Positions 1 to 64,000 of a DNA stretch of 64,000 nt are shown one piece after another (positions within the stretch are counted from its first letter, which is position 1; each line of letters begins with the position of its first letter). The notes under the pieces were generated by a model that was not told where the DNA came from, did no database searches, and worked only from the letters and a program-made list of their open reading frames with translations. The position numbers and the translations under genes are program-made. The DNA is from Aureococcus anophagefferens (Eukaryota > Sar > Pelagophyceae > Pelagomonadales > Pelagomonadaceae), in the NCBI RefSeq assembly GCF_000186865.1, contig NW_008705570.1, positions 323,261 to 387,260 on the forward strand, read 5' to 3'.

Positions 1-3000
1 GCCGTGCGCGACAACGACGTCGACAAGTTCTGCCGGACGTTCGCGAAGAGCGCGAAAGCCGTCGACGACGCGCTGCGCGACCCGGACGCGGCGGCTCAAA
101 TGCCGCCGACGCCGGCCGAGTACCCGGACATGGCGTGCCTCGACTTCCTCGGCGCGCCGCCGCTCGACGACGAGTCCAAGCTCCGGGAGTGCGCCGTGGC
201 GGCGCTGGCGCGCGATCTCGCGGCGCTCCCGTCGGTCCGCGCGGAAGCGCGCCGCGCGTTCCGGGAACTCGCGACGGTAACGACGCGCCCGACGGACAAG
301 GGCCGGGCCGAGATCGACGTCTGCCACGAGTACCACGGCCTCCAGTACCTCCAGAACAAGAAGGTGGCCGAGTTCCTCGACGGCGCGTCGTCGAACCCGC
401 CGCGGCGCCACCGGGCCGGCGAGGACGCCGGCGACGCCGTCGCCGACCTCGCGGCCGCGGACTTTGTGAAGATCCTCAAGGCCGAGAAGGAGGGGCTGCT
501 GGCCTACGAGCTGCGGTCGACGGCGAAGCCCGACGACCCAAACGCCGCCGACGAGAAATGGGACGTGGACGCGATCGCGAACGGCCTCTTCAACGCCTAC
601 CTGGCTCTGCCCTTTGGCGGCGGCGCGGACCTCGCGGCGCCGGCGGCGACCTACGCCGGGCTCCAGGTCGTGGCGCCGGCCGCGCCGGCGGCGCCCGCCG
701 ACGAGCCGCCCAAGGAGGAGGACGTCAAGGCGGAGGACGACGCGGCGGTCGAGGACGCGGCCCCGGCGGACGCGCCCGCGGAGCCCGCGGAGCCCGCGGA
801 GGCACCCGCGGCGGAGCCCGCCGCGGAGGCGCCCGCGGCGCCCGCGGCGGCCGCGGCGGCCGCGGAGCCCGAGGCGGCCGCGGAGCCCGAGGCGGCCGCG
901 GAGCCCGAGGCGGCCGCGGAGCCCGCGGCGGAGCCCGCGGCGGAGCTCGCGGCGGAGCCCGCGGCGGAGCCCGCGGCGGAGCCCGCGGCGGAGGGCGGCG
1001 GCGACGGCGTGCTCCGGGAGCGCGGCGGCGGCGACGGCGAGTCCGACGAGGAGATGGAGGACGCGGCGCCCGCCGAGGCGGCGGCGGAGACGCAGCCCGC
1101 GCCCGGCTCCGGCCGGCTCCGGCGGAACCGGGTCGTCATGGACTCGGACGACGACGACGACGACGCGCTCCTCGCCGACGCGCCGCCCGCGGCGCCCGCG
1201 GCGGCCGCCGCGGACGCGGACGACAGCGACGACGACTTCGCGGACGCGCCGGCCAAGCCGCCGGCGCCCGCGGCGCTCGACGACGCCGACGACAGCGACG
1301 ACGACTTCGCCGACGCGCCGGAGGGTCGTGCGCCTCGCCGTCAAGTCCTTCCTCCTGCCCATGCTCGAGGAGGAGCTCAAGGGCGAGCTGCGGCGCGCGG
1401 GCACGCGCGCCGTCGCGCGCCTCGCGGCGAACGCGCTCCGGCGCCTCGCGGACGTCGCGGGCTTCGCCGGCGGCGGCTTCCGCGGGTCCAACGGCCTCCA
1501 CGAGTCGGCGGGCGGCCAGGTGGGCTGCAAGGCCGTCGGCGTCGGCGTCGCGCGCGCGGACACGTGGGCGAAGCACGAGCGCGCGCGCGGCCAGGACCCG
1601 CCGGCGGAGTCGACGGCGTTCGTGCTCCTGGGGCCGTCGGGCTCCGTGAGCGACCACGAGGTCGCGAGCTCCCGCGCCAACGACCGGAGCCCCGACGACG
1701 TGCGCCGCGTGGCGCGCTTCCTGCGGCGCCACCGGCCCGACGTCGTCGTCGTGTCGACGGGCGCGGGCGCCGCCGCGTGCCGCCGGTGCATGAAGTTCGT
1801 CGAGGCGTCCGTGCGCGTGGCCCGCGAGCCGCTGCCGCGCTACGAGGACGAGTCGCCCGAGGAGTCCATGCGCCTCGACGAGGAGGAGGAGCTCGTGGGC
1901 GAGTGGCAGTGCGCGATATCGTTCGCGGACGACCGCCTCGCGCGCGCGTTCGCGTCGTCGATCCGCGCGGACCGCGAGCTCAAGGAGTACCCGGCGCCCT
2001 ACCGCGTCGCCGTGTCCCTGGCCCGCGCGGCGCAGAACCCGCTCGCGGAGCTGTCCGCGTGCTTCACGGCGCGCGGGCTCCGGGGCGGCGCGGGGCTCGG
2101 GTTGCCGGGCGAGGACCTGACCATGGTCAAGCTCCACCCGCTCGCCGACATGGTCCCGGGCAAGCTGCTCCTCGAGACCTACGCGAAGGCGCTCGTGGAC
2201 GCGAACTGCGCCCACGGCGTCGACCTGAACCAGGCGTTGCAGTACGACCACCACTTCGGGTGCCTCCAGTTCGTCGCGGGGCTGGGCCCGCGCAAGGCCG
2301 CGGCGCTGCGCCGGTCCGCGCGGTCCTACGGCGGCTCGGCGCGCGAGGGCGGCGCCCACGGCGTCGTCGTCTCCCGCCGGAACCTCGCGGCGCTCTTCGA
2401 CGCGCGGGGCAAGTACTCGACGAAGCGCGGGTCGGCGACGAACTGCTTCACGAACTGCGCCGCTTTTCTCCGCGTGCGGCCCGCGGGGCCGCTGGCGGAC
2501 ATGGCCCTGGACCCGCTCGACGACACGCGGGTCCACCCGGAGTGCTACTTCGGGGGCGAGGGCTTCTACGACTGGGCGCAGAAGATGTGCGCGGACGGCC
2601 TCGACCGCGACCTCGGCGAGGGCGAGGAGTCGTACAGCGAGGTCGTCGCGCTGGCCATGGACGACTCGCGGAGCGCGCTGGCGAAGAATTTGAGGAAGCA
2701 GAACGCGGCCTACCGCGAGGGCGACTTCTGGAGCCCGCCGCTCTTCGGGACGACGCACAAGGTGAACGAGGCGGAGGACGCCGCGGCCGACGACGCGCTC
2801 GACGACAAGCTCGGCGAGCTGGATTTGGACACCTACGCGCAGATCCTCGCCGAGGACTCGGGCGTCGGGTTGCGGCGCGAGCAGCTCGAGGACGTGAAGC
2901 GCGAGCTCCGGTGCCCCTACCGCGACGTCCGCGCGCCGTGGCGGCCGCCGACGGAGGCCGCGGTTTTCGACTTGCTGAGCGGGCTGGGCCAGGACCAGGG

Positions 3001-4501
3001 CGGCGGCGTCAAGGAGAAGCAGATCGTCACGGCGCGCATCCAGCGGGCGGACAAGTACCGCCTCTTCGTGGTGACGGACCTCGGGTTGTCCGGCGGCGTG
3101 CACGTCGAATTCCTCGACGCCGAGGGCGGCCGCGTCGAGAACGCCGACGAGTGGCTGTCCACCGAGGGCCTGCGGCCGAGGTTCGACGCGAAGCTCGCGA
3201 TCGACGAGGTCGTGGAGTGCGCCGTGCTCAAGGTGGACCACGAGCGCTTCCGCATCGAGCTGTCGCGCCGCGACGACGACGTCTTCTTCCCGCAGTCCGC
3301 GCAGGCCTTCTACGACCACTACGGCGCGCGGGGCGTCGACTTCGACCCGGCCCTCGACGCGTCGAAGATGGTCCGGGACTACGTGTCCAACGCGCGGAGC
3401 CGGCTCGACCGCTGCAAGCGCGTCCGCGACGACCGCGCGCGCGCGCTCGACGCGTCGCTCAAGCCGCGCGCCGCGGCGCGCGCGCGGCGCCACATCCTCC
3501 ACCCGGCCTACCACGCCAAGTGCGACTACAAGGCCGCGGAGGCGCTGCTGGAAACCATGGGCGCGGGCGAGGTCGTCGCGCGGCCGTCGTCGTCGGGAAA
3601 AGTCGCGTTGACGTGGGCGTTCCGCGACGGCGTCTACAAGCACGTCGAGGTCGACGACGCGGACGAGGTCGCGCCCGGCGTGCCGCCCAAGTTCCGCCTC
3701 GAGGTGAGCCCCGGCGAGGTCGAGGAGTACGAGGACATCGACGAGCTCCTCGCGCGCTACGTGCTTCCCATGAACGACTTCTGCGAGGACGTCGCGGCGA
3801 GCCGCAAGTTCCGCGACGACGTCCGCGACGCCGCCGCGTCGGAGAAGGAGCTCAAGGCCCAGCGCCGCGCGGCGCCGGCGTCCATCCCCTACTTCCTCTG
3901 GGTCGACGCGCGCTACCCGGGCCGCTTCGCGCTGTCGTATTTACCGCCGAAGGCGACGACGTGCCGCCTCGAGTGGCTCAAGGTGACGCCCAACGGCCTC
4001 TACCTCCGCGACAAGACCTTCCTCGGCGTCGACGACGCGCTGAACCACTTCAAGAAGCACGCCAAGGAGTGGGCCCGCGGGCCCAAGCTCGCGCCGCACC
4101 GCGCGGCCGCGCCGCCGCCGCGCAACGCGGCGCCGCGCGTCGCGGCGGCGCCGCCGCCGCTTGCGGCGCCGCCGCAGCGCGCGCCGCCGCCCATGATGCC
4201 CCCGGCGGCGCCCTGGCAGAACCCCGTCGCCGCCGGCGGGCCGGGCTGGGGCGCGCCGCCGCCGGGGCCGGGCTGGGGCGCGCCGCCGGGGCCCCAGCCG
4301 GGCTGGGGGCCGCCGCCCGGCGGCCAGCAGCCGGGCTGGGGCGCGCCGCCGCCGGGGCCCCAGCCGGGCTGGGGCGCGCCGCCGCCCCAGATGGCGCCCC
4401 AGATGATGGCGCCGCCCCAGCCCGCCGGCGGCGGCCGCGGCCGCGGCCGCCTCGTCCCGGCCTGGATGGCCAAGCAGCAGGCCGAGCAGCAGGGCAACTA
4501 G
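1..4501 (+). CDS. SPT6: Transcription elongation factor/histone chaperone Spt6 (5' partial)
   Basis: Spt6 is a nuclear histone chaperone that travels with RNA polymerase II. The left window edge cuts the 5' end; the reading frame is open from base 1. The frame at 1-1318 carries the Spt6 core helical region (PTDKGRAEID, YLQNKKVAEF, AEKEGLLAYEL), then a long Ala/Pro/Glu and Asp-rich block. From about 1318 homology continues in the +1 frame: YqgF-like region, HhH region (AGLGPRKAAALRRS near 2280), DLD/S1 region with YDW and LDLDTYAQIL (2570-3270), and the tandem SH2 module (IPYFLWVDARYPGRFALSY near 3900). The C-terminus (4225-4395) has five PGWG repeats. The frame change near 1318 is an unresolved intron or sequence indel. 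Colinearity with animal, plant and yeast Spt6 is strong; the acidic block inside the core rather than at the N-terminus is odd. The stop is TAG at 4499-4501. Confidence 0.9.
778..1000 (+). repeat. GC-rich minisatellite-like coding repeat in Spt6
   Basis: Imperfect repeats of GAGCCCGCGGCG and GAGGCGGCCGCGGAGCCC encode AEPAAEPAA and AEPEAAAEPEA runs. The tract lies in the acidic/Ala-rich insertion of the Spt6 gene and is a likely site of length polymorphism or assembly error. Confidence 0.8.
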
Positions 4502-4656
4502 AGCGACGACACGGACCCGTTCCCCCACACACACGCCCCCCGTACCCTAAAAGTCCGTCGTCGTCACCTTCTCTATGGCCGTCTCACATCATTGGAGCAG
4601 CTATGTAGGTGTGCCTGGCTCCTCGCCGAGGAGCTCCTCGGCGGTTCCTACTCTTC

Positions 4657-6987
4657 TTATCCGGCGTCGCGCGCGAGTCCGGCGTCGATGCACGGCTGGG
4701 CGCAGCCGTTGTCCCTCCAGAGGCACTGGTCTTCCTCGAAGTTCCGCGGGTCCGCCGCGCAGGGATCGGCGACGGCGCGCTTGAGCCGGCGGTACTCGGC
4801 GAGCTCGCGTTCCAGCGGCCGGACGTCGCGTCGCACGCGGGCCGACGCGTTGCGCCAGAGCGCGTAGTCGGCGGCCACGCGCGCCTCGAAGCCGGTCTTC
4901 TCGGCCCACTCGCGGACGCGCGCGATCTGCGACGCGTCCGCGTGGACGACCGCGTCGCCGGTCTTGGGGTCCCGGGCCCCGGCGACGCTGGAGTTCTTCG
5001 CGCTCACCGAGAGCACGTCGCCGAGCGGCACGCCCAGGCGCGTCGCCAGCAGCACCATCGTCTCGTCGAAGAGCTCCGTGGTCCCGACGAGGTCGTAGGC
5101 GTCCAGGAGCTCGTCGACGTCGCCGGGCCGCGGCGCGGATGCTCCGTCCGTTCGCACGTTCCACCAGAGAACATTCTTCTCGGATTTGAGGTACCTCCGG
5201 ACCCGGGCGATGACTTTCGCGTCGGAGTCCTTTTCGTGTCTCGTGACTTCGAAGTGGAAGAACTGGGAAACGCTCCGCGCGAGCGGCTCGCGCACGACCG
5301 TCCAGAGGAACGCGCGCCAGGTGCCGGCGGTGCCGCCATGCTGGAATTCATGAATCCACTTCACGAGTGACTCATGATTCGCATAGACCGCCGGACTCGT
5401 CGTCGTCCCTTTCCGGTAACCTCCATTGTGCTGGGAAGCGAAGCCGACGTGGCCGTGTCGCGAAGCGACGCGCCGCGCGACGCCGCCGGCGGTGCTGCTC
5501 GAGCACTTCGGGATCTTGATGAAGATGATCGACGTCTCCGAGACGTTCGCCGGTCTCGTGTCGTAGCGCGGGCCGAGGCCCGACGGCCGCTCGGGCCGCG
5601 CGAGCGGCTGGCAGCACTTCTTCTCGTAGCATGGGGCTTTCCATACGCAATCCGCCTCGCGATCACATTTCGTTTTTTTGTTGGGACACGACACCTGCGC
5701 TTGCGCGCCGCTGCCGAGGAACGTGTCGATGCCGGCGTCGACGGCCGTCGCGTCGAGCGGCGTCGCCGGAAGTCCGCGGCACGCGCCCCGCGCCGACAGG
5801 GCGCACGCGAATTGGACCATGTTGCTGCACCGCCCGGGATTCTTCTCGGCGTGGTCCGCGCCCATCGCCAGGATCCGTCGCGGCGCCCAGGGGGTCCCGC
5901 AGTGCTCGGGCCCGAGGAGCAGGTCCGCGGTCGCCATGCAGTGGAGCGCGACGAGCGGGTGGCCCGCGCCGTGGAAACTCACGTCGAAGTCGTTTTCGAG
6001 GCCGGCCGTGCGGCCGTCGACGAGGCGCGACGCGTCGTCGCGCCGCGCGCCGCCGACGTGTATCCGGACGTCAAGGCCCTCGAGGGTCGCGGCGACGGTC
6101 TCCGGCGGCGAGTCGCTCAGGATGAGCGCGCGGACGCGGCGCGCTGGGAGCCGCGCTCGCAACGCCGCGACGACGCGGAGCGCGTTCCGCAGGCGCGCGC
6201 CCGCCACCCTCATCTCGAGGAGGGACACCTCGGCGGAGGCGTTCACGGACAGATTGGGGTGGAGCAGGTCGCCGAGGCGCACGTGGACGACGACGCGGAG
6301 CTCGCCGTCGGCCGCGCCGCAGTCGACCAAGGCGTCGCGGTCGACGGCCGCGTAGGCCTCGGCGGCCGCGCGGCGCTTCCGCGCGGCGTCGGTCGCCGGC
6401 GGGAACGCGTCGAAGCCGAACCACTCGTCGAGCGGCGGCGTGAGGAAGCACTCGAAGTGGCCGCGGAACAACGCGTCGCCCGCGGGCCAGCGGGCCGCGA
6501 TCTCGTCCTGCGAAGGGTTTCCGTGCGCATGGAGCCAATCTCGTTCGTGGCAGTAGAGCGACGGCGCGAAGCCATCGCCAAGGCCGTCGACGTCGCGCAG
6601 GTAGGCGGCCCCCTCGCCCACGTACTCCTGGAAGTAGTGGGGGGCCGGGCCCGGGCCGTGGCGATCGGCGATCAACCCGACGATTCTGTGTCCGACGTGG
6701 CCGAGGCCGTCCAGTCCGCTGTCGGGTCTATCAACTTTTCTCACGCAGTCTGTCGGGAAATAGGGCCAGAATCGTTCGTACATGTAGATAGGTTCGCGCT
6801 TGCAGACGTGCTTCGACAGGAGGGCAAAGTCGGGCGAGATCGCCGGCGCCGCCAGCGCGAGGCGCCACCATGACGTGTTCGTCGTCGCCACGCCGGAGAT
6901 CGCGGGCCCCACCGCCTGCGTCGACGCCACGCCGGAGATCGCGAGCGCCGCCGCCATGATCATGGCGACCCGGGTTGCCAGCCGCAT
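4657..6987 (-). CDS. Secretory-pathway protein: fucosyltransferase-like N-terminus fused to sulfotransferase
   Basis: The protein is 776 aa and starts at ATG 6987 with a hydrophobic signal or anchor (ATRVAMIMAAALAISGVAS). The first half has HVRLGDLLHPN and a distal DLLLGPEHCGTPWAPRRI, resembling the nucleotide-sugar-binding face of O-fucosyltransferase/GT11-type enzymes. The second half has the two PAPS-binding signatures of Golgi sulfotransferases: IIFIKIPKCSSSTAGG (5'-phosphosulfate loop) and WTVVREPLARSVSQFFHF (3'-phosphate loop with the R-x7-S pattern). A Cys-rich linker (CPNKKTKCDREADC) separates them, and a related Cys cluster (DQCLWRDNGCAQPC) closes the protein. The likely role is extracellular-glycan synthesis and sulfation in the Golgi. 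The sulfotransferase call is firm; the N-terminal glycosyltransferase call is tentative. It is a single open exon. Confidence 0.75.
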   Translation of the reverse strand: MRLATRVAMIMAAALAISGVASTQAVGPAISGVATTNTSWWRLALAAPAISPDFALLSKHVCKREPIYMYERFWPYFPTDCVRKVDRPDSGLDGLGHVGHRIVGLIADRHGPGPAPHYFQEYVGEGAAYLRDVDGLGDGFAPSLYCHERDWLHAHGNPSQDEIAARWPAGDALFRGHFECFLTPPLDEWFGFDAFPPATDAARKRRAAAEAYAAVDRDALVDCGAADGELRVVVHVRLGDLLHPNLSVNASAEVSLLEMRVAGARLRNALRVVAALRARLPARRVRALILSDSPPETVAATLEGLDVRIHVGGARRDDASRLVDGRTAGLENDFDVSFHGAGHPLVALHCMATADLLLGPEHCGTPWAPRRILAMGADHAEKNPGRCSNMVQFACALSARGACRGLPATPLDATAVDAGIDTFLGSGAQAQVSCPNKKTKCDREADCVWKAPCYEKKCCQPLARPERPSGLGPRYDTRPANVSETSIIFIKIPKCSSSTAGGVARRVASRHGHVGFASQHNGGYRKGTTTSPAVYANHESLVKWIHEFQHGGTAGTWRAFLWTVVREPLARSVSQFFHFEVTRHEKDSDAKVIARVRRYLKSEKNVLWWNVRTDGASAPRPGDVDELLDAYDLVGTTELFDETMVLLATRLGVPLGDVLSVSAKNSSVAGARDPKTGDAVVHADASQIARVREWAEKTGFEARVAADYALWRNASARVRRDVRPLERELAEYRRLKRAVADPCAADPRNFEEDQCLWRDNGCAQPCIDAGLARDAG

Positions 6988-7180
6988 CCTCGAGGCCTCA
7001 GTGGCATTTCATGCTGATCGCTAACTACGCCTTCCAGGGGCGTTCGCGGAGCCTTCGCGGGGTACCTCGGCGAACCGAGCTAGCCGGCGGCGCGAGGCCT
7101 GCGACCCAGCGTCAGTATCTCCTCAAGACCGGCTCAGGAGTTCACCGAAGCCCCGTCCTAATAGCTCGTCGTCGTCGTCC

Positions 7181-8011
7181 TTAAATGCGGATGGTTGGCA
7201 GGTACTCGGGGTCGCGATCGGAGCGCCAGTACCTTATGACGTGCGTGAACACGTCTTCGGGAACGTGCACGAAGAGGCGCTCGTGGAGGCGGTCGCTCGA
7301 AGGTGCGAGCGCGCGGCCGCGTTCGCGCAGCGACGGGAGTGCTCTGCGAAATTTCAGGAGCTGAGCGCGGGGCACGTCTGCGTACGGCCGCCAGCCGCCC
7401 GCCGCGCGGACCTCGGCGAGAAGCGCAGCCACCACCGTGTTGCCTCTTCTATTCGCCGTGGCCTCGGGGTCTTCCCCGTGGAAGAGATCCCGCGCGTCAA
7501 GTGACGCGCCGCGGCTTAGGTAAAGCCGCGCCAATGGCAGCCCAACGGCAGTGACCCCCATCATGGCAGCCCAAATGAGCGGCGTGCGCTCGGCGTGATC
7601 ACGCGCGTCGACTTGCGCGCCTCCATAGAGAAGGAGCGCCGCTACATAGCTGTTCGGCGTTTGACGCAGGAGCGTAGAACGCCGCCCCGAAATGGTTTCG
7701 ACTGTTTCCGCGTTGGTATCAGCGCCTTGTTCGATGAGCCACTTGATTACCGAGAGCCATGCGTGTTGGAGCGCAAACTCCAGAGGAGTGAACATCGCGC
7801 CAGCATGACCAAGTCCCGGAGCGCCCCGATGCAGCCCCTCGTCGAAATTGTAGCGCGTCGCGAAGCTGCGGGGAGCGCCGCCGTCAGGAGCCCACGGTGC
7901 GTACCAATGTTTCACGGCGCACAGGAATGTCTCCTCTCTTTTTGGGGGTTTGTACACGCCCATTGGGGGGCGCATTGCTAGCGTAGCGGCACCCCAATAG
8001 TGAGCAGCCAT
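7181..8011 (-). CDS. Ankyrin-repeat protein with conserved C-terminal module (copy 1)
   Basis: The protein is 276 aa, with ATG at 8009-8011 (MAAHYWGAATLAM) and stop TAA at 7181. Ankyrin units cover residues ~60-190 (TPLEFALQHAWLSVIKWLIE, RTPLIWAAMMGVTAVGLP). A tail follows that is shared with the gene at 44113-45000: LLAEVRAAGGWRPY, then P-R-x-x-L-x-x-x-R-x-L-x-x-R-G-R-A, then VPEDVFTHVIRYWRSDRD. In copy 2 the equivalents are LLADVRRAGGWAKY and LPNEVFWHILRFWRSSRE. The base composition is visibly lower in GC than the flanking genes. Function is unknown; ankyrin repeats normally bind protein partners. It is divergent from the phosphatase gene at 8180. Confidence 0.8.
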   Translation of the reverse strand: MAAHYWGAATLAMRPPMGVYKPPKREETFLCAVKHWYAPWAPDGGAPRSFATRYNFDEGLHRGAPGLGHAGAMFTPLEFALQHAWLSVIKWLIEQGADTNAETVETISGRRSTLLRQTPNSYVAALLLYGGAQVDARDHAERTPLIWAAMMGVTAVGLPLARLYLSRGASLDARDLFHGEDPEATANRRGNTVVAALLAEVRAAGGWRPYADVPRAQLLKFRRALPSLRERGRALAPSSDRLHERLFVHVPEDVFTHVIRYWRSDRDPEYLPTIRI

Positions 8012-8179
8012 TGCGGCGCCGCGATCTTGAACCGATAATGAATTCACGATGCAGGGCGTGCGCTGAGCTCTCGATGGGCAGCCTCCGCTGAGCTCTCGCT
8101 GGGCAGCCTCCACAGTCGAGCCATGCGCCTCCCACCGCGACGGTGACCCGCGGCGCGACGCCGCGAAGCACCCCAAGAA
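8012..8179. promoter_or_regulatory. Short divergent promoter region with 25-bp tandem repeat
   Basis: This 168-bp gap separates two head-to-head starts, so it probably carries both promoters. It contains two adjacent copies of a 25-bp unit (8062-8086 and 8087-8111, core GAGCTCTCG), which differ at one base. No clear TATA box is seen. Confidence 0.45.
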
Positions 8180-9482
8180 ATGCCGTCGCCGTCCGCGGCG
8201 CCGCGGCGCTCGCTGACCTTGGGCCACGGATCGACGCGCCGCGACCTGCGGGCGCCGTCGCACCAGCCCGGCGGCCGGCGGTCCAAGGTTTCCGGCGAGC
8301 CCCCGGCCCGCGGTCGGGTCGCCAGCGTCAGCCCGCTGCCGCCGCTGGCGCCCTTCGGGTCCGTATTTTCGAACAGAGAAGCGTACGCGGGGCCCACGGA
8401 CGAGAGCAACTGGGTCGTGCCGGGGCGGGTCATGGCCGGCGCGTACCCCGGCTACGACGACGACGGCCTCAACTACAAGAGCCTCTTCCGCCTGCTCGAG
8501 GCCGGCGTGACCTGCTTCGTGTGCCTGCAGCTCGAGTACGACCCGGACGCGCGCGAGGACGCGTGGCGCCGCGGCGACGCGATCCGGCCCTACTTCCACG
8601 ACGCGGCGAAGATCGCGCGCGACGCGCGGCGGCCGCTGGACTTCGTGCACGTGGGCATCGAGGACTGCGCCGTCGTCGACGACGCCAAATTGAACGATTT
8701 GGCCGCGCGGCTCGCGCGGCGGCTGCTCGGCGACGCGGGCGAGGTGCTCGACCGCGTGGCACTCAAATCTTCGACCCGACTTCAATGTGCGCGTAATCGA
8801 ACGGATCGCGCCGGACTCTTCAGCCGTGCTTCGAGAACTCGACGAGAGCGATCGATTCGTCCAAAAATCAGCCGCGTCGACTTCGAATCGACCGAGCTCG
8901 AGCACTTCCAAGTTTGGTCGGGACGTCCCAAGCCGGTGGTCGATGTCCACGCAGGTGCTCTACGTGCACTGCTGGGGCGGCCACGGCCGCGCGGGCAGCG
9001 TGGTCTGCCTGCTCCTCCACCGCCTCTACGGCCTCGACGCGGCGTCGGCGCTGTTCCGCTGCCAGTTCGTCCACGACTGCCGGCGGCTGCCCATCGTCGT
9101 CGGGAGCCCGCAGACGACGGCGCAGCGGGACCAGGTCGCGCGCGTCATCGGCGCGCTCATCGCGGAGGACCGCGCGGCCGCGGCGCGCGCGGCCGACGAC
9201 GCGGCGCGCCACCTCCGGGAGGACGCCGTCGTCGCCGCGGACGCCGTCGAGGAGCTCGCGGCCGACGGCCTCGCGCTCGAGGACTTCGACGAGGCCGGCG
9301 CGCCGGAGGCGGACGGGCGGCCCCCGCGGAGCTTCGGCGGCGCGCCGCGGCGGCCGGGGCCCCAGCGCGCGGGCGCGCGGCCCGCGAGCCGCCTGGGCCC
9401 CATCGCGGGGCGCCGCGCGTCCCGCGACGTCGCGGACGTCGCCGGGGACGGCGGGCTTTCGTGCCTCGACGTTAGGACCTAG
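8180..9482 (+). CDS. Dual-specificity protein phosphatase (introner-split)
   Basis: Exons are 8180-8743 and 8955-9482, joined across an introner, giving 363 aa. Splicing yields GEVLYVHCWGGHGRAGS, containing the protein-tyrosine-phosphatase signature HC-x5-R (Cys194, Arg200), followed by a helix typical of the family (VVCLLLHRLYGL). Upstream, DFVHVGIEDCAVVDD supplies the general-acid region: Asp is expected there in active enzymes, and ED is present. The C-terminal ~110 residues are low-complexity and Ala/Arg-rich. The enzyme should dephosphorylate phosphotyrosine or phosphothreonine, or a non-protein substrate, in the cytosol. The stop codon (TAG, 9480-9482) overlaps that of the convergent prolyl hydroxylase gene by 4 bp. 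Confidence 0.85.
8752..8954 (-). mobile_element. Introner, family B, antisense to its host gene
   Basis: The element splits the phosphatase gene. The flanking 8-bp duplications are GTGCTCGA (8744-8751) and GTGCTCTA (8955-8962), 7 of 8 identical. The spliced intron is 8744-8954: donor GT comes from the upstream duplication and acceptor AG from the element terminus CCACGCAG. The core CGTCCAAAAATCAGCC is the reverse complement of the copies at 29936 and 56742. Confidence 0.9.
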
Positions 9483-10986
9483 TGGCCGTGGCGGTGCGGG
9501 TCCCAGACCCAGAGGTTGCAGACCCACTTCTGGCCCTTGCGCACGGGCATGCCCGCGTGGAGCGCGAGGTCGTCGGCGTTGCCGTCGGGGAGCATGGAGT
9601 AGAAGAGGACCGCGTCGCCGCGCGCGGGGACGACCTGGACGCCCATGCCGTCGTTCGCCTTCGGGAAGGACGTCGCGCCGCCCTCCTCCGGGAGCTGGAT
9701 GTAGAGCAGCAGCGTCAGGAAGCGCTGCTGGGGCGTGCCGTCGTCGCCGAAGTCGTGGTGCGGCGCGTACTCCTGCGACCGGTCGTAGCGGACGACCTGG
9801 AGCTCCTCCGCGTTCTTGCCGGACCGCAGCAGGTCGTGGTCGATGCCCAGCACGTCCCCGAAGCGCTTGTAGATGTTCTCGAGGATGGGCGACGCGGACC
9901 GCCGGAGCCAGCCGTTCTCGGACGTCCGCGTCTTCGACGTGAAGCCGCCGCCCTGGCCGACCATCGACTTGCGCACGACCTTCGTCCCGAGCTCGATGAT
10001 GTGGTCGCACTCGAACTCGCTGAGCATCTCGCGCACGAGGAAGACGCGGGGGCCCGCGGGGGCGTGGCTGAGCACCTGCAGCGACAGCGCGAGGTCGCCG
10101 GAGTGCTTCTCGTCGTCGGAGACGTGGTACCTGGGCAGGAAAAGGGTGCGAAATTCCCAACTTCAAAGGCTCCTATCTCGGTCGTTTTCCGCTCGTTTCG
10201 GCTGATTTTTGGACGAGCGATCATCTCTCGGAGCGCTCTCGAAGCGTGGGTGCTGTTTCCGAAACGCGCGCGCGCGGAACACTCACGTTGAAGCGACGTT
10301 GAATCACCCTTTTGCTGCCCTGCGTGGTACGCGTGCGGACTCGCGACGACGTGCGTCTGCCCGAGAAACTCCGCGGGCCACATGTTGAGCACGGGCTTGG
10401 CGCGCGGGTAGTAGGCGAGCCAGGGGATGCCGTTCTCCGCGTCGTAGCGCTCCATGAACGCGACCTCCTCGAGCGACTTTTTGTAGTCTTCCGACGCGAC
10501 CGTCTCCGCGTCGTCGTCCGCGGGGGGGATGATGTACAGATTCGCGCCGGCCTTCATCGTGAAGCGGGCGATGCGCTGCTTCGTCTTCGGGTGCGTGAAG
10601 ATGAAGGAGTGGCCGTCGTAGGAGAGCGTCGACGACCGGCCGAGCGCGGGGATCATGCCGCTGTAGACGCCCTCGGGGGACCCGTCGTCCCAGCGCATCT
10701 CGAGCGCGTCGCGCCGGAAGTTGCGGAACTTGGCGCCCATGGACACGCCCCGCGCCTTCTTCGACTTCTTCGTGCTCGTCATGTACTTGAGCTCCTGGAT
10801 GCCCGTGCCCATGAGGTCCTCCAAAGTCGTCGACCCGCCGAGGGACCCCGTGTCGAGGAAGTGGGGGGCGCCCGTGTCGTGGGCACGCAGCGTCTCGCAG
10901 TCCGCGTCGGGGTGGACCGACGAGCAGTACTCGAGCGCGAGACCGCACCGCGCGGCCAGCGCCAGGACGGCGAATGCGCGGGCCAT
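9479..10986 (-). CDS. Secreted/ER 2OG-Fe(II) dioxygenase, prolyl 4-hydroxylase-like (introner-split)
   Basis: Exons on the minus strand are 10986-10331 and 10130-9479, giving 435 aa. The chosen ATG gives a signal peptide (ARAFAVLALAARCGLALE); an in-frame ATG lies six codons upstream at 11004. The C-terminal P4Hc domain has H-x-D in APHHDF (His343, Asp345), a distal His in LALHAGMPVRK (His410) and a following Lys for 2-oxoglutarate. The N-terminal ~220 residues contain a Tyr/Phe-rich region (GHSFIFTHPKTKQRIARF) that I do not recognise. The likely reaction is hydroxylation of proline in secreted or cell-wall proteins. Splicing restores PHAYHVSDDEKHSG across the insertion. The gene shares CTAG at 9479-9482 with the convergent phosphatase gene. 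Confidence 0.85.
10131..10322 (+). mobile_element. Introner, family A, antisense to its host gene
   Basis: Inverted termini are CTGGGCAGGAAAAG and CTTTTGCTGCCCTG. The flanking 8-bp duplications are identical: CGTGGTAC at 10123-10130 and 10323-10330 (GTACCACG on the gene strand). The gene-strand intron is 10330 down to 10131 (200 bp), GT from the duplication and AG from the terminus. The core GGCTGATTTTTGGACGAGCG is shared with the other copies. Confidence 0.92.
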
Positions 10987-11080
10987 ATTTTGCGGCAGTG
11001 GCAATCGGGCAGTGGTGCACGGGCCCGCCGTGCTGTGATCTTGCCGTGCTGTGCGCGTGCCGCCCTTCGCCTTCTGAACG
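10987..11080. promoter_or_regulatory. Very short divergent promoter
   Basis: About 75-94 bp separate the prolyl hydroxylase start (10986 or 11004, minus) from the glycosidase-like gene start (11081, plus). No TATA-like box stands out. Both genes encode secreted proteins, so co-regulation is possible. Confidence 0.35.
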
Positions 11081-14000
11081 ATGGCAGCGCATCATCTCCT
11101 CTGGGCTGCCTCGCTCCACGTCGTCGCGGCGCAGACGTGGCCGATCACGACGCTCGGCAATCACCGCTACAAGTTCACGGTCCCGGCGGCCTCGACCTTC
11201 CTCGTCGAGCTGCCCTGGCGCCGCACGGGCAATGACCGGCGTCCTGCGGCCGTGACGATGTTCGTTACCGACGCATTTGGTAGGCAACGACAAGAACATC
11301 AGCCTGGGCGCCGTCGCCGTCCTGCCCGCGTCCGCGGACGTCGCGGGCCTCGACGCCGCCGTCGAAAACTGCGCGGTCCTCCGCGCGGACCGCACGAGCG
11401 GGCTCGTGGCCGTCGACGGCGCGGCGCTCGCGGCCGGCGCGACGGCCTACGCGTACTACCTCCCGTTCGAGCGCACGGGCGGCGTCTACGGCATGAACGT
11501 CGCGTACCTCCGCGCGGCGGACCTGCCGGCGCCGGACGCGGCGTGGCTCGCGGCGGCGCGCGCCGCGCCCGCGCTCCCGACCGCGTCGTCGCCGACCTAC
11601 GAGGCCCGCACGGCCTTCGACGCCTTCGACGACATGGAGCGCACCGCGAGCCGGGGCGAGGTCGCGGCCCTCGTCGCCGCGCATTCGGACCCGTTCCTCC
11701 TCTTCCCGGAGCCGCGGTCGCGGCCGATCCGCATGGTCTTCCACCCCGCGGACGCGGCCGATCCCCTGCCGGACCTGCCCGCGTCCTGGGCGACCGCCGG
11801 CCCCGGGGACACGCTCGACGCGGGCGCGTTCAAGCGCGGCGAGTACGGCGTGTTCCAGATCGGCGTCTTCGCTTCCCTGAAAAACGCGACGAACGTGACG
11901 TACGCCGCGCGCGGCTTTCCCTACGCCGTCAACTGCTTCAACGTCGAGGGCGTCGACGACGCGGGCCGGCCCTTCGCGCGCACCTATGCCGTGCCGCACC
12001 TGCAGGTCGGGGCGCTCTGGTTCGGGATGCAGGTGCCCGCGGACGCGCCGTTCGGCGCCGGCGGCGGCGCCGTCGACGTCCTCGTGGCGGGCGACGTCGT
12101 CGGATCCGTCGAGGTGTCGTTCCGTGTCAACGGCACCGCTCCGGACGGCGGCGACGGCGACTTGCGGACCCTGTCGCGGTCGCGGTGGCTCGACAGCCGC
12201 GTGGGGCAGACGAATACGACGGCCGAGCGCCACACGCCCGTCGTCGTCGACAAGGAGCGACGGACGCTCGAGACCTGGGCGGCGCGCGTCGTCCTGGGCG
12301 CCGACGGCCTGCCGACGGCGATCGCCCGCAAGGGCAAGAACATGCTCGCCGGCGCCGTCTCCCTCCTCGACGCGACGGCGTGCGAGCCGCTCGCGTGGAC
12401 GACACTGACGGACGACCTCGTCGCCTGGACCGCCGCGTGCGCCGAACAGACCGTCGCCGCGTCTCTGGATGCCGACGGCACGCTCCTCTTCGACGTCCGC
12501 GTCGAGAGCGCTCGCGCGGACGACGTCGCGCTCACGGTCCCGCTGAACGCGACGCTGGCAAAATACTCAATGGGTCTGGGGGTTCCCGGCGGGACGCGGC
12601 GCGACATGGCGTGGCGCTGGCGCGCGGGCCCCGTCGACGCGACGCCGAGCGGCTACGCCAATTACCTCGTCTGGCTCGGGAACGTCGACCTCGGGCTCCG
12701 CGTCAAGCTTCTGGGACAGGAGGACTCGTGGCTCGGCGCGCTGCATTCCATCGTGAGTGACGATCAGGTGCCGACGGACAGCTGGGCCGGCGTCCCCGCG
12801 GCCGGCGGACCTGCGGGCCTGCGCCCCGACGGCGTCACGCCGCTCGTCTGCGACGGGAACTGCACGCGCTTTACGGGGGGCGTCAACGTCTCCGAGGCGG
12901 CGCCGGGCGTCGTCGACGTCGTCGCGTTCCGCGGCGCGCCCCTCGCGGCACCGGCCTCGTTCCGATTCGAGCTGGCCATCTCGCCGACGAACGCGCTGGA
13001 CACGGCGGCGCACTTCGGCGACCTTGGCCGTCGTGCCCAGCGTCCCGCGGCTGAGATGGGTGTCGAGAGCTTTTGACCGGGGAGAACGAAGAACATGTGT
13101 CACCGGCACACGTTTGTAGGGCACTACCAGTGGTCGGCGTTCGCGCCTCCGAACGCGACGGAGCTCTTCGACGCGGGCGTCCGCGTGTTGAACGTCCACC
13201 AGGGCGTCGACGTCGTCAACCCCTACATCAACTACCCCTTCGAGCCGGAGAGCGTCGCGCCGCTGTCGACCATCGCGGACGCCATGCACGCGCGCGGGGG
13301 GCGGGTGAAGCTCTACTACACGACGCGCGAGCTCAGCGACCACGCGGAGATCATCTGGCTCCTCAAGGCGCTCGGCGACGAGGTGCTCGACGGGGACGGG
13401 GGCGTCGCGGGTTTTCGGAACACGGCGGAGAAGGTCGGCGGCGCGAGCTGGCTCCAGGAGCACCTGCACAGCGGCTACTCGGTGTGCTGGTCGACGCCAG
13501 GGCAGCGCAAGAGAGCGAAATTCCCAACTTCAAAGGCTCCGATCTCGGCCATTTTCCACTCGTTTCGGCTGGCTTTTGGACGAGCGATCATCTCTCGGAA
13601 CGGTCTCGAAGCGTGGATGTGTTTTCCGTAACGCGCGCGCGCGCGGAACACTCACGTTGAAGCGACGTTGAATCTCTCTCTCTTGTCCTGCCCAGGTCGA
13701 CGCCGCCCGCGAACCTGACGTCGACGGAGCTGCTCGACGCCGCGGTCTGCGACTCGCAGACGCGCGACCCGCACCAGCGCTGGTCCAACTTCTACGTCGA
13801 GGGCCTGCGCTGGCTCGTGGAGGAGAAACCCCGCGTCGACGGCCTCTACCTCGACGGCGTCGCGTACGACCGCCTCACGCTCAAGCGCGCGCGGAAGCTC
13901 ATGGACGACGCGAAGCCGGGCTGCCTCGTCGATCTCCACTCCGGCAACAACCTGGACCTTCGGTGCGTGGCCTCTCCCGCGGCACCCCTACGTCGAGAGG

Positions 14001-14658
14001 CGCGCGCAGGTACGGAGACGTCTCCCCGGCTTTGCAGTACATGCACCTGTTCCCCTACATGGACTCGCTGATGCTCGGCGAGGGCTACGCGCCGGGCTAC
14101 GACCGGCCGGCGGGCGTCCCGGGCGGCGGGCCCGACTGGTGGCTCGTGGAGGTCAGCGGCATCCCCTTTGGGCTCATGAACGACATGCTCGGCGCGTCGG
14201 CGTCGCAGCTCTGGCGCGGCTTCGTCTTCGGGTCCGTCACGCGCCTCCCCTACAGCAGCCTCGCGTCGAACCAGCAGGTCTGGAAGGTCTGGGACGACTA
14301 CGAGCTCGAGACGGCGGAGATGATCGGCTTCTGGGACGACGCGGGCCCGGCCGTATCGCCCGCCGCGGGCTGCGGCGGCGGCGGCGCGCTCGCGGCGACG
14401 GCCTACGTCCACGCGGGGAACGTGACCCTCGTCGCCGTCGCGTCCTGGGCCAACGCCACGCTCACCTGCGACCTGGTCGTCGACGTCGCGCGCCTCGGCC
14501 TCGACCGCGTGACCGTCGCGGTCGCGCCGGCCATCCCCGCGGCGCCCGTGCCCGGCTTCTCCTTCCAGGCCGCGGCGACCTACGCGGTCCACGACGGGAA
14601 GGTCCGCGGCGTCACGGTCCCGCCCCAGCGCGCCATCCTCATCGAGCTCCGCAATTGA
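11081..14658 (+). CDS. Secreted glycoside-hydrolase-like protein (DUF6067/GH123-like), five exons
   Basis: Proposed exons are 11081-11228, 11284-13029, 13120-13489, 13696-13966 and 14038-14658, giving 1051 aa with frame kept throughout. A signal peptide opens it (AAHHLLWAASLHVVAAQ). The N-terminal half is beta-rich with many N-x-S/T sites. The C-terminal half reads as a TIM-barrel hydrolase: VLNVHQGVDVVNPYINYPF, RVKLYYTTRELSDHAEIIW, DGLYLDGVAYDRLT and FGSVTRLPYSS. This matches my recollection of bacterial DUF6067/GH123-like proteins; the carboxylates in LYLDGVAYD are plausible active-site residues. Intron 1 is a short introner, intron 3 a family A introner, and introns 2 (13030-13119) and 4 (13967-14037) are ordinary GT-AG. 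The substrate is unknown. Exon 1-2 joining by precise excision gives RTGNDKNISLG. Confidence 0.7.
11237..11283 (+). mobile_element. Short introner, family C (47-bp body)
   Basis: The body begins CGGCGTCCTGCGGCCGTGAC and ends ATTTGGTAG. It is flanked by 8-bp duplications GCAATGAC (11229-11236) and GCAACGAC (11284-11291), 7 of 8 identical. The first 22 bases match the element at 39693 at all but one position. Either GC-AG splicing (11229-11283, exact excision) or GT-AG splicing (11241-11283) keeps the frame. Confidence 0.65.
13498..13695 (+). mobile_element. Introner, family A, sense orientation
   Basis: Termini are CAGGGCAGCGCAAGAGAG and CTTGTCCTGCCCAG. The identical 8-bp duplication GTCGACGC lies at 13490-13497 and 13696-13703. 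The intron is 13490-13695 (206 bp). Removing it joins VCW to STPPANLTS in frame in the glycosidase-like gene. Confidence 0.92.
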
Positions 14659-14783
14659 GACGCGCACGTATTGCTCTTGTACATAGAGGGGTAGGATTTT
14701 GACTCAAAATTTGAGCGATTTTGCCTTGCGGATCGAGGCTCAAGGAGCGACGCCCTCGCCCCGTAAAGCACGCGCGCCGAGTC

Positions 14784-15845
14784 ATGTCGTGGCAGGAGAA
14801 GAAGTTGGAGTATGAGAATCGCATGGCCCGAGCGAGGGGCAAAAAACTCGACACTCTCAAGACCTGCACGATCTGCGGCGCCGACAAGGCCAAGGCTTGC
14901 GCAGGTTGCGGCACGACGGCCTACTGTTCGACGGACTGCCAACGCATCGACTGGCGCGACCGGGGCCACCGGAAGGTCTGCAAGAAGGTCCAGGCCGCGG
15001 AGGCGGCGCGGGCGGAAGCGCCGACGCCCCCGCCGTCGCCGCCGCGCGAGGTGTTCTACGGCCCCGCGCCGCGGTCGCACGCCGACGAGGTCCGCGCGCG
15101 CATCGCCGCGGAACACGAGGCGGCCCGCGCGCGGCGCGAGGCGAACCCGGAGCCCGAGCCCCTGTCGGCGCGGTTTGGGTCGCGGTGCCCGATCTGTCTC
15201 GAGGAGTGGGACGTGAATGTTCCGGGCATGTTTCGCGTCTGTTGCTGCCGAAAGGTCTGCCGATCGTGCGAGGACAAGATCGAAGCCGTGTGTCCCCTCT
15301 GTCGTGTACCGCGCACGAAAACCAATGCGGAAGCACTCGCGCAACTTCGCCGCCACGTTGAGAACGAGGTGCCAGAAGCAATTACGCATTTGGGAATTGT
15401 GTACCGCGAAGGTCGGTGGGGCCTCGTGAAATCCGATAAGAAAGCCGCGAAGATTTGGAAGCGCGCCGTGGAGCTCGGGGACGTGGACGCGATGGTATTT
15501 CTTGGGGAAATGTACGAGGATGGGGAAGGCGTCAAGCTGGAGAAAGAGAAGGCGGAGCGGCTGTATCAGGCGGCCGCGGACCGGGGCGACGCGATCGGGC
15601 AAAACAATTTGGGGCTTTTACTTTACTCTGAGAAGAAACATGAAGAAGCGTTCCGGTACTTCGTGCTCGCGGCGGATCAAAGCTATACCACTGCAGAGAC
15701 CAACCTTGGCGGCCGGTACTTGGACGGAAAAGGCACGGAAGTCGACCTCGGCAAAGCCAGATACTGGCTCGAGCGCGCCGCTGCCAAGGGCTACGAGAGA
15801 GCTATAGAGGACCTCGCGCGCCTCGACGCGCGAGATATTGCCTAA
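14784..15845 (+). CDS. MYND/RING-like/Sel1-repeat protein, copy 1
   Basis: The protein is 353 aa; the ATG at 14784 (MSWQEKKLEYENR) is chosen because upstream in-frame triplets are not ATG. A MYND-type finger covers residues ~27-66 (CTICGADKAKACAGCGTTAY, CSTDCQRIDWRDRGHRKVC). A second Cys-rich module resembles a compact RING (CPICLEEWDV, CCCRKVCRSCEDKIEAVC, PLC). Four or more Sel1-like repeats follow (A-x-x-x-L-G-x-x-Y-x-x-G). Sel1 arrays usually scaffold protein complexes and RING-like modules often recruit E2 enzymes, so an E3 or adaptor role is possible but unproven. The next gene is a tandem duplicate with the same order and near-identical linker (FYGPAPRSHADE). GC content is lower than in the flanks. 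Confidence 0.85.
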   Translation: MSWQEKKLEYENRMARARGKKLDTLKTCTICGADKAKACAGCGTTAYCSTDCQRIDWRDRGHRKVCKKVQAAEAARAEAPTPPPSPPREVFYGPAPRSHADEVRARIAAEHEAARARREANPEPEPLSARFGSRCPICLEEWDVNVPGMFRVCCCRKVCRSCEDKIEAVCPLCRVPRTKTNAEALAQLRRHVENEVPEAITHLGIVYREGRWGLVKSDKKAAKIWKRAVELGDVDAMVFLGEMYEDGEGVKLEKEKAERLYQAAADRGDAIGQNNLGLLLYSEKKHEEAFRYFVLAADQSYTTAETNLGGRYLDGKGTEVDLGKARYWLERAAAKGYERAIEDLARLDARDIA

Positions 15846-16058
15846 GTCTTTGCGCCGCGTCGTCGCCCGAGCCTCTAGCCCGAGCCCGGGATGCTGCGCT
15901 TGCGCGCGGGCGAGTCGTGCTTGGCGCTGCCGCGTTCCTCTCCGCGCCTGCCTAAGTCTTTGCGCCGCGTCGTCGCCCGAGCCTCTAGCCCGAGCCCGGG
16001 ATGCTGCGCTTGCGCGCGGGCGAGTCGTGCTTGGCGCTGCCGCGTTCCTCTCCGCGCC
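15841..16058 (+). repeat. 110-bp tandem duplication downstream of copy 1 of the MYND/Sel1 gene
   Basis: Two nearly identical 110-bp units (15841-15950 and 15951-16058) start inside the stop codon of the first gene (CCTAAGTCTTTGCGCCGCGT). A diverged copy of the same block follows the stop of the second gene at 17321-17390. The block therefore looks like ancestral 3' UTR that was duplicated with, and again after, the gene. From 16059 to 16255 I see only a short open stretch and the likely promoter of copy 2. Confidence 0.85.
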
Positions 16059-16255
16059 GACCTTCGCGGTCTGGTGCTTCGCGTTCCTGAACCCCAAGCC
16101 CGCCGGGCGCAAGGCGACGACGCCGCCGAGGGGGGCATGGAGAACGGCATGAACGCGATGCGCTAGGGGTGGGCTTGGGCGGTAGTTTTGAGCGATTTTG
16201 CCATTGTCGCCCAGCTTTGAGGCGACGCCATCGCGAGGAGAGCAGACGCACGATC

Positions 16256-17323
16256 ATGAAGGCCGAGTACGTCGAGAAGCAGCGCGAATACGAAGAGAAG
16301 AAGGCGCGGGCGAAAGCGCTACAGCTGCGTTTGACGTGCACGATTTGTGGGGCGAAACCGAGAACCTTGCTGAACTGTCCGTGCGGAACTACGCAGTATT
16401 GTTCGACTGAATGCCAACGCATCGACTGGCGCGACCGGGGTCACCGAAAGGCGTGCAAGAAGATCCGAAGCGAGCGCGCGGCGGAGGAGGCACGGGCCGA
16501 GGCGCCGACGCCCCCCCCGAAGCCCGTCTTCTACGGCCCCGCGCCGCGGTCGCACGCCGACGAGATCCGCGCGCGCATCGCGGCGGAGCACGAAGCGGCG
16601 CGGGCGCGGCGCGAGGCGAACCCGGAGCCTGAGCCGGCGTCGGCGCGGTACGGGTCGCGGTGCCCGATCTGCCTCGAGGAGTGGGACGTGAATGCTGCGG
16701 GCGTGCTTCTCGTCTGTTGCTGCAGGACGGTCTGCCAATCGTGCGAGGACAAGATCGGACTCGAGGCGTGTGCTCTCTGTCGCATGCCGCGCGCAAAAAG
16801 CAATGCGGAGCAGCTCGCGCGTCTTCGCCGCCATGTGGAGAACGAGGTGCCTGAAGCAATTACGTTTTTGGGAGCCGCGTACAGCCGCGGTCGGATGGGC
16901 CTCGTGAAATCCGATAAGAAAGCCGCGAAAATTTACCGTCGCGCCGCGGAGCTCGGCGACGTGGAAGCGATGGTAGCTCTTGCGGAATTGCATAAGACTG
17001 GAAGTGGCGTCAAGCTGGACAATAAGAAGGCGATGAAACTGTGTCGCATGGCCGCAGATCGGGGCGACGCGGTCGCACAAAACAATGTAGCGTTTTTACT
17101 TGATTCTGAGACGAAATTTGAAGAGGCGTTCCGGTACTTCGCGCTCGCGGCGGATCAAGGCTATACCGCTGGAGAGCTCAACCTAGGCTTTTGTTACAGG
17201 GGCGGAGAAGGCACGGAAGTCGACCTCGGCAAAGCCAGATACTGGTTTGAGCGCGCCGCTGCCAAGGGCGACGAGACAGCTATAAACGCCCTCGCGGACC
17301 TCGACGCGCGAAATATAGCCTAA
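16256..17323 (+). CDS. MYND/RING-like/Sel1-repeat protein, copy 2
   Basis: The protein is 355 aa, starting MKAEYVEKQREYEEKK at ATG 16256. Domain order is as in the preceding gene: MYND finger (CTICGAKPRTLLNCPCGTTQ, CSTECQRIDWRDRGHRKAC), acidic/Pro linker, RING-like module (CPICLEEWDVN, CCCRTVCQSCEDKIGLEAC), then Sel1-like repeats (VEAMVALAELHKTGSGVKL, AVAQNNVAFLLDSETKFEEA). The strongest conservation between copies is in the zinc fingers and linker; the Sel1 solvent face has diverged, which would suit different partners. Function is inferred only as adaptor or ubiquitin-related. The stop TAA is followed by the same 3' block as copy 1. Confidence 0.85.
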   Translation: MKAEYVEKQREYEEKKARAKALQLRLTCTICGAKPRTLLNCPCGTTQYCSTECQRIDWRDRGHRKACKKIRSERAAEEARAEAPTPPPKPVFYGPAPRSHADEIRARIAAEHEAARARREANPEPEPASARYGSRCPICLEEWDVNAAGVLLVCCCRTVCQSCEDKIGLEACALCRMPRAKSNAEQLARLRRHVENEVPEAITFLGAAYSRGRMGLVKSDKKAAKIYRRAAELGDVEAMVALAELHKTGSGVKLDNKKAMKLCRMAADRGDAVAQNNVAFLLDSETKFEEAFRYFALAADQGYTAGELNLGFCYRGGEGTEVDLGKARYWFERAAAKGDETAINALADLDARNIA

Positions 17324-17670
17324 GTATTTACGCCGCGTCGTCGCCCGAGCCCGGGATGCTGCGCTTGCGCGCGGGCGAGTCGCGCTCGCCTTGGCGTCGT
17401 CGTGGCCCGCGAACATGAATTAAGAAATGTTAACGCTCGTGAGAAGGACACGGATCGGAGGGCGGACGACGTGGGGTCGAGGCTCGAGGCGGCCTGAACA
17501 GACCCGGAAAGGAAAGGAAAGGAAGCTTGCCGTCGCGCTCGGGACCGGAGGACGGGCGACGTAGGGTCGACGTCGGGGCGGTCCGAGCAGACTCGGGAAA
17601 GAAGCGGAGCGGCGTTGGACAACAAGGACGAGAGACCTCGGGGCGGAACGCCGCCGCGCGGGGAGGACGC
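17324..17670. other. Convergent intergenic region
   Basis: This holds the 3' flanks of the Sel1 gene and the giant receptor gene. It includes the diverged third copy of the 110-bp block near 17321-17390. Beyond purine-rich runs (GGAAAGGAAAGGAAAGGAAG near 17510) I see no gene. Confidence 0.5.
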
Positions 17671-20600
17671 TCACGCGGGGTGCACGAGCGCGTCGCGCGG
17701 CGAGCCGCGGGGCCGCGGCGCGCGCGCGCGGGCGACGCCGAGGTCGCCTGGGCGCATGAGGAGGAACTCGAGGAGGTAGAGCGCGATGTCCCTCGGGAGG
17801 AGCGAGAGCACGGAGCCGGTGTCGGCGCGGCCGATCTCGACGAGCCGCAGGCGCGCGTAGAGCCGGGGCCAGCGGTCGTCGAAGATGCCGAGGCCGCGGA
17901 GCGCGCGGCGCTCGCGCTTGCCCCGGAGGAAGGTCTCGAGGGCCGCCGTGCCCCGCAGCGACGCCTTGGACGCGGAGTACTCGAGGTGCGCCTCGTGGAG
18001 CCGCGCCTCCGCCGCGAGGCGCCGGGCGTCGTCGCGCGCGCGCGCGCCCGCCGCGGACGCGCGGAGTTCGGCCTTGGCCTCGCGGAAGCGCTGCCGCGCG
18101 TTCATGGCCACGAGCACGGCGGACCGCGCGTCCTCGTAGGCCCGCGCGTCGACCGTCGCCGCCTTGACGATAAAGGACGTCGCCGACGTGTACTGGAGCC
18201 GCCCCGCGGCCTCGAGCTCGTCGCGGTCGCGCGGGCCGGGCGCCCAGCCGGGCCACCGCGGTCGGGCGCCGTCGTCGCCCGCGGGCTCCTTGACGCAGAT
18301 GAGCCAGAGCCGCTCGAAGGGCAGGGGCACCTGGGACGCGAGCGCGAGCACGTCCGACGGCTCCGGCCGGAGGCTCGACGTGTAGACGCACCACCGCGAC
18401 AGCGTGCCGTCCGCGCCGACGTCGAGCTGGCCGCCCGCGACGCGGCGCGCGCGCGACATCGCGTCGAGCGCCGCCGCGCCCGCCTGCCCCTCGCCCAGGG
18501 CGTCGGGCGGGGGCAGGCCCACGAGGTGGTGCCAGCACTCGCCGCAGCCGAAGATGGAGCCCGCGGCGAGCGGCGTCGCGGCGCGGACGACGGCGGCCGC
18601 GCGCTCCGTCTCTCCGGGCGCGCGCGCGAAGACGTGCGTCGTCGTCGGCAGGCGCGCGCCGCCGGAGGCCATCTGGGTCACGTAGGGCGCCTCGAGGCGC
18701 GGGATGTGCTCGACGCCGGGCAGGGGCCGGTAGACGGACCCCTCGAGCGCGCCGGACGCGGCGACGTAGCGGAGGAGGAAGACGTCCGCGGCGCCGCGCG
18801 CGATGACCCAGGGGTAGGCCCGGGGCTCGTCGCGCGCGTCCCGCGGCGTGCCGCGGGACCGCGCGCTCTCGATCTCGAGGCGGTCCATGGCGTCGCCGAT
18901 GTTCTCGATCGCGGGGCGCGGCGGCAGGAGCAGCGCCTCGAGGTGCGTCCGCGACCGCCGCGCGGGCCGGTCGTCGCCGCCGCGCGGCGTCCGCGGCGAC
19001 TCGGCGTAGTAGCCCCGGGGCGTCCGGGGGCTCGCGTCGCCGTCGAAGGACACGCGCGGCGACCGCCGCGGCGACGGCGCGCCGCCGTCGAAGGACACGC
19101 GCGGCGACCGGCGCCGCGCGCCGCGCGCCGCGGCGTCGCTCAGCGCCACGGCCTCGCGGAGCTGGGCGTCGCTGAGCACGTTGCCGACGAGGGCGACGCG
19201 CGCGGCGCCGCCCGCGCCGCCGAAGCGGAGCGCGTGGACGACGACGGACGCGAACTCGCCGCCGCCGGGCCGCCGGAGCCAGAGCGTGAAGGGCCGCGGC
19301 GCGCGCGCGGCCTCGACGACGCGCCGGATCTCGCGCCGCGCGTGGCCCAGGTCGCCCGCGGACCGGAACTCGAGGTCGTCGAGCGCCGCGCCGCGCCGCA
19401 CGGCCGCGGCGGACCGCGCGCCGCGCGACGCGAACGCGACGCGGCCCGCGCCGTCGAGGCCCAGCGCGAAGAGCGGCAGCGCCTCGAGGTCGCGCACGGG
19501 CAGCCCCAGGTAGCCCTGGAGCAGGGTTTCGCTCGCCTGGGCGTCGCCCGCGAACTCGCCGACGTCGACCTCGATGCCCGCCTCGTCCGCGTCCGCGGCG
19601 TCGGCGCCGGCGCCGGCGCCGTAGTCGACGAAGGTCGGCATGGCCGCGCGGCCCGTCGCCGCACCGAGGAGCCAGCGCGGCACGGCGCCCGCGTCGGGCC
19701 CGCCGAGGTCCACGGCCCGCAGCGGGTTCCGCGGGCTCCGCGCGCGGCCCCGGCGCTCCGCGGCCTCGAACTGGAGGCGGCACTCCTCGAAGATGCGCCC
19801 CAGCGCCGCCACGAGGCGCGCGGCGAGCACGCGGTCGTCGCCCCGGTCGAAGACGCCCGCGAGGGGCGGCAGCAGGTGCTTCGTCGTCACGCGGGGCCCC
19901 ACGCCGGGCGACGCCGGGTCCTCGTGGCACCGAAACCGCACGTTCCGCGGCCCGGGCCGCCAGCCCGCGCCGCCGCGGCCGTACTTGGGGCTGAGCGCGG
20001 CGCAGAGCTCGAGGCGGCTCCAGGCCCGCGCGAGGTAGCTGTGGAGCGTGCCCGGCAGCGCCCCCGGCGGCTCCGCGCCGTGACCGTAGAGGCGGCTCCA
20101 GGCCGCCGGCGACCGCACGAGGGGCACGAAGCGCGAGCACAAATTCGCGTAGCAGCAGAGCGACGCCAGGGCCCGCCGCCGCTTCGCGCCCGGCTCCTGG
20201 GGCACGCACAGGTAGTCGAGCCAGATCCAGACCTCCGCGTGGCCCACGCCGACGTGGCGGTCGAGCGACTGGAGCCAGCGGAGCTTCGTATTGGCGTGGT
20301 TGTCCGGGTGGTCCGCGCCCTCCCACTCGTGGCTCACGAAGAAGGACGCGGCGCTGTGGGGGCTCCGCGACGTCGCCGTGAGCTCCTCGAGGAGGCCGAG
20401 GCGCTTCGCGCGGCCGTGGCTCACGAGGCGCCCGAGCGTCCGGAGCCGCGACAGCGACACGACGTAGCAGGGGTAGTGGGCGACGAGGGGGCTGATGCGC
20501 AGCTCCGCGGACCCGAAGAGCCGCGGCTCGACGCGCTCGTAGAGGCGGCCCGCGCCCGCCGCGACGGGGCTCGCGCAGACGCGGAGCGTCTTCGTCCGCA

Positions 20601-23600
20601 GCGCGCGCGCGGCCGCGCGCAGCCCCCCGCGCGGCGGCGCCGGCTCCGGCGCCGCGATCTCGAGGGCCTCGTAGGGCCGCCGCGCGAGCCAGGCCATGTC
20701 GCCGTCGACGTCCTTGGGCGGGGGCGTCGCGACGCGCGACGAGCCCGGCGGCGTCGGCTCGCCGCAGCTGCTCGGCGCCGTGGGCAGCCGCGCCGTCGAG
20801 CTCGGCGACGCCTCGAAGGAGCCCGCGGACCGCGGCGACGGGTCGTCGGCGAGCTCGACGATGCCCAGGCGCCCCTCGAGCGCCGCGAACGGCCGCGCGC
20901 GCGGCCGCCGCGGCGACGGCGCGCCGCGCGGCGACGACCCGCGCGACTCCGGCGCCGGCGCGCCGCCCCGGCGCTCCGCCAGGAGCCGGTCGATGATGTC
21001 GTTCTGCATCATGCGGTCGTAGTCGAGCTCGCACTCGCGGAAGGACGCCTCGAACGCGTCCGCCTCCACGCGCCGCTTCCGCTGCTCCTCGAGGTAGCGC
21101 GACAGCGACAGGCCCGCGAGCACGGCCAGGTTCGCCACGAGCGCCACGAAGCCGAGCAGGACCCGCGGCACGTCCAAGAACCGCGTCGAGCACAAAAACA
21201 AAATCAGGAAGGAGCACGCGACCTGCCACGCGCCCGCGACGCCGAGCGCGTTCGAGCCCGGGTCCGCGTACGGCGCGGCCATCTCCATGAGCAACAGAAA
21301 CGCGAGCGCGATGGCCAGGCCCGCGAAGCAGCGCGTCGCGTCGGACCCCGCGAAGACGACGCCGCCCGTGAGCAGCACGCGGCGGCCCATGTCGACGCAC
21401 TCCCAGTAGTACGTCGGCGGCCGGTAGGACGCCCAGAGGAACGCGGACGCGGCGAGGTCCGCGTCGTTGGACCGCGCGCGGCTCAGCGCGTCGGCCTCGA
21501 GGGCGTCCGCCGCGTAGGCCGTCGGGTCCAGCGCCCGGCGCCGCCGCCGGAGGTAGACGAAGATGGACAGGGGCACGCCCACGGGCCAGAGCGCGACGAC
21601 GATGGCCGCGAAGAGGCGGAAGAGGCCGTAGCGCCGGCCGCGGCAGGACACGCCGTAGTCCGCCTCGAGGACCCGGATGCCCCCGTCGAAGTCGCGGCAG
21701 GGGAAGGTCCGGAACGCGGGCGTCGACACCGTGGGCAGCGTCGCGAACGTCACGAGGAGCACGAGCGACGCGAGGCGCCGCCGCTGGTCGCCGCCCAGGG
21801 GCAGCACGCGGCCCGCGAGCAACAGGAGCGCCAGCCCGAACGACGGCGCCACGGCCGCGAGGACCATGCGGTCCAGCGCGTCGAAGTCGAGCGTGCACGC
21901 GAACGACGTCATCGCGGCGACGTCGAGCTCGACGACGGACAGCACCGCGTTCGAGTACGCAAAGGGCGGCGGGTAGGCCGTGTTCGTCGCCCAGTCGCTC
22001 TGGCTCACGATCTGGTACGTCGCCCAGACGATCTTGAGCCACGACGTCGGCGCGGCCCAGTCGCCCGCGAAGCGCGGCGCGACGAGGCCCCTCACGCGCC
22101 TCCTCGCGGACTCGAGGCCCGTGGCCACGTAGGCGCGCCCCGCGAGGGCCGCGGCAACCACGAGAAAACCGACGAGGCACGCCGCCGCCGCCGTCGGCAG
22201 CGGGCCCGGGCACCGCGCGCAGTCGAGCGCGCCGACAGTCGTCCGCCAGGGCACGGCGTGGAAGCCGTCGCCGCACGCGTTGCAGAGGGGGCCGAGGTAG
22301 CCCTCGGCGCACGCGCCGCCGCCGACGCAGGACCGCCGCCGGAAGCAGGCCTCGACGCGGTCCGAGCGTTCGCCGCTGCGCCAGTAGCCCCGCGTGATCT
22401 CCAGCGTCCCGACCGTCGCGCCGACGGCGCAGCGCGCGCCCCGGGGGCAGTCGAGGCAGCCGCCGCCGGCCCAGTACTCGCCCGCCGTGCAGGGCTCGCA
22501 GTAGAGCGTGCCCCGGCGCGACGACTCCCGGTAGCCCTCGGGGCAGTCGCGCGACACGGCCAGTTGGAAGCTCGACGACTCCGTGATGTCGGATCCGAGC
22601 GCGGGCGCGGAGAAGACGAGGCGCGCGCGGCCGCCGCCCGGCCCCTGGACGGCGAGGCCCTCGAAGGCCGCGACGCCGCCGGCGGCGAGGTGGACGCGCT
22701 CGCTGAGGCGCCAGCCGTCGTCGTCGCCGCGGTCCGTCGCGTTGCCGCCGCGGCCGCTCTCGCGCGCCTCGGGGCTCCGCTCTCGGGGCTCCGCGTCGAG
22801 GCGCGCGAAGAGCGACGTCGTGCTGTCGGACGCGACGAGCTGGTCGAAGGCGTCGACGAGGGCGACGGAGAGCGTCGGCTCGAAGGGCACGCCGGACGCG
22901 GCGCCGATGCCGCGGCGCGCGACCGCGGGCGCCGGCCCCGCGGAGAGCTCGCCCCCGCTCGACGCCCGGGCCGTGCCCGGGCGGTCCCCGACCGTCGCGG
23001 CCCCCGCGTCGACGACGGCCGCGAGCGCGGCGGCGAGGGACGCGCGGCCCGCGGCGGCGTCCGCGGCGCCCGGCGCCCCCCCCGCCGCGGCCCGGAGCGC
23101 CTCGAGCTCGTCGGCCGTCGCGGCGACGAGTGCCACGGCCGGCGTCGCGACCTCGGGCCCGTAGGCGGCCTCGTTGCCCGCGTAGGCCGCGCGCGGCAGC
23201 GCGGCGGCGAGGTTGTAGGCGGACGCGGCCTCGCGGAAGTAGACCGCGCCGCCGCCGCCGCCCGGCGCAGCGTTGCGCTCGAAGGCCGTGCGCCGGCCGC
23301 CGCCGACGGCGACGTCGACGTGGAGCGCCGCGACGCCGTCGACGGCCCGCGGGCCCGCGAGCGCGCGGCGGCCCGCGTCGTCGCGGATCGTCACCGCGTA
23401 GGTGCCGCCGAACCAGCCGTCCCCGAAGTCGTCGACGGCGCGGAACGCGTAGCGCCCGGGCGGCAGGCACCGGTCGTAGGCGACGACGGCGCCCGCGCGC
23501 GGCGTGAGGCGCTCGACCTCGGCGCCGTCGCGCGACACGGCGACGTAGCGCGAGAAACCGCCGTAGGGATCCGCGAAGCACGCGCAGCCCCGGCACGCCG

Positions 23601-26600
23601 CGCGCGCGGTCGCGAGGCCGCCGTCGCTCTGGTACCAGTGGGCGTCGAAACGCACGGCGTGGCTCGCGGCGACGTCCTCGAGGAGCCGCGGGTTGCAGCC
23701 GTGGGGCCGCCCGTCGCACGTCGTCCCCGCGGCCGCGGCGCCAAGGACGTCGTCCGCGGGCGCGCACGTCGCGGCCGCGGCCGCGAAGTTGATGACGACC
23801 GTCGCGGCGGCGCAGGGCGCGTCGAAGGCCGGCGCGGCGCGGTCCGCGAGCGCGAGGCCGCCGCCGGACGCCGCCGCGTTCCCCGCGAAGGTCGTCGCGG
23901 CGAACGCGGCGCGCGCCGTCGCGCCGCCGCCGCGCATGGACGCGCCGCCGCCGACGGCCCCCGGCCCCGTCGCCTCGTTGGCCTCCACGCGGCACTCGTC
24001 GAGGTCGATGCGCGGCGTCTCCGCCACGAAGAGGCCGCCGCCCTCCTCGACGGCCGCGTTGCGCGCGAGCGTCGCGCGCTCGAGGCGCACGGCCTCGCAC
24101 GTCGTGAAGGCCGCGCCGCCGCCGCGCCGCGCGGTGTTGTCGGCGACGCGCACGTCGGCGGCGAAGACCGTGGCGAGCGTCGTCGCGGAGACGCCGCCGC
24201 CCTCGTCGCCGGCGGCGTTGCCCGTCACGTCCGCCCGCGTGAGCTCGAGCGTCGCGAGCGCCTCGACGTGGACGCAGCCGCCGCGCGCGCCCGCGGCGTT
24301 GCCGCGGCACGTCACGGTGTCGAGGTACGCGCGGCCGCCGCGGCCGATGTGCAGCGCGCCGCCGTCGCCGTCCGTGGCCTCGTTGCGCTCGAAGATCCAC
24401 GACGTGTCCGGCGCGCCGCGGCCGTCGGAGCGGCCGGGCGCGTGCGCCATACCGTCGTAGAACGCGTCGGGGTTCTCCTCGGTCCCGAAGTCCTTGGATC
24501 CCGACTCGTACTTCTGATCCATCTCGTCGCCCATCTGGGCGAAGAGGTCGCTCACGATCCAGCGGAGCGCGCCGTCGACGTCGACGAGCGCCGCGAGCGC
24601 CGCGAGCGCGCCGGCGACGCCCTCGCAGTCGAGCCCCGCGGTGGCGTTCGCCACGCGGGCGCAGTCCCAGTGTCGCAGCGCCTGGGCGAAGCCGAGCTCC
24701 TGCTCGTAGTCGTCGACGAGGTCGGTCCACGCCAAGGACAGCGAGATCTCCTCCGCGTGCGTCCCGGGCCGCAGCACGTCGACGTCCTCCAGGTCCTTGA
24801 TGCGCGGGGCCCCCCGCCGCGTCTCCAGCTGGACGTAGGGCTTGCCCGCGCCCCAGCCCAGGCCGTGGCCGCCGAAGAAGCCGTAGAGGTAGTCGACGCT
24901 GATGTGCGCGTCGATGAGGATGGACATGCGCGCGAGCCTGTTCGTCTTCGCGGCGACGTACGCGCGGACGCCCCGGACGTCGACGAGGGGCTCCAGCGCG
25001 CGCGTCGCGTTGTAGACCGTCGCCCAGACGTCGTCGCCGGCCCAGATCTCCTCGCGGAAGTCGAGCCCGACGGTCACGAAGGCGTAGCTCTCGCGGCTCC
25101 CGAAGATCGCGCCGTCGACGCCCCGCACCGCGCCGCCGCCGCCGCTCCGCGCGACGTTGCCGACGACCACGGCGCCGATGGGCGAGAAGCTGCCCGACGC
25201 GCAGACCGCCGCGGCGTCCACGAGGAAGCCGCCGCCGAAGCCGCGCGGCGCCGCGTTGCCCTCGATGCGCGCGTTGCCGCCCACCTTCACGGGCGTCTGC
25301 GCGAAGCAGTAGAAGCCGCCGCCGTCGCCGTCGAGCGCCTGATTGTTCGCGATGAGCGTCGCGAAGAGGGTCACCGCGAGGCCGTGTTCGACGTAGAGCC
25401 CGCCGCCGTGCACGCCCGCGACGTTCCCGACGATCTCGCTCCCGATGGCGTCGAAGCCGTCCGAGGACTCGAGGGGCCCGAACTTCCCGGTCCGCGCGTA
25501 CGCCCGCGTGGAGGCCCCGCGGCCCATGCCGTAGATGCCGCCGCCGCGGCCCGACGCGTAGCAGTCCGAGACCTTGGACCCGAGCATGACCTCCGCGCGC
25601 GTGAGGTCGCCGAGCCAGACGCCGCCGCCGTCGCCGCCGTCCGCGGCGCAGCCCTCGACGCGCGCGTGCTGGAGGCTCAGCTCGCCGATGACGGCGAGGC
25701 CGCCGCCGTCGGCGCCGGCGACGCAGCCCGCGACGAGGCCGGCGACGACGACGTAGGACGCGGGCCGCTCGCGCGCGCGCGCGCGGGCGCCGCCGCCCGC
25801 GCCGTCGCGCGCCGCGAACTCCTCGAGCCGGTTCAGCCCCGCGCCCAGGCCGCCCCCGCGCAGCCCCGCGGAGCAGCCCCGGATCTCCGCGCCGGGCGCG
25901 ACGTAGACCAGCGAGTCCTCGTAGGCGTAGACGCCGCCCCCGTGGAGCTCCGCGCGGCAGTTGCGGATCGCCGCGCCCGGCCCGAGCCACGCGACGCCCG
26001 CGGCGACGTAGACGGCGCCGCCCGTCTCCTCCGCCGCGCAGTCCTCGAAGGTCGTGTCGACGGCGTAGAGGGCGCTCCTATAAACCTGCACGGCGCCGCC
26101 CGTGTGGCCCTGGCACCGCCGGAACGTCGCGCCGCGGAGCCTCACGACGCCGGCCATGTTCGCCTCGATCGCGCCCGCGCGCCCGCCCCACAAATCCTCG
26201 AACACCGCGGCCCCGTCGACCAAAATCGTCGACCGCGACAGGGTGAACACGCCGCCCGTCAGCGTGAGGCCGAAGCAGCGCCGGAGCGCGCTCGCGCCGA
26301 GGATCTCCACGCGCGACTCCGCCGCGGCCCAGTTGCCGCTCCACTCGGGCAGCGCGCCGACGGCGATGGCCCCGCCGCCGGCGGAGGCGCAGTCGACGAC
26401 CGTGGCGTCGCGGAGCGTCACGTTCGAGCCCCGGTTGACGAAGATGGCGCTGCCCATGAAGGACGCGTAGCACCTCGCGATCGTAGCGTTCGCGACCACA
26501 ATCTCCGCGGCGTTGGCCCCGATGACGCAGCCGCCGAGCGCGAGGTCCGGGAAGGTCGCGGCGCCGTCGCTGAGCTCGCCGCCGTCGACCTCCAACCGCG

Positions 26601-27463
26601 CGCCGGGGCCCACGGCGATCAGCCGGCTCCGGCCGCCGCCGCGGACCGCGCCGGCGCCGCGCATGCGGAGGACCACGGTCGCGAGCGTCCGCACGGCCAG
26701 CGACCCGCCGGCCAGCTCCACGTCCGCGCGCAGCGTCACGGCCCCGCAGTCGCCCTCGCCGACGCCCTCGAAGGCCGCGCGCAGCCCCGCCTCGTCGAAG
26801 ACGTCGCCGAAGTCCGCGCGCGCGCCGCACGACCGCGCGGCCGCGGCCGCGGCGAGCGCGTCCTCGTCCGCCGCGCTCGGGCACGCGGCGCAGCCGCTGC
26901 AGTCGCAGACGAGCATCTCGTTGAGCCCCGCGAACTTGGAGACGGTGTGAGTCTTGTCGCCGTCGTCGTCGCGGCACGAGTAGCCCGCGAGCCCGACGAC
27001 GTCCGGGCAACTCGCGCCGGGCCAGACGCAGTCCGCGCGGCAGGTCTCGCTCCAGGCCTCGGAGACGCCCACGGCGCCGACCGGGGCGTCGAGGTCGAGG
27101 CCCGCGAAGGTCGCGGGAACGTCGGCCCGCTGGGCCGCGACCCAGTCCGCGAAGCTCGTCGTCGGCGTCCGCGGCCCAGGACGCGTTGGGCGCGTCGCGC
27201 CAGCTACCGCCGGCGCGCACGAGCCGCCGCTCGGCCTCGCAGCCCAGGCACGCGAAGCAGGCGCAGCCGTGGTCCTCGGCGGCGACGGCGCAGGTCCGCG
27301 GCGTGTCGCAGCTCAGGCCGACGCAGACGTCGTCGCAGGCCGGTTTTGTTGTGGTGTTGTTGTTGTGAAATGTTGGGTCGTGTGATGTTGGGCCGCCGGC
27401 GACGGCGGCGACGGCGCCGAGGACCAGGAGCCCGACGCGTGCTGCCCCCCATGGGGCAGCCAT
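17671..27463 (-). CDS. Giant multidomain membrane receptor: beta-helix ectodomain, Cys-rich, multi-TM, TIR-like, PAS
   Basis: The protein is about 3250 aa. ATG at 27463 gives a signal peptide (AAPWGAARVGLLVLGAVAAVAG), then a Cys-rich stretch. The frame shifts once near 27130-27160 (small intron or indel), then stays open to TGA at 17671. The ectodomain (~27000-22600) has tens of GNxAxxGGGxxV-type units, as in right-handed beta-helix or polymorphic-membrane-protein repeats. A GCC-like Cys domain (CPEGYRESS, CLDCPRGARC, CNACGDGF) precedes about seven to nine hydrophobic segments (22220-21060). The cytoplasmic part has FFVSHEWE...WIWLDYLCVPQE (20380-20180, TIR-like by appearance), a PAS-like domain (~19520-19170) and a conserved block (YPWVIARGAADVF, GCGECWHHLVG) I cannot name. 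It was probably a surface sensor; the ligand is unknown. Confidence 0.75.
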
Positions 27464-27887
27464 GCGCGCCTCGCGGATCGGCAAGGTTTATTGAAGTTCT
27501 TTTGAGAGTAACGTGACTTTAACAATAACTACCGGTCCGCGCGACGGCCGATCGGTCATGGTTTCTTTTTAGCCACCGTTGGGGGCAGTTTGGGGGTGGA
27601 CTTTCGCTCGGCCCGGACGTTAGAACCTCGGAAAACCAGCGCCCCAGCACGCGTCCAAGCCGCCGGGGGGGCGCGGGATGGGGGGGTTACTTCTAGGGGT
27701 CACTAAGGGCCCATGAACGCCCCCCACACCGCCGCCGGCCCGCGTGGGCTCATGGTGGGGCTAACCAGCATCACGGTTAATCACGGCCGGGTCGGATCGC
27801 GGGTCCTTCGGATCTCGGCAGGGGCTGTGCCTTGCGTCTCGGCCGCCCACCGCAAGCTCTGCCTTCGGGTGTCCGCCCGCGCCCACG
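27464..27887. promoter_or_regulatory. Divergent promoter region
   Basis: A 424-bp gap lies between the giant receptor start (minus) and the hypothetical nuclear protein (plus). It is locally AT-richer around 27480-27580 (for example GTGACTTTAACAATAACTAC) than the surroundings. No gene or RNA is recognised. Confidence 0.4.
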
Positions 27888-28874
27888 ATGCCGCGCCTCC
27901 CGAAGACGGCGACGTCTATGGAGGACGGCGAGCCGAGCCTGGGCCGCTTCGTCGTCGACGCCAACGCGGGGGGCGAGGGCATGGTCGTCGAGGTCAAGGT
28001 CGGCGGCTGGCGCGTGCTCCTGTCCGCCGACGGGTCGCGGTCGTCGAAGCGGAGCGCGGCCCTCGAGTACGTCGCGGACCGGGAGCCGCCGGAGGAGTTG
28101 GTGGGGCGGTGCGCCGCGCTCGGCGTCGCGTTCAGCCCCTACGTCGGCGAGCGGCGCGTCGTCGCGCGGACGCGCCGATCCGAGGACGGCGACGCCGCCG
28201 CGCCGCGCCCCCCCGCGGGCCGCGAGCACCGGGGCCGGTCGTCGGCCGGCGGCGCGAAGACACCGGCGCCGGCCGTCGGCGAGGTCCTCGGCGCGCTCGA
28301 CGGCGACGTGTGGCGCCGCGGCGTCGTCGTCGGCGTCGAGAGGGCCATGGATGCGCTGGCGGACCACGTGCTCGTCGTCGACTACGAGGGCGGCGCCGAC
28401 GTCGTCCGCGAGCCCTGGCCGCCCGCGGGCGAGCGGCGGCTCTACCGCGCCGCGAAGAGCGACCGCGTGCCCCGCGCGCTCGCGAAGCCGCCCAAGGCCC
28501 TCGTCGGCTTCGGCTACCGCGCGGCGGACGGGGCTTTGGCCCACGTCGTCGGCTTCCGCCTCCACGACGGCGACGCGCTCCTCGTCGAGCTCCGCGGCGC
28601 CGCGCGCCTCGTGCCGCTCGCCGACGTCCGCGCGGCGATGATCGCGGACGAGGAGTCGGTCTTCGGCCGCGTCGCCAAGGCCCAGCGCCGGGCCGCCGCG
28701 CCCAAGCTCCCCGCGCGCAAGTCCGACAGCCCGACGCCCAAGCGCAAGCGCGGCGCCGAGCCCGACGACGACTCGGACGCCGACGGCTCGGACGACGCCG
28801 CGGACGACGCCGCGCCCGCCGCCGCGCCGGGCCTCCCCATGCACGCGCTCCTCTTCTCCCCCGTCCAGTCCTAG
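27888..28874 (+). CDS. Hypothetical basic/acidic nuclear protein
   Basis: The protein is 328 aa, single exon, ATG at 27888; an in-frame ATG at residue 11 (SMEDGEPSLG) is an alternative. I recognise no family. It contains three similar ~70-residue segments with short beta strands (GGWRVLLSADG, ALDGDVWRRGVVVGV and FGYRAADGALAHVVGFRLHD), possibly Tudor- or PWWP-like small barrels. A Lys/Arg cluster (PTPKRKRGAEP) is followed by an acidic Ser/Asp tail. The pattern suits a chromatin-associated protein but this is inference. The stop lies only 46 bp before the next start. Confidence 0.6.
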   Translation: MPRLPKTATSMEDGEPSLGRFVVDANAGGEGMVVEVKVGGWRVLLSADGSRSSKRSAALEYVADREPPEELVGRCAALGVAFSPYVGERRVVARTRRSEDGDAAAPRPPAGREHRGRSSAGGAKTPAPAVGEVLGALDGDVWRRGVVVGVERAMDALADHVLVVDYEGGADVVREPWPPAGERRLYRAAKSDRVPRALAKPPKALVGFGYRAADGALAHVVGFRLHDGDALLVELRGAARLVPLADVRAAMIADEESVFGRVAKAQRRAAAPKLPARKSDSPTPKRKRGAEPDDDSDADGSDDAADDAAPAAAPGLPMHALLFSPVQS

Positions 28875-28920
28875 GCCCGACACACCCGCCCCCTTTTGTA
28901 ACCCCGTGTTGATCTTCACC

Positions 28921-30599
28921 ATGACTTCGGAAGCTTCCAATTCTTGCAGTGATTGGTTCGACCACGATGGAGAGGTCGCCGGAGCAGTCCTCGTCGTAGA
29001 GCTCGACGAGCGTCTTCGACGCGGCATGGACGCCGCCGTCGCCGCCGCCGACGCGCTCCTGGCCGACGAGGCGTCGTAGAGCTCGAAGAGCGTCTTCGAC
29101 GCGGCATGGACGCCGCCGTCGCCGCCGCCGACGCGCTCCTGGCCGACGAGGCGCCGCCGGAGTTGGGCGTCGACGGCCGGCGCTGGCCCGTGTGCCTGCT
29201 CATGCTCGCCATNNNNNNNNNNNNNNNNNNNNNNNNNNNNNNNNNNNNNNNNNNNNNNNNNNNNNNNNNNNNNNNNNNNNNNNNNNNNNNNNNNNNNNNN
29301 NNNNNNNNNNNNNNNNNNNNNNNNNNNNNNNNNNNNNNNNNNNNNNNNNNNNNNNNNNNNNNNNNNNNNNNNNNNNNNNNNNNNNNNNNNNNNNNNNNNN
29401 NNNNNNNNNNNNNNNNNNNNNNNNNNNNNNNNNNNNNNNNNNNNNNNNNNNNNNNNNNNNNNNNNNNNNNNNNNNNNNNNNNNNNNNNNNNNNNNNNNNN
29501 NNNNNNNNNNNNNNNNNNNNNNNNNNNNNNNNNNNNNNNNNNNNNNNNNNNNNNNNNNNNNNNNNNNNNNNNNNNNNNNNNNNNNNNNNNNNNNNNNNNN
29601 NNNNNNNNNNNNNNNNNNNNNNNNNNNNNNNNNNNNNNNNNNNNNNNNNNNNNNNNNNNNNNNNNNNNNNNNNNNNNNNNNNNNNNNNNNNNNNNNNNNN
29701 NNNNNNNNNNNNNNNNNNNNNNNNNNNNNNNNNNNNNNNNNNNNNNNNNNNNNNNNNNNNNNNNNNNNNNNNNNNNNNNNNNNNNNNNNNNNNNNNNNNN
29801 NNNNNNNNNNNNNNNNNNNNNNNNNNNNNNNNNNNNNNNNNNNNNNNNNNNNNNNNNNNNNNNNNNNNNNNNNNNNNNNNNNNNNNNNNNNNNACCTGGG
29901 GAACCTCGTCGGGGGCCTGCTCGTCGGGCCCGTCGCTGTGTGGAAACCAACCACTGGTTTGGGGTGGTCCTGACCAAACTTCAGAATTCTCTAGCTCGGT
30001 CAAATCGAAGTCGATTCGGCTGATTTTTGGACGGATCGATTGCTCTCGTCGAGTTCTCGAAGCCCAGCTGAAGAGCTTGTGTCAAAACATTCGAATATGC
30101 TCACATTGAAGTCGGGTTGAAGATTTGATTTCCACACAGGCCGGTCGTCGTCTACCTGCGGCTCGCGCGGCGGCTCAAGGCCGTGCTCCTCGCGTGCCTG
30201 ATCGTCGGCCTCGCGTGCTACGTCGCCTTCGCGCTCGCCATGCCCTTTGGCGCGCGCGCGGCGAGTGCCGTCACGGTTCTTGGCGGCTGCCCCTTCTGGG
30301 CCCTCGCCGCGTTTGTCGCGGCCGCGTCCGCGTCCGTGGGCGCGACGTTCCCCGTCTTCTACGACCTCGCGGCGGAGCTCGACTACCCGCGGGACCCGGC
30401 GCCGTCGGCCGCGGCCATCAACTACTGCCTCAACGGCATCCAGGTGCTCTTCATGGCCGCGCTGCCCTTCGTCCCCGCGGGCCTCGTGTCGGGCCTCATG
30501 GCCGCGGTGTCCGTGTTGTGCCTCGCGCTCGTCGGGCCCGTGCCGGCGTCGACCTACGCGCGCCTCGACGAGGACGAGCGCGCGAGGCGCGCGGCCTAG
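28921..30599 (+). CDS. FLVCR-like MFS transporter, broken by duplication and assembly gap
   Basis: ATG at 28921 opens a frame running through the first copy of an 80-bp tandem duplication. Because 80 is not a multiple of three, the second copy is out of frame with the first, and one copy must be removed to reach the first membrane helix (RRWPVCLLMLA) before the gap at 29213. After the gap, exon 29894-29927 joins exon 30140-30599 across an introner (LVGPVVVYLRLARRL). The C-terminal part has four to five helices (LLACLIVGLACYVAFALAMP, FWALAAFVAAASASVGATFP) and FYDLAAELDYP plus INYCLNGIQV, resembling FLVCR/MFSD7 transporters of heme or choline-type substrates. The substrate is uncertain. TAG at 30597-30599 overlaps the SulP stop. 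Confidence 0.6.
28993..29152 (+). repeat. 80-bp tandem duplication beside the assembly gap
   Basis: Copies are 28993-29072 and 29073-29152 and differ by a single GAC/GAA change near the start (VVELDERLRRGMD versus VVELEERLRRGMD). The duplication breaks the transporter reading frame and lies 60 bp from the gap, which suggests an assembly or allelic artefact. Confidence 0.85.
29213..29893. other. Assembly gap (Ns)
   Basis: A run of 681 N bases. It hides the central part of the FLVCR-like transporter, probably most of helices 2-7. Confidence 0.99.
29936..30139 (+). mobile_element. Introner, family B, sense orientation
   Basis: Termini are CTGTGTGGAAACCAA and TTGATTTCCACACAG. Duplications are GCCCGTCG (29928-29935) and GCCGGTCG (30140-30147), 7 of 8 identical. 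Frame-preserving splicing needs 29928-30139, a GC-AG intron of 212 bp. It is very similar to the copy at 56742. Confidence 0.85.
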
Positions 30600-32053
30600 T
30601 CGTCAAGGTTTACGAGCGCGGGGAGGAGGGCCTTGTCGCAGGCGACGCCCGCGGCGACGCCCGCGGCGAAGCCGCCGGCGTAGCACGCGGCGCACGTGAC
30701 GACGAGCGAAACCGCGGGTCCCGCGTCGCCGCCGCGGGCGGCCGCGGCGAGGTAGTCGTAGGACGCGCGCCAGCGGATCGTCGTGAGCGAGATCTGCACG
30801 ACGACGCCCGCGATCGCGGCCTGGGAGATCTCCCCGACGACGGGCCCGCCGGCGACGACGAACGCCGCCAGCGCCGCCGCGTAGCACAGCGACGACAGGT
30901 CGCCGCCGCCGCCGCTGTTCAAATTGAGCACGGTCTGCGGGATCAACCCGCAGCCGCCGAAGCCGCCCGAGAGCGCCGACGCCGCGTTGCCCGCCGCGAG
31001 CGCGAGCGCGCTCCGCGTCGGCGCGTCGGTCGCCGGCGCCGCGAAGCCGTCCACGGTCCCGTCGTCGTAGAACGCGGCGCACAGGTCCTCGCACTTGAGA
31101 TCGTCGACGAGCCGCGCGGCGAGGAGCGTCTCGAGCAGGGCGATGAACGCGACGGCTACAGCCGTCGGCAGCGCGACGGCGACGTTCGCGGGCGCGAAGA
31201 GCGCCGCGTCGACCCCAAACCGCGGGAGCGCGTCGAGCCCGCCGGCGAAGGCGCCGGGCGGCGCCGCGGACGCGAGCGTCGGAAGTTCCAGGCCGAGCGC
31301 GGGCCCGGCGGCGGACGCGACGCCGAGCCCGACGAGCGCCGGCGGCGCGGGCGAATCCCGGGGCAGGAACTGCGCGATCGCGGCGCAGAGGAGCGCGACG
31401 CCGACGGCCTCGGGGGTCTCGAAGACCCTGGCCTGCGACGCGAGCAACAACAGGCCGAGCGCGTTCAGGAAGCCCGCGAGCACGGGCTCCGACACGAGGT
31501 CCGCGAGCCGCGTCAGCCGCAGCGCGGCGACGGCGAGCTCGAGCGCCGCTGCTAAAACGACGACGACGGGCAGGAGCTCGGGCCCGCGCTCCGCGACGAA
31601 CGCGCCGAGCGGCACGACGACGACGGCCGCGGCGCCCGCGATGACGCCCGGCCGCATGCCGACGGCCGGCGCCGCGACGCCCATGGCCACCGACGACCAG
31701 ACGCCGACGAGCGGGTCGACGCCGACGATGGACGCGCACGCGATGGCCTTGGGCAGCAGCGAGAACGCGACGCTGAGGCCCGCGAGCGCCTCGTCGACGA
31801 CGCCGGGCGGCGCAGCGGCGGCGCTGGCGTCCGCGAGCGGCTCGTCGTCGCGCGCCGCGCAGAGGCCGGGACCGCGGCGCTGCGGCGCGCCGAGGCCGCT
31901 GCGGTGCAACCTCGCGCCGCTGCGGAGTTGGTGGAAGCTCCCGCGGCGCTGCGGCGCGCCGAGGCCGCTGCGGTGCAACCTCGCGCCGCTGCGGTGTTGG
32001 TGGAAGCTCGTCGCGCTCCAGGCGTGCAGCAGCAAGGCGTAGCGGCGCAGCAT
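30596..32053 (-). CDS. SulP-family anion (sulfate) transporter lacking a STAS domain
   Basis: The protein is 485 aa, ATG at 32053. After an N-terminal ~90-residue basic leader, 10-12 hydrophobic helices follow. SulP hallmarks are an opening segment (VDEALAGLSVAFSLLPKAIA), VDPLVGVWSSVAMGVAAPAV, and LAAGNAASALSGGFGGCGLI, which matches the conserved GN-x6-GG-x-GGCG of the family. The protein ends shortly after the last helices (DKALLPALVNLDD), so the usual cytosolic STAS domain is absent. Substrate is sulfate or another anion at a membrane of unknown location. The leader contains two 23-residue repeats. It is convergent with the transporter at 30599, sharing CTAG, and divergent from RagC with ~140 bp between starts. 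Confidence 0.85.
   Translation of the reverse strand: MLRRYALLLHAWSATSFHQHRSGARLHRSGLGAPQRRGSFHQLRSGARLHRSGLGAPQRRGPGLCAARDDEPLADASAAAAPPGVVDEALAGLSVAFSLLPKAIACASIVGVDPLVGVWSSVAMGVAAPAVGMRPGVIAGAAAVVVVPLGAFVAERGPELLPVVVVLAAALELAVAALRLTRLADLVSEPVLAGFLNALGLLLLASQARVFETPEAVGVALLCAAIAQFLPRDSPAPPALVGLGVASAAGPALGLELPTLASAAPPGAFAGGLDALPRFGVDAALFAPANVAVALPTAVAVAFIALLETLLAARLVDDLKCEDLCAAFYDDGTVDGFAAPATDAPTRSALALAAGNAASALSGGFGGCGLIPQTVLNLNSGGGGDLSSLCYAAALAAFVVAGGPVVGEISQAAIAGVVVQISLTTIRWRASYDYLAAAARGGDAGPAVSLVVTCAACYAGGFAAGVAAGVACDKALLPALVNLDD
31872..32009 (-). repeat. Two 69-bp direct repeats in the SulP leader
   Basis: Units start at 31872 and 31941 with period 69 bp and encode SFHQxRSGARLHRSGLGAPQ in tandem. 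The period is a multiple of three, so the frame is kept. They lie in the poorly conserved N-terminus. Confidence 0.85.
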
Positions 32054-32194
32054 TGCTGGGTGCTACGTAGCAAAGCAGCACTCCATGCTGTGGTAAAAAT
32101 AGGTAAAATCGTCTTGCTCCTGATCTTGCCCTTCACCCTCGCCGCCAGCCGCGTCGCCGCGCGCCCGCCCGGGCGGCCCACCGCGTCGAGTGCC

Positions 32195-33585
32195 ATGTAC
32201 ACGGACGTGCAGCGGTGGCCGAGCGACCAGAGCGAGTACGACGAGGAGCGGGTCCAGGCGGCGCCGCGCATCGTGCTCATGGGCTCGCGGCGTTCCGGGA
32301 AGACGTCCATGGAGCGCGTCGTCTTCGGGAAGATGTCGCCGCACGAGACGCTCTTCGTGGCGTCGACGTCGACGCCGACGCTGCGGCTCGTCGCGAACAG
32401 CGAGCTCGTGCACTTCGCGATCTTCGACATCCCGGGCGGCTGCGAGCTCGGCGAGCTGAGCCACCACGGCGCGGCGCTGACGCCCATGGCCGTGTTCAGC
32501 CGCTGCGTCGTGCTGGTCTACGTCGTCGACGCGGAGGCGGACCCCTACGCGGAGTGCGCGCGCCTCGCGGAGGTCGTCGCGCTCGCGCGGCGCGTGAACC
32601 CGCGCGTCGGCCTCGAGGTCTTCGTGCACAAGGTCGACGGCGACCACTTCCTGAGCGAGGAGCAGAAGCTGGGCTGCCGCCGCGAGATCGAGGCCTGCGT
32701 CCGCGCGGAGCTCGCGGAGCTCACGCGCGGCGACGCCAGGGCCGAGGACGAGGCCGCGGACGAGGCCGCGTCGGCCGCCGCGTCCGCCGCGCTCCAGGGC
32801 GCCGCGTTCAACCTCACGTCCATCTCAGGGCGGGACGAGGGTGATTCAACGTCGCTTCGACGTGAGTGTGCCGCGCGCGCGCGTTTCGGAAACAGCACCC
32901 GCGCGTCGAGCGCGCTCCGAGAGACGACCGCTCGTCCAAAAATCAGCCGAAACGAGCGGAAAACGACCGAGAGAGGAGCCTTTGAAGTTGGGAATGTCGC
33001 ACCCTTGTCCTGCCCAGGTCCATCTACGACCACTCCGTCTTCGAGGCCTTCTCCAAGGTCGTGACGAAGTCGTTGGTGCCCCAGCGCAAGACGCTGCAGC
33101 GCATGCTCGACGCGCTGGTGGCGGCCTGCGACATGGAGAAGTCGTTCCTCTTCGACGTCTCGTCCAAGGTCTACGTGGCCACGGACTCCGCGCCCGTCGA
33201 CTCGGCGTCCTACGAGCTCTGCGCCGACGCCATCGACGTCGTCCTCGACGTGTCGTCGATCTACGCGCCGGCGAAGAAGGGCCGGTCCGCGGAAACCGAC
33301 GGCGGCGACGCGCCGCCGCCGCCGCCGGCCGACGGCGCGGCGCCGCCGGCGCAAAGCGACGACCGCAAGCCCCGGTCCAACGCCGCGTCCGTGACGCTGT
33401 CCAACGGCATGGCCCTCGTCCTCGACGAGGTCGACCAGAACCTCGCGCTCGTCTGCCTCCTCCGGTCCGAGAACCTCGAGAAGCGCGGCCTCATCGACTA
33501 CAACCTCTCCTGCTTCCGCGCGGCCCTCAAGCGCCTCGCGGACCTCAACAAGAAGGCCGGCAGCGGCCTCCAGCCCGCCCGCTAG
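32195..33585 (+). CDS. RRAGC: Rag GTPase C/D (Gtr2) homologue (introner-split)
   Basis: Exons are 32195-32817 and 33018-33585, giving 396 aa, the usual RagC/D length. The GTPase domain has a P-loop (MGSRRSGKTSMERVVF) and the RagC-type sequence KMSPHETLF, a switch II equivalent DIPGG, and HKVDGD for guanine binding. The C-terminal roadblock-like domain contains KSFLFDVSSKVYVATDSAPV. Splicing across the introner restores TSIYDHSVFEAFSKVV, a segment very strongly conserved in RagC, so this junction is the best proof that the element is removed. RagC forms heterodimers with RagA and recruits TORC1 to lysosomes or vacuoles in response to amino acids. The open frame extends upstream of 32195, but the family alignment favours this ATG. 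Confidence 0.93.
32826..33017 (-). mobile_element. Introner, family A, antisense to its host gene
   Basis: Termini are CAGGGCGGGACGAGGGTG and CACCCTTGTCCTGCCCAG. The identical 8-bp duplication GTCCATCT lies at 32818-32825 and 33018-33025. The intron is 32818-33017 (200 bp). The core appears as CGTCCAAAAATCAGCC, opposite in orientation to the copy at 13498. Confidence 0.93.
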
Positions 33586-33597
33586 AATAGGTGCGGT

Positions 33598-34347
33598 TTA
33601 CACGGTCGCCAGGAGGTCGAGGACGTAGGGGACGACGGCGAACGTGCCCGCGAGGCTCAGCGTCCGCGCCGGCAGGCCGCGGAAGAACGCGCGCCCCCCG
33701 CCCGCTGCATAAATTTCCCCGAGCGCCTTGGCCAACGGCGCGTTCGTCGCCTGCTGGTAGGCGGCGACGACGGACGGCGCGTGCGACACGGGGCCCCCGA
33801 CGGCGGCCGCGGCGGCGCCGCACGCGACCTCCTTGGCGACGCGCGCGCCGGGCGTCGCCGCGGGGCCGAAGCGCCGCTCCGCCTCGGCGGCGATGCGCGG
33901 GCGGCCCGCGAAGAGCGCCGCGGCGAAGGGGATCTCGCGGCACGCCATCGCGGCCATGCCCGGCGGCAGCAGCAACCCGGCGGCGCCGCGGTCGCGGAGC
34001 ACGCGGCGCGCCGTCGCGGCCACGCCGTCGCCCCGCGCGTGCGCGGCCGTTATGACGTGCTCGATCTGCGACGTGCAGAGCAGCGCGGCGGCGACGCCCG
34101 ACGCCGCGGCGCAGAGCAGCTCCGACTCGGCGAAGCGCCGCAGGCCCGTCGTGACGCCGTCCTCGATGACCGTCGTCGGCGCCATGGAGACCCAGAGCGC
34201 GCCGCCGCCGCTGTAGAGCCGCCGCAGCGGTGGGAAGGCCGGAAGGCCCGCGCCCATGCGCTTCGCGACGATCCAGAGCGGGTAGTTGATCACAGTGTCG
34301 GCTCCGGCAGCGATTGCGACGTGCGCCGAGCGCCATGAGTTGTCCAT
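33598..34347 (-). CDS. Mitochondrial carrier-like protein
   Basis: The protein is 249 aa from ATG 34347 (MDNSWRSAHVAIAAGADTVI), with an alternative ATG upstream at 34392. Features are carrier-like: INYPLWIVAKRMGAG (P-x-[DE]-x-x-[KR]-type motif, the acidic position replaced), three pairs of moderately hydrophobic helices, and REIPFAAALFAGRP plus FFRGLPARTLSLAGTFAVVP, which echo the last carrier repeat. Canonical PxD/ExxK signatures are degenerate, so it is a divergent member or a non-mitochondrial relative. The transported substrate cannot be predicted. It lies 12 bp from the stop of RagC, in convergent orientation. Confidence 0.6.
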   Translation of the reverse strand: MDNSWRSAHVAIAAGADTVINYPLWIVAKRMGAGLPAFPPLRRLYSGGGALWVSMAPTTVIEDGVTTGLRRFAESELLCAAASGVAAALLCTSQIEHVITAAHARGDGVAATARRVLRDRGAAGLLLPPGMAAMACREIPFAAALFAGRPRIAAEAERRFGPAATPGARVAKEVACGAAAAAVGGPVSHAPSVVAAYQQATNAPLAKALGEIYAAGGGRAFFRGLPARTLSLAGTFAVVPYVLDLLATV

Positions 34348-34494
34348 GCGGGTGTTATGGTTGCACGTGTTTCGCGCGATTAGGCTGCGCACAGCTCGCG
34401 CGAAGGGCTGCGCACAGCTCGCGCGATTCTCGCTTCTGGCATCATGCCAAATTCTGCCGTGGATAAAAAAAGTTCAGCGTGGACAGGTTGAAGG

Positions 34495-34752
34495 TCAACC
34501 TAGATCCGTTTCCCCGAAGCTGCTCGTCGGGACGCGCACGCCCCCGACCAGGGGCACGTCGAAGCGGCGGCGCCAGGCCTCGTCGTCGAAGTCGGGGAAC
34601 AGGTCCCGGAGGCGCGGGCCCGCGCCCGCCGCGCACAGGTCCACGAGCTTCGCGAAGCCGCCGGCCTCGAGGACCGAGACCCAGGGCACGCCGTTCGCCG
34701 CGAGCGTCGCCGCGACGCGGCGCGCGTCGTCGTCGCCCGTGGCGCGCGGGCT

Positions 34753-34790
<38 letters not shown>

Positions 34791-36090
34791 TGTCAGCGTC
34801 GCCCGAGACGTCGGGCCGCCGCCGGTCCGGGAACAGGTGCCGCAGCGCGCCCCGCCCCCGCCGCACGAGGTCCCGGGGCAGCAGCGACGCGACGAGGTCG
34901 CGGCGGCGCACGAGGCCGCCCGCGCCGGACCCGAGCACGACGACGTGGCGGCCCCGGAGCGTCGGGTCGCCCCGGACGCGCTGGAGCGCCCACGCCGCGG
35001 CGTTTTGGGCCCGCCCCGCGGCGTCGGCGTTGCCCGCGAGGGGCGACAGCGGGCCCACGAGGGCGTCGGGCCGCAGGGCGCTCCGCAGCCGGCCCGCGGC
35101 GACGCGGTCCGCGTCGCGCGGCGGCGCGACGTCCAAAACGACGACGCCGGGGCTCCCGAGCCGCGCGGCCAGATCCGCCGCGGACAGCACGAGGCACCCC
35201 CGCGGCGCCGGCGCCGGCGCGTCGCCGCCCGCCAACGCGCAGCGCAGGGCCGCCAGGCAGCCCGGCGGCGTCGCGCGCGCGGCCGCCGCCGCCGCGGCGA
35301 GCGCCGCGGCGCGCGCGGCGCCGTCGTCGGCGCGGAGCCCCGCGGCGGCCTCGGCCCGCGCGCCCGCGAGGAGCTCGGTGCGCCGCGCCGCCAGGAGCCC
35401 GACGCCCACACAAAAAACATGGGCCGCGTCGTCCGCGGCGATGACGGCGTCGAAGATGCGGCAGCAGGACGCGAGGTCGCCCGCGGCTTTCGCTCCCAGC
35501 GTCAGCAGCCAGGGCGTCGCCGCCAATTGCGCGGGCCAGCCCCGCGCCGCGAGGGCCGCGGCGACGGCCGGGTCGTGGTACAGCGCGAGCGCGCCGAAGC
35601 CGTCGACGGTCTGGGCCGTGGCCTCCGTGCCCGCGGGCGCCAGGTAGACGGCCGCGCCGTAGCGACCGACGAACGCGCCGAACGCGTCCGCGGCCGCGCG
35701 CTCGTCGCCCGCGGCGACGCCGAGCGCGGCGAAGGGCGCCGCGACCTCGTTCAGACCTTGACGGTAGGGCCGCCCGTGGCGGGCGCAGAAGCCGCGCAGG
35801 AGCGCGCGCAGCGCCGCCTGCGCCTCGGCGGCGCTGAGCTCCGCCTCGTCCTGCCGCGTGCGCCGCACGTCGGCGTCGAGCACCGACGCCTCGCCGACGG
35901 CGCCGTCGGCGTGCCCTGTCGGGGCATCGCGGACGAGGAGCCGCGCCCAGGCCGCGAGGCGCAGGGCCGCGTCGACGCCGTGGGCGGCGTCGTCCTGGGG
36001 CGACCGCGAGAGCTCGCTCAGCAGCGACCGCACGGCGGCGACGTCGTCGCCCGCCAGCGCGGCGCGGAGGTGCGCTCCGAGCGTCGTCAT
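34495..36090 (-). CDS. TBC-domain protein with C-terminal rhodanese (TBC1D23/TBCK-like)
   Basis: The protein is 531 aa from ATG 36090 (MTTLGAHLRAAL). The TBC (Rab-GAP) region spans residues ~30-290: VLDADVRRTRQ matches the IxxDxxR motif with a candidate arginine finger, and RPYRQGLNEVAAP carries the glutamine of the YxQ finger. A rhodanese-like domain follows (RGCLVLSAADLAARL, GVVVLDVAPPRDADRV, PWVSVLEAGGFAKLVDLC). It lacks an obvious catalytic cysteine loop, so this domain is probably structural, as in TBC1D23 and TBCK. A polyproline run of 11 residues (GGC microsatellite near 34755-34790) links the parts. The expected role is in Rab-regulated endosome-to-Golgi traffic. Confidence 0.8.
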
Positions 36091-36231
36091 CGCGGCACCA
36101 GCAGCGCTAGCGTTGCGGCGCGCTGAGAACCGTCGTTCGCATCTTGGAAACGAGCATCGTCTATTACGAGCTCTTGCCACTTCGACATTCAAGGACAAGG
36201 GGAAACTCCGTTGCTTGAAGCGAGGAGACGA

Positions 36232-37788
36232 GATGCTCTGGCCATTTCTAGCGTGCATCGCAGCCGCCAATGGGCAGCCCGACGCACACCTCATACCGCG
36301 CATCCACTACACGCGGCCGTGCGTCAACCCCCATTCGGGCTCGCGCGACATTAGCGGCGCGGTGACCATCGGCGACACGCATCACGTCTGGCAGCTCTGC
36401 GACGAGGGCTGGCACCACGCGTCGTCGACGGATTTCGTCCACTGGACCACCGGAGGGGTCGACCTCGACGAGTGGCCGTCGGGCTTCGTTTTCGCGGACG
36501 ACGAAGGCGCCTGCGCCGGCTTCCGGGGCGAGGAAGACGGCCTCGTGCTGCGCTGCGCGACCGCCACGACCGGCGCCTTCTGGAACTTCTCGGCGGCGGA
36601 GCCCATGATGAATGTCTCTTTCTACCGTTTTTTGCCGTTGGACCCGTTCCGCCCCTTCCGGGACCGCGACGGCCGCTACTACGTCGGCGTCGCGCTCGAC
36701 GCCTGCAACGACACGACGCGCGCAACCCCCTGCGGCGCCGGCGGCGAGCTCCGGCTCTGGTCGAGCGACCGGCCGCGCGGCGGCTCGTGGTCCAGGCTCC
36801 CCGCGCCCATGCTCGCGACGAACCGCACGGTCTTCGGCGACGGGCGCGAGGCGCACGAGCTCGTGACCGTCGAGTACGCGGGCTTCGGCGAGCGACGCGT
36901 GCTGCTCAACAACGCGTATTTCGCGCGCGGCTCCACGGAATACTTCCTCGGCGCGCAGGCGTCGGGCTCGCCGTTTGTGGTCGAGTCCCAGTCCATGCTC
37001 GACTGGGGCGAGATCTCGCCGCGCGACGACGGCGCGGGCGCCGGCCTCGGCGCGCTGAACCGCACGCGCGTCGACGACCCGGACGGCGGACGCTACGGCA
37101 TGGCGCGGTGCCTCGGCGCCGCGGACATGGTGCTCGGGACCGGCCGCCGCGTCTGCGTGGCGGACATCAGCTACGGCCTGCCGAACGCGTCGGGCCTCAC
37201 GACGCAGGCGCTGCCGCGCGAGCTCTCCGTCGACGGGACCCGGCTCCTCCAGCGCTTCGCGCGCGAGCTCCGCGCGCTCCGCCGCGGCGCGGTCGCCGCT
37301 CACGGCCCCGGTCGCTACCCCGGCGGCCGCCGCGCGAAGTCGTCGCGAGCTTCGCCGGGAGCGGCGCGATCGTCGTGCTCGGCGGCGCGGAGGTCGTTCT
37401 CGACGTCGAACGGATCGCGTGCGTCGACGCCGCGTCCCAGGGCGTCGCGGACGTCCGCTGCGGCCCCGTCGACGCCGCCGCGACATACCTTGTCCATGTG
37501 ATCTGTGATCATTCTCTCATCTCCGTCATCGTCGCCGACACCGCGGCCATCGCGGCCGTCGCGCGGCCGGACGAAACGGCGCCAACCGACGTCCGGCTTT
37601 CCGGCGCCCTCGTCTCCGCGGACATCTACGCGCTCGCCGCGGCGTCTTCGCTTTACTCGAGGACGAAGGTCGCGCCGACGGGCGTGTGGTCCGCGAGCTG
37701 GGGCGTGTCGGCGTCGGAGAGGACGAACGAGTCGACGAGCGCGGGCGCCGCGCCGTCCTCGAGGAGGTCCGGCGTCGCGAGGACGTAG
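36232..37788 (+). CDS. Secreted GH32-like glycosidase (invertase/fructanase family), frame-disrupted near the 3' end
   Basis: ATG at 36232 is followed by a signal peptide (LWPFLACIAAANGQP). The five-bladed GH32 fold is suggested by AHLIPRIHYTRP at the position of the family WMNDPNG region, SGAVTIGDTHHVWQLCDEGWHHASSTD, LDPFRPFRDRDGRYYVGVAL, which aligns with the R-D-P strand, and EAHELVTVEYAG. The nucleophile region is not canonical. The frame breaks near 37310-37340. Downstream homology to the beta-sandwich domain (VASFAGSGAIVVL, YLVHVICDHSLISVIV) resumes in the next frame and runs open to 37788, overlapping the AP endonuclease gene on the other strand. The true end is therefore uncertain. 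The break could be a sequence indel; the only in-frame intron I find is 29 bp. Confidence 0.6.
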
Positions 37789-39053
37789 TCGAGGCGGAGG
37801 CCCCTGTTCGCCGGGCGGTTCGCGACGACGCGCTGCGAGTAGTAGGTGAAGACGCCCGTCGCCGCCGGGTGCTGGCGCCGGAACGAGTCGACGAGGCCCG
37901 CGTCGTCGAGGAGCTTCGTGAACGACACGCGCTCCTCGACGGTGAGGCCCGCCTGCTTCTTGATCGCGGAGAGGCCCGCGTACTGGTCCTCGATGGCGAC
38001 GTCGCCCGAGTTGAGCTCCTCGAAGTTCGGCCGCGCGTGCATGTTGTGCATGTCCGCGGCCGCGTGGCAGCAGTTGAGGTCGCCTATAACCGCGACGGGG
38101 CCGGCCGCCTTGAGGGACGCGACGTACGCCGCGAGGCTCCGGTCCCAGCCGCCGGCCTCCGTGCGGTAGGCGAGGCGCTTGAGGTCCTGGCCGCTGTTGG
38201 GCACGTAGGTCGCGACGAGCGACAACGTGCCGGGCAGCGCGAGCGTCAAGAGGCGCCCCTCGTGGTTGACGATGTCGTCGTCCGCCGCGGCGTCGACGCC
38301 GGGCATGCCGCGCGTCACCTCCGCGTCCGCGGGCACGGCGCCGCCGTCCCTGAAGAGCATGGCGACGCCGCTGTAGCCCTTCTTCCCCGGCGGGCCCGAG
38401 CAGGTGAACTCGGCCCGCGAGTAGGCCGGGAGGAGCGCGGCGAGCTTCTCTTTCGCCTCGTCGACGTCCTCGTCCTTGAGCTTGTGCTCGTTGAGGCAGA
38501 GCACGTCCGGCGCCTCCGACGCGACCAGCGCGGCCAGCGCGTCGCGCTTCTCGGGGCCCTTGGCCTCGTCGAGCACCGCCCGCAGGCCCGCGACGTTCAC
38601 GCTGACGACTTTCAGAGTCTTCGCGCCGTCCGGCGGCGCCGCGCGCTCGAGCGGCGACCGCGGGATCGGGCCGGCGGGCGCCTTCTTCTTCGCCGGCGCC
38701 TTCTTCGCCTTTTTTTTGGCGGGCGCCGCGTCCTCGGCCGGCGACGCGGCGTCCTTGGCCTCCTCGGCCGCCGCAGGCGCGGCGGCCTTCTTCTTTTTGG
38801 GCGCCATGGCTGCGGCGGCGAAGGCGCGCGCGGCGCCCGGTGGTCTCTGCGGGACGAAGGCCGCCGCTCGGCAAGCCAGCAGCGCCGGGAGGAGCAGGCG
38901 TTGAATGGTCTTGTTGGCGCGCGCGCTCGGGCGCGCGAGAGCTCGGTGTCGAATCGGCGGCGCGGCGAAGGGTCCGGCAAGATGCACATCAACAGTAGGG
39001 ACGGTTCGCGTGTGATGTCGTGGCCCATGGGCAGCCAGTGAGCCACGACTCAT
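37653..39053 (-). CDS. APEX1: AP endonuclease, exonuclease III/APE1 family
   Basis: The protein is 466 aa from ATG 39053, or 384 aa from the internal ATG at 38807 (MAPKKKKAAAPAAAEEA). The EEP nuclease core shows LKVVSVNVAGLRAVLDE (metal-binding Asn), DVLCLNEHKLKDED (catalytic Glu in place of the usual QET), YSGVAMLF, VATYVPNSGQDLKRL (Tyr and Asn), AVIGDLNCCH (D-x-N), NRGLRLDYVLAT and ADHTPVG (catalytic DH pair). It incises DNA at abasic sites in base-excision repair. The extension before 38807 contains LLLPALLACRAAAFVPQRPP, like a stramenopile plastid-targeting cleavage site (A-F). The short form begins with a Lys-rich nuclear-type segment. The first ATG overlaps the start of the divergent channel gene. 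Confidence 0.9.
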   Translation of the reverse strand: MSRGSLAAHGPRHHTRTVPTVDVHLAGPFAAPPIRHRALARPSARANKTIQRLLLPALLACRAAAFVPQRPPGAARAFAAAAMAPKKKKAAAPAAAEEAKDAASPAEDAAPAKKKAKKAPAKKKAPAGPIPRSPLERAAPPDGAKTLKVVSVNVAGLRAVLDEAKGPEKRDALAALVASEAPDVLCLNEHKLKDEDVDEAKEKLAALLPAYSRAEFTCSGPPGKKGYSGVAMLFRDGGAVPADAEVTRGMPGVDAAADDDIVNHEGRLLTLALPGTLSLVATYVPNSGQDLKRLAYRTEAGGWDRSLAAYVASLKAAGPVAVIGDLNCCHAAADMHNMHARPNFEELNSGDVAIEDQYAGLSAIKKQAGLTVEERVSFTKLLDDAGLVDSFRRQHPAATGVFTYYSQRVVANRPANRGLRLDYVLATPDLLEDGAAPALVDSFVLSDADTPQLADHTPVGATFVLE

Positions 39054-40613
39054 GGACTACATCAACTGCAACGTCGCGACGAACGTCGTCGACGACGACA
39101 CCAAGCCGAAGGCGCCGCGCGACGTCGAGACCAAGGAGGCGCTCGTGCTGGACGCGCCGACGAAGGGCGAGCCGACCTGGAAACGGAACCTCGCGAAGAT
39201 CTGCGCCTTCGACGTCGCTCGGCTCGACGAGGTCGTCGGCGGCGGCGGCGCCCACGGCTGCGCCTACAACCGCCTCGTCAACGAAGACTTCCACTTCCTC
39301 GGCGACAAGTTCAAGGCGCTGGCCCCCGACGACGCCAACTACGTCGGCGACGTCGAAGACGTCGACGGCGTCGTCTGGGTGATGATGGACGTGTCCATCA
39401 CGCGCGTCCACCTCAAGGAGCAGTCCTTCGAGGCCGAGGTCGGGCTCTGCTTCGGCACGAAGCGGCGCGCGGCGCGCGACCCGGACCGGCCCAAGGGCTG
39501 GACGGAGCACGACCCGACCGAGACGGAGGCCATGCTCCGGGCCGACATGGGCCTCGTGCTCGACTGGTCGTCCCACGCGCGGCTGACGAGCCTCGAGCCC
39601 GTGTCGCTGCGACGGATCGCGCGGCGGCGCCGCGGCGCGGGGCAGCCGCTCTGGGAGGACGTGCAGGTCGCGTGCCGGTTCTACGCGACGATCGGCGTCC
39701 TGTGGCCGTGACGATTTTCAAGAGATTTGGGGTGGGGAAACAATGAAAAATCACCGTCATGCTTGGTAGGCGACGATCGCGAGCCAGGAGTTCGACCTGC
39801 ACTTTTTCCCCTTCGATTTCCAGGAGTTTCGCGTGCCCGTGGAAATCCGCTTCACCGGTGGTGATAAGCGGCACGTCGTCCGCGCGGGCGCGGGCATCAA
39901 GAGCCGGTCGCTGCTGGGCGAGTGGGACTTCTTCGACCCGGCGCTGGCGATCCACGCGCGGCGCAAGAACTGCCGCGTGCTCTTCGGGGTATGCGTCGGC
40001 ATGCGTCGGTCGCGCCACTACCTCGTCAACTACTACTTGCAAATTTTCGTCGGCGACCGGCGTCTCCTTCGCTTTGGATGGGTGCGATGGGGTGCTCGCG
40101 TAGGTACTGACCTGCCTCTTCGTCACGTACGTCGCCATCGACCGCTCGAACGTCGGCGAGCGCCTCGGGTTCACGGTGACGCTCGTGCTGGCGGCGGCGG
40201 CGCTGCAGCTGACGCTGCGCGAGGGGCTGCCCACGTGCCCCTACTCGACGAAGCTCGACATCTACCTCTACGCGTCCTTTTTCACGCTCTGCGCGAGTTC
40301 GCTGACGATCGCGCTCGTGACCGTCGCCCCGAAGGGCCATCGGCGGATCCTCGACCTGTCCCTCGCCGCGGCGCTCCTCCTCGCCTGGCTCGCCTTCACG
40401 GCCTACCACCTCGCGCACGCGCGGCGCCTCGTGCGGACCGCGCGGGCGCAGCTCGGCGACCCCCTCGCGCCGACGCCCTGCGCGGATTCGACGCGCAGCG
40501 GCACGCGGTCCTTCTTCCAGGCGAACCTGGCGGACCATCTGCCCGACCACCGCCTCAACCGCATCAACGCGCTCTCCTCGAAGGCCCCTCCGGGAGACGC
40601 GCCAGATTGGTAA
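39052..40613 (+). CDS. Pentameric ligand-gated ion channel (Cys-loop superfamily), three exons
   Basis: Exons are 39052-39684, 39770-40048 and 40104-40613 (473 aa). Splicing assembles RFYATIASQEFDLHFFPFDF, the FPFD loop of the pLGIC ligand-binding domain. The half-cystines of animal receptors are absent, as in bacterial homologues. Four helices follow: M1 (YYLQIFVLTCLFVTYVAID), M2 (GERLGFTVTLVLAAAALQLT with LREGLP after it), M3 (LDIYLYASFFTLCASSLTIA) and M4 near 40350-40410. The C-terminus is basic. No signal peptide follows the chosen ATG, so a 5' exon may be missing. The first intron is a short family C introner; the second (40049-40103) is an ordinary 55-bp GT-AG intron. Ligand and ion selectivity are unknown. 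Confidence 0.8.
39693..39769 (+). mobile_element. Short introner, family C (77-bp body)
   Basis: The body begins CGGCGTCCTGTGGCCGTGAC and ends GCTTGGTAG. The identical 8-bp duplication GCGACGAT lies at 39685-39692 and 39770-39777. Internal inverted motifs are CGTGACGATTTTC and GAAAAATCACCGTCA. Exact excision (39685-39769) is GC-AG; a GT donor at 39697 also keeps the frame, adding four residues. Confidence 0.7.
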
Positions 40614-40624
40614 AAAAAACACAA

Positions 40625-42769
40625 TTAGCGGAAGGTGAAGCTCCGCGGCTCGTCGTCGTCGGCGAGCTCGACGCCGACGGCGCCGACGTCGAGGTCCTCG
40701 AAGCCCGTTTCGAGATCGTCGTCGTCGTCGTCGTCGCCGAAGACGACGTCCTCCTCCTCGTCGGCCTCGCGGTACTCGTAGAGGAAGGCGACGACGACGA
40801 AGCGCGTGCCCCGCGTGATCGCGTGCCCCGCGTGGGGCAGGAACCCCGGGAACGCCACGAGGCCGCCCGCGTCGCGGTTCACGGCCTGCCGCAGGTCGTG
40901 GAAGTAGGTGCCACCGCCGTCGTAGTCCGCGGAGGAGTTCAAAGGTAGCGTGATGGAGATCTGCGACTGGTCGCTGTGCAGCGGCAGCGACCGCTGCGCC
41001 GCCGCGGAGTACTTGACCAGAAACGCGTCGATGACGCGGAGCCGCGCGGGGTCCAGCCCGTAGAGCGCGCCGAGCGCGGGGAAGATCGACGACCGCAGGG
41101 CGTCGTTGAACCATTTGAGCAACGCCGGCACCTCGCGCACGGGCACGTCCGTGGTGGGCACGGCGAAGTGGCGCGCCGTCGTCCAGCCGCCGCCGTGGGA
41201 CGCGTGGGCCTCGGCGATGGCGATGGCGTCGGCGCAGGACGCCGCGGGAACGACCGGTTCGTCGAACGCGTAGACGTACGCCGGCGGCTCGTCGTCGTCG
41301 TCGTCGCTCTTCGGCCGCTCGAGCGCCTCGAAGGGCACGCGCCGCTTCGCCCAGCCCGCGACGTCACAGGCCCCCGCGTGGTAGGCGTCGGCGTCGCCGA
41401 CGTGCTTCCTGATGCGCGCGTCGTCGGGGGCCAGGTCCAAAGCCGCGCGCATGAGCCGCCGCTCGGCGGACCAGCGGTCCATCCAGCCCGTGACGCGCGC
41501 GCGGCCGTAGAGCGCGTCGGCGTCGCGCGGCGCTAGAACGAGGAGGGCGCAGAAGGCGGCGAGCGCGTCCTCGTGGCGGCCGTCGGCCTGCGCGCACGCC
41601 GCGATGTCCCGGAGAGCGTCCGCCGACGCGTCGCCGTGGAGGTCGTAGAGGCACCGCGCGCAGCCGCAGTCGCCGAGGCCCCGCTTGAACAGCGCCTCGC
41701 CGCGCTCCTCGACGTCCACGGCCGTCTCGCAGCGCGCGACGGTCCGCTTCGCGAAGGTCTTCCGGTCGCCGTCCACCGGCGCGAGCGCGACGCGGAGCGG
41801 CCCCGCGCCGGGCGCGGCGGCCGCGGCGTGCGTCGGCGCGCAGGCGTGGTCCAGGGCCATGGCCGCCGGGATGATGGCCAGGCCCTCGAAGCCTTCGAAG
41901 TAGATCTCCGCGTCGACGGCGACGTCGCAAAAGTCCAGGGCTTTGTCGCTTTCGCCGTCCGAGTCGTCGCCGTCGGGCGCCGCGCCGTCGATGAGCGCCT
42001 GCTGCGCGTAGGCCTCCCGCTGCTCGTCCGTGTCCTCGCGCAGCCAGTCGAGCAGGAACTGCTGCTCCGCCGCGTCGACGGCGCCCTTGCAGTAGGCGAC
42101 GAGCGGAGACGGCCGCTCGACGGCGACCGCGGCCTCGACGACGTAGCCGACGAGCCGCGCAAAGACCGCGGCGTCGCCGCTCTCGGCCAGCGCCGGCGCG
42201 CCGGCGACGAGGAGCTTCCAGAGGGCCGCGGGCCGCACGCCCTCGAAGCGCGGGCCGCGCGGCGCGGCGCGTTTGGCGACCGCGGTCTTCAGCCAGGCGG
42301 CCGCGGCGCCCTTCGGCCTTTCGGCCGCGAGGGCCAGGACCTTGGCGGCGAGGACGAACTCGTCGAAGAGGCCCGACTCCATGGCCTGGACGCGGAACTG
42401 GACCATGGGGTCGTCCTCCTTCAGCGGCCCGCAGCACAGCGACCCGTGGCCCGCGGCGCGCGCGGCGGCCTCGCACGCGTTGCCGCAGTAGGTCTCGCCG
42501 CAGCCCTTCCGGCAGTAAACGACGCACTTCGGGGACACGCCGCGCACGTCGTGCTCTTTCAGCGCCTGCGCCAGCGCGTCGCGGCTCAGCGGACAGCGCT
42601 TCGCCACGCAGTGGAGCAGTGGGTGCTCGGACCCGCCGCAGGCCGCGCCGCAGTGCTGGCAGACGACGACGCAGCGCCGGTTCCGCAGGCGCTGCACGAA
42701 GGCCAGCGGCTCGAGGCGCGACTCGTCGACCATCGGTCGCGACATTGCTGCCGCCACAGCGCTAGCCAT
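40625..42769 (-). CDS. SET/MYND (SMYD-like) protein fused to a 2OG-Fe(II) oxygenase
   Basis: The protein is 714 aa, single exon, ATG 42769. Residues ~40-115 hold two Cys/His clusters (CQHCGAACGGSEHPLLHC; CRKGCGETYCGNACEAAARA, then HGSLCC) of MYND/zinc-ribbon type. LDHACAPTHAAA (~310) occupies the place of the SET motif NHSCxPN and GDCGCARCLYD (~365) matches the post-SET CxCxxC. The catalytic SET signature is thus degenerate. A TPR-like region follows (DALAAFCALLVLAPRDADAL). The last ~150 residues are a P4H-like dioxygenase: LPLHSDQSQISITLPLN (H-x-D), GGTYFHDL, FPGFLPHAGHAITRGTRFV (distal His and Arg), then an acidic tail. Activity as a hydroxylase is likely; methyltransferase activity is doubtful. 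The role may be in chromatin or protein modification. Confidence 0.8.
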   Translation of the reverse strand: MASAVAAAMSRPMVDESRLEPLAFVQRLRNRRCVVVCQHCGAACGGSEHPLLHCVAKRCPLSRDALAQALKEHDVRGVSPKCVVYCRKGCGETYCGNACEAAARAAGHGSLCCGPLKEDDPMVQFRVQAMESGLFDEFVLAAKVLALAAERPKGAAAAWLKTAVAKRAAPRGPRFEGVRPAALWKLLVAGAPALAESGDAAVFARLVGYVVEAAVAVERPSPLVAYCKGAVDAAEQQFLLDWLREDTDEQREAYAQQALIDGAAPDGDDSDGESDKALDFCDVAVDAEIYFEGFEGLAIIPAAMALDHACAPTHAAAAAPGAGPLRVALAPVDGDRKTFAKRTVARCETAVDVEERGEALFKRGLGDCGCARCLYDLHGDASADALRDIAACAQADGRHEDALAAFCALLVLAPRDADALYGRARVTGWMDRWSAERRLMRAALDLAPDDARIRKHVGDADAYHAGACDVAGWAKRRVPFEALERPKSDDDDDEPPAYVYAFDEPVVPAASCADAIAIAEAHASHGGGWTTARHFAVPTTDVPVREVPALLKWFNDALRSSIFPALGALYGLDPARLRVIDAFLVKYSAAAQRSLPLHSDQSQISITLPLNSSADYDGGGTYFHDLRQAVNRDAGGLVAFPGFLPHAGHAITRGTRFVVVAFLYEYREADEEEDVVFGDDDDDDDLETGFEDLDVGAVGVELADDDEPRSFTFR

Positions 42770-42896
42770 TCGCTTGTGGAGGAGCCGCTGTTTGCCGCGG
42801 CGGCGCGGCCGTCGGCGCCGTCGCGCGCGCGAACGCTGTCGACGCCGCCGTCGCCCGCGCCGCCCGCCCGGCCAAACGAAAAAAACAGCCGCATCC

Positions 42897-43802
42897 TTAC
42901 GAGATCGTGCACGCCTTGCTCACCTTCTTCGCGAGGTGGTCGTAGACGACGACGGCGCGGTCGATGCCCGTGGGCAGGTTCCGCAGGAGCTCGAGGCGGT
43001 CCTCGTCGTAGCGCTTGAGCTCGGACTTGAGCTTCTTGTGCCGCTCCTGGGCGCCCCGGCTCAGCGCCTCGAGCTGGTCGATGGAGCCCAGCACGAACTG
43101 GCACTCCATCTCGTTCTCGCGGTGCAGCTTGCAGACCCACATGATCAGCCGCGTGTCGCCGCGGATCTTCTTCGGGATCATGTCCAGCCGCGGGTTCGAC
43201 CGCAGGTTGATGGTCACGAGCGTCTTCGAGATGTCCGCGAGCGTCGGCGGGATCATCGCGAGCGAGTTGTTCTGCGCCTGCGGGAGAAAAAACGTCCCGC
43301 GAAACCGCCACGACATAAAAGCGCCGGGCGGCGCACGAGCAGCGTGTGGAGCTTGCGCATGTTGCCGACGGAGCGCGGCAGCGCGACGAGCTTGTTCTCG
43401 GAGCAGATGAGCTCCTCGAGCTGGTTGCACTTGCCGAGCTCCTCCGGCAGCGTCTCGATGTTGTTCCCGGAGCACTTGAGCTTCTTCAGGTGGCGCAGCA
43501 CGCCGATGCGCGACGGCAGCGCCGTGAGCCGGTTGCAGGAGCAGTCGAACTCCTTCAGGAGCTTGAGGTCGCCGAGCTCGGGCCTGCGGCGGGGGGTAAA
43601 GGGTCGGAGGCGACGACAGCGCGTCTTCGACGCGGCGCCGCGGGTACGCGATGTGCTTCAGGCGGTTGTAGGCGAGGGACAGCGTGATGACCTCGAGCCC
43701 CATGGTCCAGACGATCTCGTCGACGTCGAGCCAGGCGCGGTGCGACAGCTCGAGTTTGCCCTCGGCGTCAGGCGTCGGCAGGAGCTCGTCGAACTCCTCC
43801 AT
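42897..43802 (-). CDS. Leucine-rich-repeat protein, three exons
   Basis: Minus-strand exons are 43802-43648, 43583-43337 and 43277-42897 (260 aa), with GT-AG introns of 64 and 59 bp. Splicing connects LSLAYNRLKHIAPELGDLKL and LHTLLAQNNSLAMIPPTL. Six to seven LRRs of the PIRL/LRRC57 type are visible (LKKLKCSGNNIETLPEELGK, LEELICSENKLVALPRSVGN). A helical tail follows (RGAQERHKKLKSELKRYDED). The protein has no signal peptide or membrane segment, so a cytosolic scaffold role is likely. Intron positions lie inside single repeats and neither intron shows a target-site duplication, so they look like ordinary introns. Confidence 0.8.
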   Translation of the reverse strand: MEEFDELLPTPDAEGKLELSHRAWLDVDEIVWTMGLEVITLSLAYNRLKHIAYPRRRVEDALSSPPTLYPPPQARARRPQAPEGVRLLLQPAHGAAVAHRRAAPPEEAQVLREQHRDAAGGARQVQPARGAHLLREQARRAAALRRQHAQAPHAARAPPGAFMSWRFRGTFFLPQAQNNSLAMIPPTLADISKTLVTINLRSNPRLDMIPKKIRGDTRLIMWVCKLHRENEMECQFVLGSIDQLEALSRGAQERHKKLKSELKRYDEDRLELLRNLPTGIDRAVVVYDHLAKKVSKACTIS

Positions 43803-44112
43803 GGCGCGCCGCTAGGGCTCGACTCCCGCGTCCTACCGCCGCATTGCGGAGGCCGCGCGCCTCTCGGGCCGGGCTGCGTTGGGGTGCGGCGGGACGCTGC
43901 CCACCTCGGCGCTTTTATACCGCTGGCGGCAACTTGACAAAGGTGCAGCAATATTGCCCCAAGTCGAATCGAGCGGCTCATCGCGGGCATGGGCATCGGG
44001 CACGGGCTCCGCGTCGTAACTTTGAACTAGCACAACCAGCGCGGCGCGCGACCTGAAAAGGCCACCGCCAGGAAGGCGCAACTTCGACTACAGCTGGCGC
44101 GTCGTCGTCATC
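43803..44112. promoter_or_regulatory. Divergent promoter region
   Basis: A 310-bp gap lies between the LRR gene (minus) and the second ankyrin gene (plus). Its middle (43910-43980) is AT-richer and includes CTTTTATACC, a possible TATA-like box. Nothing else was recognised. Confidence 0.35.
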
Positions 44113-45000
44113 ATGAATGAACGCCCGCAGCTAGAGCGGGTCTTCGCCGCGGCGCGCGAAGGTGACCTTGAGGTGGTGAAACAATTTCTGAAGCGGGGCG
44201 GAGATCCGAATGCGCTACGAGATGATGATGAGGAGGGTGCTAGAAGTCTCAGTCTGCTCCACGTCGCTATGGATAAAGCAGCACATGGAGCGGACTATGA
44301 CGAAGAGACGCGGGATGACAGGTCCGACATGATTCGTCTGCTAGTAGAGAATGGTGCAGACGTGGAATATAATAGTGCCGCTGGAATCGCTCCCCTCGTT
44401 TACTGCGAGTACCCTGGTGAGGCCTCCGTGTTGCTCGATCTTGGCGCTAACGTCAACGCTCGCCATAAAAACACCGGTTGGTCGGTCTTGCATTTTTACG
44501 CAATGCGAGTTCATGCCTTCGCTCTGACGCGCCTCCTCCTTCGCCGCGGGGCTGATCCTTACGCACGCAACCAGGATGGTGATCTCGCCGAGCCGGCGTA
44601 TGAAACAAAGAGCGGCAGGACTGCTGCGGGCCTCCTCGCCGACGTGAGACGTGCGGGCGGCTGGGCCAAATACACACGCGCGCCGCGAATTGAGCTCGTG
44701 CGGCTTCGTTCGCTCTGCGCGCGCGGCCGCGCGACGCCACCGCCGAACGCGGTCCTCGAGCGCCTCTTCAACGCGAACGTGCAACGGGAGTGCCTCTATC
44801 ACGGCGTTTGCAATCACAGCACCCACGAGTGCGCCGTCGTCAAGTCCCTCGTGGCCGCCGCCAAGGAGAATTGCCTCGCGGGCTGGCAGGATGACGAGCG
44901 CGGCCAACGCAGCCGGCGGATGGTGAGCCGCGCGCTGCCCAACGAAGTGTTCTGGCATATCCTCCGGTTCTGGCGATCCAGCCGCGAAGTCGACGACTAA
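44113..45000 (+). CDS. Ankyrin-repeat protein with conserved C-terminal module (copy 2)
   Basis: The protein is 295 aa, ATG 44113 (MNERPQLERVFAAAREGDLE). Four to five ankyrin units are visible: LEVVKQFLKRGGDPNALRDD, MIRLLVENGADVEYNSAAG, EASVLLDLGANVNARHKNTG, ALTRLLLRRGADPYARNQDG. The tail LLADVRRAGGWAKYTRAPR, LVRLRSLCARGRATPPP and LPNEVFWHILRFWRSSRE corresponds closely to copy 1 at 7181-8011. This copy also has an insert rich in Cys and His (CLYHGVCNHSTHECAVV). It is notably AT-richer than its neighbours (many GAA, AAT and CTA codons). The function is unknown; the module order recalls ankyrin/SOCS-box adaptors. Confidence 0.85.
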   Translation: MNERPQLERVFAAAREGDLEVVKQFLKRGGDPNALRDDDEEGARSLSLLHVAMDKAAHGADYDEETRDDRSDMIRLLVENGADVEYNSAAGIAPLVYCEYPGEASVLLDLGANVNARHKNTGWSVLHFYAMRVHAFALTRLLLRRGADPYARNQDGDLAEPAYETKSGRTAAGLLADVRRAGGWAKYTRAPRIELVRLRSLCARGRATPPPNAVLERLFNANVQRECLYHGVCNHSTHECAVVKSLVAAAKENCLAGWQDDERGQRSRRMVSRALPNEVFWHILRFWRSSREVDD

Positions 45001-45026
45001 AGAAGTCGCCCTTAAGCACCATGAAC

Positions 45027-48000
45027 TCACGGGCAGACGTAGTCGTCGGGCCCCGGGTGGTGCGCGGTCCAGCCGAGGAAGGGGAGCTGGTCCCGCGCGG
45101 GCGCGTCGGGCATGGTCTGCATGGCCCGCGTAGCGCGACGCGGTGGCGCGCGACGCGGCGGATGACGCGGGGCAGGGGCCAGTCCACCGAGGGCCGCCGG
45201 GCCTTGGGCCACTTGGCCGTCTCGAGGAAGACCTCGCCGCACGTGACGGGCCCCTCCTTCCCCGGCGACCGCGGCGCGCCCGCCTTCTTCTTCGGCGTCG
45301 ACCGGTCATAATCAAAAGCCGTCAGCGCCTGCGTCGGCGCCGTCGACGGCTTGTGGAGCGCGGGCTGCGACTTGCTGTGGACCATGGACCGCCGCGTGGC
45401 CGCGGGCGTCGCCGCGCGCGACCCGGGCGTCGACCGGTAGCCCCGGCCGCCCGGGTCCGTCGTCGAAAAATCCAGGCCCGGCGTCACGGGCTCGGCGATG
45501 GCCGCGAGCACCTCGTTGACGTCGCCGTGGAAAGGGGCCGCGTCCGCGTCGGGCCACCACAGGCGCAGCGCCGCGGCGTCGCGCGCGCGCGCGCGCGTCT
45601 TGTTCCACCAGGGCACGTTCTCCGGCGCGGGGATGCGCGTGAGGCGCGGCGGGCGCAGCGGCACGAGCTTCTTCTCCTTGCGCTTCTGCTTCCTTTTTTT
45701 GGCGACGACGTCGAACGCCGCCTGCGCGACGAGACCCGCGTCCTCGGGCTCGCGGTCGAGCTCGTCGTTGACGGCCGCGCCGACGATGTTCCACGTCGCC
45801 GCCGACACGGTGTGGGCCGCCGGCTGCTGCTCCGCGGGCTCGTCGATGGCCTCCCTGTTCAGGAGCTCGGCCTTGGCGGCCGCAGCCGCGCGCTCGCGCG
45901 CGGCCTCCTTCTCCGCGGAGCTGAGCTCGATGGTGCCCTCGGGGAAGGCGAGCGTGTCCCGGTTCTCCCAGCGGAAGCTGACGCCGAGGTCGTCGACCGC
46001 CGCGGCCTGCGCGCGCCGCGCGGCCTCCTCGTCCTCGCCGTCGCGGTCGACGTTGATCTTGCCGTCGAGCATGGCCCGGCCGGACTGCTGGAGCTCCTGC
46101 TTGAGCAGAATCTCCGCCGCCGAGGGGATGTAGACGTCGGGCGACTGGGGCCGCGACCGCAGGTCGCACGCGTTGACGGCCAGCGCGACGTTCTTCGACG
46201 CGAACGCGAACGAGAAGGCCTTGGAAGCGGCGAAGGCCGCGAAGGCCTCTCGTCGGGCGACCTCCTGGGCCTCCTCGTCGCGCCGGCGCACGACCTCGGC
46301 GCGCTCCACGTCGAAGGAGGGCTGCGCGGACGCCGTCGCCGCGAACGTGAGCGTGTCGTCGTCGGACGGCTCCCGGAGCGCGCCCGCGTCCCGGAACGCG
46401 CCCTCGGCGACGAAGGGCGCGCGCGTCTCCTCGAAAGTCCGCTGCGTCCGCACGCTCGCCGAGTCCTCGTCGCTCGCGGCCATGCCCGGCCGGGCCTCCT
46501 CGGCCATGGCGACGTCGTCCTCCTCGTCGGACTCGCGGAAGTCGAACGCGCTGAAGTCGATCGCGTCGGCCTGGAAGGACGCCTGCGTGTCGCAGGACGC
46601 GCTGTCGCGGTCCGAGCCATCCACCCGTAGAGGCGCCTCGAAGACGGGCGCGTAGAAGTCGCCGTAGTCGTCGTCGTCGCCGTGGACGACGAGGACGTCC
46701 GGCGGCGCGGGCGCGGCCGCGGGCGCGGGGCACGGCGGCGGCGCGTCCGCGTGGATGCGCGGCGCCGAGGGCCGCGACGCGCGCGCGGACGTGGGGGCGG
46801 ACGGCTGCGGCGTGGCGTCGGCCTCGGGGATCCGCACGGGCCGGCTCTTCGGGTACGGGCTCCGCGGCGGCACCGCGGGGATGGGGCCCTCGGCCTCCGG
46901 GGCCGCGCCGTAGGCGACGGCGCGCCGCGCCACGGCGGCGGAGGCCATGCAGCGCTTCGCGACGACGGTGGCGAAGGACAGCTCCGACGGGGGCTCGCCG
47001 GCCGAGGGCGGGTCGAGCGCCGACGGCTGCGAGAGCGCCGAGGGCTGGGAGAGCTCGACAGCCGAGGGCTGGGAGAGCTCGACCGAGGGCTGGTTTAGCA
47101 GGGCCGCCGGGTCCGCGGGGAACGACGCCGGGTCCGCCCAGACCGAGAGGCGCCGGTAGGGCTGCGCCAGCGCGATCGTCGACAGCGTCTCGTCGTCGTC
47201 TTCGTCGCTCGACGGCGGCTCCACGAAGGCCTCGACGCGCTCGCCCGCGCGGCGGCCCCTGGCTTTCGGCGCGGGCGGCCGCGGCGGCGGCCGCCGCCTG
47301 AACGTCAGCGTCAGCGGCCGCGGCGCGTCGACGAGTCCGTCGCAGACGTCGAAGAAGGCGTCGTCGTCCGCCGCTTTTGCTTCGGCGCCGGCGACCTTCC
47401 ACAGCTGGAAGGGAAAGTGCTCGCCGCCGAGGCCGCTCGCGTCCGTGGCGCCCTCGACGGCGATCCAGGGCCCGCCGTCGTCGTCGACGAGCGCGAGCCG
47501 CAGGCCCAGCGACGCGGTCGCGAACGCCCGCTCGAAGATTTCCGGGTCCTCGTCCGCCTCCTGAACGGGCGTCGGCGGCCGCAGCGGCGTGTTGATGCGC
47601 TCGGGCGTCGGCGCGTGGTGGAACATGTGCGCCGACTTGCGGTTGATGCCGAAGAGGCTCTCGGCGATGGACGGCCGGTCGTCGACCTCGTCCTCCTCGA
47701 TCCTCAGCGGCCGCTGGGGCGTCTGGATGCGCACGGGCTGGGGCGCGCCGTGGAACATGTGCGCGCTCGAGCGGTGCACGCCGAAGAGCGAGTCGGCGAT
47801 GGACGGCCGGTCGTCCATCTCCTCCTCGGGCGCCCTGGGCTCGGGCCGCTGGGGCGTCGCGATGCGCTCGGGCGTCGGCGCGTGGTGGAACATGTGCGCG
47901 CTCTGGCGATTGATGCCGAAGAGCGACTCGGCGATGGACAGCCGGCCGCCGTCGTCGTCGTCGGACGCGTCCGGCTCCGGCTCCGCGGCCGCCGGCTCTG

Positions 48001-49360
48001 GCTCCGCGGCCGCCGGCTCGTCGACGGCCGGCTCGACGGCCTCCGGCTCGTCGACGACGACGCGCTTGCAGGGCTCCATGTACTGGGGCTCCTCGAGCGA
48101 CGACGGCTTCCAGACGAGCACGGAGTCGCGGCGGATCTCCGGCTTCTCCGCCGCCTCGTCGTCCGACGGCGGCTCCTCGAAGGCCGCGGGCTCCGCGGGC
48201 GGCCGCTCCGGCTCGGCCGCCGGCTGCTCCGCCGCCTCGTCGTCCGACGGCGGCTCCTCGAAGGCCGCGGGCTCCTCGAAGGCGGCGGGCTCCGCGGGCG
48301 GCGCCGCGTCCTCGTCGTCGGACGGCGGCTCCTCGAAGGCCGCCGGCACCTCGAAGGCCGCGGGCTCCGCGGGCGGCGCCGCGTCCTCGTCGTCGGACGG
48401 CGGCTCGTCGAAGGCCGCGTCCGCGGCCGCGGGCTTGCCCGGCGACGGCGCGTGGTCCCCCGGGTCCTGCGCGTCCGCGGCCACGGGCGCCCCGTCCAAG
48501 CTCCCGCTGCGGCTCCGCGAGTTAACCGACTTGCGCCGGTACTTGCGCTGCACGGCGACCCAGAGCGACCGCCGCGACCCGCGCTGGTCGCCCGCCGCGA
48601 ACGCGGACGTGACGTCCGCCATGATGTCGATCTCCTGCTGCGCGTCGACGATCAGGTCCAGCGCCGCGGCGCGCTCGGCCTTCGTCGGCGCGTCGTTGCC
48701 GACGCCGGCGAGGTAGCCGTCGACGGCGTCCCAGCGGCGCTGGAGCCACGCGCGCTTCGTGACGGCGCCGTTCTCCTTGTCCCGGTCGACGGCTCGGAGC
48801 CGCCGCGCCGCGTCCTCGACGCCCGCGCCGCGGTCCAGCGAGTGGGCCACGGCGCGGTCGATCTTCTCCAGGAGCTGCTTCGCCTCGGCGGCGTCGTCGG
48901 CGGACGTGAGGTGCGACGCGTCCAAGTGGTTCGCCTCGCCGAGCTTTCTTTTTTTGGCTTCGAACGTCGCCGCGTCGATGCGGCCCTCGTCCCGGAGGTT
49001 GTGCAGCGCCTGGAGCCGGAAGACGACGCCCTCGGGCACGCCGGCCATGACCCGCGGCATCTCGAGCGCGTGGACGATCTTCCGCTTGCGCGCCATCGTC
49101 CGCGCCTCGTCCTCCAGGCCTCGCAGATCGGACTCGGAGAGGCCGAACTTGGCCCGGAGCCGGTCGGCCTTGAGCGCGTGGTCCCGGTCGCTGAGCACGC
49201 CGCGCGCCCGCAAAGCGTCGAGCGTCTCGAGCTTGACCAGGATGCCCTTGCGCTCCTCCTCCGCCGAGAGCGCCCGCTCCACGGCCGGCGGCGCGTCGTT
49301 CCAGCTCACGGACTTGCGCCGGCCGCCGGCCTGCGCGTCGGCGCCCACGTGCTCGGCCAT
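45027..49360 (-). CDS. Large low-complexity protein with triplicated RPSIAxSLFG motif
   Basis: Minus-strand exons are 49360-45167 and 45116-45027 (1427 aa); a 50-bp GT-AG intron near the 3' end restores a frame ending GWTAHHPGPDDYVCP. I do not recognise a family. The N-terminal ~200 residues contain helical hairpins (LVKLETLDALRARGVLSDRD, LQALHNLRDEGRIDAATF), similar to SHOCT-like short helices. Then come four to five AAFEEPPSDDE repeats. Next are three ~45-residue repeats, each with DRPSIAESLFGINRxSAHMF followed by HHAPTPERIxTPxRP. Long Ser/Pro/acidic stretches lead to a basic Lys-rich region (KKRKQKRKEKKL). Many Ser-Pro and Arg-x-x-Ser sites suggest a phosphorylated scaffold, possibly cytoskeletal. 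Start alternatives include ATG 49456. Confidence 0.65.
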
Positions 49361-49709
49361 GGCGCCGCCGACCCCGGGGTCCGGGGCGGCCGCTGCCCCG
49401 GCTGGGCGGCCGTCGGCGCCTGACAGACAGCGCAGCCCTGTCTTGCGAGAGAGCAAGGGTAAAGCAGGCGCGAGGGTGGATACCTTGCTGCTGCCGCTAG
49501 GGTAACTACGCTAGGCACGAGGCCGGCCCCGACCGCCTCGAGACCGACCTCCCGAAATCAACCTCAAGCTTTTGCGGATCGGCGGCCTTCGAGTTGCCGC
49601 CCAAGATCTCGTCGAGTGGCGCCAGCTGTGCCACGCCGGGGCACCAAACGTGCATCGGTGCGCTCGCGCAACGCGGCGCACCCCTGCCTGCATATAGCGC
49701 AAAAAAAAA
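49361..49709. promoter_or_regulatory. Divergent promoter region
   Basis: A 349-bp gap lies between head-to-head genes. TGCATATAGC at 49689-49698 is a possible TATA-like element 12-20 bp before the plus-strand ATG, and an A10 run (49701-49710) directly abuts that ATG. No other feature is seen. Confidence 0.4.
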
Positions 49710-52256
49710 ATGGCGCTCGCATGCTCCGAGAGACGGGCGCGCCCGACTAGCCGATCTTGCCTCGTCGCGCTGGCGTTCCTGGCCACGACGAGCGCCCTGC
49801 GCGTCGGCGGCCCGAGCAGTCCCAAGCGCGTGCCGCCCCTGGGCGTGTCGACCCTCGACAAGCCCATCGTGGCCGCGGAGACGCCGAAGGCGCGGCCGCC
49901 GCCGCCGCTGTCCGACGCCGTCGACATGGTCGGGCTCGACGACGTCTTCGAGGACGACGAGCCCACGACGCTGACCGTCGAGGACGGCAAGGCGACGCAG
50001 AACCCCATCGGCTACGCCCTCGACTCCTTCACGGGCGTCGTCTTCAGCCTGCTCCATCTCGTGGACGACTCGGGCATCGTCGACAGCAGCAAGAATCTTC
50101 GGGTCTTATGGGCGCGCGCGCTGCTCGACCACGCGGGCGAGCTCGAGGACCCCGTCGCGAGGGAGCTCCTCCCGAAGCTCACGCGCGACGTGACGAAATG
50201 GGACGCGCTCCAGCCTTTGGCGAAGTTCGCGGAGTTCGTCACGAGCCGGACGAAGTTCATCGACGGCGCCCTCGACGAGTACCTCGCCGCGGCGAAGGCC
50301 CTGCCCGAGACCGCCGACGGCGGCCCCGTCCAGGTCGTCGTCATCGGCGCGGGGTTTGATACCAGGGCCATGCGCTACGCGGAGCGCTCCAAAGCCGAGA
50401 ACGTCAAGTTCTTCGAGCTCGACCTCCCGCACGTCTGCGAGGGCAAGGGCCGGCTCTGGGACACCTGGGCCGCGGGCAAGGACTTCACCAAGCCCCAGTA
50501 CGTGCCCTACGACCTCAACGACGCCGGCGACCCGTCGAAAATCTCCGCGATGGACGCGCTGCGGGACCGGGGCTTCGACCCGGCCGTGCCGACGCTCTTC
50601 TGCTCCGAGGCCGTGCTCTTCTACGTCGACGACGCGCCGAAGCGCAAGCTCTTCGAGACGCTCCTCCTCAGCGCGTCGACGCACCCGGAGTCCGCCGTCG
50701 TCCTCACGGACAACCTCAAGCCGCTGCTGATCTCGCCCTTCAGCCACGAGGCGCGCGCGTTCTTTGGGCAATCCGACTTCGAGCTCGTGAAGCACTCCGC
50801 GCGCTGGGGCGGCGCCGTCCACTACGCCTTCGCGGCGAAGCAGGGGTCCCGGCTCTTGACCCACTTCCAGCGCGACGCGACGGAGATCAAGAACTCGTTC
50901 CTGCCCATCTCCGGCGACGGCGCGGCGCTCCGGCGCGACGCGCCGTCCTTCGACGACGCGTGGTACGCCGTCTGCTACGACTGGCAGCTCGAGCGCCAGG
51001 CGGGCGACGACGGCGACGAGCTCGGCTTCACGCCCTACGCGACGCGGCTCTTCGGCGAGCCCCTGGTGCTCTACAAGGACGCGAGCGGCTCGATCAACTG
51101 CGTCGCGGACGCGTGCCCGCACCGGTCCGCGCCGCTGTCCATGGGCCGCGTCGGCGACGACGGGAACCTGCGCTGCTTCTACCACGGCTGGGCCTTCGGC
51201 GCCGAGGGGGAACGGGTCGACGTGCCCGGCGGCAAGAACTCGGGGCCCTCGAAAACGGGCAAGAAGTGCGCGGGCTCCGCGAAGCACTTCGCCGTCGCCG
51301 ACGTCGACGGCCTCGTCTACGTCTGGCGGGGCAACGTGCTCGAGGCGGACCTGGATTTGCTTCCTCGGAAGGTGCCGGACGCCACGCCGACGCACGCCGT
51401 CGACACGGTCCTCGATTACCGCGTGGGCTTCGAGTACATCGTCGAGAACAACCTCGACTCCGTCCACCTCTTCCACCTCCACGACGGGTCCATCCCGCCC
51501 ATCGCGGCGCTGGGCATGCGCCGCGACAACGTGAAGAACCTGCTCATGAAGCCCTTCGCCGACGACGTCGGCGTCGGCCACGTCGGCAAGCTCAAGGGCG
51601 CGCTCAAGCCCAACAAGCTCGTGCGCTTCGACGCGCCGAACGTCGTGCGCCACGGCGGCGTGTCCGGCTTCCACGAGGAGTTCCACATCGTGCCCGTCGC
51701 GCCGCACCGGACGCGGGTATTGCTGCGGCAGCACCTGCCCAAGGGGCCCATCCTCACGACGCTCCTGGGCGTGCCCGGCGTCAACGCGACGCTCGACAAG
51801 CTCGTAAACAACTGGAACTACCACATCGGCCTCGAGGACTACAACGTCATGCAGGGCCAGCAGCACATGATCGACGACCTGGGCGCGCCGCGCATCAACG
51901 CCGGCGGCAAGGGCGACGACCTCATCGCGCGGTTCTACGACTGGCGGGCCAAGGCCATGGAGAACGACGGCGGGTCGCCCTACTTTGACAAGTGGGCGCC
52001 GCGGTCCGACGGCGGCGACGGGCCCCGGGATTCCTACGGCCGGACGACCGTGCCCGACGGCGCCGCGCCGCGGGACTACAGCGACGTCGACGACGGGCCC
52101 CAGGGCACGCTCGGCATCAAGGAGACCTTCCACGCCGTCCACCCCGTCGCCGATTTCCCGCCGGCGAACCCGGAGCCGTACCTGCCGCTGTGGGACGCGC
52201 AGGCGGGCCTCTTCTCCGCGCTCGGCATCAAGTCCGGCTTCAACCCCGACAAGTGA
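49710..52256 (+). CDS. Methyltransferase (LCMT-like)-Rieske oxygenase (PAO-like) fusion, probably plastid-targeted
   Basis: The protein is 848 aa, single exon. The N-terminus (RSCLVALAFLATTSALRVGG) looks like a signal peptide plus transit region. Residues ~90-390 resemble leucine-carboxyl-methyltransferase/PPM1-type SAM enzymes: RTKFIDGALDEYLAA, VVVIGAGFDTRAMRYAE (SAM loop), FFELDLPHV, LFCSEAVLFYVDD. Residues ~410-790 are a Rieske non-haem oxygenase of the pheophorbide a oxygenase/chlorophyllide oxygenase type: CPHRSAPLSMG...CFYHGW (C-x-H, C-x2-H, near 469-492) and VENNLDSVHLFHLH (mononuclear iron Asp/His/His, near 580-592). Such oxygenases act on chlorophyll derivatives in plastids. The methyltransferase half might modify a related carboxyl group. 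Function of the fusion is inference; the two domain assignments are strong. Confidence 0.85.
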   Translation: MALACSERRARPTSRSCLVALAFLATTSALRVGGPSSPKRVPPLGVSTLDKPIVAAETPKARPPPPLSDAVDMVGLDDVFEDDEPTTLTVEDGKATQNPIGYALDSFTGVVFSLLHLVDDSGIVDSSKNLRVLWARALLDHAGELEDPVARELLPKLTRDVTKWDALQPLAKFAEFVTSRTKFIDGALDEYLAAAKALPETADGGPVQVVVIGAGFDTRAMRYAERSKAENVKFFELDLPHVCEGKGRLWDTWAAGKDFTKPQYVPYDLNDAGDPSKISAMDALRDRGFDPAVPTLFCSEAVLFYVDDAPKRKLFETLLLSASTHPESAVVLTDNLKPLLISPFSHEARAFFGQSDFELVKHSARWGGAVHYAFAAKQGSRLLTHFQRDATEIKNSFLPISGDGAALRRDAPSFDDAWYAVCYDWQLERQAGDDGDELGFTPYATRLFGEPLVLYKDASGSINCVADACPHRSAPLSMGRVGDDGNLRCFYHGWAFGAEGERVDVPGGKNSGPSKTGKKCAGSAKHFAVADVDGLVYVWRGNVLEADLDLLPRKVPDATPTHAVDTVLDYRVGFEYIVENNLDSVHLFHLHDGSIPPIAALGMRRDNVKNLLMKPFADDVGVGHVGKLKGALKPNKLVRFDAPNVVRHGGVSGFHEEFHIVPVAPHRTRVLLRQHLPKGPILTTLLGVPGVNATLDKLVNNWNYHIGLEDYNVMQGQQHMIDDLGAPRINAGGKGDDLIARFYDWRAKAMENDGGSPYFDKWAPRSDGGDGPRDSYGRTTVPDGAAPRDYSDVDDGPQGTLGIKETFHAVHPVADFPPANPEPYLPLWDAQAGLFSALGIKSGFNPDK

Positions 52257-52804
52257 GCGTCGAGACGGCCCTGTACATCGCCGCGTCCCCGCGTTCCCGG
52301 GCCGCGCCGCCGGAGCAGCTCGGTTTCCTCCCGGAAGCCTGAGCGCCCGCGCGCGCCCGGGACCGGGGGCCGGCGCACCCCCGCCACCGCTTCGATTTCG
52401 CCCGCGAACTCGCCCCGCACCAAGTAACCACGTGGAACGCACGACGTCGAGGGCAGGGTGTTACAGGGGGGGGGGGACATAACATGGGCCGCGGGAGCCG
52501 GAGGCCCCGGGGGCGGCAGTCACATCGAGCAACGAAGGTGCGCGGCCGCCGCGCGAAGATTGGGCGCGGCGGCGGGACAGGGGGCATCAAAAGAAGACAG
52601 TCCGGAGTGCGGATGGGCGCGGCGCCGGCGTGGCGCGCGACTTTTCAGGGCGGCGCGTCCAGAAGAAGGACTCGCGCCGGGATGAAGTGTGAAGCTGTTT
52701 CAAAGGTGACATGGATCTTGCTGGTGGAGCGGGGGGCACGGGCGCCCCCCCTTGGAGATAGGTGGTGCGACGTTGGAGGCGTCGCGGAGCTTGGTGTGTT
52801 GAAT
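52257..52804. other. Convergent intergenic region, no gene recognised
   Basis: A 548-bp stretch lies between the stops of the Rieske fusion (plus) and the PARP-finger gene (minus). It contains a G13 tract near 52464 and C- and G-rich runs, with no convincing ORF homology. It presumably holds 3' UTRs. Confidence 0.5.
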
Positions 52805-54235
52805 TCAGGCGTCGTCGACCCAGGACACGCGGCCCGCGTCCCGGGCGAGCGACAGGGGCAGGAGCGCGGCGACCTTGTCGAGCTTGACGATGGCCTCGCA
52901 GACCGTGTAGGCCTCGACGACGCCGCGGCGCACGCGGCCGCGGAACGACACGTCGCAGACGGCGCCCGGGGGCTTCCAGTCGTCGATGGACGCGCCGCGC
53001 CAGTCCGGCGGGACCTGGAAGGACGCGCGGGGCCCGTCGCGGTCGATGGCGGCGAGCTCGCCGACGGCGCCCTTCAAGACGTCGTCGTCGAGGCTCGCGT
53101 CGTCCGACGCCTCGCTGGGCGCGTCGTCCTTCTTCTCCGCCGCCGCCGGCGCCTCCGCGGCGGCGGCCCGGGCCGCGGCGAAGGCCTTGGCCGCGAGGTC
53201 CGCGACGGCCGGCGACGCGCCGGCGGCCCACTCGGGGCACTCGGGCGCGCCGCCGTCCCGGGCCGCGGGCCGCGGCGCGAGCGCCCGGACCGGCGGCGGC
53301 GGGTCCGCCGCCGCGGCCTTCTTCTTCGCCGGCGGCTGCGCCGGCGGGGGCGCGAGGGCCGGCCGCTTCGCCAACGGCGCCGCGACGCTCGGCACGGGCG
53401 CCGGCGGCGACGGCGGCGGGAGCGCGGCGACGACGGGCGCGGGCGGCGGCGCGCGCCGCGGCGGCGCCGCGGGCGCCGCGGGCGACGGCGGCGGCGACGG
53501 CGACGGGGGCGGTGTGAGGTAGGCGCCGACGGGCGGCGTCCAGGCGTGCGGGCCCCAGAGGTGGGGCGGCGCCAGCGCGCCCGGCGGCGGCGGGCTCGGC
53601 GCGCGGTAGCGGCTCCGGCGCGAGAGCGGGACGGCGACCTGGATGCGGTAGCGGTCGTCGGGCTTGAGGAAGGCGAAGTTGGCGATGTCGTCGACGCAGG
53701 TGATCGTCTTCGTGCCGCGGCACGCGCGCGTGAAGGACCGGAAGATGCACGGGACCTGCGCGCGACGACGCGCGTCGGGCACGGGACGAGAACCGTCGAG
53801 GGAAAGACGCGGGCCGCGCGCGTGATACCAGTGCGTGCGGCCGTGGACGGAGTTGAGGCTCGGGGGGATCTTGCCGATGCGCAGGTCGCCCTGGGCGATG
53901 AAGGCTGCGCACTTGGCGTCGCGGCATTTCGCGCGGCTGTCGATGGCGTACTCGGCGACGAACTTGTTGCTGCCGAGCTTCCCCGCGAGCAGCCCGCCGA
54001 TGTGGCCGTGGCCCTGGGCCGCCGCGCGGCTCCGCGCGGCCTTGGCGGCGGGCTGGTCCCGCCCGCCGAAGGGATCGTCGCCGGCCCAGGCGAGGGCGCC
54101 GCCGCGGCCCGGGGCAGCCTTGCCGGGGGCGTAGGCGTCGGCCAGCGGGCGGGCCTCGCCGCCGGGCGCCGCGAGGGGCCGCGCAGCGCCCGGGGGCCAC
54201 AGGGGGGCGCCCCCCGGGGCCACCCCGCGGATCAT
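52805..54235 (-). CDS. PARP-type zinc-finger protein with Pro/Ala-rich region
   Basis: Minus-strand start is ATG 54235 (MIRGVAPGGAPLWPPG). A PARP-type finger lies at residues ~95-155: EYAIDSRAKCRDAKCAAF, GDLRIGKIP, THWYH. Removing 53756-53821 (66 bp, GC-AG) joins WYH to VPCIFRSFTRA and yields the H-x2-C that the family requires; unspliced, the frame stays open but the last ligand is 25 residues away. The first pair is C-x4-C instead of C-x2-C. A long Pro/Ala-rich segment and a C-terminal conserved-looking part (ASFQVPPDWRGASIDDWKPP, VCDVSFRGRVRRGVVEAY) follow. No PARP catalytic domain is present. Such fingers bind DNA breaks, so a DNA-repair or chromatin role is plausible. Confidence 0.7.
   Translation of the reverse strand: MIRGVAPGGAPLWPPGAARPLAAPGGEARPLADAYAPGKAAPGRGGALAWAGDDPFGGRDQPAAKAARSRAAAQGHGHIGGLLAGKLGSNKFVAEYAIDSRAKCRDAKCAAFIAQGDLRIGKIPPSLNSVHGRTHWYHARGPRLSLDGSRPVPDARRRAQVPCIFRSFTRACRGTKTITCVDDIANFAFLKPDDRYRIQVAVPLSRRSRYRAPSPPPPGALAPPHLWGPHAWTPPVGAYLTPPPSPSPPPSPAAPAAPPRRAPPPAPVVAALPPPSPPAPVPSVAAPLAKRPALAPPPAQPPAKKKAAAADPPPPVRALAPRPAARDGGAPECPEWAAGASPAVADLAAKAFAAARAAAAEAPAAAEKKDDAPSEASDDASLDDDVLKGAVGELAAIDRDGPRASFQVPPDWRGASIDDWKPPGAVCDVSFRGRVRRGVVEAYTVCEAIVKLDKVAALLPLSLARDAGRVSWVDDA
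53756..53821 (-). other. Probable 66-bp GC-AG intron in the PARP-finger gene
   Basis: Excision is inferred from the zinc-finger pattern: CAC|GC at the donor and CGCGCAG|GTC at the acceptor bring His and Cys to H-x2-C spacing. The length is a multiple of three and has no stop, so retention would go unnoticed by frame alone. No 8-bp duplication matches across the junction. Confidence 0.5.
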
Positions 54236-54326
54236 CGTCCACCGCGGACGACTACGAGGCCACCACCGACCAAGTGGAAGGCCGCGACGGCCCAACAATA
54301 ATGGATATAGTCGGGGATTCCTAGAT

Positions 54327-55796
54327 ATGTTTTTGTGCGTCGTGATGATGGGAATGTTGACGCTTCTCGAACTCGCCGCCGCACCGAACGAACAGTCCTT
54401 GCTCGCCGGCGTCATGGCGCGCCTCGGGGGCATCCACGAGGAAGGCCTCTTCGGCGGCGTGCCGGCGTTCGTGGATCGCGCGCTCGCCCCGGGCTACAGC
54501 GACCAGACCAAGGCGCTGTCCCTGAAGTCGACGGCCAGGGACATCGCGACCCTGCGCCACTTCTTCCTCTCGCCGAACCTCGTCTGGTTCGCCATGGCCC
54601 TGGCCATGCACCTGGGCTGCCCCTACGACGTCGACGATGCGGCCGCGGGCTGGGCGCGGGGCTGGGTCCTGAAGCGGCTCGCGCTGAACTTTTCGGTGGC
54701 GTTCGCCTACTACGGCTACTGGCACTTCATGCTCTACCGCACGAAAGACCAGGGCGGCGCGAGCCGCAAGTACGAACCCGACTCCTGGCCGACGGCGGGC
54801 AACATGGCCCACAATTTGTGGTACTGGTCGCTGGGCGTGGCCCAGTGGACGTTCTGGGAGTGCGCGATGTGTAGAATTTGGGGAACCGGCGGCGCGGACT
54901 TCGCGACGGACGCGGCGGTTTTCGGAGATTACACATTACTCCTGAAGAACGCGGCGGTCCTGCTCCTGGTCCCCGTCTGGCGGGACTTCCATTTCTATGT
55001 CGCGCACCGCTTCCTCCACGTCCGCGCGTGCTACAAGTACGTGCACGGCCTGCACCACAGGAACGCGGACCCGGAGCCCTTCTCGGGCATGTGCATGCAC
55101 CCCGTCGAGCACCTGTACTACTTCTCCAACGCCTTCTTCCCGACGCTGCTCGTCGACGGGCTCAGCCCGCTCGTGTTTCTGTGGGTCTTCGTGCACCTGT
55201 CGATCGCGCCCGGCGCCGGGCACTCGGGCTTCGAGGACCACTTCCAGGCGGACCAGTACCACTACCTGCACCATCGCAAGTTCGAATGCAACTACGGAAG
55301 CCCCTCGTCGGCCTTTTTGGACCAGTTCTTCGGCACGTTCCGCGAGAAGCTGGGGAAATCGGGCGCGTACTCGGGCGGCGCGGCCGACGAGCAGACGGCG
55401 GACGCGTTCGCGAAGCCGAACAAGGACGGCAGCGACCCCGCGGCCAAGGGGCCCAGGGGCAGAACGGTCTGGTCCAAGGAGGGCTACCTCGGCCGCCCCC
55501 AGAGCGCGACGCACTTTGTGTATTCCTGCGTGGTCACGCCCGCGCTGGCGGCGCTCGCGGTTTCTGTCGCTGTGGGCCCCGCGCTGTCCGAGCGCGACGC
55601 GTCCCTGGCCGCGCTCCTCGTGAGCGTCTTTCCCGTCGTCGCCGCGCTGGTGCTCTGCTGGGTGTCGCGCGACGCGCTCTCCTGGCGCTGGCCCTTCCAC
55701 AAGGAACGCGGCGCGTTCCTCCTCTTCCAGGCCCTCGCGGGCCTCTGCTGCGTCCTCCCCGTCTTCATGGCCACGCGCCTCGTCGCGCTCGCGTGA
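54327..55796 (+). CDS. Sterol desaturase/fatty acid hydroxylase superfamily membrane enzyme
   Basis: The protein is 489 aa, ATG 54327, single exon. The di-iron histidine boxes are intact: HFYVAHRFLH (H-x4-H, near residue 226), HGLHHRN (H-x2-HH, near 244) and HYLHHRK (H-x2-HH, near 314). At least five hydrophobic segments flank them, including LLLKNAAVLLLVPVW before box 1 and a C-terminal pair (VVAALVLCWVS, LLFQALAGLCCVLPVFMATR). The family includes C-4 methylsterol oxidase, C-5 sterol desaturase and alkylglycerol monooxygenase. Box spacing fits, but I cannot assign the substrate. The C-terminal ~130-residue extension beyond the last His box, with further helices, is unusual. It probably resides in the ER membrane. 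Confidence 0.85.
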   Translation: MFLCVVMMGMLTLLELAAAPNEQSLLAGVMARLGGIHEEGLFGGVPAFVDRALAPGYSDQTKALSLKSTARDIATLRHFFLSPNLVWFAMALAMHLGCPYDVDDAAAGWARGWVLKRLALNFSVAFAYYGYWHFMLYRTKDQGGASRKYEPDSWPTAGNMAHNLWYWSLGVAQWTFWECAMCRIWGTGGADFATDAAVFGDYTLLLKNAAVLLLVPVWRDFHFYVAHRFLHVRACYKYVHGLHHRNADPEPFSGMCMHPVEHLYYFSNAFFPTLLVDGLSPLVFLWVFVHLSIAPGAGHSGFEDHFQADQYHYLHHRKFECNYGSPSSAFLDQFFGTFREKLGKSGAYSGGAADEQTADAFAKPNKDGSDPAAKGPRGRTVWSKEGYLGRPQSATHFVYSCVVTPALAALAVSVAVGPALSERDASLAALLVSVFPVVAALVLCWVSRDALSWRWPFHKERGAFLLFQALAGLCCVLPVFMATRLVALA

Positions 55797-56128
55797 GAAA
55801 CGGCGCGCTTAACGATTTCGAGCTGTCGGAGCGCCGAGCGCGTCTCGTGCGCCGTCACGACGGTCGGACGCCGTCGACCGGCGCGCTCGCCGAAGAACAA
55901 CCAAGCCAGCGGCAGCACGCTGATGCTATGGAGCTGACGCAGCACTGCTGAACACGCGCATCGCAACTCGTCGCTGAACACGCGCATCGCAGCTCGTCGA
56001 GGCACCATCTGCAACGCAGAGCAGCGCCTATCGTCGCAGTCACCATTGGGAACGCCTTGCTCGCCGCGTGTCGCACGACGGGGAACGCCTTGCTCGCGGC
56101 CTGTCGCGGCGTGCGCCGGCGCCGGGCC
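55797..56128. repeat. Intergenic region with short tandem duplications
   Basis: A 332-bp stretch between two same-strand genes. Two 26-bp units start at 55948 and 55974 (CTGAACACGCGCATCGCA). Two 33-bp units start at 56048 and 56081 (GGGAACGCCTTGCTCGC). The downstream gene's promoter must lie here. Confidence 0.6.
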
Positions 56129-57335
56129 ATGAGCGCCCTGCTCAGCGCGGGCCCCGGCGCGCCGGCGACGCCGCCGTCCCATGCCCCCCTGCCGGCGCCG
56201 TCGTCCGCGAGCTCGCTGGCGACGCTCGGCAGCCGGTCGGCCTTCGACGTCTTGAGCGACGGCCCGCTCGAGCACGTGCTCACGTTCCTCGATTGCAAGG
56301 CCCTCTGCGTGTCCAAGGTCGCCATGCGCGACTTCTTAACCGTCACCGCCCACCCGCGCTTCGTCGCCCGCCTCAAGCGGCTCCGCGGCTTCGACGACGC
56401 GCCCATGGCGCCCATGGTCGACGCGCGCGAGCGGTCGTTCCACCTCGACACGGCCGCGCTGGCCACGACGGTCGAGCGCGTCGCCGTCTTCGAGGAGCTC
56501 CGGGCCCTCGAGCGGAACCACGTCGCCTTCCACCTCGCGACGCTGACGCCGACGCGTAGATCCGCGCGGCTCGTCGCCAAGTGGGTCGGGCTCCTCAAGC
56601 GCCACCCGTCGCTCCGCGTGCGAATCGACGCGCACTGCGGCGTCGGCGCACCGGCCTCCATCGCCCCGGAGCACTCCGTCCGGCGCGCCCTCAAGGTCGC
56701 GTCCATGTTCAAGCGCGCGGGCGTCGCTGTCGAGCGGCAGGCTGTGTGCAAATCAACCAGTGAGCTGGGACGTCGGGGCCAAACTTCAGAATTCTCTAGC
56801 TCGGTCAAATCGAAGTCGATTCGGCTGATTTTTGGACGAATCGATTGCTCTCAGCGAGTTCTCGAAGCACGGCGGAAGTGCTCGTGTCAAAACATTCGAA
56901 TACGCGCACTTCGAAGTCGGGTTGAAGATTTGAGTTCCACGCAGACGGCAAGAGGCGCTCGCGTGGTCCTACGACGTCGGCCTCGCGCACTTCTGGCCGC
57001 CGAGCCAGGAGTTCGCGCGCGCGGAGATCTACGCGTCCTTCCCGCAGGCGGGGCCGGCCTTCGCGCCGTCGCTGCCGCGCTACTACGACAACATGCGCCC
57101 CGCCGCGCGCCTGTCGTCCGACATCCTCCGGGAGATCCTGTCGCAGGACGACGACACCGACGAGCTGCCCGAGTCCGACGACGACGACGACGAGGACGAG
57201 GACGACTCCGTCGGCGGCGGGCACGTGTACGCCTCGGACAGCGACGGCGACGACACGGGCGGGTCGTCCGAGGAGGAGGAGGACGACGACGGCGAGGCGC
57301 CCGCGTACGAGCCGCTCCTCGAGGAGGCGGCCTAA
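56129..57335 (+). CDS. F-box-like protein with OmpA-like domain (introner-split)
   Basis: Exons are 56129-56733 and 56945-57335 (331 aa, GC-AG splicing of an introner; a GT-AG alternative 56744-56954 also keeps the frame). Residues ~45-85 resemble an F-box (LSDGPLEHVLTFLDCKALCV). Residues ~150-230 resemble the peptidoglycan-binding OmpA fold: VAKWVGLLKRHPSLRVRIDA, HCGVGAPASIAPEHSVRRAL and KVASMFKRAGVAVERQEALA, that is the strand-loop-helix with R-A-x2-V-x3-L. The C-terminal ~60 residues are highly acidic. F-box proteins recruit substrates to SCF ubiquitin ligases; what an OmpA-like fold would bind in a eukaryote is unknown. The next gene, convergent and 8 bp away, is also F-box-like. Confidence 0.65.
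56742..56944 (+). mobile_element. Introner, family B, sense orientation
   Basis: Termini are CTGTGTGCAAATCAA and TTGAGTTCCACGCAG. Duplications are GCGGCAGG (56734-56741) and ACGGCAAG (56945-56952), 6 of 8 identical. Excision of one duplication plus the element restores VERQEALAW. It is closely similar to the copy at 29936 throughout. Confidence 0.85.
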
Positions 57336-57343
57336 CTACATTT

Positions 57344-58798
57344 TTACCCGAAGCTGGCGTCCTCGCCGCCGGCGGGCCGCGTCAGCAGGGGCGCGTCGGC
57401 GAAGAGGCGCCGCGCGGTGAGGCCGTGGGCGTCGACGCGCGGGTCGCTGAGCGACGCGAGGACGATCATCGCCGTGGCGGAGACGCCCGCGACGTCGCGC
57501 GCGAAGACCAGGTGCGCGAGCACGAGGCGCCGCAGGTCCGTGTTCTCCGTCCGCGTCAGCAGTTTCGTGATCGCCAAAGGCGTCGCGAGCGTCGCGTGGC
57601 TCAGATCCAACTCCGCGAGGCCCCGGTCCCGGCGCACCAAGGGCCAGAGCGCCGCATCCGGGTCGAAGCCGCGGCAGCCGACGAGGTGGAGGCGCCGCAG
57701 CTTCCGGCAGCCGTCGCCCAACACGGTCAGGCCCGCGTCGCTGAGGCGGAGGCCGTGGACGGCGAGCGCGCGGAGCTGCGTCGCCGACGCGCCGAGGTCC
57801 GCGAGCACGGGGTCGAAGTCCATCCACGTCATGCACATGGACAGGTCCAGCGCGACGAGCGTCGCTCCCAAACGCCGCGCGAAGATCTTCGCCTCGTCAA
57901 AGTCGACGCCCCCCGCGAAGGAGACGTAGGACGCGTCGAAGGACGCGAGCCGCGGGCAGAGGCGCGCGATCGTCGACACGGGGACGCGCGCGGTCGCGCC
58001 GCCCGCCTGATGCGTCTGGCGCTGGCCCACCCGCAAATCCCGGAGGCGCGGGAAGAGCGCGCCCACGGCCTCGTCCCGCATCGTGTGGTGGAAGAAGAGG
58101 TCCTGGAGCTCCGCCGCGGAGCTCTTGGGCGCGTGGAGATCGCAGGTGAGGTCGAGCGCGACGAGCGTGTCCGCCGCGCAGAGGCCGAGCCAGCCGCACG
58201 ACACGGAACTCCGGCACCTGAGCACCTGGAGCGGCAGCCGCAGCGGCCGCGGCTCGAGGCGCGTCCAGAACGACGCGCGCGACGCGGAGAAGCCTTCCGA
58301 CGCGCTGTCGGCGAACCACGCGGCCTCGGGCTGCCACCTGGGCAGGAAAAGAGTGCGAAATTTCCAACTTTGGAGGCTCATATCTCGGTCGTTTTCCACT
58401 CGCGCGCGCGCGGAACACTCATGTTGAAGCGAACGTGCATCACTCTTTTCCTGCCCTGGCCGCCACTCGTCCTCGCCGACGTCGAGGCGCCGCGCGCGGT
58501 CGCAGGCCGCGAGCGCGTCGAAGAGCCGGTCCTCGGCGCCGCGCTTCGCGACCCGCTCGCAGAGCGTCGCGGTGAGGGCGAGCGTCTCTCGCCGTCGAAA
58601 CGTGCGGGCGACGGCGGCGGCGTAGCCGCGGGCGGCCGGCTTAAGGCGGTGCAGGAGCTCCCAGGGCGACACGTAGCACAGGATCTCGTCGAGCAGCGCG
58701 TCGTCGAGGAGCGTCGTCAGCGGGCACGGCCGCGGCTTGGGCTGCGCCGCCTCGTCGAGCAGCGCGCCGTCGAGGAGCGGCTGGGGTTGCTCCATCAT
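57344..58798 (-). CDS. F-box/LRR-like protein (introner-split)
   Basis: Minus-strand exons are 58798-58467 and 58337-57344 (441 aa). The N-terminus has an F-box-like helix set (LLDDALLDEILCYVSPWELL). The rest consists of AMN1/FBXL-type leucine-rich repeats (LRALAVHGLRLSDAGLTVLG, LRRLHLVGCRGFDPDAALWP, LAELDLSHATLATPLAI). It probably acts as a substrate receptor of an SCF ubiquitin ligase. Splicing restores VGEDEWQPEAAWFADSA. The introner here is only 129 bp, a multiple of three without stops in this frame, so retention would add 43 residues without truncation. ATG 58798 and an adjacent ATG at 58795 are equivalent choices. Confidence 0.8.
   Translation of the reverse strand: MMEQPQPLLDGALLDEAAQPKPRPCPLTTLLDDALLDEILCYVSPWELLHRLKPAARGYAAAVARTFRRRETLALTATLCERVAKRGAEDRLFDALAACDRARRLDVGEDEWRPGQEKSDARSLQHECSARARVENDRDMSLQSWKFRTLFLPRWQPEAAWFADSASEGFSASRASFWTRLEPRPLRLPLQVLRCRSSVSCGWLGLCAADTLVALDLTCDLHAPKSSAAELQDLFFHHTMRDEAVGALFPRLRDLRVGQRQTHQAGGATARVPVSTIARLCPRLASFDASYVSFAGGVDFDEAKIFARRLGATLVALDLSMCMTWMDFDPVLADLGASATQLRALAVHGLRLSDAGLTVLGDGCRKLRRLHLVGCRGFDPDAALWPLVRRDRGLAELDLSHATLATPLAITKLLTRTENTDLRRLVLAHLVFARDVAGVSATAMIVLASLSDPRVDAHGLTARRLFADAPLLTRPAGGEDASFG
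58338..58458 (+). mobile_element. Internally deleted introner, family A, antisense to its host gene
   Basis: Termini are CTGGGCAGGAAAAGAG and CTCTTTTCCTGCCCTG, a near-perfect inverted pair. Duplications are GCTGCCAC (58330-58337) and GCCGCCAC (58459-58466), 7 of 8 identical. About 75 bp of the usual core, including the GATTTTTGGACG block, is missing, yet both ends and splicing signals persist. Confidence 0.88.
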
Positions 58799-58910
58799 GA
58801 CAGCGCGAGAGCGGGGCTGCTGATGCCGTCACGGAGCGGCGATGATGCTGTCTCGCGGTTGGGAAGTCGTGCGCCGCCGAAGCTGCTCGACGTGCGCGCC
58901 GCGGCAGACG
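58799..58910. promoter_or_regulatory. Short divergent promoter
   Basis: A 112-bp gap between the F-box/LRR gene and the CNG-like gene. An in-frame ATG at 58842 would extend the latter by 23 residues. No TATA-like element is seen. Confidence 0.3.
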
Positions 58911-60431
58911 ATGTCTGGCAAGGAGAACTTCGCGAGCCCGCCGGCGCACGGCGGCGCTGGCCGGACGCCGCTCCAGGACGCGGAAAACATCACCTTCCGC
59001 GGGAGCGAGGTCGACCTCTTCTCGCCGAGCCAGGATATCTTCTCGCCGCACATCACCGTGCGCAAGCGGCGCCGCGGCCGCCGGGCGCACCAGGACGCCG
59101 AGGCCTGGGCGTCGCCCGTGCCCGCGGACGACGACGATGACGACGAGGCGCCCTTCGTCCCGCCGGGCCTCGTCGTCGAGCGCGACGTCGCCGCGGAACC
59201 GCAGGCGGCGGAGCCGGCGCCGGAGTCCGCGCCCGTCTTGTCTCCCTGCGGCGACGCCGGCCCCGAGGTCGTCGCTCTCGCCGACGCCGAGGACGGCGAC
59301 CCGTCCGCGGGCTACGATCCGCGCTCGCCGGCGAAGCCCGCCCCCAACCTCACGTGCGTCTCGCTCCGGAAAGTCGAGCGGCCGGCGGCGACGACGCGGC
59401 CCGTGTCGCCGGAGAAGCTGGACTTCGTCGCGGAGCTCGTCTCGCCCCTGCTCGCGTCGCCGGAGGCGTTTCGGGACGGGGGGCTCGCGTCGCCCGAGCC
59501 GGCGGCCGCGCCGGAACCGCCGCTCGAACCGCCGGCGCCGCTCCGGAGCGGCCGCGCGCGGCGGTCGCTGGACGCGCTGACGACCTTCGCGGACCGCACG
59601 GCCGACGCGCTGCCGCTCGCCGAGGTCGAGTTCCGCCGCGCGACGACGCGCGACCGGGGCGTCGTCCACCCGAACTCGTCGTTCAGACGCCTCTGGGACC
59701 TCGCGGCGATGGTCGCGGCGCTGGTCGTCGTCGCCGGCGGCGCGCCCGCGGCGCGGGCCCGCGCGCCGCGCGTCGCGACTCTGGTCGACGCCGGCGGCTC
59801 CGCCTTCTTCCTCGCGGACGTCGCGCTCAACTTCCGCACGGGCTACGTTTCCAAGGGCACGCTCGTGCTGCGGTCCGGGCGCATCGCGGCGCGCTACGCG
59901 TCGACGTGGCTCGCGCCGGACCTCGTCACGGCCCTCGGCCACAGCGCCCTGGTTCGCGACGGCGCCGCGGCGCTCTACGGTGCCTGGCGCGGCCGCGGCG
60001 GAACGCCCGCGGCGCGCCGCTGTTCGAAGGGGTCGCGCGACTCGCTCTTCGCGCACTGCTGGCCGCCGCCGCCGTCGCCGCTGCAGATTTTGCGGAACGT
60101 GCGGGGCGCCCTCGGCGCGCGGCGCGCGCTCCAGCGGCGCGGCCCGTCCTTCCTCGGCGCGACCGTCGACGCGTGGCTCTGGTCCGCGGCGAAGGACCCC
60201 GCGTCCGCCGTCGCCACGATATTACGGCTCGTCAAGCTCCTCGTGGCCCTCAAGTGCCTCAAGTGGGCCAAGCTCCTCCACGTCCTGCTCCGCGCCCTCG
60301 CCCTCGCCCGCAGCGGGCGCAAGCGCGCGGACGCGAAGCGCGCGGACGCGGCCGTCGTCCGCACGCCCGCGAAGGAGCTCCGCGCGAGCCGCACCGTGAC
60401 CCGGCGCCGGGGCCGCTTCTCCGTGCTCTAA
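58911..60431 (+). CDS. CNG/EAG-type cation-channel-like protein reduced to part of the voltage-sensor domain
   Basis: The protein is 506 aa from ATG 58911 (MSGKENFASPPAHGGAG). The first ~240 residues are disordered and Pro/Ala/acidic-rich. VVHPNSSFRRLWDLAAMVAA, FFLADVALNFRTGYVSKGTL and IAARYASTWLAPDLVTALGH reproduce the S1-S3 signature of EAG/CNG/HCN channels (P-x-S-x2-R-x2-WD; D-x3-NFRTGY; Y-x3-W-x2-D). No pore loop (GFG-type) and no cyclic-nucleotide-binding domain follow. Instead there is a basic region and an amphipathic stretch (LRLVKLLVALKCLKWAKLLH), which might be a degenerate S4-S5. It is therefore a truncated, regulatory or decaying channel relative. Its stop overlaps the stop of the convergent GT25 gene by 4 bp (60428-60431). 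Confidence 0.6.
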   Translation: MSGKENFASPPAHGGAGRTPLQDAENITFRGSEVDLFSPSQDIFSPHITVRKRRRGRRAHQDAEAWASPVPADDDDDDEAPFVPPGLVVERDVAAEPQAAEPAPESAPVLSPCGDAGPEVVALADAEDGDPSAGYDPRSPAKPAPNLTCVSLRKVERPAATTRPVSPEKLDFVAELVSPLLASPEAFRDGGLASPEPAAAPEPPLEPPAPLRSGRARRSLDALTTFADRTADALPLAEVEFRRATTRDRGVVHPNSSFRRLWDLAAMVAALVVVAGGAPAARARAPRVATLVDAGGSAFFLADVALNFRTGYVSKGTLVLRSGRIAARYASTWLAPDLVTALGHSALVRDGAAALYGAWRGRGGTPAARRCSKGSRDSLFAHCWPPPPSPLQILRNVRGALGARRALQRRGPSFLGATVDAWLWSAAKDPASAVATILRLVKLLVALKCLKWAKLLHVLLRALALARSGRKRADAKRADAAVVRTPAKELRASRTVTRRRGRFSVL

Positions 60432-61492
60432 ATGCCCTTTTTACTCGTGCCCTTGACCTTGACCTTGAACTTCTGGGACGCGGGCCTCGCGCCGTTGGGG
60501 TCGAACCGGAAGCCCGGCGGGAGGATCTGGATGTCCGAGTTCTCCGGCGTGGAGTGGTCCGAGGTCATGAGCGGGACGCGGGAGCAGTAGGCCCGGCAGG
60601 TCCGATACGCCGCCTTGAGGGCCGTGTCGAGCTGCCAGTCCAGCGGGTAGAGTCGCTCGCGGAGGTTCCGCGCGCCTTTCGCGCGCATGGCGATGCCGGA
60701 CGTGCCCGCGACGGACTCGGGCACCGCGAGCAGCGCGCGGATGGTTTTGTCCTCGATCTCGGGCTTGGCGAAGGTTCGGTCGTCGCCGAAGTAGCCGACC
60801 TGCAGGAAGTCCCAGCCCGGGTCGTGCGCGTCGGCCGCGGCGACCGCGTCCGCGAGCTTGGCGCCGAAATCCTCCGCGAAGCTCGCGTCGTCCTCGGCGA
60901 TCAAAAAGACGCGAGTTTCGTCGCCCGCGGCGCCCGCGGCCTCGAGCTCGCGCGCGAAGGTCAGCGCCAGGCCGACGGCGCCGGGCGTCAGGGACACGCC
61001 GTTGACGTATTCGGGCGGCCGCCGCGCGGTCGCGAGGCCCTCGCGCGTGACGAGCTCCGGCGGCACGTCGCGCGCGAGGTCCAGGATCGCGCCGTCGGCC
61101 GCGTCGAAGCGCCGGAGGTCGCGCTCCGCGAACCCGGCCGCGAGCGCGCGCCGCCGGAAGCGCGCGTCGCGGTCGGGCCGCCGGTCCAAATTCGCGTAGA
61201 AGCACGTCGCCGCGACGGGCGCGGCGGGCGCCGCGGCCACGCGGAGCGCGACGGCCGCGCCGCCGGCGCCCACGACGTCGCCGATGGTCGCCTCCGCGCG
61301 CACCGGCGCGCCGCCGTCGCCGTCGCCGGCGAGGTGCAGCCGCAGGGCCGCCGCGGCGACGCCCGGCCGCTTCTTCGCGTAGACCTCGAGGAGCTTGCGC
61401 GCCGGCTTCGACCGCCACTTGTCCGGGACCAGGAGCCGCAGCGGCGCGGCGCCGTCCGCGAGCAGGAAGACCTCTTGTGGCGCCGCCATCAT
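60428..61492 (-). CDS. Glycosyltransferase family 25-like protein
   Basis: The protein is 354 aa, ATG 61492, single exon. An N-terminal ~85-residue ubiquitin-like or beta-grasp-looking region (VFLLADGAAPLRLLVPDKWR) precedes the GT25 domain. Signatures are ATCFYANLDRRPDRDARFRR (UDP-sugar binding start), RRFDAADGAILDL, GVSLTPGAVGLALTFARELE (position of the GEIGCxLSH helix), VFLIAEDDASFAEDF (metal-binding acidic EDD), GWDFLQVGYFGDD and LDWQLDTALKAAY. These match LPS-type and procollagen galactosyltransferase relatives. No signal peptide is evident, which is unusual for a Golgi enzyme. The C-terminus is Lys-rich (FKVKVKGTSKKGI). Confidence 0.82.
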   Translation of the reverse strand: MMAAPQEVFLLADGAAPLRLLVPDKWRSKPARKLLEVYAKKRPGVAAAALRLHLAGDGDGGAPVRAEATIGDVVGAGGAAVALRVAAAPAAPVAATCFYANLDRRPDRDARFRRRALAAGFAERDLRRFDAADGAILDLARDVPPELVTREGLATARRPPEYVNGVSLTPGAVGLALTFARELEAAGAAGDETRVFLIAEDDASFAEDFGAKLADAVAAADAHDPGWDFLQVGYFGDDRTFAKPEIEDKTIRALLAVPESVAGTSGIAMRAKGARNLRERLYPLDWQLDTALKAAYRTCRAYCSRVPLMTSDHSTPENSDIQILPPGFRFDPNGARPASQKFKVKVKGTSKKGI

Positions 61493-61566
61493 ATCGGGCT
61501 GCCTCCTCGAGGGTTAATCGCGGGAGGTTGCACCTTCAACGAAGAGGGGCTTAGGGAATGCGCGAC

Positions 61567-62820
61567 CTACTCGAGGACGTCGGCGATGGCCGTGGCGAGC
61601 TGGTCGACGTTCTTCGTGTTGATGCCGGCCATGGAGATGCGGCCCGACTCGAGCATGTAGACGTGGTGCTTCTCGCGGATCTTGAGGACCTCGGACTTGG
61701 TCATGCCCGTGTAGGAGAACATGCCGATCTGCGACGTGATGTGGCTCCAGTCGCGGCCCGTGTCCAGCGAGTCGAGCTTGGCCCGGAGCGCCGTGCGCAT
61801 GTCGCCGATGCGGCTCGACATGACCTTGAGCGTGTCGAGCCACGCGGCCTTGAGGTCCGGGTCGTCGAGGACCGCGGCGACGACGCGCGCGCCGAAGGCC
61901 GGCGGGTTCGAGTACATGGCGCGCGCGACCTTTTTCAGGTGGCCCCGCACGGCGTCGGCCTCGTGGGGCGACGCGACGGTCGCGTGGACGGCGCCCGTGC
62001 GCTCGCTGTAGAGCCCGAAGTTCTTCGAGAAGGACACGCACGCCCACGGCGCCAAGCCCTGCTGCAAAAAGTAGCGGAAGGGCCACGCGTCGGCGTCCAG
62101 ATCGCCCGTCGCGAAGCCGAGGTAGGCCGAGTCGAAGAGCGGGAACAGACCCTTGCGCTTGACCAACGCCGCGAGCTCCTTCCACTGGTCGCGAGATGGG
62201 TCGACGCCCGAAGGGTTGTGCGCGCAGAGATGCAGCAACACCACGGACCCCTCCGGCGCCGCCTCGAGGTCCGCCAACAAACTCGACCACTCCAACCGCA
62301 GCCCCGCCTTGTCGAGGTAGGTGTAGGGCCGCGAGTCGGCCCAGCCCGCGTCCTTGAAAATGTTCCAGTGGTTGCTCCACGTGACGGCGGGGATGTACGC
62401 GGTCCGCGGGCCCGGGTAGTGGCGGTTCAGGAACTCCATGGCGAGGCGTAACGCGCCCGTGCCGCTCAACGCCTGCACGGTGACGACGTCGTGGTTCGCC
62501 TCCTCGGGGCCGTAGAGCAGGCCCTGCGCGAGCTTGTTGTAGCGCTCGAAGCCGTCGATGCTCAGGTACTCGTGCGTCGTCGTGCCGTTGGGGCCGAAGA
62601 GCCTCTCGCGCGCGGCCTCGACGGGCGGCAGGACCCAGGGGTTGCCGTCGTCGTCGCGGTAGGCGCCCACGCTCAGCCCGATCTTCGTCGGCGTGTCGTC
62701 GGCGACGAACTGGGCCTTGATGCCCAGCACCGGGTCCGCCGGCGGCACGGCGACGTCGCCCCAGCGGCTGATGCACTCCTGGGCCGTCGCGAGCGACGCG
62801 AAGTATGCGAGTTTCATCAT
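61567..62820 (-). CDS. Aspartate aminotransferase (class I, PLP-dependent)
   Basis: The protein is 417 aa, ATG 62820 (a second ATG follows directly). It interconverts aspartate plus 2-oxoglutarate with oxaloacetate plus glutamate. Family motifs are IGLSVGAYRDDDGNPWVLPP, VQALSGTGALRLAMEFL, PAVTWSNHWNIFKDAG (Trp140 equivalent), LLHLCAHNPSGVDPSRDQW (Asn194 equivalent), FPLFDSAYLGFATGDLD (Asp and Tyr contacts) and CVSFSKNFGLYSERTGAV, with the PLP lysine in SFSKNFGLYSER. GRISMAGIN near the C-terminus supplies the carboxylate-binding Arg. The N-terminus (MMKLAYFASLATAQE) is hydrophobic and could be a weak secretory or plastid-directing signal. It shares a 114-bp divergent promoter with the GILT-like gene. 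Confidence 0.93.
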   Translation of the reverse strand: MMKLAYFASLATAQECISRWGDVAVPPADPVLGIKAQFVADDTPTKIGLSVGAYRDDDGNPWVLPPVEAARERLFGPNGTTTHEYLSIDGFERYNKLAQGLLYGPEEANHDVVTVQALSGTGALRLAMEFLNRHYPGPRTAYIPAVTWSNHWNIFKDAGWADSRPYTYLDKAGLRLEWSSLLADLEAAPEGSVVLLHLCAHNPSGVDPSRDQWKELAALVKRKGLFPLFDSAYLGFATGDLDADAWPFRYFLQQGLAPWACVSFSKNFGLYSERTGAVHATVASPHEADAVRGHLKKVARAMYSNPPAFGARVVAAVLDDPDLKAAWLDTLKVMSSRIGDMRTALRAKLDSLDTGRDWSHITSQIGMFSYTGMTKSEVLKIREKHHVYMLESGRISMAGINTKNVDQLATAIADVLE

Positions 62821-62934
62821 CGTTGTCGTGCTGCACGCTGAGGACGGCGAGCAGAACTGCAATGTTGCGGCATTGAATGCCCCCTCGCAATATCGAGTGC
62901 GGCGCAAGCTCCGGGGCTGCCCATCTCGAGCAGC

Positions 62935-63792
62935 ATGCAGGGCGGATACGAGGCCGTGGACTCGCCGCGGGCGGCGTTCCGCTCGCGGTCGCGCGTCGTC
63001 GGCGCCGCGACCTTCCTCTTCGCCGCCGGCGCCCTGGCCCACCTCGGGCGCACGGCCCAGCGGCCCGGCGCCGCGGAGCTCCTGGACGAGGTCGCGGCGT
63101 CGTCGGGGAAGCCCACGGTGCACGCCTACGCCGACGCCCTGTGATCCGACTGCCGGAGGCACGCGCTCACGCTCCACGAACTCATGTTGAGCAAGAGCGA
63201 CGTCCTCGACGCCATCGATCTGAAGATCGACTACATCGGCGCCGCCGCCTCCGTCGAGGAGCACGGCATCACGCTCATCCCCGTGAACGAGTACATGCTC
63301 TGCGCCGAGGAGCTCCTGGACCTGCCCCAGAGCGAGTGGTGGCCCTTCACGCACTGCGCCTTCGAGATCCAGAAGTGCATGAACTACGTTTCTCGCGAGG
63401 AGGCGGGGATGACGTCGTGCGACGAGGCCGACTCGGGCTCCGACGACGCCATGGCCCTCGCGGGCACGGAGCGCGACCTGAGCACGTGCACGTGCACGCT
63501 CGAGGGCGTCGTCGAGTACTGCGCCGAGACCCACACGTCGACGACCCTCGCCAAGCTCGCGACGTGCAAGGACTCCGACGAGGCGTCGAAGCTCTTCAAG
63601 ACGTCCAACGCCGTCGCCGACGCCATCAACTCGGGCCACCCGCTCTGGGTCAAGATCAACGGCGTCGAGTACGCCGGGCCGTCGGACCCGGACGAGACGA
63701 CGGCGACGATGGACGCGTGGGCGGAGCAGGTGCTCAACGTCACGTGCCAGAGCCTCGGGTCCGCCGTGAGCTCCTGCGCGCCCTACGTCTAG
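62935..63792 (+). CDS. GILT-family thiol reductase, candidate selenoprotein (UxxC)
   Basis: ATG 62935 begins a single frame to TAG 63790-63792 (285 aa), interrupted only by TGA at 63142-63144. Around it the translation is PTVHAYADAL-(TGA)-SDCRRH. This aligns with the GILT active site, where family members have an aromatic residue, E-A/S-L and then C-x2-C. Sec at position 70 would replace the first cysteine, giving U-x2-C with Cys73. Downstream GILT features agree: LKIDYIGAA, WWPFTHCAFEIQKCMNYV, CTLEGVVEYC and HPLWVKINGVEYAG. A signal anchor lies at residues 22-42 (VVGAATFLFAAGALAHLG). A SECIS-like hairpin follows at 63849-63926. GILT enzymes reduce disulfides in lysosome-like compartments. 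The alternative, a stop and two separate ORFs, explains neither the shared frame nor the homology. Confidence 0.8.
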
Positions 63793-63848
63793 GCGCGCGC
63801 CCGCCGCGTCCCCGGCCGCCGGGCCAAGCGGGCGCGGGGCGACGGCGA

Positions 63849-63926
63849 CGCGCGGCGCCGCCGACATGACGGACCGCGCGGGAGCTCCCGGCTTCCCGCG
63901 CGGTCCCGACCCGGCGCGCCGCGCGG
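63849..63926 (+). promoter_or_regulatory. Candidate SECIS element in the 3' UTR
   Basis: The hairpin starts with ATGA at 63866-63869. A perfect 13-bp stem follows, GGACCGCGCGGGA (63871-63883) with TCCCGCGCGGTCC (63894-63906), with a 10-nt loop GCTCCCGGCT, then GA at 63908-63909. ATGA facing GA forms the non-Watson-Crick quartet of eukaryotic SECIS. The outer arms (GCGCGGCGCCG and CGGCGCGCCGCGC) can pair as the lower helix. The loop has CCC rather than the usual AA, as in some CC-type elements. Confidence 0.7.
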
Positions 63927-64000
63927 CACCGCGCCCCCGCCCATCCGGCGGCCCGGGGCGGCGGCGACCCCCCGTCCCCCTACGTATATATGTTTCGACA
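63927..64000. other. Window end, no gene recognised
   Basis: C-rich sequence ends in an abrupt AT-rich stretch, TACGTATATATGTTTCG (63981-63997). It could be a TATA-like element or a processing signal for the next gene. Confidence 0.3.

Follow-up and report, generated by a model that had tools for sequence, protein, structure and literature searches.

A putative selenocysteine-containing GILT-like thiol oxidoreductase of Aureococcus anophagefferens with a SECIS-like element after its stop codon

Introduction

Selenocysteine (Sec) has already been described in the thiol reductase GILT. A 2008 study of the Global Ocean Sampling data added GILT to the known families of eukaryotic selenoproteins on the basis of three sequences whose organism is not known, one of them with a predicted eukaryotic SECIS in its 3'-UTR (PMC2398784). 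For Aureococcus, a 2018 paper gives 59 predicted selenoproteins, 35 of which change significantly after virus infection, and the Figure 6 legend, which deals with those 35, includes a 'GILT superfamily protein' (PMC5917014). In a study by mass spectrometry, 2 of the 56 putative selenoproteins of Aureococcus were found, without selenopeptides, and GILT goes unmentioned in the passages on them (PMC3237563). GILT selenoproteins are thus a kind already known, since they have been in print since 2008 and the 2018 Aureococcus figure carries a GILT entry.

Here we describe a gene of the same organism that lies in a stretch of 64,000 nucleotides, called the window throughout (G000:C10:323261-387260, in a genome of 49 Mb and 86 contigs). 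Like the family of 2008 it appears to have Sec in a GILT-type thiol reductase, and it differs in that those sequences were metagenomic reads without a known organism. With the entry of 2018 it shares organism and family label, and that entry may be the window gene, one of its paralogues or the GILT gene on contig C6 described below. We conclude that the window gene very probably encodes a thiol oxidoreductase of the GILT superfamily and the secretory pathway, in which Sec replaces the first active-site Cys, the UGA at 63142 being decoded by means of a SECIS in the 3'-UTR.

Results and Discussion

The reading frame and its paralogues

Translation confirmed the frame that a preliminary description of this DNA had claimed, from 62935 to 63792, with a sole in-frame TGA, at 63142, in the context DAL-U-SDC (Table 1). 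At a G+C content of 72% a long ORF is little proof by itself, and for the same reason we regard two ORFs overlapping the gene, one of 330 aa in another register (window 62877-63869, plus) and one of 766 aa, as by-products. The latter runs from 61567 to 63867 on the minus strand, and the aminotransferase proper lies in its downstream part. What goes beyond chance is that the protein is conserved before as well as after the TGA and that a hairpin follows both other TGA paralogues.

Table 1. Coordinates, within the window, of the GILT-like gene, its SECIS-like element and the neighbouring gene.
Feature	Position	Strand	Basis or remark
Aminotransferase class I/II, divergently transcribed, upstream neighbour	61570..62820	-	PF00155, 247.7 bits; context only
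GILT-like gene, TGA read as Sec (predicted), TAG stop	62935..63792	+	285 residues; translation and alignment with three paralogues
Probable signal anchor: hydrophobic stretch near the N-terminus (residues 21-37)	62995..63045	+	judged by eye from translation
In-frame TGA, residue 70, position 1 of UxxC (U-S-D-C)	63142..63144	+	
Second Cys codon of UxxC, residue 73	63151..63153	+	common to all four paralogues and the C6 GILT
SECIS-like element	63850..63924	+	predicted fold, hairpin scan
Helix I of SECIS-like element	63850-63863/63912-63924	+	13 bp, one bulge, predicted fold
ATGAC, 5' side of SECIS-like element	63866-63870	+	
Helix II of SECIS-like element	63871-63883/63894-63906	+	perfect 13 bp
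Apical loop of SECIS-like element, 10 nt	63884-63893	+	
CGAC, 3' side of SECIS-like element	63907-63910	+	

The genome search yielded four copies: the window gene (C10) and those on contigs C19 (L002/L006), C2 (L004/L008) and C14 (L003/L007). The codon at the Sec site is TGA in the first three and AGC (Ser) in the C14 copy, the motifs being DALUSDC (window), DAMUPDC (C19), DCLUPDC (C2) and SALSPDC (C14), with RRHA next in each. The four proteins are in register on either side of the site (46 codons compared), the C19 copy being 51% identical to the window protein, and by eye all four have a hydrophobic stretch in the N-terminal extension. When the codons of the copies were compared, the stretch just before the TGA showed no clean excess of synonymous changes.

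Assignment to the GILT superfamily

The window protein itself has no match to the GILT profile PF03227 at E ≤ 10. Among its paralogues the C19 copy scores 23.9 bits, above the cut-off of 22.4, and the C2 and C14 copies score 15.2 and 15.4 bits, both below it, with GILT as their best (sub-threshold) family. A six-frame search of the genome with the same profile produced at least one locus (one candidate scored), a GILT gene on contig C6 (L010 1435-2310, G000:C6:549918-550286) that passes clearly with 56.3 bits. The C6 gene, too, is a candidate UxxC selenoprotein: its frame contains a TGA (EAL-U-PGC), and a strong SECIS-like hairpin lies 39 nt past its stop. It resembles mouse GILT (6nwx) with an E-value of 1.1e-9 over three stretches, and its U aligns with a Cys of mouse GILT, the motif stretch alone giving 11.0 bits.

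The profile of the four copies matches the C6 protein in hhalign (E 6.5e-7, probability 92), and the alignment pairs UxxC with UxxC, EWWPFTHC with NWWPFVYC and LWVKINGVEY with PWVVVDGTPL. By way of this alignment U70 of the window protein falls at the redox position, opposite the U of the C6 GILT and hence the Cys of mouse GILT, with which the window protein shares 16% identity. The expectation that homologues would have Cys at the TGA site was thus borne out. A search of PDB sequences with the four-copy profile (A3) retrieved no GILT at E ≤ 10.

The classical GILT signature is CQHGxxEC. This block is absent from all four copies, so we call them GILT-like members of the GILT superfamily and not classical GILTs. 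The C6 gene has the UxxC motif (as UPGC), the SECIS-like hairpin and the WWPF..C block in common with the window family; unlike that family it clears PF03227 and keeps a partial signature (YQHSPSEG).

As in GILT, the predicted fold is a thioredoxin-like domain with a helical insert, and its first helix begins with UxxC. Two structure models were built, the first of them poor (pLDDT 50.8) and made without the C6 GILT in the alignment, the second good and based on 12 sequences; mouse GILT was the best structural match of both, with DsbA-like folds close behind. It is improbable that the window gene encodes a selenoprotein of such another thioredoxin-fold family, DsbA- or PDI-like, given the Pfam score of the C19 copy, GILT as the best family, albeit sub-threshold, of the C2 and C14 copies, the profile match of the window family to the C6 GILT and mouse GILT at the top of the matches of both models, even with the low confidence of the first. 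The C19 score, the C6 match and the structural match likewise uphold the GILT identity proposed in the preliminary description.

The SECIS-like element of the window gene

Eukaryotic SECIS elements have an AUGA/GA quartet, a helix II of about 13 bp and a helix I, and their apical loop usually contains AA. Quartet, helix II and helix I are all present in an element in the predicted 3'-UTR of the window gene, where 73 nt separate the TAG stop from the ATGA. An ATGA/GA quartet enclosing a perfect 13-bp stem after the stop had been described there before, and it is present as described (63866-63910). The apical AA is absent, the loop of the window element having CCC, and an internal AA is likewise absent from 6 of 9 control elements compared. 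The fold has a z-score of -4.77, and none of 200 shuffled sequences was equally stable. A scan of both strands of the window for [AG]TGA...GA hairpins gave 28 sites at or below -15 kcal/mol, 9 of which, including this element, have the stricter form [AG]TGAC...[CT]GA; the element had the lowest energy (-32.1 kcal/mol) and was the sole hairpin at or below -30 kcal/mol.

All three TGA copies have an ATGAC...[CT]GA hairpin past the stop, starting at 74 nt in the window gene and at 147 and 95 nt in the other two, and we looked for a SECIS-like hairpin after the Ser copy (C14) and found none. The lower stem also folds in the C19, C2 and C6 elements (z -4.2, -4.2 and -4.0).

Rfam gave no SECIS match in the window, nor in the nine control loci submitted to it out of 12, and its blank result on these controls makes it an uninformative detector here. 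A covariance model trained on eight control elements, with loops trimmed, ranked the window element first in the window by a small margin (21.0 bits, E 0.035; runner-up 20.4). The same model gave 22.0 bits to an unrelated site in L015, above the window element, and 15.5 bits to the C2 element, and the C19 element was not among its matches. Since the loops had been trimmed, we kept this model out of the main evidence.

Hairpins and TGA codons in the same genome

As controls we used loci found in the same genome by searches for the Sep15/SelM, Rdx, GPx and MsrA families. The strict hairpin was defined as [AG]TGAC...[CT]GA at or below -15 kcal/mol within 1500 nt after the family match, with loci correctly oriented. 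It was found in 16 of 16 loci with a TGA (12 controls and four of GILT type) and in 2 of 19 without a TGA in the match. For the controls alone the figures are 12/12 and 2/18 (Fisher p 1e-6, an optimistic value because the strict rule was written after the elements had been seen). Three TGA loci on the minus strand (L011, L016 and L020) were correctly oriented only after the rule had been fixed, and all three fit it; the covariance model had listed one minus-strand match in each. The hairpin lies past the stop of the frame in 15 of the 16 TGA loci and before it in the remaining one, L039.

The two exceptions among loci without a TGA are L024, with a weak hairpin (-18.5) at 1.15 kb, and L017, most likely itself a selenoprotein gene because QYCGG-TGA-GYKK lies in another exon. 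A match without TGA is no proof of a Cys gene, since several loci (at least five: L013, L017, L018, L038 and L040) match only later parts of the family profile. Two of the 19, L035 and L037, are pieces of one gene. L009 (the C6 GILT) and L023 (the GPx on C60), both with the hairpin, were left out of this list as parts of TGA genes already counted, and one MsrA match without a locus is also outside it. Thus in this genome a single hairpin rule tells TGA selenoprotein loci apart from most of the homologues that lack a TGA, while Rfam missed every G+C-rich element tested, and a SECIS model specific to the lineage could reveal more of the Aureococcus selenoproteome.

Additionally, the genome contains a tRNA-Sec gene at C12:1212569-1212654, which scores 73.9 bits against a gathering threshold of 47; at E ≤ 0.001 the same model finds a match in each of the 14 control genomes, in five of them over the cut-off. 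ARAGORN independently calls the C12 gene tRNA-SeC with anticodon tca. The organism therefore has a tRNA-Sec and, besides the window gene, a further 12 loci of selenoprotein families with a TGA. The proposal of a selenoprotein with a SECIS of its own thus gains strong support from the hairpin in all three TGA paralogues, its absence in the Ser paralogue, its presence in all 12 TGA controls and the tRNA-Sec gene.

Deposited models and the reading of the TGA

A deposited 202-aa 'hypothetical protein [Aureococcus anophagefferens]' (P0001) equals residues 84-285 of the window protein with one difference (E119K), which agrees with the pelagophyte origin suggested earlier from the sequence alone. This model starts at 63184, past the TGA, and for that reason has no redox motif. 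Our profile search found at least nine proteins at E ≤ 0.01 among the 8000 candidates scored, including versions of the window gene (P0001, P0003) and of the C2 gene (P0005, P0007). All nine begin 8 or 14 residues beyond the Sec site, so none shows a residue there; to judge from these truncated gene models, such starts fit a TGA in the corresponding genes. No Cys form of the close subfamily was seen among these relatives, and no relative was found in viral contigs.

The deposited model is exactly what would be expected if translation really ended at the TGA and the rest of the frame encoded a second protein, begun at a later Met (202 aa from 63184). We consider this very unlikely, because the protein would then lose its first strand together with the redox motif, both of them common to the four copies and continuous with the remainder in the Ser copy. 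It would also leave unexplained the hairpin that follows every TGA copy and is absent after the Ser copy. The least probable alternative is a short intron taking out the TGA. Within 200 nt on each side a GTG...CAG pair does give an in-phase intron of 213 nt, with its donor 24 nt ahead of the T of the TGA and its acceptor 188 nt beyond that T, but its removal would cost residues 62-132, with the first strand, UxxC and the next helix and strand, all of which the other copies conserve. Moreover, no stop interrupts the coding sequence of the Ser copy in this region, and the deposited models retain residues 84-132. Reading the TGA as Sec corrects the deposited model by restoring its missing active site.

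Possible function and history of the family

If the TGA is read as Sec, the hairpin in the 3'-UTR would act as a SECIS that recruits SBP2 and EFSec-tRNA[Sec], so that UGA 63142 would be translated as Sec and not as a stop, as the anatomy of the gene and the association of hairpins with TGA in this genome suggest. The probable N-terminal signal anchor would take the product into the secretory or vacuolar lumen, where the Sec-Cys pair of UxxC may exchange thiols and disulfides, probably in the direction of reduction as in GILT, by analogy with the family. Part of the secretory redox chemistry of this bloom-forming alga would then depend on selenium, in keeping with its published large selenoproteome.

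The chances seem about even that the four copies represent a pelagophyte GILT-like subfamily, lacking the CQHG block, that has expanded to at least three Sec copies, each with a SECIS and with no Cys form found, besides a Ser copy without SECIS, possibly a monothiol or non-reductase GILT. The latter may act as a monothiol or only bind, because no Sec-Cys pair is possible in it. Its AGC codon can be reached from TGA by one-base steps through the Cys codon TGC. In that event the Ser copy would be a natural experiment on Sec loss within one genome. The change from Sec to Ser in this C14 paralogue (G000:C14:122350-122952) coincides with the absence of a SECIS.

Observations on other loci

The SECIS-like elements of the controls from L011 to L039 often have the form ATGACGG...CC-CGA and often lack the apical AA. 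In L039 (G000:C38:206441-206803), an MsrA-like TGA gene, the matched frame reaches its stop only after the hairpin, which points either to an unrecognised intron or to a hairpin inside the coding part. Lastly, in L017 (G000:C65:32283-32447, minus), of the Rdx family (SelW/T-like), the CGG-TGA and the rest of the protein lie in separate exons, and it was a hairpin of -29.8 kcal/mol that exposed the gene.
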